A DNA stretch of 64,000 nucleotides from an uncultured Alphaproteobacteria bacterium (GTDB taxonomy: Bacteria > Pseudomonadota > Alphaproteobacteria > SP197): the NCBI GenBank assembly GCA_958295695.1, contig OY282363.1, positions 2,236,225 to 2,300,224 on the forward strand, written 5' to 3'. This document shows, piece after piece, positions 1 through 64,000 of the stretch. The position numbers were made by a program, and so were the translations under genes. Every line of letters starts with the position of its first letter. The first letter of the stretch is position 1. Under the pieces are notes generated by a model, which was not told the DNA's origin, did no database searches, and saw nothing but the letters and a program-made list of their open reading frames with translations.

Positions 1-327
1 CCGGCCTACTGCGCGAGCAAGGCCGCGCTCCGCGTCTGGGGCGAAGGCCAGCGCGCCTGGCTCCGCGACAGGGGCGTCGGACTCTCCGTGATCTGTCCCG
101 GCTTTGTCCGCACGCCGATGAGCGACGGCAACCCCTACCCCATGCCGTTCCTCATGGAGGCCGGCCGCGCTGCGGAGATCGTCAAGCGCGGGCTGGCCCG
201 CGACAGGGCCCGCATCGCCTTTCCCTGGCAGACCTACTGGACCGTCCGGATCCTCGCCGCCCTGCCGGCCGCCTGGAGCGACGCCCTCCTGCGGCGGCTG
301 CCGAACAAGCCTTCGGCGGACCTGTGA
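1..327 (+). CDS. Short-chain dehydrogenase/reductase, 5'-truncated by window edge
   Basis: The reading frame is open from base 1 to a TGA at 325-327, so only the C-terminal 108 residues are seen. It begins at the SDR active-site segment: Tyr and Lys of the YxxxK motif lie in PAYCASKAAL, followed by the typical strand and turn VICPGFVRTPM that closes the cofactor pocket. The N-terminal Rossmann glycine motif is outside the window. The tail (VRILAALPAAWSDALLRRLP) resembles membrane-associated SDRs that act on lipid or steroid-like substrates, but the substrate cannot be told. It converges with mltG on the other strand. Confidence 0.8.
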   Translation, partial: PAYCASKAALRVWGEGQRAWLRDRGVGLSVICPGFVRTPMSDGNPYPMPFLMEAGRAAEIVKRGLARDRARIAFPWQTYWTVRILAALPAAWSDALLRRLPNKPSADL

Positions 328-358
328 CGCCCCGTCCGCCGCCGTCCGGCGGAACGCC

Positions 359-1336
359 TCAGTCCGCGGCCCGGCGCGCCTTGTAGGCCCGGACGTTGCG
401 GTTGTGCTCGGCGAGGGTCTCCGCGAAGGCGTGGCCGCCGGCGCCGTCGGCGACGAAGTAGAGCTCGCCGGTCTCCAGCGGATCGAGCACGGCGGCGATC
501 GCGCCGCGGCCCGGATTGGCGATGGGACCGGGCGGCAGGCCGGCGTGGACATAAGTGTTGTAGGGATCGTCGTAGGTCCAGTCCGAACGCAACAGCTCGC
601 GGCCCAGCGGGGCCCGGCCCCGGGTGAGCGCGAAGATCACCGTGGGGTCGGACTGCAGCCGCATGCCGCGGTCGAGCCGGTTGACGAAGACCCCCGCGAC
701 GCGGGGGCGCTCCCCGGCCAGCCCGGTTTCCTTCTCGACGATCGAGGCGAGGACGAGGGCCTCCTCCGGCGAGGCGAACGGAAGGCCCTCGGCGCGTCCG
801 GCCCAGAGCTCGGCCAGCGTCGAATCCATGGCCGCGACCATGCGGTCGAGCACCGCCTGGCGCGTTTCGCCGCGCGCGACGTGGTAGGTCTCCGGCAGGA
901 GCGCGCCCTGGGGCGGCGTCTCGGCGATCTCGCCCACCAGCACCTCGCTGGCGTTCAGGATGGCCACCGCCTCCAGGCTCGTCAGCCCCTCGGGCACCGT
1001 GACGGCGTGGACGACGGTGGCGCCGGCGACCAGCAGGTCGAGCGCCTCGTCGAGGGACGCGCCGGGCCCGAAGACATACTCGCCGGCCTTGAGGCGATGG
1101 GCCTGACCGCGCCAGCGGGCCCGCCAGACGAGGCGGGCCGGGTCCTCGACGACGCCGTGGCGCGCGAGCGCTTCGGCGACGCCCGCGACGCCGACGCCGG
1201 ACGGGATGACGACGGTCGACGGCTCCCCGAGCGGCCCGGGCCGCGTCGCCTCGCGCTCGAACCAGAGGACGCCGGCGACCGCCGCCGCGGCGGCCACGGC
1301 GAGAAGACTGAAGAGCCCGCCGGCGAGACGCCCCAC
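359..1336 (-). CDS. mltG: Endolytic murein transglycosylase MltG (YceG-like)
   Basis: 325-residue inner-membrane lytic transglycosylase thought to cleave nascent glycan strands and so set their length. One N-terminal membrane helix (residues about 4-25, GLFSLLAVAAAAAVAGVLW) precedes a LysM-like part and the YceG domain. The catalytic Glu is in LASIVEKETG, and the motifs LQSDPTVIF and YNTYVHAGLPPGPIANPG are family hallmarks. Length is close to E. coli MltG (340). The start is GTG, 7 bases after the fabF stop, so it is the last gene of the acpP-fabF-mltG operon, its usual place in proteobacteria. Confidence 0.95.
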   Translation of the reverse strand: MGRLAGGLFSLLAVAAAAAVAGVLWFEREATRPGPLGEPSTVVIPSGVGVAGVAEALARHGVVEDPARLVWRARWRGQAHRLKAGEYVFGPGASLDEALDLLVAGATVVHAVTVPEGLTSLEAVAILNASEVLVGEIAETPPQGALLPETYHVARGETRQAVLDRMVAAMDSTLAELWAGRAEGLPFASPEEALVLASIVEKETGLAGERPRVAGVFVNRLDRGMRLQSDPTVIFALTRGRAPLGRELLRSDWTYDDPYNTYVHAGLPPGPIANPGRGAIAAVLDPLETGELYFVADGAGGHAFAETLAEHNRNVRAYKARRAAD

Positions 1337-1343
1337 GGGGGCC

Positions 1344-2621
1344 TCAGCCGGACTTGGCGACGATCAGCGAGGCGTTGGTGCCGCCGAACCCGAAGGAGTT
1401 GCTGAGCGCCGCGCGCACCGGCCGTTCCCTGGCCTCGTGCGGAACCAGGTCGATGCCGTCGCATCCTTCCGAGGGATCGTCCAGGTTGAGGGTCGGCGGG
1501 ACCAGGTCGTTGGCGACCGCGAGGATCGAATAGATCGCCTCGACGCTGCCCGCGGCGCCCAGGAGATGGCCGACCGACGACTTGGTCGACGACATGCTGA
1601 TCCCGCCGGCCGCGTCGCCGAACAGGCGCTTGACCGCGCCGAACTCGACCTCGTCGCCCAGCGGCGTCGAGGTCCCGTGGGCGTTGACGTAATCGATGTC
1701 GCCGGGCGTCAGGCCGGCGTCGTTCATGGCCGCGCGCATCGAGCGGAAGCCGCCGTCGCCGTCCTCCGCCGGAGCCGTGATGTGGTGCGCGTCGCCCGAC
1801 AGGCCGTAGCCCACGACCTCGGCGTGGATCCTGGCGCCGCGCTTCCTGGCGTGCTCCATCTCCTCGAGCACGACGACGCCCGCGCCCTCGCCCATGACGA
1901 AGCCGTCGCGGCCCTTGTCCCACGGCCGCGAGGCGCGCTCGGGCTCGTCGTTGAAGCCCGTCGAGAGGGCGCGCGAGGCCGCGAAGCCGGCGATGCCCAG
2001 ACGAGACACCGCCGCCTCGGCCCCGCCGGCCACCATGACGTCCGCGTCGCCGGTCTTGATGAGGCGCGACGCATCGCCGATGGCGTGCGCGCCGGTCGAG
2101 CACGCGGTGACGACGGAGTGGTTGGGCCCCTTGAAGCCATGGCGGATGGAGACGTGGCCCGAGGCCAGGTTGATCAGCGCCGACGGGATGAAGAAGGGGC
2201 TGACCTTCCGGGGGCCCCGGTCGCGCAGGAGGATCGACGCCTCCTCGATGGTCTTGAGGCCGCCGATGCCCGAACCGATCATGACTCCGGTGCGCTCGCG
2301 CGCCTCGTCGTCGTCGGGAGTCCAGCCCGCGTCGAGGACCGCCTGCTGCGCCGCGGCCACCGCATAGACGATGAAATCGTCCATCTTGCGCTGTTCCTTG
2401 GGCGCGAGATAGCGGCCCGCGTCGAACGCGCCTTCGCCGTCGCCCCTGGGCGGCTGGCCCGCGATCTTCGCGGGCAGGTCGTCGACCGGAAAGTCCTCGA
2501 TCCTGCGCAGGCCGGACCGGCCGGCCACGAGCGCGGACCAGTTGCGCGCGACGCCGTCGCCCAGCGGAGTCACCAGACCGAGGCCGGTGACCGCCACCCT
2601 GCGTTCGTCGGAATGCGCCAT
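1344..2621 (-). CDS. fabF: 3-oxoacyl-ACP synthase II (KAS II)
   Basis: 425 residues, usual length for FabF, which condenses malonyl-ACP with acyl-ACP in fatty-acid elongation in the cytoplasm. The Cys-His-His triad is visible: Cys in VTACSTGAHAIGDA, His in NAHGTSTPLGD and His in SSVGHLLGAAGSVEAI. The C-terminal FGFGGTNASL motif is also intact. The start ATG follows MAHSDERRVAVTGLGLVTPLGDG, the typical N terminus. It is 43 bases downstream of acpP and co-oriented with mltG. Confidence 0.97.
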   Translation of the reverse strand: MAHSDERRVAVTGLGLVTPLGDGVARNWSALVAGRSGLRRIEDFPVDDLPAKIAGQPPRGDGEGAFDAGRYLAPKEQRKMDDFIVYAVAAAQQAVLDAGWTPDDDEARERTGVMIGSGIGGLKTIEEASILLRDRGPRKVSPFFIPSALINLASGHVSIRHGFKGPNHSVVTACSTGAHAIGDASRLIKTGDADVMVAGGAEAAVSRLGIAGFAASRALSTGFNDEPERASRPWDKGRDGFVMGEGAGVVVLEEMEHARKRGARIHAEVVGYGLSGDAHHITAPAEDGDGGFRSMRAAMNDAGLTPGDIDYVNAHGTSTPLGDEVEFGAVKRLFGDAAGGISMSSTKSSVGHLLGAAGSVEAIYSILAVANDLVPPTLNLDDPSEGCDGIDLVPHEARERPVRAALSNSFGFGGTNASLIVAKSG

Positions 2622-2664
2622 GTGCCGTCGGGCCGGCCGCGGCGCGGACGCCGCGGCGGGGACC

Positions 2665-2901
2665 TCAGTCCGCGTTCTGTTCGATGTAGTCGATGGCGTC
2701 CTTGACGTTCACGATCTTCTCGGCCGCGTCGTCCGGAATCTCGACGCCGAACTCCTCCTCGAAGGCCATCACGAGCTCGACGGTGTCCAGGCTGTCGGCA
2801 CCCAGATCGTCGATGAAGCTCGCGCCTTTCGTCACCTTGTCCTCGTCGACGCCGAGGTGATCGATCACGATCCTTTTCACGCGCTCAGCTACGTCGCTCA
2901 T
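2665..2901 (-). CDS. acpP: Acyl carrier protein
   Basis: 78-residue acidic protein that carries acyl chains on a 4'-phosphopantetheine arm. The attachment serine is in [18 protein letters not shown] and the N terminus [23 protein letters not shown] is typical of alphaproteobacterial AcpP. It opens the acpP-fabF-mltG run. In most relatives fabG lies immediately upstream, but here about 4 kb of accessory DNA separates them. Confidence 0.97.
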
Positions 2902-3072
2902 GGCCTAGCCACCTCCGAATCCCCAAGACAGATCAGCACGTTGGACCCCACCCGAACCGCTCCGCCGCCAGCGCCGGCCCGTCCCTCGGGCGCGGCCCAT
3001 GTAACACACTTTCCGAACCGTGCGATACCCGGAAAAGCCGGCCGCGCCCCATGCGCCCGCGAGCGTGGCCGG

Positions 3073-3108
3073 CCCCTTCGGCGGCTACCCGGGGTGAGGG
3101 AGAGGATT
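3073..3108. repeat. Dispersed intergenic repeat, copy 1 (partial)
   Basis: CCTTCGGCGGCTACCCGGGG followed by TGAGGGAGAGGA is a variant of the core seen at 11891-11944 and 42909-42952. It abuts the IS630-type relic. The rest of 2902-3139 shows no coding evidence. Confidence 0.55.
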
Positions 3109-3139
3109 TGCTTCTCTCGTGAGGGACACGGTTGGGGCG

Positions 3140-3673
3140 CGGGCGGCGCCGTTGGAGGTCCGGTTTCAGGACGAGGCTCGGGTCGGGCAGAAAGGCGCGC
3201 TGTCGCGCATCCGGGCGCGCAAGGGCGACCGCTCCCGCATCGCGCGCGACCATCGTTACCGCTACCTGTTCGGGGCCGCGCGCGGGGCGCTCGGCACAGC
3301 CGTCGGGCTTGTCGCCGAGCGCGCCGACACCGCCGCCATGAACGCGCATCTCGCGGCCATCGCCGCGGCGGCGACCGAGGGCAGCCATGGCGTCGTGGTG
3401 TTGGACCGGGCGGGGCGGCGCGAGAGCCGAGGACCTCTCGGTTCCCGACAATCCGACCTTGCCGCCGCCGCCTCCCTACGGCCCGGAGTCGAACCCGATG
3501 GAGACCGTATTCCAGTTTCTCAAGGACAACCGCCTCTCGAACCGCGTGTTACGCCGACGAGGCCGACATCGTCCACGCCTGCCGCAAAGCCTGGGACTGG
3601 TTCGAGGCGTCCCCCCGATAATATCGCCTCCATCGTGCGACGGAAATGGGTCGCCAAACCGCAACATGCATGA
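3140..3673 (+). pseudogene. IS630-family transposase relic, multiply frameshifted
   Basis: Conceptual translation gives the C-terminal half of an IS630-type DDE transposase in pieces from all three frames. Frame 2 (about 3146-3405) reads VRFQDEARVGQKGALSRI through RYRYLFGAARG to MNAHLAAIAA and HGVVVLD. Frame 3 (about 3405-3540) carries VPDNPTLPPPPPYGPESNP and METVFQFLKDNRLSNRV. Frame 1 (about 3540-3615) carries ADEADIVHACRKAWDWFEA. Frame 2 resumes with DNIASIVRRKWVAKPQ to the stop at 3671-3673. In the family the first Asp lies in FxDEAR, the second in VLDxAGWH and the Glu in SPELNPxE; here the Trp-His after the second Asp has decayed. The N-terminal helix-turn-helix half is missing. The element is dead. 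Confidence 0.8.
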
Positions 3674-3749
3674 CTATCGAATTTGGAGCGGTATCGGTCC
3701 GGCAGGCTGCCAGGACCGTGAGGCGAACCGGAAGCGGGCGTGACTCCGT

Positions 3750-4696
3750 CTATCGGCTCATGACCAGCATTCGGACGAGACCTTCGCCGGGCCCGGACCA
3801 AGGATCGAGCGCTTTGCCGTAGATCGTTCCGGCGGCCGCTTCGGAATCGACGGCGCGCATGCCGACCCCCGCGACGCTCGACGGGACCAGAAGGTCGCCC
3901 GGCCCGACCGGGCCGGACTCGCCCGAAACCCGGGCGTAAACCATGCCGCTCATCGAAACCGGAAGGTCGCCGGTCCCATCGGCGCGTGAGCCGATCACCA
4001 TGCCCGGCCTGAACGCCCCGGCGCCGCTGATGACGCCCACAACAAGCCGGGCGTTCGACGTGGACGCCGGCAAAACGCCGCCGGAAGCCGGATCCCACGC
4101 GACCACCGAACCCGGACTGACGCCGTCCCGGGTCGCCAGTTCGAAGACCTCGGCGTAATCGTGTACTTTGCGGCCGTCGACACGGATAGAACCCTCACCA
4201 TCAATTGCGCCTATTGAAACCGCTCTGCATAGGTTACCCTCGTCGTTCCTTCCGTTTTCATAAAAAATCAACCCTCCTCCGTCACCGTCTCTCGACTGAC
4301 CAATGAATATGATTTTCTCATCTAAATTGTTGTATATGTTAGCATAAAATTCTTTTCTATTAGTAGAGACTAAACCCATATTGAATCGGGTGTTCAGTTC
4401 TCCATCAGAGAGGTCAAGGTATCCGCCATAGGGGTTTCTTCCTATTGACAAATTGCTGTCGAAAGTCAAAAGCGTTACCTATGCGTATTAACAAGCGGCT
4501 TTCGAAAAAATTCAGCTCCCTGAGGCCGTTCACCTGCGCGGCATCGCCGGGCTCCCCCTTGGGGCCCCTCTCCCCCTTGGGGCCCTGCGGGACCGCGCTC
4601 TCCGATTCCCCGCCGTTCCATCTCCTGCACTTTCGCGTCGATTCGCTCCACGGCGTCGGGAATGCTCTCCACCTGCGCGAGTGCGTATGACGACAC
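3750..4696 (-). pseudogene. Collagen-like / tail-fibre-like protein gene split by two frameshifts
   Basis: An N-terminal piece with a GTG start at 4696 reads MSSYALAQVESIPDAVERID then begins Gly-X-Y repeats (GERGPAGPQG). These continue only in the next frame as GPKGERGPKGEPGDAAQVNG and GLRELNFF. A second shift near 4475-4490 leads into a long frame, 4469-3750, with YGGYLDLSDGELNTRF, SIGAIDGEGSIRVDGRKVHD and a C-terminal segment ending GEGLVRMLVMSR. The layout (short coiled helix, collagen-like stretch, beta-rich C-terminal domain) is that of phage tail-fibre or surface-appendage proteins. The segment 4195-4500 is clearly AT-rich against about 70% GC around it, a sign of transfer. The first frameshift falls in runs of five G within a duplicated CCCCAAGGGGGAG. 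No exact family is recognised. Confidence 0.5.
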
Positions 4697-4750
4697 CCCG
4701 ACGCCACGGGCATGGCGCGGAGCCTCCGCCGCCGACCGGCGCGCAGGGGA

Positions 4751-6562
4751 TCAGCATTCCGTATTGCATCGACCGCCGTGGCGGCGCAGCACCGCCTGAA
4801 CCGCTTTGCTCTCCGACCGGATCGCTATGTCCAGCGGCGTGGCGCCGCCGTTAGACTGCGCATGGACGTCGGCGCCTAGACCCACCAGCCATTCCGCCGT
4901 TTCGCGCGCGTTCCCCCGCGCGGCAGAGTGCAGCGGCGTCCAGCCGCTGTTAGACTTCGCATGGACGTCGGCGCCTAGACCCACCAGCCATTCCGCCGTT
5001 TCGCGCGCGTTCTCCCACGCGGCATAGTGCAGCGGCGTGGAGCCGTAGTCATTCCTCGCATGGATGTCGGCGCCTAGACCCACCAGCCATTCCGCCGTTT
5101 CGCGCGCGTTCCCCGCCGCGGCAGCATGCAGCGGCGTGGAGCCGTAGTCATTCCTCGCATGGATGTCGGCGCCTAGACCCACCAGCCATTCCGCCGTTTC
5201 GCGCGCGTTCCCCTCCGCGGCAGAGTGCAGTGGCGTGGAGCCGTTGTTACTCTTCGCATGGACGTCGGCGCCTAGACCCACCAGCCATTCCGCCGTTTCG
5301 CGCGCGTTCCCCGCCGCGGCAGAGTGCAGCGGCGTCCAGCCGCTGTTACTCTTCGCATGGATGTCGGCGCTGCGGGCGACCAGCCATTCCGCCGTTTCGC
5401 GCGCGTTCCCCTGCGCGGCATAGTGCAGCGGCGTTTTGCCGGCGTCGTTCTTCGCATGGACGTCGGCGCCGCGGGCGACCAGCGCGGCCGCAGCCGCGCG
5501 AGAGTCCGCCAAGGCCGCGATCATCAGCGGCGTTTGACCGTACGCCCACCAGTCCGACCAGTCTACCCCGGGGTGAAGCCCGGCCAGCCTTCGCTTCAGC
5601 CCGTCGCCGAAGGGCACTTCGCCCCCCTTCAGCCGGGCGTCCGGCGCCGCCCCCGTCTCGATCAGCGCCTCGACAACCGCGGGCAGGTTCAGCAGCGCCG
5701 CGAAGTGCAGGTCGGTCCAGCCGGTCCTCACGTCCTTCCAGTCCACCCGCAAAGGGCGGCCGAGACGCGCGGCGAAATCCTCCGCCTGCTCCCGCGCCTC
5801 GCGTTCCGCCTTCTCCCGCGCCTCGCGCTCCGCCAAGCCGTACACGAAGGCGTTCGTCCATTGCCCGTCCAGCTTCACCGCGACCACCGACCAGGGCGCT
5901 TCCCGCACCCCCGGCGCCCGGATACGCCCCAATACCTTCAGCTTCTTCCCCGCCTCGTAGGACCCTAGGACGTTCTCGCCCATGGCGAGGGACGGCTTGC
6001 CGTAGAAAATGCCCTCCTCCGTGGTCGTGATAGTCTCCGGCGCCTCCTCGAACGCATACAGGCACCTCTGTCTCTCCCGGCTCAGGGTCTCGACGCCGAC
6101 CGACCCCTTGACATGTTCCAGCCGGTCCCCCGGCAGGACGACGGTCACGTTCAACGTCAGCGCCTCGCCGCCCCCATACTCCCACGTCATCGTCACTTCC
6201 GGCGGGATAACCTGCACAGGACTGCCGATCCGCGCCGCGAAATGGTTGGTGCGCGCGAAGTTTTGCTTATCCAGCACCTCGGCCATAAGCGCGTCCCCGA
6301 GACCCCGCGACAGCGCCTCGCAGTAGACCTTCTCCTCCAGCATCGGCAGCTTGGCGAGGGCCGGACGGAAGACCACGTCGAGACGCTTTCCCGATGTGTC
6401 CGCCTCCTCGTTCAGGAACCCGACGACCCGCTCCGCCACCTCATCGAGGGCGTCGCCGAGATCGGCTTCCCGCGCCGGGGCCCCCTGCGGCGCCGACAAC
6501 GCCGCGACGCCGGCGACGACCCCCGCCGCGCAAACCCGAAACGCTCCTCCGAACCGGATCAT
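4751..6562 (-). CDS. Secreted ankyrin-repeat protein with SH3-like domain
   Basis: 603 residues. I start it at ATG 6562 because GGAGGG sits four bases upstream and it gives a clean signal peptide (MIRFGGAFRVCAAGVVAGV, cleavage near APA); an ATG at 6700 is possible in frame but lies before that ribosome site. Residues about 30-190 are an unassigned domain. About 190-240 resembles a bacterial SH3 fold (GENVLGSYEAGKKLKVLGR, PWSVVAVKLDGQW). A charged helix (AEREAREKAEREAREQAEDF) leads into ankyrin repeats from about residue 285 to the end. Six 33-residue units are almost identical (TPLHSAAAGNARETAEWLVG). It is probably periplasmic or exported, with a binding role; no enzyme motif is visible. It sits in the accessory block that splits the fab cluster. 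Confidence 0.85.
   Translation of the reverse strand: MIRFGGAFRVCAAGVVAGVAALSAPQGAPAREADLGDALDEVAERVVGFLNEEADTSGKRLDVVFRPALAKLPMLEEKVYCEALSRGLGDALMAEVLDKQNFARTNHFAARIGSPVQVIPPEVTMTWEYGGGEALTLNVTVVLPGDRLEHVKGSVGVETLSRERQRCLYAFEEAPETITTTEEGIFYGKPSLAMGENVLGSYEAGKKLKVLGRIRAPGVREAPWSVVAVKLDGQWTNAFVYGLAEREAREKAEREAREQAEDFAARLGRPLRVDWKDVRTGWTDLHFAALLNLPAVVEALIETGAAPDARLKGGEVPFGDGLKRRLAGLHPGVDWSDWWAYGQTPLMIAALADSRAAAAALVARGADVHAKNDAGKTPLHYAAQGNARETAEWLVARSADIHAKSNSGWTPLHSAAAGNARETAEWLVGLGADVHAKSNNGSTPLHSAAEGNARETAEWLVGLGADIHARNDYGSTPLHAAAAGNARETAEWLVGLGADIHARNDYGSTPLHYAAWENARETAEWLVGLGADVHAKSNSGWTPLHSAARGNARETAEWLVGLGADVHAQSNGGATPLDIAIRSESKAVQAVLRRHGGRCNTEC
4806..5465. repeat. 99-bp tandem repeats inside the ankyrin gene
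   Basis: The segment GTCGGCGCCTAGACCCACCA recurs at 4868, 4967, 5066, 5165 and 5264, with a diverged copy at 5363, a strict 99-bp period. Each unit encodes one 33-residue ankyrin repeat. The DNA identity, including synonymous sites, points to recent amplification or gene conversion. Confidence 0.92.
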
Positions 6563-6802
6563 CCCTCCGTCCCTCCCCATACTCCCCAAGCGCCGGACGC
6601 CGGGCGACCGCCGCGCCAACGAGACACCCGCCCAGGATATCATGGACACCGCGCATGGACACCGTGGACCGCGAAACGCCCGGCCCGGCGGCGCGGCCAC
6701 CGTCTCCCGCGCCGGCGTCGGGAGCAGGGCCGCGCCCCGACCGGAAGAATCGGCCGGGGGGCCGCAGCACGCCGGCCCTCCACGAGGTCAGGAGGGAAAG
6801 AC

Positions 6803-6859
6803 TCACGGGGCGAGCGTCCGGGCAACGCGGAAACCGTTGGTGAAGTAGTTGCCGATTCT
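6803..6859 (-). pseudogene. Possible C-terminal scrap of a formylglycine-generating-enzyme-like protein
   Basis: The minus strand encodes GRIGNYFTNGFRVARTLAP and then a stop at 6803-6805. The ending NGFRVARTL is typical of the last residues of FGE-sulfatase (sulfatase-modifying factor) domain proteins. Nothing upstream in frame supports the rest of such a protein. The remainder of 6563-6918 holds a dispersed repeat copy and no other recognisable feature. Confidence 0.35.
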
Positions 6860-6910
6860 CCCCTCATCTCGAGTAGGTCCCGCAGGGACAGTATCGAGGG
6901 ACGCGGGCGA
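6857..6910. repeat. Dispersed intergenic repeat, copy 2
   Basis: CTCCCCTCATCTCGAGTAGG then GTCCCGCAGGGACAGTATCG and AGGGACGCGGG. The inner GTCCCGCAGGGAC is an inverted repeat. It matches the CCTCGTCCCGAG...CATCGAGGGACG module at 11959-12006. It lies right at the fabG stop. Confidence 0.5.
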
Positions 6911-6918
6911 AAGGCGTC

Positions 6919-7656
6919 TCAGACCATGGCCATGCCGCCGTTCACGTGGACGGTCTGGCCGGTCACGTAGGCCGCTTCGTCGCTCGCGAGATAGGCGACG
7001 GCGGCGGCGACGTCGTCCGTCGATCCGAGCCGTCCGACGGGGATCCGGGCGAGCAGGCCCTCCTTGACCCGGTCGGACAGGCCGTCGGTCATCGCCGTCT
7101 CGATGAAGCCCGGGGCGACGCAGTTCACGGTGACGCCGCGTTCGGCGACCTCCTGGGCGAGCGCCTTCGACATGCCGATCATGCCCGCCTTGGCCGCGGC
7201 GTAGTTGGCCTGACCGGGATTGCCCATGACCCCCACCACCGAGGCGATCCCGACGATGCGGCCGTGGCGGCGCCTGAGCATGCCGCGCAGGAGCGCGCGG
7301 ACGATGCGGAAGCCAGACGTGAGGTTGAGGTCGATGACTTTCCGCCAGTCCTCGTCCTTCATGCGCAAGACCAGCGCGTCGGCGGTGACGCCGGCGTTGT
7401 TGACCAGGATGTCGACCCCGCCCATGGCGTCCTCGGCGGCCTTCGCCAGACCTTCGGCGGCCTCGGCCGCGCCGAGATCGGCGGCGAGGACATGGGCGTT
7501 CGCGCCCAAATCCGAGGACAGCGCGTCGAGCGCCGCGCGCCTGCGGCCCGCCAGCGCGACCTCGGCGCCCCGTCCGTGGAGAACGCGCGCGACCGCGCCG
7601 CCGATGCCGCCCGAGGCGCCGGTCACCAGCGCCTTGCGTCCCGTCAGATCGAACAT
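6919..7656 (-). CDS. fabG: 3-oxoacyl-ACP reductase
   Basis: 245-residue NADPH-dependent SDR that reduces 3-oxoacyl-ACP in fatty-acid elongation. Visible motifs are the cofactor loop TGASGGIGGAVA, NNAGVTADAL, the catalytic Ser in GIASVVGVMGNPGQ, YxxxK in ANYAAAKAG, and the C-terminal YVTGQTVHVNGGMAM found in true FabG proteins. It follows fabD by 27 bases in one operon. It is normally followed by acpP, but the accessory block intervenes here. Confidence 0.96.
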   Translation of the reverse strand: MFDLTGRKALVTGASGGIGGAVARVLHGRGAEVALAGRRRAALDALSSDLGANAHVLAADLGAAEAAEGLAKAAEDAMGGVDILVNNAGVTADALVLRMKDEDWRKVIDLNLTSGFRIVRALLRGMLRRRHGRIVGIASVVGVMGNPGQANYAAAKAGMIGMSKALAQEVAERGVTVNCVAPGFIETAMTDGLSDRVKEGLLARIPVGRLGSTDDVAAAVAYLASDEAAYVTGQTVHVNGGMAMV

Positions 7657-7683
7657 GGCGGTCTCCCCGGCCCCGTCGCCGCG

Positions 7684-8625
7684 TCAGAGTGAGTTCAGGA
7701 ATGTCTCGACCTCGGCCGGCGTCTCGACGGACGACGTCCGAAGGTCGCGGTCGATGCGCCGGACGAGGCCGGACAGGGTCCTGCCGGCGCCGAGCTCGAC
7801 GACCGCGCGGACGCCGCGCTCGCCCAGCCCCGTCATGCTCTCGCGCCAGCGCACGGTGGCGGTGACCTGGGCGACGAGCAGGGCGCGCAGCGTTTCCGGC
7901 TCCGTTTCCGGCCGGGCCGTGACGTTGGCGATCACGGGAGCGGCGGGCGGGGCAATCGTCGCCGCCGCCAGCGCCTCGGCCACCGCTTCGGCGGCGGGTC
8001 GCATGAGCGGACAATGGAACGGCGCGCTCACCGGAAGCGTCACGGCGCGCTTCGCGCCCTTGTCTTTCGCGATCTCCGCGGCCTTCTCGACAGCGGCCGC
8101 GGCGCCGCTCACCACCACCTGGCCGGGCGCGTTGTCGTTGGCGACCGCGCAGACGCCGGCGGCCGAGGCTTCCCCGGCGATGGCGCCGACATCGTCGATC
8201 CCGAGGCCCAGGATCGCCGCCATGGCTCCCTCGCCGACCGGCACGGCGTCCTGCATGGCCTCGCCGCGCACGCGCAGGAGCCGCGCGGTGACGTCGAGCG
8301 GCAGCGCCCCGGCGGCGACGAGCGCCGAAAACTCGCCCAGCGAATGGCCCGCGACCATGGCGCACATCCGGTCCGTCGCCGTCGCGCCCTCCCGTTCCAG
8401 CACGCGCAACACGGCGATCGACGAGGCCATGAGGGCGGGCTGGGCGTTCCGCGTCAGGGTCAGCTCGTCCTCGGGGCCTTCGCGCATCAGCCGGAAGAGG
8501 CGCTGGCCCAGCGCCTCGTCGACCTCCTCGAAGACCTCGCGGGCGGCGCCGAAGGCTTCGGCCAACTCGGCGCCCATGCCCGGACGCTGGCTGCCCTGGC
8601 CCGGAAAGACGAACACTCGGGACAT
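7684..8625 (-). CDS. fabD: Malonyl-CoA:ACP transacylase
   Basis: 313 residues, the usual size. The enzyme loads malonyl groups onto ACP. It begins MSRVFVFPGQGSQRPGMG with the oxyanion Gln in GQGSQ. The nucleophile Ser is in AGHSLGEFSAL, the catalytic His in SAPFHCPLM, and substrate Arg in LLRVRGEAMQ. The ATG at 8625 is chosen because longer in-frame extensions upstream run into non-coding transposase-relic DNA. It is the first gene of the remaining fabD-fabG operon. Confidence 0.96.
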   Translation of the reverse strand: MSRVFVFPGQGSQRPGMGAELAEAFGAAREVFEEVDEALGQRLFRLMREGPEDELTLTRNAQPALMASSIAVLRVLEREGATATDRMCAMVAGHSLGEFSALVAAGALPLDVTARLLRVRGEAMQDAVPVGEGAMAAILGLGIDDVGAIAGEASAAGVCAVANDNAPGQVVVSGAAAAVEKAAEIAKDKGAKRAVTLPVSAPFHCPLMRPAAEAVAEALAAATIAPPAAPVIANVTARPETEPETLRALLVAQVTATVRWRESMTGLGERGVRAVVELGAGRTLSGLVRRIDRDLRTSSVETPAEVETFLNSL

Positions 8626-8738
8626 GACCGCGGTTTCCCCAGATCGGCGCGCCGGAACGGAGCGGACGCCCGGCGGAGCGCGAGACAATGGACGGCCCGC
8701 GCGCCATGTCAACCGGCGCCCCGGGGCTTCATCTATCG

Positions 8739-9036
8739 CTAGCGAGTAGATTTGTCCGTTTTCGGTAGCCCATGGATTGACCGCTTCTGTTGGGGTTGTC
8801 GGTCCGGGGGGAAGCCGGTCGCGCGGCCGTCCGGGTTGGGGGCCGGAGGGGAGAGCCGTCGGCCCGGTGGCGGGCGAGACATCCGGGTCCGTGGAAGACG
8901 GCGAGGGTTCCGTCGGGATGCTCGTGGACACGGACCTTGGCCTTGACGTAGCGGGGTCTGTGTCGGCCCGTGGGTATCCGCGAGTCGCGCCGACCGTAGC
9001 ACACGGTGTTGTTGCGCCCGACGACTCGGTCTGCGT
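8739..9036 (-). pseudogene. Transposase C-terminal relic (ISNCY/integrase-core type)
   Basis: The minus strand reads NNTVCYGRRDSRIPTGRHR, then YVKAKVRVHEHPDGTLAVFH and GPGCLARHRADG, resembling the C-terminal beta-barrel end of integrase-core transposases of ISNCY type. A frameshift then moves the reading to the frame ending RQPQQKRSIHGLPKTDKSTR at 8739. No catalytic core or terminal inverted repeats are left. Family naming is from memory of the motif. Confidence 0.5.
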
Positions 9037-9088
9037 GCGGGCGGAGGATGTCGTCGATCCGGTCGGGTCTGGCGCGCGGCTCGCCGGC

Positions 9089-9397
9089 ATGGACAACACG
9101 CTGGAGGAAGCGTCCGCCGACGTCGGCGCCGGCGAATGGGCGACCTTCCGCCGCGGCGCGCCGCGGCGCATCGCTCCGGGCGCGGTCGGCGGGGCGCCGC
9201 CCGCGTTCATCGTCTCCATGGACGGCCCGGCGATCGCCCACTTCACCGCCGGCGTCGATTCGACCGCGCCGCCGGTCTTCATCCACGGCATGCCGCGGCG
9301 CGGGGTGAAACCCGAGATCGACGCCATCGCCACGCCGACGCCGATATTCTCGTTCCTCGTCGCCTCGCTCGGCCTCTATCCGCGCCGGCGAAGCTGA
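9089..9397 (+). CDS. Hypothetical protein, probably a 3' gene remnant
   Basis: 102 codons from an ATG at 9089 (MDNTLEEASADVGAGEWATF) to TGA at 9395-9397. Nearly all third positions are G or C, as in real genes of this genome. There is a plausible hydrophobic core (APPAFIVSMDGPAIAHFTAG, PIFSFLVASLGLYP). The frame is open further upstream but there runs through the transposase relic on the other strand, so the true 5' end was probably lost when that element inserted. No family is recognised. Confidence 0.35.
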   Translation: MDNTLEEASADVGAGEWATFRRGAPRRIAPGAVGGAPPAFIVSMDGPAIAHFTAGVDSTAPPVFIHGMPRRGVKPEIDAIATPTPIFSFLVASLGLYPRRRS

Positions 9398-9424
9398 ACC
9401 GTGGACCCGGACGAGGACGCGCGC

Positions 9425-9452
9425 TTGCGCGGGAAGCGTTTTCGACTATAGT
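9425..9452 (+). promoter_or_regulatory. Candidate sigma-70 promoter for rpsF operon
   Basis: TTGCGC at 9425-9430 and TATAGT at 9447-9452 are separated by 16 bases, 92 bases before the rpsF ATG. It is the only good -10 match in the 147-base gap. Confidence 0.5.
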
Positions 9453-9544
9453 GTGCGCCCTTCGCGGCCGCGGCGGTCCCGATCGGCCGCGCGCCGTTCC
9501 GGCGTCCGGGACAATCCGGTGAATCACGACAAGAGGAAGGTTCG

Positions 9545-9928
9545 ATGCCTTTCTACGAGAGCACGTTCATCGTCCGCCCCGACGCCTCGCCCCAGCAGGT
9601 CGAGACGCTGGCCGGCGAGGTGGAGGACATGATCCGCGAGCGCGGCGGCCAGGCGCCCAAGACCGAGATCTGGGGCCTCAAGTCGCTGGCCTACCGGATC
9701 AAGAAGAGCCGCAAGGGCCACTACGTCTTCATGAACGTGGAAGCCTCGGCCGAAACGCTGGGCGAGCTGGAGCGCGGCCTGCGCTTCAACGAGGACATCC
9801 TGCGCTACATGTCGGTCAAGGTCGATGCGCTCGATCCCGAGGCATCGCCCATGATACGCAACAAGTCGAACCGGGACGACCGGTCGATCCGACGCCACGG
9901 CGAAGAACAGAAAGACGGAAAAGAGTGA
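9545..9928 (+). CDS. rpsF: 30S ribosomal protein S6
   Basis: 127 residues. S6 binds the central domain of 16S rRNA as a heterodimer with S18. The N terminus [20 protein letters not shown] and the core [20 protein letters not shown] are diagnostic. AGAGGAAGG is a good ribosome site before the ATG. A basic C-terminal tail follows the S6 fold. Its stop overlaps the rpsR start (TGATG). Confidence 0.97.
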
Positions 9929-10164
9929 TGTCGATGGCCCCTCGCCGCCCCTTCTGGCGCCGCCGCAAGACCTGCCCGTTCTCCGGTCCCAACGCGCCGA
10001 AGATCGACTACAAGGACGTCAAGCTCCTGCAGCGCTACATCTCCGAGCGCGGCAAGATCGTGCCGTCGCGCATCACCGCCGTGTCGGCCAAGAAGCAGCG
10101 CGAGCTCGCGCGCGCCATCAAGCGCGCCCGGTATCTCGCGTTGCTGCCCTACGTCGCGAACTAG
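9928..10164 (+). CDS. rpsR: 30S ribosomal protein S18
   Basis: 78 residues ([20 protein letters not shown] onward) with the family core [19 protein letters not shown] and [20 protein letters not shown]. It pairs with S6 on the platform of the 30S subunit. A second ATG at 9934 is an equally possible start. It overlaps rpsF by one base. Confidence 0.96.
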
Positions 10165-10196
10165 CTCCGGCGAACCGGTCCGAACCGGCCGGTCCC

Positions 10197-11195
10197 GTGC
10201 CCGGTCTCTACATACCGCTGGTCGCGCTCGTGGCCGGCTTCTCAAGCGCGGCGCTCTACGTCGTCGGGCTCGGCGGCTCCGTCTGGGGCGTGTTCCTCGT
10301 CCTGATCTCGCCCCTTCCGATCTACATCGCGGGCCTGAAATGGGGCTCCCTCGCGGCCGGCGCGGCGGGCGTCTTCGCGGTCATGGCCGCGGTCGTCGCC
10401 GGCGACCTCCTGCTCGCCAGCGTGTTCAGCGTGGCGTTCATGATGCCGGCCTTCTTCCTGACCCATCTCGCGATCCGGCCGGTGGGAGGCGACGGGGACG
10501 ATCCGGTCTGGCCCGGGGCGACCCGGCTGACGCTGGCCCTCATGGCGGTCGGGCTCCTGGAGGTCGCGGTCGCGGCCCTGGCGATCTCGATGACCGAGGC
10601 GGGCCTGCCGGGGACCGTGCGCAGCAATCTGAGCCTGCTCGCCGAATCCCTCTATGGCGCGCGCTCGAGCCACGGTCCGGACGCCGTGACCGATGTCGTC
10701 GACCTCGTGGACTTCTGGGACTCGCTCGTGCTGGGCTGCATCCTGGCGGTCGTGCTGGCGGCCCACGCGGCCATGGGCGCCCTGGCCCAGGGCCTGGTGA
10801 GCGGCGGCGCGACGCCCCTGCGGCCGTCTCCCGCGTTCGGCCGGCTCCGGCTGCCGGCATGGCCTTCCGTCGCGGCCCTCCTGCTGGCGGCGACCGTCCT
10901 CGGACTCGACGCGCTGGAGGGCGACCGGGTGGGAACCGCCGGATTCCTGATCCACGTCCTGACGGGATTCCTTCTGGTGTTGTGCGTGGGTTTTCTGCTA
11001 CAGGGCCTCGCCGTCCTGCACGCGCTGACGCGCGGCATGGGCGCGCAGCCCTTTATCCTGGCGGGCTCCTACATGGCGGTGCTCGTCTTCCAGCCGTTCG
11101 GCGCCATGGTCTTCGCCGCTGTCGGGTTCGCCGAATGCTGGGCCAACTTTCGCGAACGGTTCGGCGTCGGAGACGACGCCGCGACGGAGAGGTAG
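10197..11195 (+). CDS. DUF2232 (YybS-like) integral membrane protein
   Basis: 332 residues from GTG 10197, mostly hydrophobic, with about eight predicted membrane helices (for example YIPLVALVAGFSSAALYVVG and VLVFQPFGAMVFAAVGFAEC). DUF2232 proteins are commonly encoded between rpsR and rplI in alphaproteobacteria, as here. Function is unproven; the fold resembles small-molecule membrane carriers. It ends directly against the rplI start codon, so translation is likely coupled. Confidence 0.85.
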   Translation: MPGLYIPLVALVAGFSSAALYVVGLGGSVWGVFLVLISPLPIYIAGLKWGSLAAGAAGVFAVMAAVVAGDLLLASVFSVAFMMPAFFLTHLAIRPVGGDGDDPVWPGATRLTLALMAVGLLEVAVAALAISMTEAGLPGTVRSNLSLLAESLYGARSSHGPDAVTDVVDLVDFWDSLVLGCILAVVLAAHAAMGALAQGLVSGGATPLRPSPAFGRLRLPAWPSVAALLLAATVLGLDALEGDRVGTAGFLIHVLTGFLLVLCVGFLLQGLAVLHALTRGMGAQPFILAGSYMAVLVFQPFGAMVFAAVGFAECWANFRERFGVGDDAATER

Positions 11196-11846
11196 ATGGA
11201 CGTCGTCCTTCTGGAACGGATCGACAAGCTGGGCCGGATGGGCGACGTGGTGTCCGTGCGTCCCGGCCACGCCCGCAACTTCCTGATCCCGCGGGGCAAG
11301 GCGCTGCGAGCGAGCGAGGAGAACGTGGCGCGCTTCGAGGCCGAGCGCGCCGAGCGCGAGGCCGGCAACGCCGAACGGCGCGGCGGCGCCGAGGACCTCG
11401 CCTCGAGGATCGAAGGCGCGCACGTCACGCTGATCCGGCAGGCCTCCGACAACCTGCAGCTCTACGGCTCGGTCAAGGCGCGCGATATCGCCGACGGTCT
11501 GGTCGAGCAGGGCTTCGACATCGACCGGCGCAATGTCGTGCTCTCCGGGCCCATCAAGACGCTGGGCCTCCATACGGTGACCGCCATGCTGCATCCGGAG
11601 GTCTCGACGACCGTGATCGCCAACGTGGCGCGCACCCCGGACGAGGCGCGGCTCCAGCAGGAGACCGGAAAGGCCGTCGGCCGCGAGGGAGACGAGGACG
11701 ACGAGGCGGACGCCGAAGCGCCCGCGCTTGAGGAACTCGTCGGGGCCGAGGCGGCCGATCGGACCGCCGAGGACCTCGCCTTCGAGGGGGAAGCCCCCGG
11801 AGACGAGACTCCGCGGGACGGCGGCGGCGGGGACCGGAAAGCCTGA
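11196..11846 (+). CDS. rplI: 50S ribosomal protein L9 with long acidic tail
   Basis: 216 residues. The N-terminal domain (MDVVLLERIDKLGRMGDVVS, RPGHARNFLIPRGKAL) and the C-terminal domain (residues about 70-150) are standard L9. After residue about 155 comes a tail rich in Glu and Asp (GDEDDEADAEAPALEEL), about 60 residues longer than the 149-residue E. coli protein. Acidic extensions occur in alphaproteobacterial L9. The start ATG touches the preceding stop codon. Confidence 0.95.
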   Translation: MDVVLLERIDKLGRMGDVVSVRPGHARNFLIPRGKALRASEENVARFEAERAEREAGNAERRGGAEDLASRIEGAHVTLIRQASDNLQLYGSVKARDIADGLVEQGFDIDRRNVVLSGPIKTLGLHTVTAMLHPEVSTTVIANVARTPDEARLQQETGKAVGREGDEDDEADAEAPALEELVGAEAADRTAEDLAFEGEAPGDETPRDGGGGDRKA

Positions 11847-11890
11847 ATCCTCCCGCCGGGGCCACCGCATCGGAGATCTGACGGCTCGCC

Positions 11891-12006
11891 TTCCCCTCGT
11901 CCCGCCCTTCGATACGCGGCCTTCGGCCGCTATCCGGGGCGAGGCGTGCGCGATCCCCTTCCCTCGTCCCGAGGTGGCGCGAAGCGCCGCATCGAGGGAC
12001 GGAATC
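11891..12006. repeat. Dispersed intergenic repeats, copies 3 and 4
   Basis: First module: CCCTTCGATACGCGGCCTTC then GGCCGCTATCCGGGGCGAGG (11905-11944). Second module: CCTCGTCCCGAGGTGGCGCG then AAGCGCCGCATCGAGGGACG (11962-12001). Each contains inverted halves able to fold into hairpins (GCGGCCTTCGGCCGC; GGCGCGAAGCGCC). They fill most of the 261-base gap between rplI and cfa. Confidence 0.6.
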
Positions 12007-12107
12007 GCCCGGCTAGCTTGTCGTTCGCGGCCCGCGCAGCCGTTGAGGACCGTTCGCGACGGCGCTAACATGGCCGCGACAAGACGTCCTCGCGCGGGAG
12101 ATGGGTC

Positions 12108-13322
12108 ATGCTTCTGGCCGGCATGTTCGATCGGTTCGTGACGGTCGGCGGCTTGCGGCTGATCGACGCGCACGGCGGGCGGCGCGACTTCGGGACCCCT
12201 GGAGCCGAACCCTCCGTCACGATCCGTCTGCACGATCCGGCGCTGCACTGGAAGATCGCGCTGGCGCCGCGCCTCGCCGTGGGCGAGGCCTACATGGACG
12301 GCGCGCTCACCATCGAGGACGGCACCATCGTCGATTTCTTCGAGGTGATCGGGCGCAACCTGAAGAATCTCCAGCGCGACGACACGATCGGCCGGGTCGC
12401 GGCCTGGCTGCGGCGCAACGTCGCGCGCCCGTTGCAGCAGAACAACCCGGTCGGGCGGGCCCGGAAGAACGTAGCCCACCACTACGACCTCTCCGACGAC
12501 CTTTTCGACCTCTTCCTCGACGGGGACCGCCAGTATTCCTGCGCCTACTTCGCGACGCCCAACAGCACGCTCGACCGGGCCCAGGCCGACAAGAAACGCC
12601 ACATCGCCTCCAAACTGCTTCTGGAACCGGGCATGACGGTGCTCGACATCGGCTCGGGCTGGGGAGGCATGGGCCTCTACCTGGCGCAAGCCGCCGACGT
12701 CGACGTGACCGGCGTGACGCTGTCGAAGGAGCAACACGGGGTCTCCAACGAGCGGGCCAGGCGGGCGGGCCTGGACAACCGGGTGCGGTTCGAGCTGAAG
12801 GACTACCGCGACCTCGACCGGCGCTTCGACCGGATCGTCTCCGTCGGCATGTTCGAGCACGTCGGAGCGCGGCACTACCTGGAGTTCTTCCGAAAGGTCC
12901 GCGGGCTTCTCGGCGACGGCGGCGTGATGCTGCTCCATTCCATCGGCCGGTTCTCGGAGCCGGGCAACACCAACGCCTGGCTCAGGAAGTACATTTTCCC
13001 CGGCGGCTACACGCCCGCGCTCTCGGAAGTGTTCGCCGCCCTGGAGCGCGCCGGGCTGATCTCGACCGATATGGAGATCCTGAAGACCCACTACGCCGAG
13101 ACGCTCAAGCACTGGCACCGCCGCTTCAACGACAACCGCGAGCGCGTGCGCGAGCTCTACGACGAGCGCTTCTGCCGCATGTGGGAGTTCTACCTGCTGG
13201 GCTGCGAGGCGGCCTTCCGCCACGACGACCAGATGGTTTTCCAGCTCCAGCTCGCCAGAGAGCGCCACGCGACGCCCGAGACCCGCGACTACATGGTCGA
13301 CTGGGAACGCGCCCGCGCATGA
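12108..13322 (+). CDS. cfa: Cyclopropane-fatty-acyl-phospholipid synthase family methyltransferase
   Basis: 404 residues. The family transfers a methylene from SAM to unsaturated acyl chains of membrane phospholipids. An N-terminal lipid-binding part (residues 1-100) precedes NNPVGRARKNVAHHYDLSDD and LFDLFLDGDRQYSCAYF, both family signatures. The SAM motif is VLDIGSGWGGMGLYLAQ and a second conserved motif is VSVGMFEHVGARHY. The core rpsF-rplI and dnaB groups are usually adjacent; this gene and the next hydrolase lie between them. The stop overlaps the next ATG (ATGA). Confidence 0.9.
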   Translation: MLLAGMFDRFVTVGGLRLIDAHGGRRDFGTPGAEPSVTIRLHDPALHWKIALAPRLAVGEAYMDGALTIEDGTIVDFFEVIGRNLKNLQRDDTIGRVAAWLRRNVARPLQQNNPVGRARKNVAHHYDLSDDLFDLFLDGDRQYSCAYFATPNSTLDRAQADKKRHIASKLLLEPGMTVLDIGSGWGGMGLYLAQAADVDVTGVTLSKEQHGVSNERARRAGLDNRVRFELKDYRDLDRRFDRIVSVGMFEHVGARHYLEFFRKVRGLLGDGGVMLLHSIGRFSEPGNTNAWLRKYIFPGGYTPALSEVFAALERAGLISTDMEILKTHYAETLKHWHRRFNDNRERVRELYDERFCRMWEFYLLGCEAAFRHDDQMVFQLQLARERHATPETRDYMVDWERARA

Positions 13323-13999
13323 CGGCGCGGAAGATTCCGGGCGACCCGCTGCCTTTCCCCCAGAGGGGCGGGCTGGACCCGGCGCGGACGGCGCTCCTGG
13401 TGATCGACATGCAGCGCGATTTCTGCGCCGCCGGCGGCTACATGCACCGCCTGGGCCGCGACCTGGAGCGCCTGCGCGCGCCCATCGGCCCGATACGGCG
13501 CCTTGTGGACGCGGCCCGCCGCGCCGGGCTGTTCGTGGCCCATACGCGCGAAGGCTACGCGCCGGACCTTTCGGACCTCCAGCCCTGGAAGGCGGCGGGT
13601 CCCGTCCACGAAGCCATCGGCGGCGAGGGGCCGCTGGGCCGGGCCCTGGTGCGGGGCGAGCGCGGCTGGGACTTCATCGACGAGCTCGCGCCCGCGCCCG
13701 GCGAGCCGGTCTACGACAAGGCCGGCTACGGCGCCTTCGCGACGACGACGCTGGGCGACGACCTCGCCGAACGCGGCGTCGGCGCGGCGATCCTGACCGG
13801 TCTCACCGCCGACTGCTGCGTCACCTCGACCCTGCGCGAGGCGCTCGACCGCGGCCTCGACTGCATGGTGATCGAGGACTGCGTGGCCGCCGCCAGCGCC
13901 CGCCGCCACGACGCGGCGCTCGACCTCATCCGCGCGGCCGGCGGCGCGTTCGGGGCCCTGGGCCGGAGCGACGACACGATCGCGACGCTGGCGGCCTGA
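13319..13999 (+). CDS. Isochorismatase-family cysteine hydrolase
   Basis: 226 residues. The catalytic triad is visible: Asp in LLVIDMQRDFC, Lys in VYDKAGYGAF and Cys in LTGLTADCCVTSTLREALD. This layout fits amidohydrolases such as biuret, ureidoacrylate or N-carbamoyl hydrolases rather than true isochorismatase; the substrate cannot be told from sequence. The ATG at 13319 overlaps the cfa stop, so the two are co-transcribed. Confidence 0.85.
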   Translation: MTARKIPGDPLPFPQRGGLDPARTALLVIDMQRDFCAAGGYMHRLGRDLERLRAPIGPIRRLVDAARRAGLFVAHTREGYAPDLSDLQPWKAAGPVHEAIGGEGPLGRALVRGERGWDFIDELAPAPGEPVYDKAGYGAFATTTLGDDLAERGVGAAILTGLTADCCVTSTLREALDRGLDCMVIEDCVAAASARRHDAALDLIRAAGGAFGALGRSDDTIATLAA

Positions 14000-14056
14000 C
14001 GCCCGCGAGGCGGAATCGGGTCGCCGGGTCGAACGGGGAGCAGGCCTGCTCGGTTA

Positions 14057-14096
14057 CCCCCGCATTCACCGGAATTCTCCGGTGGGATGCGCGGGG
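14057..14096. other. Strong stem-loop upstream of dnaB
   Basis: CACCGGA-ATTC-TCCGGTG (14067-14084) is a perfect 7-bp inverted repeat with a 4-base loop. It is extended by CCCCGCAT on the left and ATGCGCGGGG on the right, giving a long imperfect hairpin. No T-run follows, so it is either a weak terminator after the hydrolase or a structured leader of dnaB, which starts 50 bases later. Confidence 0.6.
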
Positions 14097-14146
14097 CGGT
14101 TCGACTACACACGGCGGATCGCCCGAGAGCCGAGCCCCGCTCCGCC

Positions 14147-15667
14147 ATGGTCCACGCCGACATCGCCGATCCCGCCGCCGACGCTCCCGGATACCGGGAG
14201 ATGCCGCACAACGAGGACGCGGAACAGGCGCTTCTGGGGGCCATGCTCGTCAACAACGAGGTCCTCAACCGCGTCGAGGACTTCCTCGGCCCCGAGCACT
14301 TCTTCATCCCCGTCCACGGCCGCATCTACGAGGCGATCCAGCGCATCGCGGAGAAGGCGCAGATCGCCAACCCGATCACGCTGAAGACCTATTTCGAGAA
14401 CGACGAGTCGCTCGGCGCGGTCGGCGGCGCGACCTATCTCGCCAGGCTGGCGTCGAGCGCGGCGACGATCATCAACGCCCGGGAGTACGCGCGCCAGATC
14501 CACGAGCACCACATCCGCCGCCGTCTGATCGAGATCGGCGAGGACATGGTCAACGACGCCTTCGAGCCTTCCGTGGACGACAGCGCGGAAAGCCAGATCG
14601 AGCGGTCGGAGAAATTCCTCTTCGACCTCGCCGAGGCCGGCCGCAACGACAGCGATTTCCGCAGCTTCCGCGACATCATGGCGGAGACGCTCAAGGTCAT
14701 GGAGGCCGCCTACCGCCAGGAATCCGGCATGACCGGCGTGGCCACGGGCCTGCGCGACCTCGACGAACTTCTGGGCGGCCTTCACCGCAGCGACCTCGTC
14801 GTCCTCGCGTCGCGCCCGGCCATGGGCAAGACGGCCTTCGCGACGAACGTGTCGTTCCACGCGGCCAAGCGCTACAGGGCCGGCGTCGACGACGCCGGGA
14901 ACGCGCGCATCGAGGACGGCGCCGTCGTCGGCTTCTTCTCGCTGGAGATGTCGGCCGAACAGCTCGTCGGGCGCATCCTCGCCGAGGAGTCCGGCATCCC
15001 TTCCGAGATGCTGCGACGCGGCAACATCAACGCGCGCGATTTCGACTCTGTCGTGCGGGCCAGCCAGGAGCTCGCCCGCATCCCGCTCTACATCGACGAT
15101 ACGCCGGCGCTCACGATCGGCGCGCTGCGCACGCGCGCGCGCCGCCTCAAGCGCCAGCACGGCCTTTCGCTGGTCGTGGTCGACTATCTCCAGCTCGTGC
15201 GCCCGACCGCGCGGACGAACGCCGACAACCGGGTCCAGGAGGTCTCCGAGGTGACCCAGGGCCTGAAGGCGCTGGCCAAGGATCTCGACGTGCCGGTCCT
15301 GGCGCTCAGCCAGCTCAGCCGTGCGGTCGAGCAGCGCGAGGACAAGCGGCCCCTGCTCTCGGACCTGCGGGAATCCGGCTCGATCGAGCAGGACGCCGAC
15401 GTCGTCATGTTCCTCTACCGCGAGGACTACTACCTGCAGCGCCAGGAACCCCAGCCCAAGGCCGGAGAAGCCGATGACGACGCGAAGTTCCGCGAGCGCC
15501 TCGAAAACTGGCAGCGGCGCATGGAAAACAAGAAGGGGATCACCGAGGTGATCGTCGCCAAGCAGCGCCACGGCGCGACCGGCGATGTCGATGTCTATTT
15601 CGACGCGGCCACCACCAAATACACGGATCTGGAGGCGCGTTATTCTCCCGACGACGGCCCCGGTTGA
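14147..15667 (+). CDS. dnaB: Replicative DNA helicase
   Basis: 506 residues from ATG 14147 (MVHADIADPAADAPGYREMP); an upstream in-frame ATG at 14087 would begin inside the hairpin region and lacks conserved sequence. The N-terminal DnaB domain begins NEDAEQALLGAMLVNN. The RecA-type motor has Walker A in SRPAMGKTAFA, Walker B in LVVVDYLQL and the arginine-finger region ESGSIEQDADVVMFLYRED. A loop (YRAGVDDAGNARIEDGAVVG) inside the motor is typical of alphaproteobacteria. It unwinds DNA at the replication fork as a hexamer. Its 3' end overlaps alr. Confidence 0.97.
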   Translation: MVHADIADPAADAPGYREMPHNEDAEQALLGAMLVNNEVLNRVEDFLGPEHFFIPVHGRIYEAIQRIAEKAQIANPITLKTYFENDESLGAVGGATYLARLASSAATIINAREYARQIHEHHIRRRLIEIGEDMVNDAFEPSVDDSAESQIERSEKFLFDLAEAGRNDSDFRSFRDIMAETLKVMEAAYRQESGMTGVATGLRDLDELLGGLHRSDLVVLASRPAMGKTAFATNVSFHAAKRYRAGVDDAGNARIEDGAVVGFFSLEMSAEQLVGRILAEESGIPSEMLRRGNINARDFDSVVRASQELARIPLYIDDTPALTIGALRTRARRLKRQHGLSLVVVDYLQLVRPTARTNADNRVQEVSEVTQGLKALAKDLDVPVLALSQLSRAVEQREDKRPLLSDLRESGSIEQDADVVMFLYREDYYLQRQEPQPKAGEADDDAKFRERLENWQRRMENKKGITEVIVAKQRHGATGDVDVYFDAATTKYTDLEARYSPDDGPG

Positions 15668-16760
15668 GCGCGCCGCGACCCGGCTGACGATCGACCTGGA
15701 CGCGCTTGTCTCGAACTGGCGCGGCCTGAAGGCTCGGGCCTCGGGCGCCGATTGCGCGGGCGTCGTGAAGGCCGACGCCTACGGCCTGGGCGCGGCGAGG
15801 GTGGCGCCGGCCCTCTGGCGGGCCGGCTGCCGGCGCTTCTTCACGGCCAATCCCGATGGCGCCCTCGCCGTGAAGGCGCTGCTGCCGGAAGCGGACGTGC
15901 ACGTCCTCAACGGCCTGTTCGGCGAGCCCGGGGATTACGTCGCGCAGGGCCTGATCCCCGTGTTGAACGATCTGGGCCAGATCGAGCGCTGGTCGGGCCT
16001 TGCGTCGCGGCTGGAGCGGAGACTCCCGGCCGCGATCCACGCCGATACCGGGATGAACAGGCTGGGGCTGCCCGCCCGCGAGATCGACCGGCTGGCCGAA
16101 CGGCACGGACTGCTGGACGCGCTCGACGTGCGCTACCTGATGTCGCACCTGGCGAACGCGGAGGACGGCGCGGACGCGATGAACGCCGGGCAGCTCGGAG
16201 CCTTCGACGCCTGCCGGCGGAGGCTGCCCGCCCTGCCCGCCAGCCTCGCCAACTCCTCGGGCGTTTTCCTGGGCCCCGATTACCATTTCGACCTCGTGCG
16301 TCCCGGCTACGCCGTCTACGGAGGCAACCCGACGCCGCGCCGGCCGAACCCGATGGAGCCCGTGGTCGGGCTCTCGGCCCAGATCGTCCAGGTCCGCGCG
16401 GCCGCGCCGGGCGAAACCGTGGGCTATGGCGCGACCCACGCGGTCGAGGCGCCCACCCGCATCGCGACCGTTCCGCTGGGCTACGCCGACGGCTACCCGC
16501 GCGCGCTGAGCTCCAGAGCCGCGGCGCGCGTCGGCGATGTCGAGGTCCCCGTCGTCGGCCGCGTGTCCATGGACCTCGTAACGCTGGACATCGGCGCCCT
16601 GCCCGAGGCAAAAGCCCATGTGGGAACTTGGGTCGACCTGATCTGGGGGCGCGAGATCCTGGACGATCTGGCGATGCGGGCTGGCACGATCGGCTACGAG
16701 CTTCTGACCGCTTTGGGCGCCCGCTACCCCCGTGTCTATGCCGGAGAGGCCGCCGCGTGA
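15585..16760 (+). CDS. alr: Alanine racemase
   Basis: Converts L- to D-alanine for peptidoglycan. The PLP lysine is in VVKADAYGLGAA and the second catalytic Tyr in VGYGATHAVE. YPRALSSRAAARV and GRVSMDLVTLDI are family motifs. Conserved sequence begins only at RLTIDLDALVSNW (about 15685). There is no ATG, GTG or TTG in frame between 15591 and that point, so the start is ATG 15585 or 15591, inside dnaB by about 80 bases, or a rarer codon near 15660. The 3' end overlaps mlaE as GTGA. Confidence 0.93.
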   Translation: MSMSISTRPPPNTRIWRRVILPTTAPVERAATRLTIDLDALVSNWRGLKARASGADCAGVVKADAYGLGAARVAPALWRAGCRRFFTANPDGALAVKALLPEADVHVLNGLFGEPGDYVAQGLIPVLNDLGQIERWSGLASRLERRLPAAIHADTGMNRLGLPAREIDRLAERHGLLDALDVRYLMSHLANAEDGADAMNAGQLGAFDACRRRLPALPASLANSSGVFLGPDYHFDLVRPGYAVYGGNPTPRRPNPMEPVVGLSAQIVQVRAAAPGETVGYGATHAVEAPTRIATVPLGYADGYPRALSSRAAARVGDVEVPVVGRVSMDLVTLDIGALPEAKAHVGTWVDLIWGREILDDLAMRAGTIGYELLTALGARYPRVYAGEAAA

Positions 16761-17530
16761 ATCCGCTCGCCGCCATCGGACGGACGTTCCTGGCCTTCCT
16801 GTCGGCGACCGGCCGCACCGTGACCTTCGCCGCGCTGGCCCTGTTCCATTGCGCGACGCCGCCCTGGTATCCGCGCCTGATCGTCCGGCAGGTGCTGGAC
16901 ATCGGCTACTACTCGCTGCCCGTGGTCGGCCTCACGGCGGTCTTCACGGGCATGGTGCTGGCGCTCCAGAGCTACACCGGGTTCTCGCGTTTCCAGGCCG
17001 AGAGCGCGGTCGCGGGCATCGTGGCCCTTTCGATCACGCGCGAACTGGGGCCGGTGCTGGCCGGTCTGATGGTCGCGGGCCGGGTCGGGGCGGCGATCGC
17101 GGCCGAAATCGGCACCATGCGCGTGACCGAGCAGATCGACGCGCTGACGACGCTGTCCACCAACCCCTTCAGGTACCTCGTGGCCCCGCGCATGATCGCC
17201 GCCACCCTGACCCTGCCCGTCCTGGTGTTGGTCGCCGACGTCATCGGCGTGATGGGCGGCTACGCGGTCTCGATCCACAAACTGGGTTTCAGCCCCACGG
17301 TCTACCTCGCCAGCACCTTCGACATCCTCAAGACCATGGATGTCGTCTCCGGCCTCGTGAAGGCCACCGTGTTCGGCTTCCTGGTCGCGCTGATGGGCTG
17401 CTACCACGGCTATCATTCGCGCCTCGGCGCCCAGGGCGTGGGCCAGGCCACGACCTACGCCGTGGTCTCCGGCTCGATCCTGATTCTGACGTTCAACTAC
17501 ATCGTCACCGAGATCTTCTTCCCGGAATGA
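16757..17530 (+). CDS. mlaE: MlaE-type ABC transporter permease (lipid asymmetry)
   Basis: 257 residues. MlaE permeases move phospholipids between the two membranes in a complex with the ATPase MlaF and the MCE protein MlaD. Family motifs include VVGLTAVFTGMVLALQSY, ITRELGPVLAGLMVAGRVGA, AAEIGTMRVTEQIDAL and a C-terminal hydrophobic ILTFNYIVTEIFF. The GTG start overlaps the alr stop and the stop overlaps mlaF. No MCE-domain gene is in the window. Confidence 0.93.
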   Translation: MNPLAAIGRTFLAFLSATGRTVTFAALALFHCATPPWYPRLIVRQVLDIGYYSLPVVGLTAVFTGMVLALQSYTGFSRFQAESAVAGIVALSITRELGPVLAGLMVAGRVGAAIAAEIGTMRVTEQIDALTTLSTNPFRYLVAPRMIAATLTLPVLVLVADVIGVMGGYAVSIHKLGFSPTVYLASTFDILKTMDVVSGLVKATVFGFLVALMGCYHGYHSRLGAQGVGQATTYAVVSGSILILTFNYIVTEIFFPE

Positions 17531-18306
17531 CGGACGGAACCGCCAAGATCAGCGTGCGCGGCCTGAAGAAGAGCTTCGGGCGCAAGACCGTGCTGGACGG
17601 CGTGGATTTCGACGTCGCTCCGGGCGAATCGCTGGTGATTATCGGCGGTTCGGGCACCGGGAAGTCGGTGACGATCAAGTGCATCCTGGGCCTGATCGAA
17701 CCCGACGAGGGCACGATCGAGATCGACGGCGACAACGCCACGGGGCTCGGCGGCGGCGACCGCGACGCCCTGATGGCCAAGTTCGGCATGCTGTTCCAAG
17801 GCGGCGCGCTGTTCGACAGCCTGACGGTGTGGGAGAATGTCGCCTTCCGGCTGATCCGGCCGCGCGGCGCGTCCAGGCGAGAGGCGCGCGAGGCGGCCAT
17901 CGACAACCTCGGCATGGTGGGGCTGGGCGAGGATGTGGCCGACCTCCACCCCGCCGAGCTCTCGGGCGGCATGATGAAGCGCGTGGCGCTGGCGCGCGCC
18001 ATCGCGGCCCGGCCGGACATCGTTTTTTTCGACGAGCCGACGACCGGCCTCGACCCCATCACCGCCGACGTGATCAACGACCTCATCGTGTCGGTGCGCG
18101 AGAAGCTCGGCGTCTCGACGGTCTCGATCACCCACGACATGGCGAGCGTGCGCAAGATCGCCGACCGCGTCGCGATGCTGCACGGCGGGAGACTGGTCTG
18201 GACCGGATCGGCCGGCGAGATCGACGCGAGCGGCAATCCCTTTGTCGACCAGTTCATCAACGGCCACGCCGACGGCCCCATCGCCATGGACGTGCGCCGA
18301 CCGTGA
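17527..18306 (+). CDS. mlaF: MlaF-type ABC transporter ATP-binding protein
   Basis: 259 residues. Walker A is IIGGSGTGKSVTIKC, the ABC signature LSGGMMKRVALARA, Walker B DIVFFDEPTTGLDP, and the H-loop ITHDMASVRKIAD. It powers the partner permease encoded immediately upstream, which it overlaps by four bases. Confidence 0.95.
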   Translation: MTDGTAKISVRGLKKSFGRKTVLDGVDFDVAPGESLVIIGGSGTGKSVTIKCILGLIEPDEGTIEIDGDNATGLGGGDRDALMAKFGMLFQGGALFDSLTVWENVAFRLIRPRGASRREAREAAIDNLGMVGLGEDVADLHPAELSGGMMKRVALARAIAARPDIVFFDEPTTGLDPITADVINDLIVSVREKLGVSTVSITHDMASVRKIADRVAMLHGGRLVWTGSAGEIDASGNPFVDQFINGHADGPIAMDVRRP

Positions 18307-18325
18307 CGCGCGCCCGGCCCGCCCG

Positions 18326-19702
18326 ATGACCGCGGCCTCGTCGCGCTTCGTCTGCCAGTCCTGCGGCGCCGAGCACCGCAAGTGGGCCGGCCGGTGCGAA
18401 GGCTGCGGCGTGTGGAACGCGGTGATCGAGGAAGCCATCGGCGCGACCGCGCCCGGAGGCCTCAAGGGCAAACGGAAGGGACGGCTTCTCGCCTTCGAGA
18501 ATCTGGCGGGCGCGTCGGAGCCGCCGCAGCGCCTCGCCAGCGGCATCGCCGAGCTGGACCGCGTATTCGGCGGCGGCCTGGTTCCGGGCTCCGCGCTGCT
18601 CCTGGGCGGCGATCCGGGGATCGGCAAATCCACCATCGCGCTCCAGGCCGCCGCGAACCTCGCGCGCGCGGGCCTGCGCTGCGCCTATCTCTCGGGCGAG
18701 GAGGCGGTCGACCAGGTCCGCCTGAGAGCGCGGCGCCTGGGCCTGGAAAGCGCCCCGCTGGGCCTGGCCGCCGCCACGAACGTGCGCGACATCGTGACGA
18801 GCCTGGCCGAGGAGCGCGCCGACCTCGTGATCGTCGACTCGATCCAGACCATGTACCTCGACAGCCTCGATTCGGCGCCCGGCGCCGTGGGGCAGGTGCG
18901 CGGCGCGGGCCAGGAGCTCATCCGACACGCCAAGGACAGCGGCGCGGTCCTGCTGCTGATCGGCCATGTGACGAAGGAAGGACAGATCGCGGGGCCGAAG
19001 GTCCTGGAGCACATGGTCGACACCGTCCTCTATTTCGAGGGCGAGCGCGGCCATCAGTTCCGGATCCTCCGCGCCGTGAAGAACCGCTTCGGCCCGACCG
19101 ACGAGATCGGCGTCTTCGAGATGACCGATCACGGCCTCGACGAGGTGCCCAACCCGTCGTCCCTGTTCCTCGACAGGCGCGACGAGGACGTCGCCGGAAC
19201 GGTCGTCTTCGCGGGCGTCGAGGGCAGCCGGCCCATGCTGATGGAAATCCAGGCGCTGGTCTCGCCGTCGGCGCTGGGAACGCCCCGGCGCGCCGTCGTC
19301 GGCTGGGATTCCGGCAGGCTCGCCATGGTGATGGCGGTGCTCGACACGCGCTGTGGCCTCGCCATGGGCGGCCACGACGTCCATCTCAACGTCGCCGGCG
19401 GCCTCAGCATCCGCGAACCCGCGGCGGACCTCGCGGTCGCCGCCGCGCTGATCTCCTCCATGGCGGCCCGCCCCCTGCCCCATGACGGCGTCGTCTTCGG
19501 CGAAGTCGGCCTCGCCGGCGAGGTCAGGTCCGTGAGCCGGACCGAGGCGCGGCTGGGCGAAGCGGCCAAGCTCGGCTTCGGCAGGGCCGTCGTGCCCGCG
19601 CGCAAGGGCAAGGCCCCCGCCGGGAGCGGCATGGACATCCGCGCCATAGGGAAACTGGGGGCGCTGGCGGACCTGATCTACGGCGACGACGGACGACGAT
19701 GA
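18326..19702 (+). CDS. radA: DNA repair protein RadA
   Basis: 458 residues. RadA is a DnaB-like ATPase that promotes branch migration in recombinational repair. It has an N-terminal zinc finger (CQSCG...CEGCG), Walker A in GGDPGIGKSTIALQ, the diagnostic KNRFGPTDEIGVF motif, and a C-terminal Lon-protease-like domain (GGLSIREPAADLAVAAAL, FGEVGLAGEVR). The ATG at 18326 places the zinc finger at its normal distance from the N terminus. It overlaps cvpA by four bases. Confidence 0.96.
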   Translation: MTAASSRFVCQSCGAEHRKWAGRCEGCGVWNAVIEEAIGATAPGGLKGKRKGRLLAFENLAGASEPPQRLASGIAELDRVFGGGLVPGSALLLGGDPGIGKSTIALQAAANLARAGLRCAYLSGEEAVDQVRLRARRLGLESAPLGLAAATNVRDIVTSLAEERADLVIVDSIQTMYLDSLDSAPGAVGQVRGAGQELIRHAKDSGAVLLLIGHVTKEGQIAGPKVLEHMVDTVLYFEGERGHQFRILRAVKNRFGPTDEIGVFEMTDHGLDEVPNPSSLFLDRRDEDVAGTVVFAGVEGSRPMLMEIQALVSPSALGTPRRAVVGWDSGRLAMVMAVLDTRCGLAMGGHDVHLNVAGGLSIREPAADLAVAAALISSMAARPLPHDGVVFGEVGLAGEVRSVSRTEARLGEAAKLGFGRAVVPARKGKAPAGSGMDIRAIGKLGALADLIYGDDGRR

Positions 19703-20379
19703 ACGACCTGCCGCTCACCATCGCCGACTTCCTCGCCCTGGGGATCGTTTTCCTTTCGGGGTTCCTGGCCTATTTCCGCGGCGCGGTGCGCGAGTTCTTC
19801 TTCCTCGCGACCTGGGGCGGCGCGCTCGCGGCGGCGGCCTACCTCTACGGCGCGACATTTCCCCTGGTGTCGGGCTGGGTGGGCGGCGATCCCCTGATCG
19901 CGGCGGCGACCAACGCCGCCGGCCTCTTCGTCGTGGCGCTGACGGTCATGACGCTGATCTCGACGGTGGTGGTGAAGCGGACCGAGGCGTCCGGGCTCAA
20001 CGTGCTGGACCGCTCGCTAGGGTTCGTCTTCGGGCTGATCCGGGGCGTTCTCGTGGTCTGCCTGATCTACCTGCTCTACACGCTCCTGGCGCCGGTCGAG
20101 GAACACCCCCGGTGGTTGCGGGACGCCAAGCTCACGCCGGCCGTGGCCGAGGGAGCGGAGACGATGCTGGCGCTGGCGCCGGAGGAATGGGGCCTGCAAG
20201 GCGAGCGCGTGGTCCAGCAGCTCAAGGACACGTCCTCGACGCTGGAAGACCTCGGCGTCGACTACGAGGACCTCGTCGATCCTCCACCGGAAGCGCCCGA
20301 AACTGGCAATTCGACCGAACAGGGGTATAACGAACGCGACCGTTCCGCGCTCGACGACATGATCGGAGCCGAACAGTGA
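19699..20379 (+). CDS. cvpA: CvpA family membrane protein
   Basis: 226 residues with four predicted membrane helices in the first 130 residues (FLALGIVFLSGFLAYFRGAV; GLFVVALTVMTLISTVVV). CvpA proteins precede purF in most proteobacteria, as here, and are linked to envelope homeostasis and, in E. coli, colicin V export. The hydrophilic C-terminal tail (RSALDDMIGAEQ at the end) is typical of alphaproteobacteria. Confidence 0.92.
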   Translation: MNDLPLTIADFLALGIVFLSGFLAYFRGAVREFFFLATWGGALAAAAYLYGATFPLVSGWVGGDPLIAAATNAAGLFVVALTVMTLISTVVVKRTEASGLNVLDRSLGFVFGLIRGVLVVCLIYLLYTLLAPVEEHPRWLRDAKLTPAVAEGAETMLALAPEEWGLQGERVVQQLKDTSSTLEDLGVDYEDLVDPPPEAPETGNSTEQGYNERDRSALDDMIGAEQ

Positions 20380-20395
20380 AACGAGGCCGCCCGGC

Positions 20396-21862
20396 GTGAC
20401 GCGCTTCCCGCTCCGTCATCCCTTCGACGACGGCCGGCCGCGCGAGGAATGCGGCGTGTTCGGCATCTTCGGAACGCAGGACGCCGCGGCCCATACGGCG
20501 CTGGGCCTCCACGCCCTGCAGCACCGCGGCCAGGAATCCGCCGGGATCGTGGCCTTCGACGGCGCGCAGTTCCACGTCCATCGCGACCTCGGGCTCGTCT
20601 CGGACGTATTCGCCAGCGACACGGTCATGGAGCGCCTGAAGGGCCACGCGGCGATCGGCCACAACCGCTACGCCACCACCGGCGCGACCGTGCTGCGCAA
20701 CGTGCAGCCGATCTTCGTCGAGACCGGCATGGGCGGCCTGGCGCTGGCGCATAACGGCAACCTGACCAACGCCCATTCGGTGCGCCGGGAGTTGGTCGAA
20801 CGCGGCGCGATCTTCCAGTCGACATCCGACACGGAGATCATCGTTCACCTCGTGGCGCTGTCCGGCATGGACGACATGGCCGGCCGCCTGATCGACGCCC
20901 TCGGACAGGTGGTGGGCGCCTATTCGCTCGTCGCGCTCACCGACACCGCGATCATCGGGGTGCGCGACACCCTGGGCGTGCGTCCGCTGGTCCTCGGCAA
21001 GCTCGACGGCGCCCATGTGCTGGCCTCGGAGACCTGCGCGCTCGACATCATGGGAGCGCGTTTCGTGCGCGATATCGAGCCGGGCGAAGTGGTCGTCATC
21101 GACCGGGACGGCCCGCGCTCGTTCAAGCCCTTCCCGGCCCGGCGCAGCCGGTTCTGCATCTTCGAGTACATCTACTTCGCCCGGCCCGACAGCCGGGTCG
21201 AAGGGCGCAACGCCTATGAGGTCAGGAAGCGGATGGGCGCCGAGCTCGCCCGCGAGAGCGGCGTGCCGGCCGACGTCGTGGTTCCGGTGCCCGATTCCGG
21301 CGTGCCCGCCGCGCTCGGCTACGCCGGGGAAGCGGGCCTTCCCTTCGCGCTGGGCATCGTCCGCAACCACTATGTGGGGCGCACGTTCATCGAGCCCGCC
21401 CAGAACATCCGGCATCTGGGCGTCAAGCTGAAGCACAACGCCAACCGCGCGGAGCTGGAAGGCAAAAGGGTCGTCCTTCTCGACGATTCCATCATGCGCG
21501 GCACGACCTCGACCAAGATCGTCGCCATGGTGCGCGACGCGGGCGCCGCCGAGGTCCACATGAGGATCGCGAGCCCGCCCAACACCCATTCCTGCTTCTA
21601 CGGGGTCGACACGCCCTCGCGCGAGGAGCTTCTGGCCTCGCACATGGACCTCGACGAGATGGCGGGCTTCATCGGCGTCGACAGTCTGGCCTACCTCACC
21701 GTCGACGGCCTCTACAGGGCCGCGGGCAAGCCGGAAGGCCGCCGCGCCGGACAGCCGCAGTATTGCGACGCCTGCCTGACCGGCGAATACCCGGTGCCCC
21801 TGGTCGACCGGGACGGCGGGTTCGAGGCCCGGCAGCTCTCGTTGCTCGACGACCCGAACTAG
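20396..21862 (+). CDS. purF: Amidophosphoribosyltransferase
   Basis: 488 residues from GTG 20396. It catalyses the first committed step of purine synthesis (PRPP plus glutamine). The Ntn nucleophile Cys lies in REECGVFGIFG about 18 residues from the start, so the chain has a short propeptide that must be removed. The glutaminase domain has GHNRYATTG and LAHNGNLTN. The PRTase domain has the PRPP loop VVLLDDSIMRGTTS. It follows cvpA by 16 bases. Confidence 0.96.
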   Translation: MTRFPLRHPFDDGRPREECGVFGIFGTQDAAAHTALGLHALQHRGQESAGIVAFDGAQFHVHRDLGLVSDVFASDTVMERLKGHAAIGHNRYATTGATVLRNVQPIFVETGMGGLALAHNGNLTNAHSVRRELVERGAIFQSTSDTEIIVHLVALSGMDDMAGRLIDALGQVVGAYSLVALTDTAIIGVRDTLGVRPLVLGKLDGAHVLASETCALDIMGARFVRDIEPGEVVVIDRDGPRSFKPFPARRSRFCIFEYIYFARPDSRVEGRNAYEVRKRMGAELARESGVPADVVVPVPDSGVPAALGYAGEAGLPFALGIVRNHYVGRTFIEPAQNIRHLGVKLKHNANRAELEGKRVVLLDDSIMRGTTSTKIVAMVRDAGAAEVHMRIASPPNTHSCFYGVDTPSREELLASHMDLDEMAGFIGVDSLAYLTVDGLYRAAGKPEGRRAGQPQYCDACLTGEYPVPLVDRDGGFEARQLSLLDDPN

Positions 21863-21869
21863 CAACCCC

Positions 21870-22598
21870 ATGACGGAGGCCGCGAGAAGGCTCGACGGGC
21901 GCATCGCGCTCATCGCGGGCGCGTCGCGCGGCATCGGCGCGGCCGTGGCCAGGGCCTACGGCCGGGAGGGCGCGCAACTCGTGCTCGTCGCGCGCACGGT
22001 GGGCGGCCTCGAGGAGACCGACGACGCGATCCGCCAAGCCGGCGGCAAGACGCCGGTCCTGGCGCCTTTGGACCTCGCCGATTTCGACGGCATCGACCGC
22101 TTGGGCGCGGCGCTCCACAAGCGCTTCGCGAGGCTCGACATCCTCGTGGGCAACGCCGCCGTCCTAGGCGCGCTGACCCCGACCGGCCACATCGACCCGG
22201 AGGTCTGGCGACAGGCCCTCGATATCAACGTCACGGCCAACTGGCGCCTGATCCGCGGCATGGACCCGCTGCTGCGGCGTTCGGACGCCGGACGCGCGAT
22301 TTTCGTCACATCCGGCGCGGCCGCGACGAACCCGCCCTACTGGGCGGCCTACGCCGCGACGAAGGCCGCGCTGGAGGCGCTGGTGCGGTGCTGGGCCGGA
22401 GAGCTCGGCAAGACGGCCGTGAAGGCGAACCTGCTCGATCCCGGCGTCGTGCGAACCGCCATGCGCGCCCAAGCCTTTCCCGGCGAAGACCCCGACACGC
22501 TGGCCGGGCCCGACAGCATCGCCGAAGCCTTCATTCGCATGGCGCTGCCGTCATGGGACCGGAACGGCGAGAAGGTTCTGGCCTCGTCGCTCCGCTGA
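21870..22598 (+). CDS. Short-chain dehydrogenase/reductase
   Basis: 242 residues. NAD(P) loop in AGASRGIGAAVARAYG, acidic DLADFDG strand, GNAAVLGALTP in place of NNAG, catalytic Ser in FVTSGAAATNP and YxxxK in AAYAATKAALEAL. It resembles the purF-linked SDRs of alphaproteobacteria (YciK-like). Substrate unknown. The ATG is 8 bases past the purF stop, so it is probably in the same transcript. It converges with der. Confidence 0.85.
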   Translation: MTEAARRLDGRIALIAGASRGIGAAVARAYGREGAQLVLVARTVGGLEETDDAIRQAGGKTPVLAPLDLADFDGIDRLGAALHKRFARLDILVGNAAVLGALTPTGHIDPEVWRQALDINVTANWRLIRGMDPLLRRSDAGRAIFVTSGAAATNPPYWAAYAATKAALEALVRCWAGELGKTAVKANLLDPGVVRTAMRAQAFPGEDPDTLAGPDSIAEAFIRMALPSWDRNGEKVLASSLR

Positions 22599-22605
22599 AG
22601 GCCGT

Positions 22606-23940
22606 CTACCTTTCGGCGTAAGGATTCCTTGGCGATCTGAAACGCAGGCGCAGGGGAACGCCGGGAAGGTCGAAATCCTCCCGCAGCCGGTTCGCGAGGT
22701 AGCGTTTGTAGGCGTCCGGCAGGCCCGCGACGCGGGCGCCGAACAGGGCGAAGGTCGGCGGGCGCGTTTTCGCCTGGGTCGCGTAGCGCAGCTTCACCCG
22801 CCCGCCGCGCACGACCGGCGGCGGATGGGTCGAGACCGCATCGGCGAGCCAGCGGTTGAGGTCGGCCGTGCCGATGCGCCGATTCCACCGTTCGTAGCTC
22901 TCGACCACCGCCGGCATCAGGCGCTCCGCGCCCCGTCCCGTGAGCGCCGACAGGGCGACGAGCGCCGCGCCGCGCACCTGCGGCAGGAGTTCCTCCAGCT
23001 TCAGCCCATACTCCCGGCGCATCGCCCGCGGATCGTCGACGAGGTCCCACTTGTTGATCGCCACGACGACGGCGCGCCCTTCCCTCTCGACGAGGTCGGC
23101 GATGGCGAGGTCCTGGCGGTCGAAGGCCCGGCCCGCGTCGAGCACGACCATGACGACATGGGCGAACCGTATGGCGGCGAGGCCGTCCGCGACCGAGAGT
23201 TTCTCGATCCGCTCGACCGCGCGGGCGCGGCGGCGCAGGCCGGCGGTGTCGATGAGCTCGATCCGCCGGCCCTCGAAGTCCCACCGCGCCGCGATGGCGT
23301 CGCGCGTGAGGCCGGGCTCGGGCCCCGTGATCACCCGCTCCTCGCCGAGCAGGCGGTTGACCAGCGTCGACTTGCCCACGTTCGGCCGCCCGACGACCGC
23401 CAGACGCAGTGGACCGTCCCGCTCGTCCTCAAGCCCGGTTTCGGCGGCCTCGGCATGTGGAGCCATCGCCTCGTAGAGACCGCCCCAACCATCGCCGTGC
23501 TCGGCCGACACGGGCACCGGATCGCCCAGGCCCAGGGAGAAAGCGTCGTAGAAGCCGGCCTCGGCGGCGCGCGCCTCGGCCTTGTTGGCGAGCAGGATCA
23601 CGGGCGTCCCGGCCCGGCGCAGGACGCGCGCGACATGCTCGTCGTCCGGCGTGACGCCCACACGCGCGTCGATCACGAAGAGCAGGAGGTCGGCGTCTTC
23701 CAGCGCGCGGTCGGTCTGCCGGCGCACGCGGTGGCCGACGGCGCCCGGCGCGGCGTCCTCGAGGCCGGCGGTGTCGATCACATGCATGGTCATCGGACCG
23801 ATCCGGCCCTCGCCCTCGCGCCGGTCCCGGGTCACGCCCGGCGTGGAGTCGACAAGGGCCGAACGCTTCCCCGTGAGCCGGTTGAACAGCGTGGACTTGC
23901 CGACGTTGGGACGGCCGACGATGGCGACCGTGAACGCCAC
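22606..23940 (-). CDS. der: Ribosome-biogenesis GTPase Der (EngA)
   Basis: 444 residues with two tandem GTPase domains: GRPNVGKSTLFNRL with DSTPGVTRD near the N terminus, and GRPNVGKSTLVNRL with PGLTRDA in the middle. A C-terminal KH-like domain follows (RFRSPRNPYAER at the end). Der is needed for assembly of the 50S subunit. The start is GTG at 23940 (VAFTVAIVGRPNVG); longer in-frame openings upstream belong to bamB in another frame. It follows bamB by 4 bases. Confidence 0.96.
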   Translation of the reverse strand: MAFTVAIVGRPNVGKSTLFNRLTGKRSALVDSTPGVTRDRREGEGRIGPMTMHVIDTAGLEDAAPGAVGHRVRRQTDRALEDADLLLFVIDARVGVTPDDEHVARVLRRAGTPVILLANKAEARAAEAGFYDAFSLGLGDPVPVSAEHGDGWGGLYEAMAPHAEAAETGLEDERDGPLRLAVVGRPNVGKSTLVNRLLGEERVITGPEPGLTRDAIAARWDFEGRRIELIDTAGLRRRARAVERIEKLSVADGLAAIRFAHVVMVVLDAGRAFDRQDLAIADLVEREGRAVVVAINKWDLVDDPRAMRREYGLKLEELLPQVRGAALVALSALTGRGAERLMPAVVESYERWNRRIGTADLNRWLADAVSTHPPPVVRGGRVKLRYATQAKTRPPTFALFGARVAGLPDAYKRYLANRLREDFDLPGVPLRLRFRSPRNPYAER

Positions 23941-23944
23941 GGCG

Positions 23945-25273
23945 TCAGCGAAGGGCGATGATCTCGCCCGCCTCCCCGATGAGGAAAACCGTCTCGTCGG
24001 CGGCCACGGGCGGGAGCGGCAACCCGTTCCCCATGTCGATCGTGGACAGGATGTCGCCCGTGTGCGGCGACACGACCGCGACCGCGCCGTCGGAGCCCGC
24101 CAGCAGCAGCCGGCCGCCCGCCAGCACGGGCCCCGCCCACTGGATCGGATCCTCCCGGTCCTCGGGGTCCTCGAACCGGGGCAAGGCCGCGACCCAGCGA
24201 ATCCGCCCGTCGTCACGGAACAGGCATACGACATGGCCCTCGATCGTGACGACATAGAGGAAATCGCCCGCGACCCAGGGCGTATGGACGCCGCCGATGG
24301 CGCGTTCCCAGACTCGCGCGCCGCTTGCGAGGTCGATGGCGACGAGACGACCGCTGTGACTCACGGCGAAGACGAGGCCGCGGTCGATCACCGGACTGCC
24401 GTTGATGTCGTTGAGCGCGGCGAGCGAGCCGCGGAGCGCCGTGCGGGCGAGCGTGTCCGCCCAGACGACGCGGCCGTTTTCCGCGCGCAGGGCGTAGACC
24501 TCGCCGGACGAATAGGCCACCACCACCAGCGAGCCCGAGACGGCCGGGCTTCCGCCGCCGAGAAGGCCGGCGGTCTCCTCCAGGCCGCGGTGACTCCAGA
24601 GAATGTCTCCGGCGTCGGCGTCGAGCGCGAAGAGCTCGTTGTCGGATGTGACAAGATAGAGCCGGTCCCGGTCCACGGCGGGCGGGGCGCGCAGCGGCGG
24701 ACCGATCCCGACGCGCCAGTGCTCCCGCCCGGTCTCGTGGTCGAGCGCGATGACCTCGCCGTATCCGGTCGTGACGTAGACTCGGCCACGGTCGAAGGCG
24801 AGGCCGCCGCCCCAGCCGCCGTCGTCCTCGTTCCCGGGCGTGACGTCGAAGTCCCAGAGGCCCTCGCCCGTCGCCGCGTCGAAAGCTCTCACTCCGGTGT
24901 CGGCGTCGAACGTGAAGACCCGGCCGCGCGCCACCACCGGCGTCGCGATCAGCTTGCGGTAGGCCCCCGCGCCTTCGCCGATGCCGCGCGACCACAACGT
25001 GTCGAGCGGACCCGGCGCCGCGACATGATGCATCGCCTTGTCGGCTCGGCCTCCCTGCTGCGGCCAGTCCGGCGTCGCGGCGGGCGGCGGCAGGACGACG
25101 GGGACGTCCTCGACGTCTGCGTCGCCGCGCAGCTCGGTCGCGAGTTCCAGCACCGCGATGCGGTCGCCCTCCAGCGGCGGCGGAGGCGGCTCGCCCAGCC
25201 ATTCGAAAGCGTCGGAGCCGCAGGCCGCGAGCGCGCACGCGCAGGCGGCGAGGACGAGGCAGCGAACGGTCAT
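23945..25273 (-). CDS. bamB: Outer-membrane assembly lipoprotein BamB (PQQ-like beta-propeller)
   Basis: 442 residues. A lipoprotein signal (MTVRCLVLAACACALAACGS, Cys after LAA) anchors it to the outer membrane. The rest is an eight-bladed PQQ-type propeller with repeated blades such as GRVFTFDADTGVRAFDAATG and GRVYVTTGYGEVIALDHETG. BamB is a scaffold of the BAM complex that inserts beta-barrel proteins. It lies between the YfgM-like gene and der, the conserved order in proteobacteria. The start overlaps the upstream stop (ATGA). Confidence 0.92.
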   Translation of the reverse strand: MTVRCLVLAACACALAACGSDAFEWLGEPPPPPLEGDRIAVLELATELRGDADVEDVPVVLPPPAATPDWPQQGGRADKAMHHVAAPGPLDTLWSRGIGEGAGAYRKLIATPVVARGRVFTFDADTGVRAFDAATGEGLWDFDVTPGNEDDGGWGGGLAFDRGRVYVTTGYGEVIALDHETGREHWRVGIGPPLRAPPAVDRDRLYLVTSDNELFALDADAGDILWSHRGLEETAGLLGGGSPAVSGSLVVVAYSSGEVYALRAENGRVVWADTLARTALRGSLAALNDINGSPVIDRGLVFAVSHSGRLVAIDLASGARVWERAIGGVHTPWVAGDFLYVVTIEGHVVCLFRDDGRIRWVAALPRFEDPEDREDPIQWAGPVLAGGRLLLAGSDGAVAVVSPHTGDILSTIDMGNGLPLPPVAADETVFLIGEAGEIIALR

Positions 25274-25935
25274 GCGCCGCCGCCCGCGATCGACAGGAGC
25301 TCCGCGGCCCGGCCGCGCAGCGCCGCCGGCGTATCCGGATCGCCCACGAGGGCCCGGAAGGTCTCGGCCGCGGCGGACATCTCGCCGTCGCGCAACTCCA
25401 GGAGGCCCTTCATCTCCATGGCGGAGTGGCGCCAGACGCCCCGGAGCAGCGGTTCGATCCGGGCCATGACGGCGCCCCGCTCGCCGTCGTCGACCGTCAG
25501 CATGACGGCGTAGAACTCCGCGAGCCGCCGGTAGCGCGACTCGACTTCGTCCATGCCGGCCAGCCGGTCGTAGAGCGCCACCGCCGCCTCGCGGTCGCCG
25601 CGGCGCGCCAGGATCCGCGCCTCGCGCAGGCCGGCCAGATAGGGGTAGCCGGCGCCGCCGTCCCGGACCAGGGAGTCGAAATGGGCCAAGGCCTCGTCGT
25701 CGTCGCCCAGCGACGCGGCGCGGTCGGCCAGCCAGAAGGCGTGCCCGTTGTCGGACAGTTCGGCCTCGCGCAGGGCGCCGTAGCCCGTGTAGCCCGCGAT
25801 CGTGACGATCACGGCCGCGACGACGCCGACGGCGTAGCGGCCGTAGGCCCGCCAGAGCCGGAGCCACTGCTCCCGCCGCGCGTCCTCTTCGATCTCGCGC
25901 AACAACTGGTCGCCGGTATCGGCCACGATCGCCAC
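25270..25935 (-). CDS. YfgM-like tetratricopeptide membrane protein
   Basis: 221 residues. One N-terminal membrane helix (YGRYAVGVVAAVIVTIAGYT, residues about 31-50) follows a short cytoplasmic segment with a basic-aromatic patch (LREIEEDARREQWLRLWRAY), the signature of the TPR_21/YfgM family. TPR-like helices fill the rest. In E. coli YfgM assists export at SecYEG with PpiD. Position directly before bamB-der supports the call. Confidence 0.85.
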   Translation of the reverse strand: MAIVADTGDQLLREIEEDARREQWLRLWRAYGRYAVGVVAAVIVTIAGYTGYGALREAELSDNGHAFWLADRAASLGDDDEALAHFDSLVRDGGAGYPYLAGLREARILARRGDREAAVALYDRLAGMDEVESRYRRLAEFYAVMLTVDDGERGAVMARIEPLLRGVWRHSAMEMKGLLELRDGEMSAAAETFRALVGDPDTPAALRGRAAELLSIAGGGA

Positions 25936-26182
25936 TCCGCCACGGACGAATCGGGCGGTAACTTACCGAGCGCGCCGCGCCGCGGCAACGCATGTCCTCG
26001 TTCGATGACCAACGCGCCGATGGCCGGCTCGACGGCATCGGGGACCGCGCCCCGCGCGAACACCGCGCCGGCGGGAACCGGGCCGGAAGAAGAATCCCTC
26101 TTGGCGATTCCACTTCCAGCGTCGGAACGCATGGTGTGCAATCGCGCGAAATCGAACGCTGTGGCTGCCTCGGAGAAACGCG

Positions 26183-26962
26183 ATGCATGCGACCGCCCGG
26201 TCGAGGGGGGAAGGAGCCGGAACGGATGCGCGGGCCGGGACCGCGTTCGCGCCGCATGCCGGCCTCGACGCGGAAGACGAAACGGCGCTCGCCGGCTGCT
26301 GCTTGTTCGCCGGCGTCGAACTCGCGTCCCTGCGGATGCTGCTCGCCAGCGCTTCGGCGCGCCGCTACCCGCGTCACGCCGTCCTGTTTCTGCAAGGCGA
26401 GCCCGCCCGCCATTTCTACGTGGTGCTGAAAGGGTGGGTGAAACTGTTCCGCACCGCCGCCGACGGCCAAGAGACGGTGGTCGCCACCTGCGGGCGCGGC
26501 GAATCCTTCGCCGAGGCGGCGAGCTTCGCCGAGGGGGTCTATCCGGTCGGGGCGCAGGTCGCCGAGGAGGCGCGGCTGCTGGTCGTTCCCGTCCGCTCCT
26601 TCACCGCCCAGCTGCGGCGCAACCCAGCGCTCGCGGTCAACATGCTGGCCAGCATGTCGCGCCACCTGCGCGGGCTGGTGCGGGAGATCGAACAACGCGC
26701 CGTCAAATCCGCGCCGCAACGACTCGGCGCCTTCCTGCTGAAGCAATGCCCGCGCGGGCAGGGCGCGACAGCGGTCGACCTGCCCGGCGATAAGGGACTG
26801 GTCGCGGCGCGGCTCGGAATGCGCCCGGAAACGTTGTCGCGCGCTCTGGCGAAACTCGGAACGGTCGGCGTGTCCACCCGCGACCGCCGGGTCGCCGTCT
26901 CCGACATGGACGCGCTGCGCCGCTACGTCGCCGGCGCAGGCGTCGAAGACGACTCGGGTTGA
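26183..26962 (+). CDS. Crp/Fnr family regulator, probably NO-responsive (Dnr/NnrR type)
   Basis: 259 residues. A cyclic-nucleotide-like sensor domain (residues about 40-160, with FLQGEPARHFYVVLKGWVKL) is followed by a winged helix with recognition helix GMRPETLSRALAKL, close to Dnr and Fnr proteins that read TTGA half-sites. There is no N-terminal Cys cluster as in oxygen-sensing Fnr. GGAG lies about eight bases before the ATG. An NO reductase gene with a matching operator follows directly, so it most likely controls that gene. Confidence 0.85.
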   Translation: MHATARSRGEGAGTDARAGTAFAPHAGLDAEDETALAGCCLFAGVELASLRMLLASASARRYPRHAVLFLQGEPARHFYVVLKGWVKLFRTAADGQETVVATCGRGESFAEAASFAEGVYPVGAQVAEEARLLVVPVRSFTAQLRRNPALAVNMLASMSRHLRGLVREIEQRAVKSAPQRLGAFLLKQCPRGQGATAVDLPGDKGLVAARLGMRPETLSRALAKLGTVGVSTRDRRVAVSDMDALRRYVAGAGVEDDSG

Positions 26963-26990
26963 CCGGCCCGTCGGTTTCCTCCGCCCGCGT

Positions 26991-27004
26991 TTGACCTCGG
27001 TCAA
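26991..27004 (+). promoter_or_regulatory. Fnr/Dnr-type operator TTGACCTCGGTCAA
   Basis: A perfect palindrome at the ends, TTGAC-N4-GTCAA, centred about 61 bases before the NO reductase ATG. It matches the half-sites read by Fnr/Dnr/NnrR regulators, one of which is encoded just upstream. Confidence 0.75.
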
Positions 27005-27058
27005 GGCGGCAGCCGTCCCCGCGCCCCGTGATTCGGAGCGGGCCCGGGGAGGCGCGTC

Positions 27059-29338
27059 ATGAACTATCGCGAGGTCTTCACTTTCCGGCGGCTCTGGCTC
27101 ATGTTCGCCGCCTTGCTGGCAGTCATGTTCGGTGTGTTGCTGCTGGTCGGCGGCCGCGCGTTCCAGCAGGCCCCGCCGACGCCCGAGCAAGTGGTGGCGA
27201 TAGACGGCGACCGCGTCTCGGTGCTGTTCGAGCGCCTCGACATCGACCGCGGGCGCGACGTCTGGCGGCGGCTGGGCGGGATGCAGCTCGGATCGGTATG
27301 GGGCCATGGCAGCTATCTGGCGCCCGACTGGACCGCCGACGTGCTGCACCGGGAAGCGCTGGCGATGCTGGAGGCGGAGGGCGACTTCGCCGGCCTCGCC
27401 GTGCCCGAGCGGGCGGCGCGGATCGCCGCCCTCGCCCAGCGCATCCGCGTCAACACCTTCGATCCCGCGACCGGGCGGATCGTCGTCTCGCCGGAGCGCG
27501 CTCGCGCCATTGAAGCGGTGATCGCCCACTACACGGCGCTGCTGGGCGGCGCCGGCGACGGCCCCGAGGCGGCGGTGCTGCGCGAGCAATACGCCATCCC
27601 CGACCGTCCTCTGGGCCCCGACCCCGACGCGGATATCCGCCAGCTCGTCGCCTGGTGGTGGTGGACCGCCTGGGCGGCGACGACGCTGCGCCCCGACGAC
27701 ACCGTGACCTATACCAACAACTGGCCGCACGAGCCGCTGGTCGGCAACCGTCCGAGCGCGCAGACCTTCATCTGGACCTTCGTGTCGGTGGTGCTTCTGA
27801 TCGCCGCCGTGGGCGCGCTGTGCTGGTTCTTCCTGCGCGAGCGCGACGAGTGGCGCAAGGACACCGAGCCCCAGGCGGGCTACCCCGAGGCCAATCCGAT
27901 CGCCGCGATGGCGCCCACCGCCTCAATGCGGGGGGTGGTCAAATACATCTGGATTGTCGCGCTGCTGCTCGGCCTCCAGATCCTGCTCGGCGCCGTGACC
28001 GCGCATTTCGCCGTCGAGGGTCACGACTTCTATGGCATCCCCCTGTCCGAGATCGCGCCCTATGCGCTCACCCGCACGTGGCACGTGCAGCTCGCGGTGC
28101 TGTGGATCGCCACCGCCTGGCTCGGCGCGGGCCTCTATCTCGCCCCCCGGATCGCCGGCTTCGAGCCGCCCTTGCAGCGGCTCGGGGTGGACGTGCTGTG
28201 GGTAGCGCTGGTGATCGCCGTCGTCGGGTCCCTGGCCGGCGAATGGCTCACCCTGACCGGGCGCCTCACCGATCCGGCGCTGGTCTACTGGTTCGGACAT
28301 CAGGGTTACGAGTTCCTCGACATGGGGCGCTTCTGGCAGCTGCTGATCTTCGCCGGGCTGCTGATCTGGCTGGCGTTGATGATGCGTTGCCTCGTCCCCG
28401 CCATCCGCAGGGGCGGCGACGACCGGCATCTGCTGATCCTGCTGCTGCTGTCCTCGGCCGGCATCGGCCTGCTGTTCGGCGCCGGTTTCCTGTACGAGCG
28501 CGACACGCACCTCACGATCGCCGAATACTGGCGCTGGTGGGTGGTGCATCTCTGGGTCGAGGGCGTGTTCGAGGTGTTCGCGACCGCCTGGGTCGCCTGG
28601 GCCTTCGTGCACATGCGGCTGCTGCGGCCACGGGCCGCGGCGGTCTACGTCATGTTCTCGGCGATGATCTTTCTCGGCGCCGGCGTGCTGGGCACTTTCC
28701 ACCATCTCTATTTCGCCGGGATGCCGGAGCCGGTGCTGGCGCTGGGCGCGGTGTTCTCGGCCCTCGAAGTGGTGCCGCTGGCGCTGATCGCCTTCGAGGC
28801 GCACGACCACTGGCGCGCCGAACGGCAGGCGCCGTGGACGCGGCGCTACCATATGCCGTTGCTGTTCTTCCTCGCCGTCGCCTTCTGGAACCTCGTCGGC
28901 GCCGGCGTGCTGGGCTTCCTGATCAACCCGCCCTTGTCGCTCTACTACCTGCAAGGGCTGCTGACCACGCCGTCGCACGGCCATGCGGCGCTGTTCGGCG
29001 TCTACGGGATGCTCGGCATCGGCCTTCTGCTGCTCTGCCGCCGCGACCTGCCGCAGGTGGCCGGCGCATGGTCCGACCGGACGCTCGCCTGGGTGTTCTG
29101 GCTGTTCAACGGCGGGTTGGCGCTGATGGTCTTCGGCTCGCTGCTGCCCCAAGGCATCGTCCAGGCGCTGGTCTCCTTCGAGCACGGCTACTGGCATGCG
29201 CGGGCGCCCGAGCTCCTGCATTCGCCGCTGATGGAGACGCTGGTCTGGCTGCGGGTGCCGGGCGATACCGTGTTCGCCCTGGGCGCGCTGCTGTTGCTCG
29301 TCTTCCTGGCGAGGATCGAGTTCGGCCGCCGCGCCTAG
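27059..29338 (+). CDS. norZ: Quinol-dependent nitric oxide reductase (qNOR)
   Basis: 759 residues. It reduces two NO to N2O in the inner membrane using quinol. The first helix (LWLMFAALLAVMFGVLLLVG) and a roughly 190-residue periplasmic domain replace the separate NorC subunit, which marks the single-chain type. The catalytic core has the expected ligands: His in TWHVQLAVLWIATAWLGAGL, His and Glu in VVHLWVEGVFEVFATAW, His-His in TFHHLYFAG and His-x-His in SHGHAALFGVYG. The gene stands alone with its own regulator and operator, without norC, norQ or norD, which fits NO detoxification more than full denitrification. Confidence 0.95.
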   Translation: MNYREVFTFRRLWLMFAALLAVMFGVLLLVGGRAFQQAPPTPEQVVAIDGDRVSVLFERLDIDRGRDVWRRLGGMQLGSVWGHGSYLAPDWTADVLHREALAMLEAEGDFAGLAVPERAARIAALAQRIRVNTFDPATGRIVVSPERARAIEAVIAHYTALLGGAGDGPEAAVLREQYAIPDRPLGPDPDADIRQLVAWWWWTAWAATTLRPDDTVTYTNNWPHEPLVGNRPSAQTFIWTFVSVVLLIAAVGALCWFFLRERDEWRKDTEPQAGYPEANPIAAMAPTASMRGVVKYIWIVALLLGLQILLGAVTAHFAVEGHDFYGIPLSEIAPYALTRTWHVQLAVLWIATAWLGAGLYLAPRIAGFEPPLQRLGVDVLWVALVIAVVGSLAGEWLTLTGRLTDPALVYWFGHQGYEFLDMGRFWQLLIFAGLLIWLALMMRCLVPAIRRGGDDRHLLILLLLSSAGIGLLFGAGFLYERDTHLTIAEYWRWWVVHLWVEGVFEVFATAWVAWAFVHMRLLRPRAAAVYVMFSAMIFLGAGVLGTFHHLYFAGMPEPVLALGAVFSALEVVPLALIAFEAHDHWRAERQAPWTRRYHMPLLFFLAVAFWNLVGAGVLGFLINPPLSLYYLQGLLTTPSHGHAALFGVYGMLGIGLLLLCRRDLPQVAGAWSDRTLAWVFWLFNGGLALMVFGSLLPQGIVQALVSFEHGYWHARAPELLHSPLMETLVWLRVPGDTVFALGALLLLVFLARIEFGRRA

Positions 29339-29481
29339 CCGCCGCGCCGGTTACGCCCGCCGGACGCCTCGGCTCGCCCGGCGGACGCGGGCGCCGCCCG
29401 CTTCGGGATGCGCCGCGGCAACGCGCGGATCATCGGCGATCCCGTCCTTGCGCGAAGGCGTCCGCGGCCTATGTTGGCCGC

Positions 29482-29829
29482 ATGAGGCGACCGCGGACTT
29501 ATGCCGAGTTCTGGCCCTTCTACGTGCGCGAGCACATGCGGAGAGCGACGCGGCGGCTCCATTTCGCGGGCACCGCCGGCGCGATCGCGATCGTGGCGCT
29601 GACCGCCGCGACCGGAAACCCCTGGCTTCTCCCGGGGCTGCCGGTCTGCGGCTACGGCTTCGCCTGGCTGGGCCACGTCTTCGTCGAACGCAACAGGCCC
29701 GCCACGTTCGCGCATCCGGTATGGAGCCTCGTCGGCGACTTCCACATGTTCGGCCTGATGCTCCTGGGCCGCATGGATGGCGAGGTCGCCCGCCACGGCG
29801 ACGGCCCCCGTCTGGCCGATCCGGCCTGA
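29482..29829 (+). CDS. DUF962 (Mpo1-like) small membrane protein
   Basis: 115 residues. Family motifs are the Tyr-Phe start YAEFWPFYVREH, a central hydrophobic pair of helices (GAIAIVALTAATGNPWLLPG), GHVFVERNRPATFAHP and PVWSLVGDFHMFG. Larger relatives in yeast (Mpo1) are Fe-dependent dioxygenases of 2-hydroxy fatty acids; the short bacterial forms are uncharacterised. The conserved His residues are kept. The start ATG 29482 begins MRRPRTYAEFW. Confidence 0.85.
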   Translation: MRRPRTYAEFWPFYVREHMRRATRRLHFAGTAGAIAIVALTAATGNPWLLPGLPVCGYGFAWLGHVFVERNRPATFAHPVWSLVGDFHMFGLMLLGRMDGEVARHGDGPRLADPA

Positions 29830-29833
29830 ACGC

Positions 29834-30754
29834 TTGACCGCCGCGCCCGCCGACGCCTCCGGTCCGCCCGCGCGCGCCGGCCCCGGCATCGCGTTGATGG
29901 TGCTGGCGATGTGCCTGATGGCCTCGATGGACGCGACCGCAAAGTGGCTCGTGGAAGACCACAGCATCGCCCAGATCCTGCTCGTCCGCTTTTCCATGTT
30001 CCTCGCGGTCGCCATGGCGCTCGCGTGGCGCAGGGGGCTGCGGCGGACGGCCCGGTCCGCCCGGCCCGGCCTGCAGGTCCTTCGCTGCCTCGTGATGCTC
30101 GCCGAGATCTATGCGTTCATCTGGGCCTTCAGCCTGCTGCCCCTGGCCGACGTCCACGGGATCGCGGCGGTCTCCCCCCTGATCGCCATGGCGCTCGCGG
30201 CGGCGCTGCTGGGCGAACGGGTCGGCTGGCGGCGCTGGATCGCCGTCGGCGTCGGTCTCGTGGGCGTCCTCGTCATCGTCCGGCCCGGTTCCGGCGCGAT
30301 GGGCTGGGCCGCGTCAATCGCTGTCGCGGCCGCCTTCCTGTGGGCCCTCTTCCAGGTGCTGGTCCGCAAGGTGGGGCTGGAGGACAGCGTGGAGACGACC
30401 TCGCTCTACACCGCGGCCGTCGCCGTGGCCGTGCTGGCCTGCGCGGCGCCCTTCATGTGGCGGCCCGCGGACGGCGAGGGCTGGACGCTCATGCTGACCG
30501 TGGGCGCGCTCGGCAGCCTCGGCCATCTCGTGCTGTTCCGCGCGTTGCAGCTCGCCCCGGCTTCGGTCCTGCAGCCCTTCGGCTACGCCATGGTCGTGTG
30601 GGCCGCCGCGATGGGGTTCCTGCTGTTCGGCGACGTCCCCGACGCCTGGACCGTCGCCGGCGTCGCCATCGTGGTCGCCGGCGGGCTCTACGCCTTCAGG
30701 CTGGAGCGCGCCGGGTCCTTCCCGGGTCTTGGCCGCCACGGTCCCTCGCCCTGA
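29834..30754 (+). CDS. EamA/DMT-superfamily transporter
   Basis: About 306 residues with ten predicted helices forming two EamA repeats (GIALMVLAMCLMASMDATAK near the N terminus; YAMVVWAAAMGFLLFGDVPD near the C terminus). The likely start is TTG 29834, four bases after the preceding stop; an ATG at 29777 is in frame but would overlap the DUF962 gene by 53 bases. Such carriers export amino acids or related metabolites; substrate unknown. Confidence 0.85.
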   Translation: MTAAPADASGPPARAGPGIALMVLAMCLMASMDATAKWLVEDHSIAQILLVRFSMFLAVAMALAWRRGLRRTARSARPGLQVLRCLVMLAEIYAFIWAFSLLPLADVHGIAAVSPLIAMALAAALLGERVGWRRWIAVGVGLVGVLVIVRPGSGAMGWAASIAVAAAFLWALFQVLVRKVGLEDSVETTSLYTAAVAVAVLACAAPFMWRPADGEGWTLMLTVGALGSLGHLVLFRALQLAPASVLQPFGYAMVVWAAAMGFLLFGDVPDAWTVAGVAIVVAGGLYAFRLERAGSFPGLGRHGPSP

Positions 30755-30820
30755 CACGCGGCGAAGCGCGTGCCGAAGGACCTGCCCCGAGCCCGTCAAA
30801 GGGGCGGGACGAGGGAAGGC
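30755..30820. repeat. Dispersed intergenic repeat, copy 5
   Basis: ACGCGGCGAAGCGCGTGCCG followed by AAGGACCTGCCCCGAGCCCG and TCAAAGGGGCGGGACGAGG is a diverged copy of the module found at 42979-43046 and 61106-61190. Confidence 0.5.
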
Positions 30821-30827
30821 CGCCGGT

Positions 30828-30852
30828 GGCGAGGCCGTTTTCACGTCCGCCG
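30828..30852 (+). repeat. 25-bp direct repeat, left copy
   Basis: GGCGAGGCCGTTTTCACGTC plus CGCCG. It is identical to 32188-32212. The pair brackets the nuclease-like gene at 30974-32089. Confidence 0.85.
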
Positions 30853-30973
30853 ACCCGACAAAGCGCCCATCCGCAGAACAGGGACGCCACCGGCCAAATG
30901 CGATCGCCCTGTCCTGGGGGGACCGATCGATCCTGTTGACATAGCGGCCACCGCCGGTACATTCCCTGCCCCT

Positions 30974-32089
30974 ATGCCACTCAAACGACAAGTTCAAAAG
31001 CCAGACTCGCCTGTGGGCGGGTTTTTGCGGGAAGTTTTCCCGCCTAAACTGAATCGCCGGCTGCTGGACGATGTCCACGAAAAGCTGGATGTCCGGGAGC
31101 CGGTTTGCCATCTCGAAAGGGAGGGACACTCTCTCGTTGGGATGGCGATCGACTACCGTATTCGGTATCATTTTTCGCACACACCCGCCGACCAACTGAA
31201 GATGGCGAACCGGGGGGCGTGGGCAGTCACATCGTACAGAGATTTCATCCGTATTTTACAAACAAACCCTGAAAGGTTTCCAGATTACACAGTCACGGAA
31301 GTTGATGTTTCTCCGGAATGTATGCCAGATTGGCATTCTTGTTCTATCATCGATGAGGACGATGGGAATCATGTATATTTATGGAAGAAGGAAAACCCCA
31401 AACCGTCAATCGGCTGGTATATGGGAACCCCATTCGATGACCGTTTGTCGATGGACTGCAGGCTGGAGATATTCGATCTTCTGGATCGAACCGTCGAAAG
31501 GATCGCACCGCACGGTCGACGTCCAACCTTGGAAGAAGAACGAAAACTCGCCCGTTTCTGTCTTGTTCTGTCTGTGTTCGAGAGCGTGGCGCGCAGTGGG
31601 TACGGATGGCCTCCACCGTTCCTCAACGAAGGGACAACGCCGCAGACCGCGACCGATTTTCTCGACGCGATACCTGAGTCATGGGTTGAGGATGTCGCCG
31701 TCCTGGCCAGCATGTTCGCGGAACATCGCGCCGACTGGCATGGGACAGTTGCCGTGCTGAATCCTGTGTTCTCTGGTGCCAAGGATGTGGGCGGCGCCGA
31801 TGGGGATTTCATCGTCGATCGATGCCTGTGGGATATCAAGACCACGATCAGGCGGAAAGCTGACGGATGGTGGTTTTATCAGCTTCTCGGCTACGTCCTG
31901 CTGGATTACGACAACGAATACGGTATCGATGGTGTCGGCATTCTCTTCCCGCGTCAGAACGAGTCGATCCACTGGCCTCTGAACATGCTGATCCACGAGC
32001 TTTCCGGACGGTCGGATCTCTCCCTGGACCGCCTTCGCCAAGAGCTTCGCCAGAAGCTCCAGCGCAACACCTTGGATGCGCGCCACTGA
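30974..32089 (+). CDS. Putative stand-alone PD-(D/E)XK nuclease-like protein
   Basis: 371 residues from ATG 30974 (MPLKRQVQKPDSPVGGFLRE); the frame is open to 30770 but the upstream part is repeat DNA. The C-terminal third has a RecB/Cas4-like nuclease pattern: acidic residues in GADGDFIVD (276-282), then WDIKTT (Asp287, Lys289) and FYQLLGYVLL (Gln303, Tyr307, a QxxxY motif). The N-terminal two thirds are all-alpha-like and unassigned. Codon use is less GC-rich, most clearly at 31140-31400, unlike neighbours, and the gene lies between two 25-bp direct repeats. These features suggest a transferred cargo gene, possibly defence-related. No partner gene is seen. The fold call is mine, from motifs only. 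Confidence 0.6.
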   Translation: MPLKRQVQKPDSPVGGFLREVFPPKLNRRLLDDVHEKLDVREPVCHLEREGHSLVGMAIDYRIRYHFSHTPADQLKMANRGAWAVTSYRDFIRILQTNPERFPDYTVTEVDVSPECMPDWHSCSIIDEDDGNHVYLWKKENPKPSIGWYMGTPFDDRLSMDCRLEIFDLLDRTVERIAPHGRRPTLEEERKLARFCLVLSVFESVARSGYGWPPPFLNEGTTPQTATDFLDAIPESWVEDVAVLASMFAEHRADWHGTVAVLNPVFSGAKDVGGADGDFIVDRCLWDIKTTIRRKADGWWFYQLLGYVLLDYDNEYGIDGVGILFPRQNESIHWPLNMLIHELSGRSDLSLDRLRQELRQKLQRNTLDARH

Positions 32090-32187
32090 AACGTTTCCGC
32101 CGCGCGGAGGAAATCGCGAAAAACCCCCAAGTTCAACACGCCATGCGCGGCGCGGCGGTTTGTCGGGAAGCGTGGCCCTATCATGGC

Positions 32188-32212
32188 GGCGAGGCCGTTT
32201 TCACGTCCGCCG
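32188..32212 (+). repeat. 25-bp direct repeat, right copy
   Basis: Identical to 30828-30852. The base pattern GG-N-GGCGAGG extends the match by three bases with one difference. It overlaps the last codons of the convergent EamA gene. Confidence 0.85.
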
Positions 32213-33025
32213 CATTCCCGTGAGCGCGTTGACGAGGACGGCCCCGATCACGATCGCGCCGCCGGCGAACCCGAGCGGGGTCGGGGCGTCGTCGAGGATG
32301 AGCCAGACCCACAGGGGTCCGAGGACGACCTCGGTGAGCGCGAGCACCATGAGCTCCGCGGCGGGCACGTACCTCGCGCCCGCCGCGAAGAGCACCAGGG
32401 CGAACGAGACCTGGAAGACGCCCATGTAGACGCAGAGCAGGAGGTCGCGGCGGCCGATCGCGAAGTCGTCGAGCATGAAGGCGGCCAGCGCGCCGATGAC
32501 GACCGAGGCCATCATCACGCCGGGCACCATGTCGCCGTCCCTGCCGCCGCGAAGCGAGACGCCGAAGGCCGCGAAGGTCGCCGACGCGCCCAGCGCGAGC
32601 AGGTTGCCGAACAGACGGCCGTCGCCGATCCCCTCCCATATCATGACGCCGACGCCCGCCATGGCGGCTGTCATGGCGAACCATGTGGCGCGCCGGACCG
32701 GCTCCCCGAGCGCGATCCAGGCGAGGAGGGCGGTGAAGAAGGGCTGGGAGCTGACGATGAAGAAAACGCTCGCGGCCTTCGTGTGGAAGAACGACGAGAT
32801 GTAGAGGATGTTGCTGATCGACAGGAACAGTCCGGTCGCCAGCATGGCGCGCCGGCCCGTGGCGAAGGCGCGCGCGACCCGCCCGCGGTGGCGGAACGCG
32901 ACCAGGCTCCCCAGGACGCAGATGGCCGCCATCGAGCGGTAGAACTGGACGTGCCACAGGCCCGCGCTTTCCATCGACCCGATGATGACGCCCGACTGGC
33001 TGATGAACACGCCGCCGAGCACCAC
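32201..33025 (-). CDS. EamA/DMT-superfamily transporter
   Basis: 274 residues from GTG 33025 with nine to ten helices (FFIVSSQPFFTALLAWIALG; AELMVLALTEVVLGPLWVWL). The first helix looks clipped: in-frame codons just upstream (RYLKGVLLV) extend it naturally, and a CTG at 33043 is a possible start. It lies 75 bases downstream of guaA in the same direction, so it may be co-transcribed with guaBA. Its 3' end lies in the right direct repeat. Substrate unknown. Confidence 0.85.
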   Translation of the reverse strand: MVLGGVFISQSGVIIGSMESAGLWHVQFYRSMAAICVLGSLVAFRHRGRVARAFATGRRAMLATGLFLSISNILYISSFFHTKAASVFFIVSSQPFFTALLAWIALGEPVRRATWFAMTAAMAGVGVMIWEGIGDGRLFGNLLALGASATFAAFGVSLRGGRDGDMVPGVMMASVVIGALAAFMLDDFAIGRRDLLLCVYMGVFQVSFALVLFAAGARYVPAAELMVLALTEVVLGPLWVWLILDDAPTPLGFAGGAIVIGAVLVNALTGMRRT

Positions 33026-33100
33026 GAGCAGGACGCCCTTCAGATACCGCGGATGATGGCGGATGGACCCTCGCTTCCGGCAAGCGGCTCCCCGGGCGCC

Positions 33101-34663
33101 CTACTCCCACTCGATCGTGCCCGGCGGCTTGCTCGTGATGTCGTAGACCACCCGGTTGATCCCCCGGACCTCGTTCACGATGCGGCTGGCGACGCGGCCG
33201 AGGAAGGCGTGGTCGAAGGGGTAGTAGTCGGCGGTCATGCCGTCGGTGGCGGTGACCGCGCGCAGGGCGCAGACGTGCTCGTAGGTGCGCTCGTCGCCCA
33301 TGACGCCCACGGTCCTGACGGGGAGCAGCACGGCGAAGGCCTGCCAGATGGCGTCGTAGAGTCCGGCGGCGCGCAATTCCTCGATGTAGATGGCGTCGGC
33401 CTTGCGGAGGATGCGGAGCTTCCCGGCGGCGATCTCGCCGGGGATGCGGATGGCGAGGCCGGGTCCGGGGAACGGGTGGCGGCCCACCATGGCCTCGGGC
33501 AGGCCGAGCTCGCGGCCCAGCTCGCGCACCTCGTCCTTGAACAGCTCGCGCAGGGGTTCGACGAGCTTCATGTTCATGCGTTCGGGAAGGCCGCCCACGT
33601 TGTGGTGCGACTTGATGGTGGCCGACGGCCCGCCGTGGAAGGAGACCGATTCGATCACGTCGGGATAGAGCGTGCCCTGGCCGAGGAACTCGGCGCCGCC
33701 GATCTTCCGCGCCTCGGCCTCGAAGACGTCGATGAAGGCCGCGCCGACGATCCTGCGCTTGCGTTCGGGATCGGCGACGCCGCGGAGTTTGTCGAGGAAG
33801 AACCCGGAGGCGTCGCGGACCGTGAGCGGGATGTCGTAACGGCCGCGGAAAAGCCGCTCGACCTGCCGGGCCTCGCCGAGGCGCAGCAGGCCGTGGTCGA
33901 CGAAGACGCAGGCGAGCCGGTCGCCGACCGCCTCGTGCAGCAGGAGCGCCGCGACGGAGCTGTCGACGCCGCCCGAAAGGCCGAGGACGACCCGGCCGGA
34001 GCCGACCCGCTCGCGGATCGCGGCGACGGCCTGCCCGCGGAACGCGGCCATGGACCAGCCGCCCGGCAAGCCCGCGACGCGGCGCACGAAGTTGGCGAGC
34101 AGCCGGGCGCCATCGGGCGTGTGGACGACCTCGGGATGGAACTGGACGCCGTAGATGCGGCGCTCGTCGTCGGCGATGGCGGCGAAGGGCGAGCCTTCCG
34201 AGGTGGCGACCGCCCTGAATCCCTCGGGAAGCCGCGCGACCCTGTCGCCGTGGCTCATCCAGACCTGGTGGCGCTCCCCCGGCGCCCAGAGCCCCTCGAA
34301 CAGCGCGCAGCCGGCCTCGACCTCGATGAAGGCGCGGCCGAACTCGCGGCGGTCGGACGTCTCGACCGCGCCGCCCATCTGGGCGCAGATCGTCTGCTGG
34401 CCGTAGCAGACGCCGAGGATCGGCACGCCCAGGTCGAAGACGGCGGGCGGGGCGCCGGGCGCGGTCTTCCACGTGGTCGAGGCGGGTCCGCCCGAAAGGA
34501 CGATGGCCCCGGGCCCGAACTCCCGGATTCTCCCGTCCGGCGCGGTGCAGGGCAGGATCCCGCAATAGACCCCGGCCTCCCTGACCCGCCGCGCGATGAG
34601 CTGGGTGACCTGGGAGCCGAAGTCGAGAACCAGGACCTTGTCGGTGTGGGGCGCGGGCCGCAC
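33101..34663 (-). CDS. guaA: GMP synthase (glutamine-hydrolysing)
   Basis: 520 residues from a GTG start ([20 protein letters not shown]). It aminates XMP to GMP. The class I glutaminase domain has the nucleophile Cys in [12 protein letters not shown] and the His-x-Glu in FHPEVVHT. The synthetase domain has the PP-loop [15 protein letters not shown], and the C terminus ends GTIEWE as in all GuaA. It follows guaB by 5 bases. Confidence 0.97.
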
Positions 34664-34668
34664 CGGGC

Positions 34669-36129
34669 CTACCGGTCCGTCTGGTAGTTGGGGGCGTCGC
34701 GCGTCACGGGAACGTCGTGGACATGGCTCTCGCGCAGGCCCGCGTTCGTGATCCGCACGAAGCTGCAGTTCGCGCGCATCGACGCGAGGTCGGCGTTCCC
34801 GGTGTAGCCCATGGACGACCGCAGGCCGCCGACGAGCTGGTGGACGATGTGGCGCACCGGGCCCCTGTAGGCGACGCGGCCCTCGACGCCCTCGGGCACC
34901 ATTTTCACGACGTCGGCGATGTCCTGCTGGAAGTAGCGGTCGGCCGAACCGCGGGCCATCGCGCCCAGCGATCCCATGCCGCGATATTGCTTGTAGGAGC
35001 GTCCGCCGACCAGGAAGACCTCGCCGGGGCTTTCGTCGGTGCCGGCCAGGAGCGAGCCGATCATGGCGGCGCCGGCGCCGCCGGCGATCGCCTTGGCGAA
35101 GTCGCCCGAATACTTGACGCCGCCGTCGGCCACGACCGGCGTGCCGGTCCTGGCCGCCTCCTCGGCGACATCCATGATCGCGGTGAGCTGGGGCACGCCG
35201 ACGCCCGCGACGACGCGCGTGGTGCAGATCGAGCCGGGACCGATGCCGACCTTGACGGCGTCCGCGCCCCGGTCGATCAGGACGCGCGCGCCCTCGGCCG
35301 TCGCCACGTTGCCGGCGATCACCTGGGTGTAGTTCGACCGCTTCTTGATCGCCGCGACCGCGTCGATCACGCCTTGGCTGTGCCCATGGGCCGTGTCGAC
35401 CACGACCACGTCGACGCCGGCGTCGATCGCCGCCTCGGCGCGGACGAGGCCGTCGTCGCCCACGCCGGTCGCGGCGCCGCAGCGCAGGCGGCCTCGCTCG
35501 TCCTTGCAGGCGTCGGGATGGGCCTCGGCCTTCTCGATGTCCTTGACGGTGATGAGCCCGATGCAGCGGTCGTCATCGTCCACCACCAGCACCTTCTCGA
35601 TGCGGCGCCGGTGCAGCAGCTTCTTGGCTTCGTCGCGCCCGACCCCCTCCTTCACCGTGACGAGGTTTTCGGCGGTCATCAGCTCGCGCACCGGCTGGCG
35701 GCGGTCGGTGGCGAACCTGACGTCGCGGTTGGTGAGGATTCCGGCCAGCTTCTCCGATCCCGGCTCGACCACGGGCACGCCCGAGATGTCGTGGGCCGCC
35801 ATCAGGTCGAGCGCGGCCTGGAGCGGCTCCTCGGGCCCGATCGTGAGCGGGTTCACGACCATGCCCGATTCGAACTTCTTGACCCGGCGGACCTCATCGG
35901 CCTGCCGGTCGATGGACATGTTCTTGTGGATCACGCCCAGCCCGCCGTTCTGCGCCATGGCGATCGCCATGGGCCCCTCGGTCACGGTGTCCATGGCGGC
36001 CGAGAGAAGCGGGATGCCGAGTTCGATCGCTCCGGTGAGCCTAGTCCGCGTGCTGACGGCGGCGGGGAGAACCTGCGAGTAGGCGGGGACCAGGGAAACA
36101 TCGTCGAATGTCAGGGCTTCCCGGATCAT
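34669..36129 (-). CDS. guaB: IMP dehydrogenase
   Basis: 486 residues from ATG 36129 ([20 protein letters not shown]). It oxidises IMP to XMP, the step before GuaA. The catalytic Cys is in [15 protein letters not shown], with the flap region RGMGSLGAM, and two CBS domains lie at about residues 95-200 ([20 protein letters not shown]). It is the first gene of guaB-guaA. Confidence 0.97.
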
Positions 36130-36257
36130 CGGCGCCACCTCGGTTTCCTTGAAGTAGCGCGGTCCCCTATCACGAAGGCTGGGGCCGTCCAAGCGCCGCG
36201 GCGGAACGGCTGTGCAAAACCGCCGCGCGGAACCGGCGGCCGGCCGGAACGGACGAC

Positions 36258-36279
36258 GGGGCGGCCCGCGGGCCGCCCC
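36258..36279. terminator. Perfect GC hairpin between the solute-binding gene and guaB
   Basis: A 22-base perfect inverted repeat (GGGGCGGCCCG then its complement) lies 29 bases downstream of the solute-binding protein stop and 128 bases upstream of guaB. No T-run follows on the minus strand, so it would be a non-canonical terminator at best. Confidence 0.4.
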
Positions 36280-36308
36280 TTGAACGGTGACGCGGACGAA
36301 CCCGGAGG

Positions 36309-37457
36309 TCAGAAGCCCGCCTTGACCTCCTCGTACATCCCCTGGAGCTCCGGCTCGTTGCGGATGGTGGCCTGGAAGACGCCGCGGCTGATATAGCCCT
36401 CGACATCGTCGGGCGGCAGGCCGCGCATCTCCAACTCCTCGGCCGAGAAGCCCTTGTAAGTCTCGATGTTGGAATGGCCCATGCCGAAGCTCTCGACCCA
36501 GAACTGGCCGGTGCTGGGCGCCAGGAAGGCGTCGATCAGGTCGTAGGCGCGGTCGATCTTGGCCGGGTCGGCGAACGACATCAGGGTGATGCCGCAGGTG
36601 TACGTCATCGGGCCTTCCTTCGGGTTCATGAAGGCGACCGGGAGGCCCTGCTGCAGCAGGTTGAGCGGGGTCGAGTTCCACGACGCGGCGGCGATCAGTT
36701 CGCCCGAGGCCAGCGCCTGCTCCCAGCTCGTGACGTCGTTGGTGTAGTAGCGCAGCAGCGGACGCTGCTCGACCATGAGCCGCTTGGTGACCTCGACCTC
36801 CTCGGGCGTCATGTCGAAGGGGTCGGCCGCGCCCGAATAGATCGCGGCGACCATGACGCCGTCGATCAGACTGTCGATCATCGACAGGCGGCCGGCGTAT
36901 TTCGGATCCCACAGGATGCCCCAGGTGTGGGTCTCGGGATCGACGTATTCCGGCGCGAGGTCCGTGCGGAACGTCACCGACGTCGTGCCCCACCACGCGC
37001 AGACCATCATCTGCTTGCCGTCGATCAGCGTGTCGGGAACGGTCTGCAGGATGGGCATGACGTCCGGCCAGTTCGACAGGCGGTCGGTGTCGATCGGCTG
37101 GAGGAAACCCAGATCCGACCACTTCTGGACCTTGTAGGAGCACGGCATGGCCACGTCGGGCTGGAAGCCCGCGATCATCTTGGCCTCGGCCTCCTCCTCG
37201 TCGCCGTAGAGCGTGAAGTTCGGCGATTCGCCGTACTTCTCGATGTAGGCCCGATGCATCTCGGGGACTTCGTAGCCGCCCCACGTGTAGCATACGGGAT
37301 GGCCCCCCCCGTCCTGGGCGCGCGCCCCCGGCGCGGCGAGCGGCGCCACGGTCACGCCGAGGCCGACCGACGCCAGACCCGCGTGAAACTCGCGCTTCGA
37401 CAGCCGGCCCATCTTCCAGTGGTCGACGAACCGTTCGACATCGCGTTTGGATTCCAT
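36309..37457 (-). CDS. PotD-type ABC transporter substrate-binding protein, orphan
   Basis: 382 residues. The N terminus carries [20 protein letters not shown] ending ARA, which looks like a Tat-type signal. The mature part belongs to the spermidine/putrescine-binding group (periplasmic): [35 protein letters not shown] and GEPLxAASWNS-like [15 protein letters not shown]. The ATG at 37457 has AGGACAAC upstream. No permease or ATPase gene is next to it, so it is an orphan binding protein or works with components elsewhere. The ligand could be a polyamine, an amino acid or a small peptide. Confidence 0.8.
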
Positions 37458-37575
37458 GAGTTGTCCTCCGGTGCTGGATCCGTTCGGGCGCGGAACGCCC
37501 GTCTCCGCCGGGACTATAGCCCAAGCGGCCGGCCTGACAATGCCGTCGCGCGGAGGCGGCGCATCGAGAACCACC

Positions 37576-37622
37576 CTTCGATACGCGCCCCCGCGGGCCG
37601 CTGCTCAGGGCAAGGGAGGGGT
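37576..37622. repeat. Dispersed intergenic repeat, copy 6
   Basis: CCCTTCGATACGCGCCCCCG followed by CGGGCCGCTGCTCAGGGCAA and GGGAGG, a diverged form of the 11905-11944 module. It overlaps the 3' end of rlmE, whose last residues (PTPPLP) are therefore repeat-derived. Confidence 0.55.
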
Positions 37623-38333
37623 TGGGCCTCGGCCGGATGCGGCGGCCCTTCCACCACCCCGGAAGCCGGTGGCGACGACGTAGATCTCGCGCGAGTCCCG
37701 GCGGCTGGCGTCGGGCTTGGCGTGGACGACCCTGGCGAAGGCGGCCTTGAGCGCGTTCAGGAGGCCGTCGTCGGCGCCGCCGCGCAGCACCTTGGCGACG
37801 AAGGCCCCGCCGGGCTCCAGCAGGGGCGCGGCGACGGCGTAGGCCTCCTCGGCCAGCGCCATGGTCCGCAGGTGGTCGACGGCGCGGTGGCCGGTGGCCG
37901 GCGCGGCCATGTCCGACATGACGAGGGCGGCCTTTCCGGCCAGCGCCCGGCGGACGGCCCGTTGCGTCCCGGCCTCGGCGGCGTCGCCCCTGACGATCTC
38001 GACGCCGTCGATCGGGTCCATGTCGAGGAGATCGACGGCGACGACCGGCGCGCCGCCGGCCGCGGCGGCCGCCACCTGGGACCAGCCGCCCGGCGCGGCG
38101 CCGAGGTCGACGACGCGGCCTCCCTTCCCGAGCAACCCGAACCGCCGGTCGAGCTGGATCAGCTTGTAGGCGGCGCGGGAACGGTATCCCTCGGCGCGCG
38201 CGCCGGCGACGTAAGGGTCGTTGAGTTGGCGGGCGAGCCACCGGGTCGAGGAGGGCTTGCGGCGCCCGGCCGTTCGGACCCGCTGCTTGAGGCCGCGGCC
38301 GGGCGGCCCGTCGGAGCCGCCGCGTCCGGCCAT
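37605..38333 (-). CDS. rlmE: 23S rRNA 2'-O-methyltransferase RlmE (FtsJ/RrmJ)
   Basis: 242 residues from ATG 38333 ([20 protein letters not shown]). It methylates U2552 of 23S rRNA. Visible motifs are [19 protein letters not shown] (catalytic Lys), the SAM loop [15 protein letters not shown], the catalytic Asp in [13 protein letters not shown] and Lys in FVAKVLRGG. Longer in-frame starts upstream add only low-complexity Arg-rich sequence. The region 38334-38580 between it and recQ shows nothing. Confidence 0.94.
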
Positions 38334-38580
38334 CCCGCTCACCGCGCCGCGCCGGCGGCCGACCGCGGGGCCTGTCGAGGCGCGGGCGGCGCCGCGCCGC
38401 CACCGGTCCGGCCCCGGGCCATCACGCCCGGAAGCGCGCCCTCGCGCCGCCCGCGCCCGTCGCCATACAACCCCACGACCACGGAACCGCCCCCACCGCC
38501 ACAGCGTCGCCTTCCCCATCTACCCCGAAACCGGATGGAAGGGAAACCGCGGCCGGGAGGGCGGGCGCGCGTAACGCCCG

Positions 38581-40428
38581 TCAACGGTATCGGGCGATGA
38601 CGGCGAGGAAGGCGTCGCCGAACCGGGCGAGCTTCGCGGCGCCGACGCCGCGCACCTCCGCGAACGCATCGCGGTCCGCCGGCCTGACGACCGCCAGCTC
38701 GATCAGCGTGGCGTCGTGGAAAACCACATAGGGCGGCACGCCGCGTTCGCGAGCGAGCGCCAGCCGAAGCTCCTTCAGGTCCCGGAGCAGGGCCGGATCG
38801 GCCCGCGCCGCGTCTCCCGTCGCGTCCGGTCGCACCGTCTTTCTCCCGGCCGCGCGCCGCGGCGTCTCCTCCCGGATCCGGATCCCCTGACGCCCGGCGA
38901 GAATATCCCGGCCCCGCGCCGTCGTCCGCAGGCCGCCATGGCCGCCGACGTCGACCTCAAGCACGTGGGACGCGACGAGCTGACGCAGGATCGAACGCCA
39001 GACCTCGGGCTTGCGGCCGGAGCCCGCGCCATGGACCGCGAGGACATCGTGACGAAACCGCGCGATCTTGTCGGTCGCCCTGCCGGTCAGCACGTCGACG
39101 ATGTGGGCGGCGCCGAACCGCTCGCCGGTCCCGACGACCGCTTCGACCGCCTGGCGCGCCGCCTCCGTGCCGTCGGTCACGGTCGGCGGGTCGAGGCAGA
39201 CATCGCAGTTGCCGCAAGCGTCCGCGCGCTCACCGAAGTAGCTCAGGAGCGCCCCGCGCCGGCACTCCACGGCCTCGCAATAGGCCAGCAGCGCATCGAG
39301 CCTGCGGCGGTCCACGCGCTTGCGGTCCTCGCCGGCTCCGCTGTCCTCGATGAAGCGCCGCCGCATGCGGATGTCGTCGAGACCGTAGAACAGCGCGGCG
39401 TCGGCGGGCGCGCCGTCGCGCCCGGCCCGGCCGAGTTCCTGATAGTAGGCCTCGACCGTGGCGGGCAGGTCGACGTGGACGACATAGCGCACGTCCGGCT
39501 TGTCGATCCCCATGCCGAAGGCGATGGTCGCGGTCATCACGATCCCGGGCTCGGTGAGGAAGCGATCGAGCAACACCCTCCGGGCGCCGGCATCGAGACC
39601 GGCATGGTAGGCCAGCGCCTTGTGGCCGGCCCCGGCGAGAACGGCGGCCATCTCCTCGGCCCTTCGCCGGGAGAGGCAGTAGACGACGCCGCACCGACCC
39701 GCCCGCTCGCGGACGAAATCCAGGAGCTGCTTCTTCACGTCGGCCTTCGGCGAGACGGCGAGACGGATGTTGGGCCGGTCGAAGCCGGCGACGATGGGGT
39801 CCACCCGGCCCGGGAACAGGCGGCCCGCGATATCCTCGCGGGTCACCGTGTCGGCCGTGGCGGTGAAGGCGGCGAGCGGGACGCCGGGAAAAACGCCGGC
39901 GAGACCCGTGAGCGCCTCGTACTCGGGGCGGAAGCTGTGGCCCCACTGCGAGATGCAATGGGCCTCGTCGATCACGATCATCGACAGCGGCAGCCTGGCG
40001 AGCGCGGCCAGCATGCGCCCGGTCATCAACCGTTCGGGCGACATGTAGAGCAGCGCGAGCCTGCCCGCGGCGGCGGCGCGCCATGTGGCCACGTTGTCCT
40101 CCCGGCTCAGCGAGGAGTTGATCGTGCCGGCCGCCACGCCCGCGAGCCGGAGCGCCGCCACCTGGTTCTGCATCAGGGCCACCAGCGGCGAGACGACGAC
40201 GGTCAGTCCGCCGCGGACCAGCGCCGGCACCTGGAAACAGAGCGATTTGCCCGCGCCCGTGGGCATGACGACGAGAGCGTGGCGTCCCGCGATCAGGCGG
40301 TCGACCACCTCCTCCTGGCCGGGGCGGAAGGCGTCGAAGCCGAACGTGTCGCGCAGCGCCGCGTGCTTGCCGGCCGCCGGCGGCGCGCCGGATCCGGGTC
40401 CGGAAAGAGAGAGGGAAAGATCGGCCAC
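38581..40428 (-). CDS. recQ: ATP-dependent DNA helicase RecQ
   Basis: 615 residues from GTG 40428 (VADLSLSLSGPGSGAPPAAG). Walker A is VVMPTGAGKSLCFQVPAL, the DEAH box IVIDEAHCISQWGHSFRPEY, and motif VI includes QELGRAGRDG. Zinc Cys residues follow (CRRGALLSYFGERADACGNCDVC), then RQC and a C-terminal HRDC domain (VHDATLIELAVVRPAD-like, AFAEVRGVGAAKLARFGDAF). It unwinds DNA in recombination and fork repair. The frame is open up to 40596 but that part is antisense to tRNA-Gln, so the later start is chosen. Confidence 0.94.
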   Translation of the reverse strand: MADLSLSLSGPGSGAPPAAGKHAALRDTFGFDAFRPGQEEVVDRLIAGRHALVVMPTGAGKSLCFQVPALVRGGLTVVVSPLVALMQNQVAALRLAGVAAGTINSSLSREDNVATWRAAAAGRLALLYMSPERLMTGRMLAALARLPLSMIVIDEAHCISQWGHSFRPEYEALTGLAGVFPGVPLAAFTATADTVTREDIAGRLFPGRVDPIVAGFDRPNIRLAVSPKADVKKQLLDFVRERAGRCGVVYCLSRRRAEEMAAVLAGAGHKALAYHAGLDAGARRVLLDRFLTEPGIVMTATIAFGMGIDKPDVRYVVHVDLPATVEAYYQELGRAGRDGAPADAALFYGLDDIRMRRRFIEDSGAGEDRKRVDRRRLDALLAYCEAVECRRGALLSYFGERADACGNCDVCLDPPTVTDGTEAARQAVEAVVGTGERFGAAHIVDVLTGRATDKIARFRHDVLAVHGAGSGRKPEVWRSILRQLVASHVLEVDVGGHGGLRTTARGRDILAGRQGIRIREETPRRAAGRKTVRPDATGDAARADPALLRDLKELRLALARERGVPPYVVFHDATLIELAVVRPADRDAFAEVRGVGAAKLARFGDAFLAVIARYR

Positions 40429-40521
40429 GTCGACGCCGACCTTAGGGCCGGGCGGCGCCGGCGCAAGGCCGCCTCTGTTGACAGGGTCCCGTCCTCCCCG
40501 GCATAACGCGCGCCTTCGCGC

Positions 40522-40595
40522 TGGGGGATAGTTTAACGGTAGAACCTTCGGCTCTGACCCGAATAGTCCTGGTTCGAATCCAGGTCCCCCAGCCA
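40522..40595 (+). tRNA. tRNA-Gln (anticodon CTG), CCA encoded
   Basis: Acceptor TGGGGGA (40522-40528) pairs with TCCCCCA (40585-40591), followed by G and CCA. The anticodon stem TTCGG/CCGAA closes a 7-base loop CTCTGAC with anticodon CTG. The T arm is CCTGG-TTCGAAT-CCAGG. The D arm contains AGTTTAACGGTAGAA. All arms fold normally. Confidence 0.97.
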
Positions 40596-40674
40596 TCTCC
40601 CCCGACGCCGTTTGCCCGGCGGCGAAACCGCTCTAGGATCGGCCCGTACGAGCCGGGAGCCCTTGGGGGAGACC

Positions 40675-41889
40675 ATGATCCAGACCTACCTGCGCGATCG
40701 CATCGACTGGGAGCAGCCGTTCACGGCCGGGGAATACGCCGACCGCCGGCGCCGCACGCGCGAGGCCATGGCCGCGGCCGGGCTCGACGCGCTCTACGTT
40801 ACCAATCCGGCGGACCTGACCTGGCTCACCGGATACGACATGATCTGGTACCACTTGGAGAACCTGACGGGCCTTCTGGTCAGGGCCGGAAGCGACGGCA
40901 CGCTCTTCTTCGACGGCAAGGCCCACACCACGATCGTCTCGACCACGCCGGAGATCCGGGAGGTCCGCTGGCTCGGCCACGACTCGGTCGAGATCGAATG
41001 CGGCCGGATCGCCGACGCGCTGAAGGGCCATGGCCTGGCCTCGGGCAGGGTGGGCGTCCAGCCTTGGGGGTACGCGCCACACGGCCGGGTCTACGACACG
41101 CTCCGGGGCGTCCTGGAGGCCGGCGGCGCGACGGTGGAGGACCATTCCTTCCTGGTCGAGGAACTGCGCTTCGTGAAGTCGCCGGCCGAGGTCGCCGTGA
41201 TGCGCCGGGCCGCCGCCATCGCCGACGAGGCCATGGCGGCGGCGCGCGACGCCATCGCCGAGGGCGTCATGGAGACCGATTTGGAGGGGGTCGCCGTGGC
41301 GACGATGATGAAGGCGGGCGGCGGCTATCCCGGCATCCGTTCCATGGTGGGTTCGGGCCCGCGCGCCGGCACCCACCACAGCCCGCCCCAGCACCGCCGC
41401 GTCCGCCGGGGCGATCTGGTCTTCATGGATTTCTGCGGCTGCCTGCACCGCTACCACGTCAACATCAACCGCACCTTCTCGCTCGGCGAGCCCGACCCGC
41501 GCTGGACCGATATGATGGAGACGTCGTCGGGCTGCGCGGACGCCGTCGTGGAGGCCTGCAAGCCGGGCGAGCCGCTCTCGAAGGTGCAGGAGGTCGCCGA
41601 CGCCTACATCGACCGGGCGGGGCTGAGACCCTACGTCTGGTTCATCGGCGGCTATTCCCTCGGCGTCGCCGTGCCGCCCGACTGGTGCGGCGGCCACTGG
41701 CTGAGCCCGCGCCACGACCTGGGCGACCGCACGCTCGCTCCCGGCCAGGTGTTCAACCTGGAGAACCAGTTCGACGTCTGGGAGGACTGGCCCGGCGGCT
41801 CCGGCGCCGCCTGGATCGAAAGCTTCCTGGTGACGGAGGACGGGCTGGAGGTCCTCTCGAAGCTGCCGCGGACCATCGTGACGGTGTGA
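40675..41889 (+). CDS. M24-fold (creatinase/prolidase-like) hydrolase lacking metal ligands
   Basis: 404 residues from ATG 40675 (MIQTYLRDRIDWEQPFTAGE), 80 bases after tRNA-Gln. An N-terminal creatinase domain (ALYVTNPADLTWLTGYDMIW) precedes the pita-bread domain (HHSPPQHRRVRRGDLVFMDF). In metal-dependent M24 peptidases the ligands are D, D, H, E, E. Here the second Asp is Asn (YHVNINRTF) and the His site reads GGYSLGVAVPPDW; the two Glu positions (FNLENQFDV, WIESFLVTEDGLE) remain. This pattern fits creatinase-type or ectoine-hydrolase-like members rather than an aminopeptidase. Physiological substrate unknown. Confidence 0.75.
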   Translation: MIQTYLRDRIDWEQPFTAGEYADRRRRTREAMAAAGLDALYVTNPADLTWLTGYDMIWYHLENLTGLLVRAGSDGTLFFDGKAHTTIVSTTPEIREVRWLGHDSVEIECGRIADALKGHGLASGRVGVQPWGYAPHGRVYDTLRGVLEAGGATVEDHSFLVEELRFVKSPAEVAVMRRAAAIADEAMAAARDAIAEGVMETDLEGVAVATMMKAGGGYPGIRSMVGSGPRAGTHHSPPQHRRVRRGDLVFMDFCGCLHRYHVNINRTFSLGEPDPRWTDMMETSSGCADAVVEACKPGEPLSKVQEVADAYIDRAGLRPYVWFIGGYSLGVAVPPDWCGGHWLSPRHDLGDRTLAPGQVFNLENQFDVWEDWPGGSGAAWIESFLVTEDGLEVLSKLPRTIVTV

Positions 41890-41914
41890 GACCGGCGAAC
41901 GGAGAACCGACGTT

Positions 41915-42862
41915 ATGGGCGATCGGACGCTCGGACGTTTGAAGAAGGTCGAGCTCAGAACTGTCTGGAAAAGCGAGGAGACCGGGTTCACCTCATGGCT
42001 CGCGCTTCCGGAGAACCTTGAGGTCCTTGGCGACACTTTGGGTCTCGACCTCGAGCTGCAGAAGCAGGAAAAGCGGGTCGGCCGGTTCCGCGCCGATATC
42101 CTTTGCAAGGACAAGGATACTCTGGTGCTGATAGAGAATCAGTTGGCGCGAACCGACCATACGCATCTGGGTCAACTGCTGACCTATGCCGCTGGCCTGA
42201 AAGCCGTCACCATCGTCTGGCTGGCCAAACCGCCCTTCAGAGATGAGCATCGTGCAGCGCTCGACTGGCTGAATGAAATCACCGCCGAGGACTTCCGTTT
42301 CTTCGGGCTGGAGATCGAGTTATGGAAAATCGGAGATTCTCCCGCCGCGCCGAAGTTCAACATTGTTTCGAAACCGAACGACGGGTCGCGATCCGTGAGG
42401 CGAAGCACTCAAGCGACTGAACCTTCGGAGACGCAACTCGAACAGAAACAGTACTGGACCGAATTTCACAAAAAGCTCGATGCCCTAAGCGGACCAATTG
42501 CCGGCGATCTCAAACCGCAACCGCAGTCGTGGATGGAATACGGCATAGGACAAGGCGGCTTTAAACTCTGGGCCGTCACGAACCGTTTCAAGGGCTGGGT
42601 CCGGGTAGAATGCCACATCTCCGGCGACGACGCAAAAGAGCGCTTCGGTCTTCTTGAACGGCAGCAGGAAGAAATCGAACGAGAACTCGGCTATTCGCTC
42701 GAATGGGAGGAATTGCCGAGCGGCAACGATAGTCGGATCGCACGCTATCTCCACGACGTAAATTTGGAAGACAAGGCGGACTGGCCCCGGCAGCACGAGT
42801 GGCTTGCGCGACATCTGAACGATCTGCATCGTGTCTTTTCCCAGCGTGTGAAGGACTTGTGA
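41915..42862 (+). CDS. DUF4268-type PD-(D/E)XK-like protein
   Basis: 315 residues with GGAGAA ten bases before the ATG. N-terminal half: RFRADILCKDKDTLVLIENQ (Asp61, Glu74, Gln76 in place of the usual Lys) and HLGQLLTYAAGL (QxxxY), a restriction-endonuclease-like core. C-terminal half (residues about 160-315) resembles DUF4268 (YWTEFHKKLDALSGP, YSLEWEELPSGNDSRI, WLARHLNDLHRVF). Such proteins occur alone or near restriction and defence genes. GC content is lower than the neighbours, and the gene ends at a dispersed repeat cluster, so transfer is likely. Activity is not proven. Confidence 0.7.
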   Translation: MGDRTLGRLKKVELRTVWKSEETGFTSWLALPENLEVLGDTLGLDLELQKQEKRVGRFRADILCKDKDTLVLIENQLARTDHTHLGQLLTYAAGLKAVTIVWLAKPPFRDEHRAALDWLNEITAEDFRFFGLEIELWKIGDSPAAPKFNIVSKPNDGSRSVRRSTQATEPSETQLEQKQYWTEFHKKLDALSGPIAGDLKPQPQSWMEYGIGQGGFKLWAVTNRFKGWVRVECHISGDDAKERFGLLERQQEEIERELGYSLEWEELPSGNDSRIARYLHDVNLEDKADWPRQHEWLARHLNDLHRVFSQRVKDL

Positions 42863-42908
42863 GCGGCGTCCGAACGAACCGAACGCGCCGATACGAATCC
42901 GCCCGCCG

Positions 42909-43046
42909 CTCTTCGATACGCGGCCTTCGGCCGCTACCCGGGGCGGGGGAAAATTTCGGGTAGGGCGAAGGCACAAATCCCCTCATCCCGAGTAGCCCCG
43001 AGCTTGTCGAAGGGGTATCGAGAGCCTGCCCCGAGCTTGCCGAAGG
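42909..43046. repeat. Dispersed intergenic repeats, copies 7 and 8
   Basis: CTTCGATACGCGGCCTTCGG then CCGCTACCCGGGGCGGGGG (42910-42950), followed after 27 bases by CCTCATCCCGAGTAGCCCCG, AGCTTGTCGAAGGGGTATCG and a second CCCCGAGCTTGCCGAAGGGG (43027-43046). The two CCCCGAGCTTG(T/C)CGAAGGGG units are tandem near-identical palindromic modules. Confidence 0.65.
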
Positions 43047-43135
43047 GGAGGCCCCCGGACGACGCCGCGGGTTTCCGGGGCCGGGGCGGAAGCCGATCCG
43101 GCGGACCGTCTCGGCGACCGCGTCGCGGCCACCGG

Positions 43136-44134
43136 TCACGCCGTCTCCCAGCTCCTCGCCTCGCCCCGGTAGGACGGGCCCGGATTGCCCCACACCGTGG
43201 TGCGCCACATGTCGCGGCTCACGGCCTGGGCGTCGAACCAGGTCGCCGAATGGATCAGGCAGCGGTTGTCGTAGACGATGAGGTCGCCCCGGTCCCACTC
43301 GTGGGCGTAGGTGAAGCGGTCCCGGGTGAAGTGCTCCATCAGGCGATAGAGCAGCCTCGCGCCCTCGCCGCCGGGGCCGGGCTCCATGCCGACGAACGGG
43401 CCGCGGACCCAGTCCATCTGCTCGCGCTCGCAGAGATAGAGCGCCTTGCGGCCGGTCTCGGGATGGAGGCGCACGACTGGCTGGGCGACGGGGCCGTCCT
43501 TCTCGTTGAGCGGCTTCCTCGGCCTGCCCTGGACGACGTCGTCCTCGCCGTGGCCCGTGAACGGCGCGACATGGAGGCCGTGCAGATCGTCGGCCACGGC
43601 CTTGAGGTCCGGCGGCAGGGCGTCGTAGGCGCCGGCGCCGTCGGCATAGAGCGTCTGGCCCTGCCCCCTGGGCGCGGGTCGGTGGGCGTAGAACAGCGAG
43701 ATGTCCGGCGGCGGGCGGCGGAAGCTCTGGTCGGTGTGCCAGCCGCGCCTGTGGGGGAACCGGATCGGCGGGCCGCCGTCGGGCCGCGTGGGAGGATCGG
43801 GCGGCTCGGGCGGGGCGAAGTTCACCGGCGGCAGGTTGGAGATGCGGACGATCCGGGAATCGTCGGGATGGAGCAGGTTGAGGCGGTTGGTGGTGCGCGC
43901 GTAGTCCTCGACCTCGGCTCCGAACGGGCGCGACAGGCGCACGAGCAGCCCGGGGTCGTCGGAGACGGCCGCGAGCCCCTTGACGAGCAGCAGCCCTCCC
44001 CGGCCGTTCAGGGCCTCCGGCAGGGCGCGCGGACGCGCCTCGGCCGCCTCGACGAAGGCGCGGCCGTCCGCGACCTCGATCAGGCCGCCGAAGGTCGCGC
44101 CGGGAAGCGGGCGGGTCTCGACCGCCTCGGTCAT
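43136..44134 (-). CDS. TauD/TfdA-family Fe(II)/2-oxoglutarate dioxygenase
   Basis: 332 residues from ATG 44134 (MTEAVETRPLPGATFGGLIE). The iron facial triad is visible as His-x-Asp in RRGWHTDQSFRRPPPDIS and the distal His in YDNRCLIHSATWFDAQ. The 2-oxoglutarate Arg is in DMWRTTVWGNPG. Family members hydroxylate taurine, sulfonates, herbicides or carnitine precursors; the substrate is not clear here. The next gene upstream on the same strand is the deacetylase, 68 bases away, so they may form an operon. Confidence 0.88.
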   Translation of the reverse strand: MTEAVETRPLPGATFGGLIEVADGRAFVEAAEARPRALPEALNGRGGLLLVKGLAAVSDDPGLLVRLSRPFGAEVEDYARTTNRLNLLHPDDSRIVRISNLPPVNFAPPEPPDPPTRPDGGPPIRFPHRRGWHTDQSFRRPPPDISLFYAHRPAPRGQGQTLYADGAGAYDALPPDLKAVADDLHGLHVAPFTGHGEDDVVQGRPRKPLNEKDGPVAQPVVRLHPETGRKALYLCEREQMDWVRGPFVGMEPGPGGEGARLLYRLMEHFTRDRFTYAHEWDRGDLIVYDNRCLIHSATWFDAQAVSRDMWRTTVWGNPGPSYRGEARSWETA

Positions 44135-44202
44135 CCCCGGGCCGGTATCGCGCGGTCGTTGGCGTGGCGGGCGTCGTCGGGCCGCCCGGTCCCGGTCGCC
44201 GC

Positions 44203-45033
44203 TCAAGGGACCTTGCCTTCCTGCGCGGCCCAGGCGTCGGCGATCTGCCGTCCCGTGGCGAACCAGACGCCGGGAAAGGTCCGCATCCAGGCGATCGACT
44301 CGCGCAGGAGCCGGATGCGCGAGGGCCGGCCCGTGATCTGGGGGTGCATGACGAGATCGAACAGACCGCCCCAAGCGTGGATTTCCCGGAACTCCTCCCG
44401 CCAGATCTCCCCGATGTGGCTGTTGGGGAAGATCGGGCGCGGATCGCGGACGGAGAAGAGCGCGTAGACCGCATCGTCGAGGCTCCAGTGCCAGGGCAGC
44501 TCGATCAGGCCCGTGGGATGCCGGTAGGGGTTGATGTGGTCCATCATGGAGCTGTCGTAGACGAAGCCCCGTTCGGTCAGCAGCCGGACCATGTTGTCGC
44601 TGGTCTCGCCCGCGGGCGAGCGATAGCCCGCGGGCGTCACGCCGACGGTCTTCCGCAACGCCTCGAGCCCCTTGTCGAGCTCCGCCTCCTCGGCCTCGGG
44701 ATCCTCGGGGTCGATCCATTCGTGGAGATAGCTGTGGTGGCCGATCTCGTGGCCGCGCGCGACGATCTCCTCGACACGGGCGGTGTGGTTCTCGGCGGTC
44801 CAGCCGGGAACGAAGAAGGTGGCGGGCGCGCCCGCGTCCTCCAGCGTCTCCAGGATCTTCGGGACGCCCAGGTTGGCGCCGTAGCGGCCGTGGGAGAGCA
44901 CGCCGGGCCGCTTCCAGTTCGCCCGGTCGCGGCCGATCCAGAGCGTCTCGGCGTCGAAATCGAAGCTCAGCATGACCGCGCACCGCGCGCCGTCCGGCCA
45001 GGCGATCCGGGTTCCGACGATGGGTTCGGCCAT
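44203..45033 (-). CDS. Polysaccharide deacetylase (NodB-fold) family protein
   Basis: 276 residues from ATG 45033. Metal and catalytic residues fit the NodB fold: Asp in MLSFDFDAETLW, His-x3-His in GHEIGHHSYLHEW and Arg in GYRSPAGETSDNM. No signal peptide is seen, so it is cytoplasmic, more like the PuuE-type allantoinase or amide hydrolase branch than cell-wall deacetylases. Paired with the TauD-type gene downstream. Confidence 0.82.
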   Translation of the reverse strand: MAEPIVGTRIAWPDGARCAVMLSFDFDAETLWIGRDRANWKRPGVLSHGRYGANLGVPKILETLEDAGAPATFFVPGWTAENHTARVEEIVARGHEIGHHSYLHEWIDPEDPEAEEAELDKGLEALRKTVGVTPAGYRSPAGETSDNMVRLLTERGFVYDSSMMDHINPYRHPTGLIELPWHWSLDDAVYALFSVRDPRPIFPNSHIGEIWREEFREIHAWGGLFDLVMHPQITGRPSRIRLLRESIAWMRTFPGVWFATGRQIADAWAAQEGKVP

Positions 45034-45213
45034 GAGTCCTCGCTCCTCCGGGCCCGCGACCCTACCGCGATCTCGCGCGCCGGGGCCAGCGGGCGCATCC
45101 GGTCCGGGTGGCGTCCGCGAATCCCGTGGCGGAGGAGGCCGCGCGATGGACAACACGGCGGCGCGCGCCTACACGGGTCCGGCGGCGCGGACGGACATGC
45201 CGGGAGTCGACCC

Positions 45214-45984
45214 ATGACGGACCACGTTCTGACCGACCTCGACCGGGGCGTCCTGGAGATCCGCCTGAACCGGCCGGAGAAGAAGAACGCGCTGACGCCG
45301 GCGATGTACGGCGCGCTGGCCGAGGCCATCCTCGGCGCCGACGGCGACCGCCGCGCGCGCGCGATCTGGATCACCGGAAGCGGCGACGCCTTCACCAGCG
45401 GCAACGACGTCGCCTCCTTCGTCGATGCCCCGACCGAGCGCGACGGCGGTCTCGACGCCGACCGATTCCTCCTGGCGCTCGCGACCGTGAAGACTCCGAT
45501 GGTCGCGGCGGTCAACGGCATGGCCATCGGCGTGGGCGCGACCATGCTGCTCCACTGCGACCTCGTGCACGCCGCCGAAAGCGCGGCCTTCCGCTTTCCC
45601 TTCACCGACCTCGGCGTCTTCCCGGAGGCCGGCTCGACCATCCTCCTACCGCGCGTCGCGGGCCATCGGAGGGCGATGGAGATGTTCCTGCTGGCCGACC
45701 GGTTCGACGCCGCCGCGGCGCGGGAGGCCGGCATGGTGAACCGGATCTTCGCGGACGGCGAGCTCGAAGCCGGGAGCCTCGCGGTCGCCCGCCGCCTGGC
45801 CGGGAAGCCCGCCGCCGCCCTGCGCGCGACCAAGGCGTTCGCGCGCCGGAGCTACCCCGACATCGCCCAGGCCATCCGGGACGAATCGCCGGCCTTCGCG
45901 GAGATGATGCGCTCGCCGGAAGCCCAGGAAGCCTTCAACGCCTTCCTCGAGAAGCGCGAGCCGGACTTCTCGCGGTTCGATTGA
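45214..45984 (+). CDS. Enoyl-CoA hydratase/isomerase family protein
   Basis: 256 residues from ATG 45214 (MTDHVLTDLDRGVLEIRLNR). Crotonase features: the oxyanion-hole segments AFTSGNDVASF and NGMAIGVGATMLLHCDLV, and FPFTDLGVFPEAGSTILLPR carrying a Glu at the position used for catalysis. Probably acts on acyl-CoA in fatty-acid or branched-acid degradation. Its neighbours are not other beta-oxidation genes. Confidence 0.88.
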   Translation: MTDHVLTDLDRGVLEIRLNRPEKKNALTPAMYGALAEAILGADGDRRARAIWITGSGDAFTSGNDVASFVDAPTERDGGLDADRFLLALATVKTPMVAAVNGMAIGVGATMLLHCDLVHAAESAAFRFPFTDLGVFPEAGSTILLPRVAGHRRAMEMFLLADRFDAAAAREAGMVNRIFADGELEAGSLAVARRLAGKPAAALRATKAFARRSYPDIAQAIRDESPAFAEMMRSPEAQEAFNAFLEKREPDFSRFD

Positions 45985-46035
45985 CGCCCGCGCCAACGGA
46001 ACGGCTCGAACGCCCGCGAGCGCGGGGACCGGGCG

Positions 46036-46050
46036 AAGATACGACATCTT
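46036..46050 (+). promoter_or_regulatory. Possible vapBC operator
   Basis: AAGAT-ACGAC-ATCTT is a perfect 5-bp inverted repeat, directly followed by a TTGACA box (46049-46054) before vapB. A clear -10 is not visible. Confidence 0.35.
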
Positions 46051-46075
46051 GACATCAACCATATGACGCATCACG

Positions 46076-46345
46076 ATGCCGAACATGCGAACCACGCTGA
46101 CCATCGACCCGGATGTCGAGCAACTCCTCCAGCGTGAAATCCGGCGCACGGACAGAAGCCTGAAGGCCGTCGTGAACGAGGCGTTGCGCATCGGTCTGGG
46201 AATGCGGGGCAAACCGACCAGGCCGCCTCGCTTCAAGGTGGAGCCGCATGCGTTCGGTTTCAAACCGGGCGTCGATATCGACCGGCTCAATCAGCTCGTC
46301 GATGAGATGGAGGCCGATGAATCCGCCCGACGGCTCGCCCGGTGA
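46076..46345 (+). CDS. vapB: VapB-type antitoxin
   Basis: 89 residues (MPNMRTTLTIDPDVEQLLQR). The N-terminal part is a ribbon-helix-helix DNA-binding domain (RTTLTIDPDVEQLL, SLKAVVNEALRIGL); the C-terminal part (PHAFGFKPGVDIDRLNQLVD) is the usual toxin-binding tail. A second ATG at 46085 is possible. It overlaps vapC as GTGA and probably represses its own promoter. Confidence 0.88.
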   Translation: MPNMRTTLTIDPDVEQLLQREIRRTDRSLKAVVNEALRIGLGMRGKPTRPPRFKVEPHAFGFKPGVDIDRLNQLVDEMEADESARRLAR

Positions 46346-46770
46346 TCGTTCCGGATGTCAACCTGCTGCTGCTTGCGCACGATTCGCGGTCGCGCCGGCA
46401 CGAAGTGGCGCGGCGGTGGTGGGAAACGCTGATGAACGGGACCGGCGGCGTCGGCCTTCCCTGGGTGGCTGTCCTCGGATTCATTCGCATCGCGACGAAT
46501 CCGAAGATACTGGACAATCCCTTGGACGCGGCCGGAGCCTGCGCGCGCGTCCGGTCCTGGTTCGCCAGACCGCAGACGGTGTCCATCCACCCCGGAGACC
46601 GTCACGCCGACATCCTGTTCGGTCTTCTGGAGACCGTGGGTTCCGCCGGCAATCTGACGACGGACGCGCACCTCGCCGCCTTGGCGATCGAGCACCAAGC
46701 CGAGCTCCACTCGACCGACGCCGACATGGCGCGATTTCCCGGTCTGCGCTGGGCGAATCCTCTCGCCTGA
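46342..46770 (+). CDS. vapC: VapC-type PIN-domain ribonuclease toxin
   Basis: 142 residues from GTG 46342. PIN-domain acidic residues are in MIVPDVNLLLLAHD near the N terminus, NLTTDAHLAALAIEHQAEL and STDADMARFPGLRW near the C terminus. The segment LPWVAVLGFIRIATNPKIL is typical of this VapC subgroup. It cleaves RNA when freed from VapB. Confidence 0.9.
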   Translation: MIVPDVNLLLLAHDSRSRRHEVARRWWETLMNGTGGVGLPWVAVLGFIRIATNPKILDNPLDAAGACARVRSWFARPQTVSIHPGDRHADILFGLLETVGSAGNLTTDAHLAALAIEHQAELHSTDADMARFPGLRWANPLA

Positions 46771-46930
46771 CGTCACGCCGCGCTTGAAGGGCGCCCACTC
46801 GGACGAGATGACGATGAGGCGGGGCGCGGCGGTCCGGCCGCCCCGGCCGGCCCCGGAAACATGCGGCGTTCCCGGAACGGGACCGGCGGGAAATCCGGGC
46901 TAGAGTGGCGTCGATGGGGAGGGCAACGCC

Positions 46931-47626
46931 ATGATGCTGACGCCGACGGAGAGGGACCGGCTGACGATCCACACGGCCGCGGAGTTGGCGCGCAAGCGGC
47001 GGACGCGAGGACTGAAGCTGAACCATCCCGAGGCCGTGGCGCTGATCTCCGACGAACTTCTGGAGGCCGCGCGGGACGGCCGGACCCTGGCCGACTGCGT
47101 CAGCCTGGGTTCCGCGATCCTGACGACCGACGACGTGCTGCCGGGGGTGGCCGAGATGGCCGGCCTGATCTGCGTGGAGGGGCTGTTCGAGGACGGCGCG
47201 AAGACGATCGCCGTCTGGCAGCCGATCCGGCCCGGCGAGAAGGCCGTGGCGGACCGTGTCGTCGCCGGGGAGATCCTCGCCGGCGACGGCGAGATCGAGC
47301 TCAACGCCGCGGGCGCCAAGACATCCGTCACCGTGCTCAACACCGGCGACCGGCCCGTCCACGTCGCGAGCCACTACCACTTCTTCGAGGCCAACCGGGC
47401 GCTCGAGTTCGACCGCGCGGCGGCCTTCGGCTTCCGGCTCGACCTGCCCGCGGGCGCCACGGCCCGGTTCGACCCGGGGGAATCCAGGGAGGCGCGGCTC
47501 ACGGCGATCGCCGGAACGGGCGACCTCGCCGGCCTCAACCGCCTGACGGAGGGATCGGTCCACGATCCCGCGGTGAAGGCCGTCGCCCTGGAGCGGGCGC
47601 GACGGCGCGGCTTCAGGGGGGCCTGA
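46931..47626 (+). CDS. ureAB: Urease gamma-beta fused subunit
   Basis: 231 residues with GGGGAGGG upstream of the ATG. Residues about 1-100 are the gamma subunit (MMLTPTERDRLTIHTAAELA, LNHPEAVALISDELLEAARD). Residues about 105-225 are the beta subunit (VLNTGDRPVHVASHYHFFEA with the usual SHYHFFEAN, and DLPAGATARFDPG). The fusion resembles Helicobacter UreA in layout. It lies 3 bases before ureC. No ureD, ureE, ureF or ureG is in the window. Confidence 0.93.
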   Translation: MMLTPTERDRLTIHTAAELARKRRTRGLKLNHPEAVALISDELLEAARDGRTLADCVSLGSAILTTDDVLPGVAEMAGLICVEGLFEDGAKTIAVWQPIRPGEKAVADRVVAGEILAGDGEIELNAAGAKTSVTVLNTGDRPVHVASHYHFFEANRALEFDRAAAFGFRLDLPAGATARFDPGESREARLTAIAGTGDLAGLNRLTEGSVHDPAVKAVALERARRRGFRGA

Positions 47627-47629
47627 GCC

Positions 47630-49339
47630 GTGGCCACGATGACGCGGGCGCGCTACGCGGCGCTCTACGGGCCGACCGCCGGCGACCGGATCAGGCTGGG
47701 CGACACCAGCCTGCTGGCGCGGATCGAGCGCGACCTCGGGACCCACGGCGAAGAGGGCGTCACGGGTCTCGGCAAGACGCTGCGCGACGGCGCCGGCGTC
47801 GAGGGCCGCGCGCTGATCGGCGACGGCGCGCTCGAGACCGCGATCTGCAACGTCGTGATCGTGTGCCCCGCGCAGGGCGTCCTGAAGGGCGACATCGGCA
47901 TCCGGGACGGACGCATCGCGGGGATCGGCAAGGCCGGCAACCCGTCGGTCATGGCCGGGGTCTCTCCGGGCATGACGATCGGCCCGCTGACCAAGCACGT
48001 CAACGGCCAGGGCCTGATCGCGACGCCGGGCGGGATCGACGTCCACGCCCATTTCATCCAGCCCGAGGAGGTGTGGCACGCGCTGTCGGCCGGACTGACG
48101 ACCATGATCGGCGGCGGCTTTCCCGGCTGCTGGGCGGTCGACAGCGGCGGGGAATGGGCGAACGCCAAGATGCTCAGGGGCGCCGAGCTCTATCCGATGA
48201 ACTTCGGGTTCTTCAGCCGCGGCGGCGCGAACCGGCCCGAGGCGATCGCCGAGCAGATTTCCTCGGGCGTCATCGGCGTGAAGATCCACGAGGATCTGGG
48301 CGCCACGCCGGCGGCGATCGACACGTGCCTGTCGGTCGCCGACGATCTCGACTTCCAGGTCCAGTTGCACACCGACGGCATGAACGAATCCGGCTTCTTC
48401 GAATCGACCGTGGAGGCGATCGCCGGACGCACGATCCACATGTACCACACCGAGGGCGCCGGCGGCGGCCACGCGCCGGACATCATCCGCTGCAACGGCG
48501 AAGCGAACTGCCTGCCGTCCTCCACGACCCCGACCAACCCGTTCACGCTCAACGCGTTCGACGAGCACCTCGACATGATGATGCTGTGCCACACCCTGCG
48601 CGGCGACATCCCCGAGGACGTGGCCTTCGCCGAAAGCCGTCTGCGGCCGCAGACCATGGCGGCCGAGGATGTGCTTCACGACATGGGCGCGATCTCCATG
48701 GCGGGATCGGACGCCGAAGGCATGGGCCGGGTCATGGACGTGGCCGGCGCGATGTGGCGGCTGGCCTCCAAGATGAAGGACGCGAAGGGCCCCCTGCCGG
48801 ACGAGCCGTTCGACGACGCGGACAACGCCCGTATCCTGCGCTATCTCGCCAAGATCACGATCAACCCGGCGATCGCGTTCGGCGTCGCCGACCACGTGGG
48901 CAGCCTGGAGATTGGCAAGAGGGCCGACATCGTGCTGTGGCGGCCCGCCTTCTTCGGCGTCAAGGCGAGCCAGGTGCTGGTCGGCGGCGCGCAGGTGTGG
49001 AGCCCCATGGGCGATCCCGCCGCGTCGATCGGCGCCGCCGAACCCACCATGTACCGGCCGAGCTGGCCCGCCGTGGGCGGGGCGCCCGACACGCTCTCGG
49101 CGCTCTTCGTGCACCCGAGCGCACTCGACAACGATCTCGCGGGCCGGTGGAACGTCTCGAAGCCGATGATCCCCCTGTCCGGCACGCGGACGCTCTCCAA
49201 GGCGGACATGGTGCGCAACGACGCCCTGCCGGAGATCGTCGTCGATCCGCAGACCTTCGAGGTCTTCGCCGACGGCGAGCTGGCGACGACGGAACCGGTC
49301 GGGACCGTGGCCCTGAACCGGCGCTACTTCCTGCGCTGA
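47630..49339 (+). CDS. ureC: Urease alpha subunit, divergent
   Basis: 569 residues from GTG 47630. All nickel and catalytic residues are present: His139 and His141 (GGIDVHAHF), the carbamylated Lys218 (GVKIHEDLGATP), His247 (QLHTDGMNESGF), His273 (MYHTEGAGGGHAPD), Cys320-His321 in the flap (MMMLCHTLRGDIPED), Arg337 (FAESRLR) and Asp361 (AGSDAEGMGR). Yet the glycine-rich stretch that normally reads GTGPAAGTNATTCTPG is replaced by GFPGCWAVDSGGEWAN, and the usual CHH of the flap is CHT. This marks a separate urease clade, and the substrate may not be urea alone. Nickel insertion would need accessory proteins from elsewhere. Confidence 0.9.
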   Translation: MATMTRARYAALYGPTAGDRIRLGDTSLLARIERDLGTHGEEGVTGLGKTLRDGAGVEGRALIGDGALETAICNVVIVCPAQGVLKGDIGIRDGRIAGIGKAGNPSVMAGVSPGMTIGPLTKHVNGQGLIATPGGIDVHAHFIQPEEVWHALSAGLTTMIGGGFPGCWAVDSGGEWANAKMLRGAELYPMNFGFFSRGGANRPEAIAEQISSGVIGVKIHEDLGATPAAIDTCLSVADDLDFQVQLHTDGMNESGFFESTVEAIAGRTIHMYHTEGAGGGHAPDIIRCNGEANCLPSSTTPTNPFTLNAFDEHLDMMMLCHTLRGDIPEDVAFAESRLRPQTMAAEDVLHDMGAISMAGSDAEGMGRVMDVAGAMWRLASKMKDAKGPLPDEPFDDADNARILRYLAKITINPAIAFGVADHVGSLEIGKRADIVLWRPAFFGVKASQVLVGGAQVWSPMGDPAASIGAAEPTMYRPSWPAVGGAPDTLSALFVHPSALDNDLAGRWNVSKPMIPLSGTRTLSKADMVRNDALPEIVVDPQTFEVFADGELATTEPVGTVALNRRYFLR

Positions 49340-49505
49340 GCCGGGCGGCCGGTCGCGCCGCGGACCGAGATTCGCGGCGTCGGTCGTCTTTTCGACCGGT
49401 TCGATACGCCCCCGCGCGAAACAGTCGCCGCCGTGTCGGATTGCGGTGGATTCGACGCTCCGATTCCTGCATATGCGCCCGCCCCCATCCGACCGGACAA
49501 AGACC

Positions 49506-50762
49506 ATGATCGCCGCCATCCTCTCCGTCTGGGCGCTGCTCGTCGGTATCGCGTTCCTGATGGCCGGAAGCGGCCTTCAGGGCGCGCTACTGGGAGTCCG
49601 GGCCTCGGCGGAGGGCTTTTCCGTCCTCGCGACCGGCCTCGTGATGTCGAGCTACTACGGCGGCTTCCTCGTCGGGTCCCTCGCCACGCCGCGCCTGATC
49701 CGGCGGGTCGGCCACATCCGCGTCTTCGGCGCCCTGGCCTCGCTCGCCTCGGTCACCGCCCTGCTCCATGCGCTCTTCGTCGACCCCGCCGTGTGGAGCG
49801 TGCTGAGGATCGTAACCGGATTCTGCTACATCGGCCTTTTCATCGTCGCCGAGAGCTGGCTCAACGACCGCTCGACCAACGAGACCCGCGGACGGCTCCT
49901 CTCCCTCTACATGATGGCGATGACGGGCGCGATGGCGGCCGGCCCGTTGTTGTTGAACCTCGGCCCGCCGACCGGTTTCGACCTCTTCATCGCCGCGTCC
50001 GTCATGGTGTCGCTCGCCGTGGTCCCGGTGGCCCTGACGGCCTACGCCGCGCCGCGCTTCGAGGAGCAGGACCGCTTCACCATCCGCCAACTCGTCGAGG
50101 CATCGCCCCTGGGCGTCGCCGGCTGCCTCGTCAACGGGGCGACGGCGGGCGCCCTGATCTCCCTCTCGGCGGTCTACGGCAAGGCGCTCGGCCTGGACAT
50201 CGCCGAGATCTCCTATCTGAGTTCGGCGGCGATCATCGGCGGAGCGGTCCTGGTCTGGCCCGCGGGCCGTCTGAGCGACCGGTTCGACCGGAGGCTGGTG
50301 CTGACGGGCGTCGCGCTGACGGGCGGCCTCCTGGCCCTGTCGGCCGCGCTCTTCGCCATGCCGGCGGCGGCGGTCCAGATCGTGGCGGCGGCGGCGGTCG
50401 GCGGTTTCTCCATGCCGCTCTATTCGCTGTCCGTGGCCCACACGAACGACCACCTCCAGCCCCGGCAGATGGTGGCCGCGTCGAGCGGCCTGCTCCTCGC
50501 GGGCGGGCTGGGCGGAATGGCCGGACCCGTCATGGCGGGCGGCGCGATGGAGCTGCTCGGCCCGTCGGGGTTCTTCTGGTTCCCGGCGGGCGCGATGCTG
50601 CTCCTTGCGTGCTTCGCCATCTACCGGATGACGAGGCGCGCGGCGGTCCCCGGCGACCGGCAGCGCGATTTCGTCCGGATGCCGCGCACATCGGGCGTCA
50701 TGGCGCGCGCCGCGCTGCGTGACCGGATGGACCGTGACATCGCCGGCCCCGCCCGGCGTTAG
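49506..50762 (+). CDS. MFS transporter
   Basis: About 418 residues with twelve predicted helices (IAAILSVWALLVGIAFLMAG; VSLAVVPVALTAYAAPRF). FLVGSLATPRLIRRVGHIRV is the loop 2-3 motif of the YcaD-type MFS group, and AGRLSDRFDRRLVL its counterpart in the second half. I start at ATG 49506, just before the first helix; GTG 49446 and ATG 49473 are in frame but weak. Substrate unknown. Confidence 0.85.
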   Translation: MIAAILSVWALLVGIAFLMAGSGLQGALLGVRASAEGFSVLATGLVMSSYYGGFLVGSLATPRLIRRVGHIRVFGALASLASVTALLHALFVDPAVWSVLRIVTGFCYIGLFIVAESWLNDRSTNETRGRLLSLYMMAMTGAMAAGPLLLNLGPPTGFDLFIAASVMVSLAVVPVALTAYAAPRFEEQDRFTIRQLVEASPLGVAGCLVNGATAGALISLSAVYGKALGLDIAEISYLSSAAIIGGAVLVWPAGRLSDRFDRRLVLTGVALTGGLLALSAALFAMPAAAVQIVAAAAVGGFSMPLYSLSVAHTNDHLQPRQMVAASSGLLLAGGLGGMAGPVMAGGAMELLGPSGFFWFPAGAMLLLACFAIYRMTRRAAVPGDRQRDFVRMPRTSGVMARAALRDRMDRDIAGPARR

Positions 50763-51053
50763 AACGGTTCCGTCCCCTTCGGCAAGCCTGGGACCTGTGC
50801 CCGGCGTCGGCGGAGACGGTTCATGGAAGAAGGCGTCGAGGGCCTTGCGCGGGACGAGACGCGCCGGCCCGGAAGAGCGCCGCTTGCGCCCGAGCGGGTG
50901 GACGGGGTCGCGCGACCGACCCGGAGCCCGCCGCCGCGCGAGGCGACCCACCGGACGCCACGGGCGATGGCGCGGGCGGCGCATGTGGCGGGTGGCCGCT
51001 GCTGTGGGCTACACTGATATCCGCTTTCGCGTGGCAAGGAGGGTCCGTGGCGC

Positions 51054-52706
51054 GTGCGCCTGTCCTATGACCTCAAAACGCTCACCGGGGACATTGCCGG
51101 CGCGGTCGCGTCGACGGTGATCGTGCTGCCGTGGGCGCTGGCCGCCGGCGTCGCCTCCGGGTTGGGGCCGCTGGCGGGGCTTTACGGCGCCATCGCCATC
51201 GGTTTCTTCGCGGCGGTGTTCGGCGGCACACGCGCCCAGATCTCCGATACCAGCGCGCCGATGCTGGTCGCGATGACCGTGGTCCTGACGCAGTACGCCG
51301 ACGATCTGGCCCAAGCCTTCACCATCGTCATGCTGGCCGGCCTGATACAGGTCGCACTGGGCGCCCTGAGCGTCGGCCGCTTCGTTTCCCACACGCCGTA
51401 TTCCGTGATCGCCGGAATCATGGCCGGCATCGGCATCGTCCTGATGATCGGCCAGGTTTCGCCGCTGCTCGGCGCGAACGCCACGATGGGGGGAGGGTTG
51501 GTCGAGACCGTCCTCGCCTGGCCCGGCGCGTTCGCCGCCCTCGACGCGAACGCCGCCGTCGTCGGCGCGGTCACGCTTGTCGTATGCATCTGGTGGCCGC
51601 CTCGGATCGGCAGGTTCCTGCCCGCGTACCTGGTTGCCCTGGTCGTCGGCACGGCGGTGGCGTTCGTCCTGCCGGGCGACGCGCCGACGATCGGGGCGCT
51701 CCCGACCGGCTTGCCCACGCTCCAGGCGCCGACGCTGTCCCCGGACTTTCTCGCTGGCGCCGTACAACCGGCCTTGATCCTCGCGTTCATCGGTTCCGTC
51801 AGCAGCCTGCTATCGTCGCAGATACACGACTCCCTCACCCTCACCCGCCACAAACCCGGTCGGGAGCTGGTGGGCCAGGGACTCGGCAATGTCGTCGCCG
51901 GCCTGCTGGGAACGCTGCCCGGCTCGGCGTCGCTGGTAACCACCGTCGCCAATATCCGGGCCGGCGCCCGCACCCCGGTGTCCGGCGCGCTGCGTTCGAT
52001 CGTGCTGCTCGCTCTGGTTCTGGGGGGCGGAGGGATTACCGAGGCCATTCCGATCGCCGCCCTCGCCGCCATCATGATGAAGGCCGGTTGGGATATCGTC
52101 GATTGGCATTTCCTCAGCCGCATCCCGCATATCTCTCGCGATTATGTCATGGTGATACTGGTCACCCTGGCACTCGCCGTGTTCATCGACCTGGTGACGG
52201 CCGTGGCCGTGGGTCTGGTCGTCTCCGTGCTGACGCGGGCGAGCGAGGTGGGGCGGGTGGAACTCGACAACGTGGTCTCCGTGCCATTGCTGGACCGGGC
52301 GTTTTTCCTCGACGAAGAGGGCGACGCCGGCGCCGATCCGTTCTCGGCCCGCGTCGGCTTCGTGGATCTGCGCGGTTACTTCTCCATGGCGTCGGCCAAC
52401 GAACTGCTGTGGGCGGTCAGCGCGGACATCCAGGACCACGAGGTGGTCATCCTGGACTTTTCCAATACCGTCTACATGGACGACAGCGCCGCGCGGGTCA
52501 TGGAGAAGCTGGTCGACGCCGCCAAGGCGAAGGACACCGAGTGCATCGTCAAGGATCTCTCCGGCCCCGTGGAACGCGCGCTCGCCTCCTTCGACGTCTT
52601 CCGGCGCCTGCCGAAAGACCGTTTCGTCGCCGGTCGGGACGAGGCGCGGGCGCTGGCGAAGCGCCTCCTCGCGGAACGCGATCGCAAGGGCGGGTCGCGC
52701 GTTTGA
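51054..52706 (+). CDS. SulP-family anion transporter with STAS domain
   Basis: 550 residues from GTG 51054, with AAGGAGGG at 51038-51045. The membrane part (residues about 10-400) has the SulP motifs GLGPLAGLYGAIAIGFFAAV and FGGTRAQISDTSAPM. A C-terminal STAS domain follows (VGFVDLRGYFSMASANELLW, VILDFSNTVYMDDSAARVME). SulP carriers move sulfate, bicarbonate or dicarboxylates. The 291-base gap before it (50763-51053) shows only a short unsupported frame. Confidence 0.88.
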   Translation: MRLSYDLKTLTGDIAGAVASTVIVLPWALAAGVASGLGPLAGLYGAIAIGFFAAVFGGTRAQISDTSAPMLVAMTVVLTQYADDLAQAFTIVMLAGLIQVALGALSVGRFVSHTPYSVIAGIMAGIGIVLMIGQVSPLLGANATMGGGLVETVLAWPGAFAALDANAAVVGAVTLVVCIWWPPRIGRFLPAYLVALVVGTAVAFVLPGDAPTIGALPTGLPTLQAPTLSPDFLAGAVQPALILAFIGSVSSLLSSQIHDSLTLTRHKPGRELVGQGLGNVVAGLLGTLPGSASLVTTVANIRAGARTPVSGALRSIVLLALVLGGGGITEAIPIAALAAIMMKAGWDIVDWHFLSRIPHISRDYVMVILVTLALAVFIDLVTAVAVGLVVSVLTRASEVGRVELDNVVSVPLLDRAFFLDEEGDAGADPFSARVGFVDLRGYFSMASANELLWAVSADIQDHEVVILDFSNTVYMDDSAARVMEKLVDAAKAKDTECIVKDLSGPVERALASFDVFRRLPKDRFVAGRDEARALAKRLLAERDRKGGSRV

Positions 52707-52824
52707 GCCTCGGCGCCTCCCGACCGCCGAAAGCGGCGGCGTATCGGTCCGGGGCTGGGGGCCGGCCCCTTGCGCCGTGGCCGCGGTCGGCGCCTACTCC
52801 GCCCAACCCCCGAGGGAGAACGCC

Positions 52825-53640
52825 ATGAGCGACCTCGTCCGCGCCGAACGCCGGCGCAAGGTGATCGAGATCACCATCGACAACCCGCCCGCCAACGCCA
52901 TCGGCCGCCGGGTGACGAAGGAACTGTCGAGGGCCTTCGCCGCCCTGCGCGACGACCCGGACCTGCTGGTCGGCATCGTGACCGGCGCGGGCGGGAAGTT
53001 CTTCTCTCCGGGCTGGGACCTGAAGGAAGGCGCGGCCGAGTTCGACGCGGGCGAGGCGGGAGAACTGTCGGACGAGGAGCGCGACGCCCCGGTGGACGGC
53101 GGTTTCGCCGGCCTCACCGAGATGTGGGACCTCTACAAGCCCGTCATCGCCGCGATCAACGGCTACGCCGTGGGCGGCGGCTGGGAGATCGCGCTGGCGA
53201 GCGACATCCAGTACGCCGTGCCGCACGCCACCTTCTTCGTTCCCGATGTCCACATGGGCTTCATCGCGGACGCGGGCGCGATCCAGATCCTGCCCCGCCG
53301 CCTGCCCCACTCGGTCGCCATGGACATCCTGCTGACGGGCCGGCGCATGGGCGCCGAGGAGGCGCTCCGGTGGGGCCTCGTCAACGAGATCGTCGAGCCC
53401 GACAGGCTGATGGACCGCGCCCGCGAGACCGCCGACCATCTGGCCGAGGGCGGTCCCCTGGCGCTCCAGGCCACCAAGGAGGCCGTGCGCCACACGATGC
53501 ACATGTCGATCCCCGACTGCTTCCGCGCGCTGAGGGGCGGCGACCTGCCGGTCTACGCCCGCATGCTCGCCAGCGAGGACGCCAGGGAAGGTCCACGCGC
53601 CTTCGCGGAAAAACGCAAGCCCGTGTTCAAGGGACGGTAA
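52825..53640 (+). CDS. Enoyl-CoA hydratase family protein (CaiD-like)
   Basis: 271 residues from ATG 52825 after GAGGGAG. Crotonase features are KFFSPGWDLKEGAAEF, NGYAVGGGWEIALASDIQYA (oxyanion hole) and FVPDVHMGFIADAGAIQILP. The sequence is closest in pattern to carnitinyl-CoA dehydratase and related short-chain hydratases. It is not closely similar to the hydratase at 45214. Confidence 0.87.
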   Translation: MSDLVRAERRRKVIEITIDNPPANAIGRRVTKELSRAFAALRDDPDLLVGIVTGAGGKFFSPGWDLKEGAAEFDAGEAGELSDEERDAPVDGGFAGLTEMWDLYKPVIAAINGYAVGGGWEIALASDIQYAVPHATFFVPDVHMGFIADAGAIQILPRRLPHSVAMDILLTGRRMGAEEALRWGLVNEIVEPDRLMDRARETADHLAEGGPLALQATKEAVRHTMHMSIPDCFRALRGGDLPVYARMLASEDAREGPRAFAEKRKPVFKGR

Positions 53641-53771
53641 AACGCGGTTCCACCTGATTGAATCTTATTGAGGTTCACAGGAGCTTTGAACAACCCGACC
53701 TCAATCTCGCCGAACTCACCCTCGCAAAGCCGATAAGTATAGGAGCCCCCAGATCGCCGTCGGCGCGACCT

Positions 53772-54953
53772 TCACGAATTCATCTCGTCCCGTAGCTTCG
53801 CGAGGGTTCGTGGTGGATCCCCGTACATCCAGTAATCGGGGCCCGGCGCAGTCTTCCAATCCATGCCCCTGCCGCGAACGACCCGTTTCGCGGCAGCTGA
53901 CAGGCTCATTGTCGCGCCCTCGAACTCGACTCGCCGGTCGTCCACGACCCTGCACGATACGCTGTCGTCCAACACCGATATCAGAACCGCGTCGGGTTCG
54001 ACCCCGATCATGGAGAACTTGAAATTACTCCTCCTCGACCTTCTCTCGACGGGTCTGGGCGCTTCGCCACCGGATGATCGGGGCGATGGAGTAACGTCCC
54101 GGTTTCCGAACCCCTCAAGGATGACCACTACTTGGGAGGCATCCATCTCGAAAAACTCTCGCTTCTCTACGCGACGATCCGCGAACGCTTTGTGGAGGAT
54201 CTTCTCGACCTCTCGGGCGTCTCCGAACTCCCACGCCGCCTCGCAGTCGAATGGATAGGGCACGCCGGTGCTGTTCAGGGACTTCATTCTATCCTCGATC
54301 ATCTGCGTGGTATGCCCGATCTTCACAAATCCTGGCATGGCCCGATTGGTCAACACATACACAATTCCCATATCCCGCTCCTGTGTTGCTGGCATCCGAG
54401 TCATACATGCGAGAACCGCGGCCACCCAGTCTGGAGGACGTTCTCCGATCCATCGTGTTCCCGCTCCGAGGATCGCAACCTCGCGGTGAGGCCGGTCGGG
54501 GCTGGAGTTGTCGTAGAGAAGGACTTCGTCGGCCTGCGCGACCGCGGCCGGCAGGTTGGCCTGCGATCGGACAAACCGCCGCCGCACATCCGGTTCCGGG
54601 ACATCGTGACCGCCGAGCGCGACACGGTTGCGGATGCGGTCGAGCGCCTGCTCGGGCGAATTGACGGATACATAGTGAAGGACGATCCGGTAGCCTTCCG
54701 CCCGCGCGGTCTTCATGTGGCGAAGAACGCCGGAACCGGCGAGGGTGGTCTCGACCAAGTGCGTCCCGCCCGCGCGGAGCGCCGCCCAGCGGCGGCGCAA
54801 CGCTTCACGGGCTGCTTGTCCGAGCGTGCCCGACGCCATGCCGCGCATGATCGCATCGGGGTCGATTACGTTAAACCCGCTGAATCCGCTCATGCGCGTC
54901 AGGGTGGACTTGCCACACCCGTTCGGGCCGGCAACGACATAAAGGGTCGGCAT
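53772..54953 (-). CDS. Fusion protein: zeta-toxin-like kinase, GIY-YIG nuclease, RAMA/DUF4357-like domain
   Basis: 393 residues in one uninterrupted frame. Residues 1-178 are a P-loop kinase of the COG4185/zeta-toxin group: Walker A AGPNGCGKSTLTR, VIDPDAIMR, HLVETTLAGSG and the basic segment DRIRNRVALGGHDVPEPDVR. Residues 195-272 are a T5orf172-type GIY-YIG domain: GIVYVLTNRAMPGFVKIGHT (GIV-Y and KIG), Arg222, STGVPYPFDCEAAWEFGDAR, Glu250, His254 and REFFEMD. Residues about 310-391 resemble RAMA/DUF4357, predicted to read modified DNA (MSLSAAAKRVVRGRGMDWK, YWMYGDPPRTLAKLRDE). The GIY-YIG part begins at an internal ATG (54371). A 67-residue ORF lies 18 bases upstream and is likely the antitoxin. 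Local GC is lower than the flanks. I know of no description of this combination. Confidence 0.75.
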   Translation of the reverse strand: MPTLYVVAGPNGCGKSTLTRMSGFSGFNVIDPDAIMRGMASGTLGQAAREALRRRWAALRAGGTHLVETTLAGSGVLRHMKTARAEGYRIVLHYVSVNSPEQALDRIRNRVALGGHDVPEPDVRRRFVRSQANLPAAVAQADEVLLYDNSSPDRPHREVAILGAGTRWIGERPPDWVAAVLACMTRMPATQERDMGIVYVLTNRAMPGFVKIGHTTQMIEDRMKSLNSTGVPYPFDCEAAWEFGDAREVEKILHKAFADRRVEKREFFEMDASQVVVILEGFGNRDVTPSPRSSGGEAPRPVERRSRRSNFKFSMIGVEPDAVLISVLDDSVSCRVVDDRRVEFEGATMSLSAAAKRVVRGRGMDWKTAPGPDYWMYGDPPRTLAKLRDEMNS

Positions 54954-54971
54954 GGGTGCCGGCCTGTCGGA

Positions 54972-55175
54972 TCAGGCGAGCCGCCGGTCGGGCCGCCTCA
55001 ACACCCGGTCGCCGTCCCTGGTCCGCGCGATGTAGGCGCCGTCCGACCGGACGCCGTAGAGCGTCCCGCCGGCCTCGACCTGGGCCGCGAGGTCCGCCTC
55101 GATCTGGTCGCGCCAATCTTCCGGGAAACCCGGTATGCTGGGCGGCGGCGCTGTCGTTTCCTCGTGCTTGGACAT
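54972..55175 (-). CDS. Small putative antitoxin paired with the kinase-nuclease fusion
   Basis: 67 residues from ATG 55175: a Pro-rich start (MSKHEETTAPPPSIPGF), an acidic helix (DWRDQIEADLAAQVEAGG) and a beta-like end (TLYGVRSDGAYIARTRDGDR). Short proteins of this shape are found before COG4185-type zeta-like kinases, so it is the expected antitoxin. It is 18 bases upstream of the fusion gene, same strand. Confidence 0.65.
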   Translation of the reverse strand: MSKHEETTAPPPSIPGFPEDWRDQIEADLAAQVEAGGTLYGVRSDGAYIARTRDGDRVLRRPDRRLA

Positions 55176-55231
55176 GCCGCCGACCTTACGTCCGGCGCTG
55201 GCGGCGTTCAACGGCGCTTCCACCCCGGCCG

Positions 55232-56008
55232 TCAGCCCGCGCCCCTGACGAAGGTCTCGCGGCCGCCGGAGACGTTGAGGATGGCGCCGGTGATGTAGCC
55301 CGCCTCCTCGCTCGCCATCCAGAGCGCGGCGGCGGCGATCTCGTCGACCTCGCCGACGCGGCCCCAGGGAACGCCGCGCCGGCCCATGGCGACCACCGCG
55401 TCCTGGCCGATGCCCTCGTCCCAGATCTCCGTCCTGACGAGGCCCGGCCGGATGCAGCACACGCGGACGCCTTCAGGCGCGACCTCCTTGGCGAGGCCCA
55501 GGGTGAAGCTGTCGAGACCGCCCTTGGCGCCGGCGTAGACCGTGTCGCCCGGCAGGCCGCCGTAGACCGCCGAGATCGAGGAGATGTTGACGATGACTCC
55601 GCCCTTGCCGCCGCGCCCGGTCGACATGCGGCGGATCGCCTGGCGGCAGGTCAGCATCGGACCCAGGAGATCGGTGTCGAGGATGCGCCGGATCGTCGCG
55701 ACCTCGTGGTCGGCGACCGGCGCCTCGACCGAGACGCCGGCGTTGTTGACGAGCACGTCGACGGGTCCGAGCCGGCTGTCGGTCTCCGCGAACAGACGTT
55801 CGACGTCCTCGGCCCTGGACACGTCGGCCCGGACCGCGACGGCCCGCCGGCCGCGGCCGCGAATGTCCTCGGCGACCTGCTCGGCTCGGTCGGCGGCGGC
55901 AGTGTAGTTGACGCAGACATCGTGGCCCCGCCGGCCGGCGAGCCGCGCGATGGCGGCGCCGATGCCGCGGCTGCCGCCGGTGACGATCATGACGGGCGCA
56001 TCGGCCAT
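55232..56008 (-). CDS. Short-chain dehydrogenase/reductase (glucose-1-dehydrogenase/FabG-like)
   Basis: 258 residues from ATG 56008 (MADAPVMIVTGGSRGIGAAI). NNAGVSVEAPVADHE, NISSISAVYGGLPGD with the catalytic Ser, YxxxK in TVYAGAKGGLDSF and the C-terminal YITGAILNVSGGRET are intact. Substrate unknown. It is 17 bases downstream of the amidinotransferase-like gene on the same strand. Confidence 0.88.
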   Translation of the reverse strand: MADAPVMIVTGGSRGIGAAIARLAGRRGHDVCVNYTAAADRAEQVAEDIRGRGRRAVAVRADVSRAEDVERLFAETDSRLGPVDVLVNNAGVSVEAPVADHEVATIRRILDTDLLGPMLTCRQAIRRMSTGRGGKGGVIVNISSISAVYGGLPGDTVYAGAKGGLDSFTLGLAKEVAPEGVRVCCIRPGLVRTEIWDEGIGQDAVVAMGRRGVPWGRVGEVDEIAAAALWMASEEAGYITGAILNVSGGRETFVRGAG

Positions 56009-56025
56009 GGCGTCCCTCCCCTTCG

Positions 56026-56937
56026 TCAGACCGGCTCGCGGCGCAGCGACTGGGCCATGCAGTGGACGCCGCCGCCGCCCCGGGTGAAGACATCGACATC
56101 GGGGTCGTAGACGGTGAAGCCGAGCGCCTTGAGCCTGGAGACGAGGTCCGTGGCGTGCGCCGGCGCGAGAATCCTGTCGTCGCCCAGCGACATGACGTTG
56201 CAGGCCAGCGCCATCGTGTCCCGGTAGTCCACGGGCACGATCTCGATGTTCTTGGATTTCAGCCACTCGACGACGCCGGGCTCCGTGGTGTCGAGGCAGA
56301 CCGCGCAGAGCTTCTCGGCCAGCATGCAGACCATGAGGTCGATGTGGACATAATGCTCGGCGATCGGCGCGACGCGGACCTCCCAGCCCTCCTTCTCGAA
56401 CCAGCGGCGGACCTGGTGGGCCGACTGCTCCTGGGTGCGCTCGCCGCACCAGCCGATGAGCACGCAACCGGGCTCGATGATGTCGAAGTCGCCGCCCTCG
56501 AAGGAGCCGGCGGTGACCATGTCGTAGATCGGGATGCCGTTCTCCATGTAGAAGCGGATCGCGGGGCCGTATTCGCCACGCCGCCACCACTGCGCCATCT
56601 GGGCGACGACCGCGCCGTAGGGCGTCATGAAGGACGAATCGCGGGCGTAGACCTGATAGGGCAGGCCCTCGTCGGGCTCCAGCCAGTGCACGGCGACGCC
56701 GGCCTCCTCGTAGGCGTCCACCATCTCGCGGTGCTGTTGCATGGCGAGCTGGCGGTCGAACACGTCGCCGCGCTTGAGCGTGGCCTTGGAGATCGAGCTG
56801 GTGGCGAGCCACGAGTAGTTGTCGGCCGGACCCAGCAGCACATCGGTCAGCGCGCCGTATTCGGAGTTGCAGCCCCATTCGGTCAGGACCGGCGTCGAGC
56901 CTTCGGGATCGCGGCAGCGTAGCGGGTTGGCGGCCAT
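56026..56937 (-). CDS. Amidinotransferase / dimethylarginine dimethylaminohydrolase-like enzyme
   Basis: 303 residues from ATG 56937 (MAANPLRCRDPEGSTPVLTE). It has the alpha/beta-propeller pattern of guanidino-modifying enzymes: substrate acid in VYARDSSFMTPYGAVV, EGGDFDIIEPG, catalytic His in YVHIDLMVCMLAEK and nucleophile Cys in TRGGGGVHCMAQSLRR. Family members hydrolyse or transfer the amidino group of arginine and methylarginines. A ThDP-dependent gene starts divergently 211 bases away and may share its control region. Confidence 0.85.
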   Translation of the reverse strand: MAANPLRCRDPEGSTPVLTEWGCNSEYGALTDVLLGPADNYSWLATSSISKATLKRGDVFDRQLAMQQHREMVDAYEEAGVAVHWLEPDEGLPYQVYARDSSFMTPYGAVVAQMAQWWRRGEYGPAIRFYMENGIPIYDMVTAGSFEGGDFDIIEPGCVLIGWCGERTQEQSAHQVRRWFEKEGWEVRVAPIAEHYVHIDLMVCMLAEKLCAVCLDTTEPGVVEWLKSKNIEIVPVDYRDTMALACNVMSLGDDRILAPAHATDLVSRLKALGFTVYDPDVDVFTRGGGGVHCMAQSLRREPV

Positions 56938-57148
56938 TGGGACGGTCTCCTCCTCGATCGGGCGGCGGGAGGAGCGGTCGCGCTCGCCTCCCCTCGCGGG
57001 CAAGCTACAGCGATTCCGTCGGAGACGGAATCGCCATGGAGCGGCGCCAGCAAAACCGGAACCGCTCCAGCCACTTCCCCTTCCACGCGATCCGTGCCAC
57101 CAAGCGGTCCATCCACAAGCCGACCGCGACCGCCTTGGGAGGCCGGCC

Positions 57149-58771
57149 ATGGCCAGCAGCAATCTCACCCGCGGACAGGCGCTGATGCAGCTCGTGAAGG
57201 CCTATGGCGTCGACACCGTCTTCGGCATGCCGGGCATCCATACGCTGGAGTATTACCGGGGCATCGCGGACGCGGGGTTGCGCCATGTGCTGTTCCGCCA
57301 CGAGCAGGGCGGCGGCTTCATGGCCGACGGCTACGCCCGCATCTCCGGCAAGCCCGCCGTCTGCTGCGTCATCACCGGGCCGGGCGTGACCAACATCGCG
57401 ACCGCGGTCGGCAACGCCTATGCCGACAGCCAGCCCATGCTGGTGATCGCCAGCACCAACGGCACGGGCGACCTGGGCGCCGGCCGCGGCCGGCTGCACG
57501 AGATTTCCAACCAGCTCGCGACGATCGGGCCGCTCACGGCGTTCGCCCAGACGATCGTCGACGGCCGCCAGATCCCCGGCGCGCTGAACCGGGCCTTCGA
57601 CATCTTCGCGGCGGGCCGACCGCGCCCCTGCTACATCGAACTGCCGATCGACAAGATCGCGGAGGCCGCCGATTTCGCGGTGAAGACCTCGCCGGTCGCG
57701 GGGCCGCTCGGGCCCGACGAAGCCTCGGTCGAGGCGGCGGCGGCGGTCGCTGGCCGCGCGAGGACGCCGGTCATCGTCGCCGGCGGCGGCGTGCTGGACC
57801 ACGGTCCCGCGCTGCTGGCGCTCGCCGAGAAGCTGGGGGCGGCGATCATCCCGACCTACGCGGCCAAGGGCGCGATCCCGGACGACCATCCGCTCAACTG
57901 CGGCGCCATCCTCGTCTCGCCGGTGGCCCACCGGTTCGTCGAGAGCGCCGACGTGGTGATCGCCGTCGGCACGGAACTCGCCGAATCCGATGTCTGGGCC
58001 GACAGCGACTTCCTGGACCTGAAGGGCAAACTGATCCGGATCGATGTCGATCCCGCGAACCTCGCGCGCGACTACGTCCCCGACGCGGCGATCCTGGGCG
58101 ATGGCGGGCTGGCCATGCGGATGCTGGCGGACGCCCTGCCCGACGGTGGCCGGACGCCTGGTTTCACGGGATCGGGAACCGTGGCGGACGTGCGCCGGAA
58201 GGCCCGCGACCTGCTGATGGGGCAAAGGCGCTCGGCGAAGTTCGCCAGGGTCCTGGACGCGCTCAGGACGGCGGTCCCGCATGACGGCTGGATAATCACC
58301 GACGCCACGCAGATCGCCTATTTCGCCAACGAGTACTGGCCGACCTCGCACCCGCGCAGCTACACCCATCCCAACGGGTTCTGCACGCTGGGCTCGTCCA
58401 TGCCGTCGGGCATCGGCGCCAGGCTGGGCGCGCCGGAGCGCGACGGCGTGGTGCTGACGGGCGACGCCGGTTTCCTGTTCACCGCCACGGAGCTCGCGAC
58501 CGCGGTGGACGAAGCGATCGGCCTCCCCATCGTCGTCTGGAACAACGACGGGCTGGGCCAGATCCGCGACGGCATGATCGAGCGCGGCATCGCGCCCACC
58601 GGCGTCGAGCCCGGCCGCAATCCCGACTTCGCCGCGCTCGCCGGGGCGTTCGGCGCGCGGGCGCGGAAGCCCAAGTCGCCGGCGGAGCTGACCGGCGCCG
58701 TCGAGGAAGCGTTCCGGGCCGGCGGCCCGACCCTCATCGAGGTCCACGAGGAAGCGGACTGGCTGAACTGA
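57149..58771 (+). CDS. Thiamine-diphosphate enzyme, acetolactate synthase-like (possible 5-guanidino-2-oxopentanoate decarboxylase)
   Basis: 540 residues from ATG 57149 (MASSNLTRGQALMQLVKAYG). The ThDP-activating Glu is in LFRHEQGGGFMADGYAR. The central Rossmann-like domain spans about 190-330. The diphosphate/Mg motif is GDAGFLFTATELATAVDEAI ending VVWNND, with GDA rather than the usual GDG. The GDAG form and IVVWNNDGLGQIRDGM resemble AruI, which decarboxylates the 2-oxo acid of arginine. The amidinotransferase-like gene next to it fits that idea, but acetolactate synthase-like activity is not excluded. Confidence 0.75.
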   Translation: MASSNLTRGQALMQLVKAYGVDTVFGMPGIHTLEYYRGIADAGLRHVLFRHEQGGGFMADGYARISGKPAVCCVITGPGVTNIATAVGNAYADSQPMLVIASTNGTGDLGAGRGRLHEISNQLATIGPLTAFAQTIVDGRQIPGALNRAFDIFAAGRPRPCYIELPIDKIAEAADFAVKTSPVAGPLGPDEASVEAAAAVAGRARTPVIVAGGGVLDHGPALLALAEKLGAAIIPTYAAKGAIPDDHPLNCGAILVSPVAHRFVESADVVIAVGTELAESDVWADSDFLDLKGKLIRIDVDPANLARDYVPDAAILGDGGLAMRMLADALPDGGRTPGFTGSGTVADVRRKARDLLMGQRRSAKFARVLDALRTAVPHDGWIITDATQIAYFANEYWPTSHPRSYTHPNGFCTLGSSMPSGIGARLGAPERDGVVLTGDAGFLFTATELATAVDEAIGLPIVVWNNDGLGQIRDGMIERGIAPTGVEPGRNPDFAALAGAFGARARKPKSPAELTGAVEEAFRAGGPTLIEVHEEADWLN

Positions 58772-58816
58772 CAGTCGCCGCGCCCGCCGGATCGACCTGC
58801 GCGGCGCGGGGCGCGG

Positions 58817-59575
58817 TCAGGTCTTGTAGCTCGGGTCCGCCCGGTCGAGGACGCGGCGGATGGCGGCCCAGTTTTCGTCGGCCATGGCGAACTCGGGGTC
58901 GTCGATCACCGCGGCGGTGCGGGCGAGCGCCCCGTCCGTCGGCATGACGATCTCCCGGCCCGAGGCCATGACGTCGACCTGGACCTTGCAGGCGAGCTCG
59001 ATGTTGTAGAGCGTCAGGAAGGCGTCGCCCGGCGCCGCGCCGCAGGTCAGCAGGCCGTGATTCTCGAGGATGGCGATATTGTGTGGGCCGAGGTCAGCCA
59101 CGAGCCGGTCGCATTCCTCCTGGCCGGAGGTCTGCAAGTCCCAAGGATGGTAGGCGATCCGGCCATGGTAGAGCATGGCGTGCTGCGAGATCGGCAGCAG
59201 GCCGCATTTCATGCAGGCGACCGCCATGCCGGCCCGGCTGTGGGTGTGCAGCACCCAATCGACATCCGGCCGCGCCTTGAGGACGGCGTGGTGGATGGCG
59301 TGGCCCGCCCTGTTCACCGGCCAGCCGCCGCGCACCACGGCGCCGTCGTAATCGACCACGATCAGGCTGGAGGCCGTGATCTCCTCGAACAGGAGGCCGA
59401 AGGGGTTGATGAGATAGCGGTCCGGCTCGTCGGGCAGGCGCGCCGAGATGTGGGTGTAGATCAGGTCCGTCCAGCCGTAGCGCACGAAGGCGCGGTAGAG
59501 CGCGGCCAGATCGCAGCGGATCTCCCATTCCCGGGTGCTCATCTCGGCGGGGCGAAGCTGGGCGACGGCGGCCAT
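58817..59575 (-). CDS. Class II aldolase/adducin family protein
   Basis: 252 residues from ATG 59575. Zinc ligands appear in VLHTHSRAGMAVACMKCGLL (His-x-His) and ILENHGLLTCG. The motif YTHISARLPDEPDRYLINPF is also typical. Members without the classical aldolase C terminus often act on hydroxy-acid or sugar derivatives, or have unknown roles. It converges with the ThDP gene and diverges from the M20 gene. Confidence 0.85.
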   Translation of the reverse strand: MAAVAQLRPAEMSTREWEIRCDLAALYRAFVRYGWTDLIYTHISARLPDEPDRYLINPFGLLFEEITASSLIVVDYDGAVVRGGWPVNRAGHAIHHAVLKARPDVDWVLHTHSRAGMAVACMKCGLLPISQHAMLYHGRIAYHPWDLQTSGQEECDRLVADLGPHNIAILENHGLLTCGAAPGDAFLTLYNIELACKVQVDVMASGREIVMPTDGALARTAAVIDDPEFAMADENWAAIRRVLDRADPSYKT

Positions 59576-59756
59576 GGGTCCTGCTCCCTGTCGTTCGGCG
59601 CGCCGGATGGGCGCGGAGCCGATTGTAGCACGGGCGGACGAACCGGGGAGAGATTTCCACGCGGCCGCCGGCGTGGAAGGCCGGAGGCCCCGGCCAGGCA
59701 TGGCGAGCGGCCCGCGGATCGGCCATGCTGCGGCCGGCGACGAGCGGGGAAACGCC

Positions 59757-61007
59757 ATGGCGGACATGAAGAAGCGGCTTCTCGACTGGATCGAGGAGGA
59801 CCGGGGCGAGCTCCAGGGTTTCTTCTCGGAATTCGTCGCCACGCCTTCCCCCAACCCGCCCGGCGACACGCGGGCCGCCGTGGCCCATATCCGCCGCTTC
59901 CTCGACGAACACGGCCTCGCCCACCGGGTGATCGACCCCGAACCGATGTTCCCCAACGTGGTGGCGAGCCTCGACGGCGGGCGCGACGGTCGGCATCTGG
60001 TGCTGAACGGCCACGTCGACGTCTTCCCGGCCGGCGACGAAGGCTGGAGCCATGGCGGGCCGTGGTCGGGCCGGGTAGCCGACGGCGCGGTCTGGGGGCG
60101 CGGGTCGAGCGACATGAAGTGCGGCACGTCGGCCTCGATCTTCGCCTTCATGTACCTGAGCCGCATCGGGGAACATCTCGGCGGCAAGCTGACGCTGACC
60201 TGCGTGTCGGACGAGGAGACCTTCGGCCCCTGGGGCGCGCGCTACCTGATGGAACACCACCCGGAAGTGCATGGCGACTGCTGCCTGAACGGCGAGCCGT
60301 CGAGCCCGTTCTCCATCCGCTTCGGCGAGAAAGGCCCTTGGTGGGTGACCTTCCACGTGACCACGGAGGGCGCGCACGGCGCCTACACCCACGCCGGCGA
60401 GAGCGCGAGCCTGACGGCCATGCGGTTCTGCCGCGACCTCGAGGCCGCGGTCGACGTGATCGAGGTTCCGCCGCCCCACAACATCGGCCGGGCGCTCGAG
60501 GAGGCCCGCGACGCCGTCGACCGAGCCATGGGCCCCGGCGCCCACGGGATCGTCCAGAAGGCGACCTGCAACATCGGCGTGATCGAGGCCGGCGTGAAGG
60601 TCAACGTCGCGCCCGGCAGCGCCCGGATCGAGGCCGATATCCGCCTGCCGGTGGGCTGCGACAAGGAGACCGTCGCCAAGGCGGTCGACGCCGTGCTGGC
60701 GCGCTATCCCCAGATCGAGATGGAGGAGCAGAACTACATGGCGCCGTCGTGGTGCGACCCTTATGGCGAGATGGTGGGGATCCTGCAGGACAACGTGGAG
60801 GCGCTCGCGGGGTTCCGGCCCGTCCCGATCGTCGGCCTGGGCGGCACCGACGCGCGCCTGTGGCGCTACCGGGGGATCGGCGGCTACGTCTACGGCCCCT
60901 CCCCCACCGGCATGGGCCAGCGCGACGAGCACGTGCCCCTCGACGACTTCTTCCACGTCGTGAAGAGCCACGCGCTCTCGGCCTACGACTACCTGAAGGC
61001 CGCGTAA
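59757..61007 (+). CDS. M20-family (ArgE/DapE-like) metallohydrolase
   Basis: 416 residues from ATG 59757. Metal and catalytic residues: His and Asp in LVLNGHVDVFPAGDEGW, Asp in WGRGSSDMKCGTSA, Glu-Glu in CVSDEETFGPWGARYL, and a C-terminal His in GQRDEHVPLDDFF. The dimerisation domain contains EGAHGAYTHAGESAS. It removes an acyl, carbamoyl or dipeptide group from an amino acid. Substrate unknown; neighbours suggest an N-substituted amino acid. Confidence 0.87.
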   Translation: MADMKKRLLDWIEEDRGELQGFFSEFVATPSPNPPGDTRAAVAHIRRFLDEHGLAHRVIDPEPMFPNVVASLDGGRDGRHLVLNGHVDVFPAGDEGWSHGGPWSGRVADGAVWGRGSSDMKCGTSASIFAFMYLSRIGEHLGGKLTLTCVSDEETFGPWGARYLMEHHPEVHGDCCLNGEPSSPFSIRFGEKGPWWVTFHVTTEGAHGAYTHAGESASLTAMRFCRDLEAAVDVIEVPPPHNIGRALEEARDAVDRAMGPGAHGIVQKATCNIGVIEAGVKVNVAPGSARIEADIRLPVGCDKETVAKAVDAVLARYPQIEMEEQNYMAPSWCDPYGEMVGILQDNVEALAGFRPVPIVGLGGTDARLWRYRGIGGYVYGPSPTGMGQRDEHVPLDDFFHVVKSHALSAYDYLKAA

Positions 61008-61105
61008 GCCCGGCCGCGGCGGACCCGATCCTCGGGAACGGCCGCATCGCCGCCATGGACAACGAGCCCACCGCCAAGCGCGCCGTCGGCAGGGATATCG
61101 TTCAC

Positions 61106-61190
61106 TTTTCCCCTCACCCCGAGCCTGTCGAAGGGGCGGCCCTCGATACGGCGCTGACGCGCCTACCCGGGATGAGGGATTTTCTACGAT
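61106..61190. repeat. Dispersed intergenic repeat, copy 9
   Basis: TCCCCTCACCCCGAGCCTGT then CGAAGGGGCGGCCCTCGATA, continuing to CGCCTACCCGGGATGAGGG. It combines the CCCCGAGCxTGTCGAAGGGG unit with the CTCGATACG...ACCCGGG unit. It fills most of the 214-base gap between two convergent genes. Confidence 0.6.
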
Positions 61191-61221
61191 CCAGAACGAG
61201 CGATCGGACGCGCCCTCGACC

Positions 61222-62547
61222 CTACTCCGCCGCCAGAAGGTGGCTGCGCGCGGAGAGCACGTCGTCGAAGGCCGAGACGTAGGCGTCGAGGTCGGCGTCG
61301 GTCATCGGCAGGCACAGCAGCATGGAGTTGCGCCATGTCATGCGCTGGCCGCGGGCCAGCAGGTCGTAGAACAGGAGTTCGCCCTTGAGCTTGTCGCCCC
61401 GCTCGGCGTCGCGCTCGTTCCGGAACGGGCCCTCGCAGCAGTGGACCTGCATGACCGAGCCCAGCCCCGTGACGGACATGGGCAGACCGTGCCGGCGGAT
61501 CGTCTCGCCGAGCCGGTCCCGGAACGCCTGGCCCCAGGCGTTGAAGCTCTCGGCCCGCTCGGGCGTGTAGATCCGGGTCATGGCGACCGATCCGGCGGCG
61601 TGGGTGATGACGTTGTTGTTGAAGGTGCCGGCGTGTCCGATGGCGTTCGGCGAACGCGGATCGTAGCGGCTCATGATGTCCTCGCGTCCGCCGAAGGCGC
61701 CGAAGGGGGCGCCTCCCCCGATGTACTTCCCGAGCGTTGTCATGTCGGGCGCGATCCCGAGGATCTTCTGCAGGCCGCCGCCGGAAAGGCGGCTGGTGAC
61801 CACCTCGTCGAAGATCAGGATGACGCCGTGCCTCGCGGTGGCGTCGCGCAGGGCCTGGAGGAAATCCCTGTCGGCGGGGATCATGCCGCCGGCGCCCTGC
61901 ATGGGCTCGATCGCGACGCAGGCCAGATCGGCGGCGTGACGTTCGACGAGCGCCACCGTGGCCTCGGCGTCGTTGTAGGGCGCCATCACATAGTCGAAGG
62001 GCGCGTTGATGGGCGACCCCCCGTGGGCGAACATGAAGACCCCGCCGTGGTAGGCGCCCTCGAACACCATCACCTTCGATCGTCCCGTCACGGCGCGGGC
62101 GGTCGAGATCGCCATCATGTTGGCTTCGGTGCCCGAGTTCGTGAAGCGCACCTTGTCGAGCGAGGGGAAGCGGCCGACGATCTCGGCGGCCAGGATGCGC
62201 TCGTAGCGGTTGGGACCGCCCAGCACCGTGCCGTCGCCGATCGCGCGCCCGATCGCCTCCACGATCCGGGGGTCCGAATGGCCGAACAGGCCGGCGCCGA
62301 ACTCGCCCACGAAGTTCGCGTACCTGTGGCCGTCGATGTCCCAGACGTACTGGCCCTCGCCGCGCTCGATGGTGAGAGGAAACGGCGGATGGAAGAGGAC
62401 CGTGCGGGTGTTGCCGCCCGGCATGGCGTCCGCGGCCTTCTCGTCCTCGGCCCGGCTCTTCGGGTTCGCCGCGACGAAATCGCGGACCGCGTCCTCCAGC
62501 GCCTCCCTGAGGTCGGCCTCAAGCGCGACGTTGCGGATGGTCGCCAT
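61222..62547 (-). CDS. Class III aminotransferase (glutamate-1-semialdehyde aminomutase-like)
   Basis: 441 residues from ATG 62547 with GGGGGGAA upstream. The PLP lysine is in MTTLGKYIGGGAPFGAFGG and the cofactor Asp in GVILIFDEVVTSRL. Substrate-side motifs are RFTNSGTEANMMAISTARA and IEPMQGAGGMIP. The pattern fits the GSA-aminomutase branch of class III transaminases, which in non-haem contexts use beta- or gamma-amino acids. Heme-type HemL is usually elsewhere, so a catabolic transaminase is more likely. It diverges from the flavoenzyme gene. Confidence 0.87.
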   Translation of the reverse strand: MATIRNVALEADLREALEDAVRDFVAANPKSRAEDEKAADAMPGGNTRTVLFHPPFPLTIERGEGQYVWDIDGHRYANFVGEFGAGLFGHSDPRIVEAIGRAIGDGTVLGGPNRYERILAAEIVGRFPSLDKVRFTNSGTEANMMAISTARAVTGRSKVMVFEGAYHGGVFMFAHGGSPINAPFDYVMAPYNDAEATVALVERHAADLACVAIEPMQGAGGMIPADRDFLQALRDATARHGVILIFDEVVTSRLSGGGLQKILGIAPDMTTLGKYIGGGAPFGAFGGREDIMSRYDPRSPNAIGHAGTFNNNVITHAAGSVAMTRIYTPERAESFNAWGQAFRDRLGETIRRHGLPMSVTGLGSVMQVHCCEGPFRNERDAERGDKLKGELLFYDLLARGQRMTWRNSMLLCLPMTDADLDAYVSAFDDVLSARSHLLAAE

Positions 62548-62650
62548 GGTCGTTCCCCCCGGCATCCCGTGCCGGAGAAGCTAGCGCATGGCTCGCCAAG
62601 GCTCCACCTTCCCTTGGCCGCCGCGCGGCGCGTGTGGTTAAGTGCGTCGC

Positions 62651-64000
62651 ATGCTCGTGGAGGGACCGAAGACCGCCATGCCGGAGATGTTCCCGAACCT
62701 CTTTGCGCCGTTCGCCATCAAGAACGTGACGTTCAGAAACCGGATCTTCTCGACCGGGCACATGACGACCCTGGTGACGGGATACAAGCCCAACGAGGAT
62801 CTCGCGGCCTATCACGAGGCGCGCGCGAAGGGCGGCGCGGGGCTGGTGATCGTGGAGGTGGCCTCGGTCCACTCCTCGGCGGTCTACACCTCGCACACGA
62901 TCATGGCCGACAGCGACGACTGCATCCCCGGCTACCGGAGGATCGCCGGGGCCGTGCACCGGCACGACTGCCGGGTCTTCGGCCAGCTCTTCCACCCCGG
63001 ACGCGAGACCTTCGAATCGATCGACGGCAGCGCGCCGGTCGCCTACGCGCCGTCGGCCGTGCCGAACGAGCGGTTCCACGTCATGCCCCGGCCCATGTCG
63101 CGCGCCCTGATCCACGAGGTCATCGACGGCTACGGCGACGCCGCGGCGCGCCTGCGGGAAGGCGGGCTCGACGGTGTCGAGCTCGTGGCGAGCCACGGCT
63201 ATCTGCCGGCCCAGTTCCTGAATCCCAACGTCAACCTGCGCGAGGACGAGTACGGCGGCGGCCTGGAGAACCGCGTGCGCTTCCTGCGCGAGACCGTCGA
63301 CAACATCCGCGCCAAGGTCGGCGACGACTACGTCGTCGGCCTGCGCATCTCCGGCGACGAGCGCTCGCACGACGCGCCCGACATCGAGACCGTGACCGCG
63401 GCGATCGAGATGCTCGACCGGGGCGGCGGGCTCGACTACTTCAACGTGATCGCGGGCTCGTCGTCGTCCCTGGGCGGCTCGATCCACATCGTGCCGTCGA
63501 TGTTCATCGAGAACGGCTATGTCGCGCCCTACGCGGCGGCGGTAAAGGCCAGGGTGTCGGCGCCGGTCTTCGTGGCGGGCCGCATCAACCAGCCCCAGCA
63601 GGCCGAGGAGATCGTGGCCCGGGGGCAGGCCGACATGGTCGGCATGACCCGCGCGCAGATCTGCGATCCCGCCATGGCCGGCAAGGCCAGGGAAGGACGC
63701 ATCGACGACATCCGCGCCTGCATCGGCTGCAACCAGGCCTGCATCGGTCACATGCACATGGGCGTCGGAATCTCCTGCATCCAGCATCCGGAGACCGGCC
63801 GGGAACGGGCCTATGGCGCGCGCAAGCCGGCCGCGGCGAAGAAGAGGGTGCTGGTCGCGGGCGGCGGGCCCGGCGGCATGAAGGCGGCGGCCGTCGCCGC
63901 CGAACGCGGCCACGAGGTCACGCTCTACGAGGCGAGCGGCCGACTCGGCGGCCAGACCCTGCTGGCCCAGGCGCTGCCCGGCCGCGCGGAGTTCGGCGGC
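62651..64000 (+). CDS. Fe-S flavoenzyme of the 2,4-dienoyl-CoA reductase/trimethylamine dehydrogenase type, 3'-truncated by window edge
   Basis: 450 residues are visible and the frame is still open at the window end. ATG 62651 (MLVEGPKTAMPEMFPNLFAP) is taken; 62678 and 62687 are alternative starts. An old-yellow-enzyme barrel comes first (IKNVTFRNRIFSTGHMTTLV, FNPNVN-like QFLNPNVNLREDEYGGGLEN). A [4Fe-4S] cluster motif follows (CIGCNQACIGHMHMGVGISC), then a dinucleotide loop VLVAGGGPGGMKAAAVAAE. This layout is shared with N-methylproline and other N-demethylases and with dienoyl-CoA reductases. The MTTLVTG segment and neighbours with amino-acid enzymes favour N-demethylation, but this is inference. 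Confidence 0.88.
   Translation, partial: MLVEGPKTAMPEMFPNLFAPFAIKNVTFRNRIFSTGHMTTLVTGYKPNEDLAAYHEARAKGGAGLVIVEVASVHSSAVYTSHTIMADSDDCIPGYRRIAGAVHRHDCRVFGQLFHPGRETFESIDGSAPVAYAPSAVPNERFHVMPRPMSRALIHEVIDGYGDAAARLREGGLDGVELVASHGYLPAQFLNPNVNLREDEYGGGLENRVRFLRETVDNIRAKVGDDYVVGLRISGDERSHDAPDIETVTAAIEMLDRGGGLDYFNVIAGSSSSLGGSIHIVPSMFIENGYVAPYAAAVKARVSAPVFVAGRINQPQQAEEIVARGQADMVGMTRAQICDPAMAGKAREGRIDDIRACIGCNQACIGHMHMGVGISCIQHPETGRERAYGARKPAAAKKRVLVAGGGPGGMKAAAVAAERGHEVTLYEASGRLGGQTLLAQALPGRAEFGG

Follow-up and report, generated by a model that had tools for sequence, protein, structure and literature searches.

In the analysed window (the whole stretch of 64,000 nucleotides), a frame of 393 codons runs without a stop through 53772-54953 of the minus strand and carries a zeta-toxin-like kinase followed by a GIY-YIG nuclease with a RAMA-like domain. 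The single open frame described in the initial annotation is confirmed. A 67-codon ORF ends 18 bases before it and is preceded by a promoter-like sequence. The features of the locus are as follows:

53641..55231, no strand assigned: accessory cassette, about 1.6 kb long, which five same-genus genomes lack between the two flanking genes
55183..55211, minus strand: promoter-like TTGAAC-17 bp-TAAGGT, 7 bases 5' of the ATG of the small ORF, a spacing shared by 9 of 10 copies
54972..55175, minus strand: 67-aa ORF, predicted antitoxin, accompanied by the kinase or kinase remains in close relatives
53772..54953, minus strand: fused 393-aa ORF of kinase, GIY-YIG nuclease and RAMA-like domain (from the ORF and Pfam)
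54408..54953, minus strand: zeta-toxin-like P-loop kinase module, residues 1-182, right after which homology to the stand-alone kinases of 185-191 aa fades
54372..54407, minus strand: junction, residues 183-194 (MTRMPATQERD), of low model confidence
54378..54382, minus strand: Shine-Dalgarno-like AGGAG, 6 bases before an internal ATG (54369-54371) that is likely the old nuclease start
53775..54371, minus strand: PDC-S57-like GIY-YIG (T5orf172) nuclease with its C-terminal domain, residues 195-393; R222, E250 and H254 conserved
53775..54047, minus strand: RAMA-fold C-terminal domain, residues 303-393, from a model of the domain alone

The cassette lies between an enoyl-CoA hydratase-like gene and an SDR-like gene, both named from their translations. 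In five genomes of the same genus these two genes adjoin each other, the matched ends being separated by about 12-31 bases. Because the flanks nearly touch there, the whole of the about 1.6 kb is an accessory insert. The neighbours of the fusion in the window are metabolic genes with intact long frames, not a defence island, and the cassette DNA had no match among the plasmids searched.

The zeta-like kinase proposed in the initial annotation is supported. Pfam Zeta_toxin and AAA_33 match within residues 4-149, both above their curated cut-offs (28.0 bits versus 22.3 and 29.6 versus 27, respectively), the claimed Walker A motif is found as GPNGCGKST, and the predicted model has the zeta/PezT fold (zeta toxin, Z 14.5 to 3q8x_D and 13.5 to 2p5t_H; polynucleotide kinase, Z 15.5). 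Kinase relatives occur in the same genus (G001, G006 and G007), in other genera of the class (G475, G658, G728 and G734) and in a Bryobacterales MAG; the intact stand-alone ones are 59-72% identical and stop after 185-191 residues, and the window kinase aligns with its relatives until about residue 182. It differs from the others in 3 of the 79 columns that are invariant among them, and its decay is no faster than theirs. More distant relatives are carried by many plasmids, and a kinase profile found no match in viral contigs. Phosphorylation of UDP-N-acetylglucosamine is characteristic of the zeta toxin superfamily. Since the model is as close to polynucleotide kinase as to zeta toxin, and AvrRxo1, a kinase of the same fold, uses NAD as a substrate (PMC5491322), the kinase here would be expected to phosphorylate a nucleotide-like or nucleic-acid substrate.

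The small ORF adjoins the kinase upstream in all eight close relatives that have a kinase, so the antitoxin position suggested for it is conserved together with the kinase itself. Across relatives, the kinase has dN/dS values of 0.19-0.35 and the small ORF values of 0.10-0.67, most of them at 0.15-0.4, and we conclude from these values that both evolve as real genes. In 9 of 10 copies, TTG(A/T)xx is followed by 17 bases, a hexamer starting with TA, 7 bases and then the start of the small ORF; the two hexamers are more strongly conserved than the spacer, with a majority fraction of 0.82 and 0.73 against 0.58. As the copies are related by descent, this conservation supports a promoter without proving it. 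With the hexamers only 7 bases before the ATG, the transcript of the small ORF and the kinase is probably leaderless.

In several relatives the kinase is broken or deleted. In G001 its Walker A motif reads GCVKF, in G007 a frameshift interrupts it and AAT stands in place of its start, and in G572 all but about the last 20 codons have been deleted; the small ORF is open in each. The loci with a broken or deleted kinase but an open small ORF (L005, L006 and L051) are small in number; two more kinase loci, L055 and L056, are degenerate. Loss of the toxin with retention of the antitoxin is a usual path of decay for toxin-antitoxin systems, so the pattern supports, indirectly only, a small protein that neutralises the kinase. 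The arrangement is that of a type II system, a two-gene operon in which the small partner stands beside the kinase, is conserved jointly with it and shares its promoter; as judged from the DNA, the two genes resemble a toxin-antitoxin operon that has a promoter of its own.

The pair could also be explained as a kinase of metabolic or RNA-repair type that is accompanied by an accessory peptide. This reading concerns the kinase half only and is compatible with the origin of the join that we favour below. The tied fold scores (polynucleotide kinase Z 15.5, zeta toxin Z 14.5) fit it, as does the small protein, for which no family matched in Pfam, NCBIfam, PHROG or PADLOC. We nevertheless consider it unlikely, given the repeated loss of the kinase while the small ORF stays open, the presence of kinase relatives on many plasmids, and a distant kinase relative that lies directly 3' of a ParD_like antitoxin gene on a Cereibacter plasmid. 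The pair under its linked promoter is a more robust finding than the fusion. It exposes a compact two-gene unit with one conserved promoter and a small protein that matched no described family.

Three further observations concern the pair. In G001 the pair is preceded upstream by a second small-ORF copy of more distant sequence (L113:7377-7523; 41% identity over 45 residues). A gene for a PALP-family enzyme adjoins the pair in two genomes of one genus (L115 and L117). Around the few pairs examined, the genes are metabolic or transport genes, not defence genes.

The C-terminal half corresponds to a nuclease that is known as a gene of its own. T5orf172/MUG113 match at residues 196-280 above the curated cut-off (T5orf172 E 4.7e-17), and Y199, R222, E250 and H254 are invariant in an alignment of eight family members; of these residues, Arg222 and Glu250 had been recognised as kept in the initial annotation. 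Over their entire length, stand-alone proteins of about 200 residues align with the whole of residues 195-393 at 35-42% identity; one of them is encoded elsewhere in the same genome and several on viral contigs. The PADLOC profile PDC-S57 aligns residues 193-392 with its positions 3-207 of 212 (E 3.5e-61), and the relatives score likewise. The end-to-end match and the profile together indicate that the GIY-YIG and RAMA-like modules are one ordinary gene. The initial annotation had counted three modules normally found apart; the frame joins two. A sequence search with the nuclease profile against solved structures gave nothing useful.

Pfam matched nothing beyond residue 280, and the Pfam RAMA profile (PF18755) had no match in the protein or elsewhere in this genome. 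Fold searches with the whole model returned hardly anything but kinases, and a separate model of the C-terminal domain was therefore made with homologues (pLDDT 81). This model matches CcrM (6pbd, residues 268-355) with Z 10.9 over 84 aligned residues and MPND (7ydw) with Z 8.1 over 82, the next unrelated rows being at 6.3 and 4.2. A profile-profile comparison with RAMA gave a probability of 57%, which is suggestive only. On the predicted structure the C-terminal domain has a RAMA fold, as had been proposed from the sequence. Reading of methylated DNA by MPND is unsettled (PMC11037411).

Each half is thus already known alone, and the join between them was found nowhere else that we searched. 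Across the join the protein reads ...VAAVLA CMTRMPATQERD MGIVYVL..., in which the M of MGIVYVL is residue 195. Because AGGAG stands 6 bases before codon 195, the old nuclease start appears to survive inside the frame. The GC content is 67% in the kinase half and 55% in the GIY-YIG domain, against 70% for the window, and the composition shifts at the join. The GC3 values are similar (76% in the kinase, 72-75% in the nuclease), so the join may be older than base composition suggests, in which case selection could have acted on it. Were a nuclease gene captured at random together with its leader, an in-frame join free of stops would be expected in about 18-23% of cases; the open frame alone is therefore no evidence for a selected fusion.

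The search for other fusions covered samples of the genus, order, class and phylum, GTDB contigs, plasmids, phages and viral contigs. No second kinase-nuclease fusion was found in these partial samples, which comprised about 770 genomes, 72,556 plasmid records and 50,697 records of phages. A 711-aa frame at L024 was considered as a second fusion and was rejected on inspection as a reading of upstream GC-rich DNA. A literature search found no report of zeta-GIY-YIG fusions or of COG4185 toxins.

We propose that the kinase gene of an accessory toxin-antitoxin-like operon was joined in frame at its 3' end to a stand-alone PDC-S57-type nuclease gene, an origin that we consider probable. The DNA itself shows the join, the empty site, the two families of parent genes and a nuclease start still preceded by a ribosome-binding-site-like sequence. 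Three points weigh against this proposal: a one-base error in sequencing or assembly could have removed the kinase stop, the similar GC3 of the two halves may mean an older join, and the neighbours are metabolic genes without a defence island. Most likely we are looking at a lineage-specific fusion of two accessory genes, apparently a single occurrence.

The first of these points amounts to a different explanation, in which two adjacent genes are in fact separate and an error has removed the kinase stop. Intact kinases elsewhere do end in stop codons, the nuclease retains its own start signals, and the +1 frame has a TGA just after codon 182, so that a single-base error there would merge two genes. 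Such an error is quite improbable in our estimation, as the assembly consists of 2 contigs at 100% completeness, the neighbouring genes are intact long frames, and the kinase frame matches its relatives up to about residue 181. The initial annotation had itself allowed for an accidental merger of genes that lie separately at this place in relatives. No fused homologue was found in the samples searched, and the relatives do have separate genes, with the site empty there. This supplies one half of the grounds that the initial annotation had named against its own reading; the other half, a lost stop or a sequence error, may or may not apply.

The initial annotation had suggested a candidate composite system that senses DNA modification and has two possible outputs. 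As a functional effector, an antitoxin-restrained kinase and a RAMA-guided nuclease would form one anti-phage device, and recognition of DNA, perhaps through its modification, would lead both to the phosphorylation of nucleotides or sugars and to cleavage of DNA. Every catalytic motif is intact, the kinase deviates at few of the otherwise invariant columns and decays no faster than its relatives, and GIY-YIG nucleases joined to other domains serve defence, for example in SNIPE/PD-lambda-1 (PMC13190303). Even so, an established composite system is not supported, and we hold a functional composite to be very improbable: kinase and nuclease are separate genes in relatives, the join occurs once in the samples searched, an in-frame join arises by chance in a sizeable fraction of captures (about 18-23%, as above), and the linker is short with an undefined domain arrangement (pTM 0.47). 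A related reading, an antitoxin-gated one-protein effector in which recognition of foreign, possibly modified DNA releases metabolite phosphorylation together with DNA cleavage, is likewise very improbable, and would, if true, be a new kind of defence effector.

We then propose a model for the fusion of kinase and nuclease genes. The starting point would be a two-gene toxin-antitoxin-like operon, encoding the 67-residue antitoxin and the zeta-like kinase, in an accessory cassette. A gene for a GIY-YIG-RAMA candidate defence nuclease would then have been joined to the 3' end of the kinase gene, replacing its stop codon. The joined gene would yield the 393-residue fusion, and translation from the internal start may add a nuclease of 199 residues. 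The 67-residue protein may restrain the kinase, the RAMA domain may bind DNA, possibly modified DNA, and the kinase and the nuclease would keep separate activities. Coupling of the two halves in function is possible, and nothing seen requires it. If functional, the fusion would be a new way to place a DNA-reading nuclease under antitoxin control. The locus appears to capture the merging of a candidate defence nuclease with a toxin-antitoxin-like cassette into one gene.

Both halves can be set beside known systems. With the zeta toxin, PezT and AvrRxo1 kinases (PF06414 and relatives, COG4185-like short kinases) the kinase shares the P-loop fold, the Walker A and zeta-type motifs and a small upstream partner gene, but it is much shorter (about 187 residues) and fused to a nuclease, and its partner matched none of the known antitoxin families. 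Two-domain GIY-YIG-RAMA fusions (PMC11037411) and the joining of DUF4357 with GIY-YIG/T5orf172 (PMC4619093) have been noted; they have the nuclease and the RAMA-like domain in common with the present protein, whereas those reports describe the pairs without a kinase. PDC-S57 is a PADLOC candidate single-gene phage defence family, and the match extends over its whole length, GIY-YIG and C-terminal domain included. Its members usually stand free, as genes of about 200 residues, whereas here the start codon lies inside the kinase frame and the nuclease is read continuously with the kinase, the internal start being retained. It is a candidate family by name, and a literature search on PDC-S57 found no report and no published phage-protection test. 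SNIPE (PD-lambda-1), a defence protein whose cutting part is a GIY-YIG nuclease (PMC13190303), shares this domain, with a profile match (E 9e-11) confined to the nuclease domain. Before its nuclease SNIPE has a membrane part and DUF4041, neither of which is seen here, where a kinase stands instead.

The same genome carries a second PDC-S57-like GIY-YIG gene at L120:6750-7448 on the plus strand (G000:C1, about 3220.8 kb), in a stretch of low GC3. Further ORFs lie downstream of it, one of which (L120:10632-11753) matches PADLOC PD-Lambda-5_A with E 6e-26.
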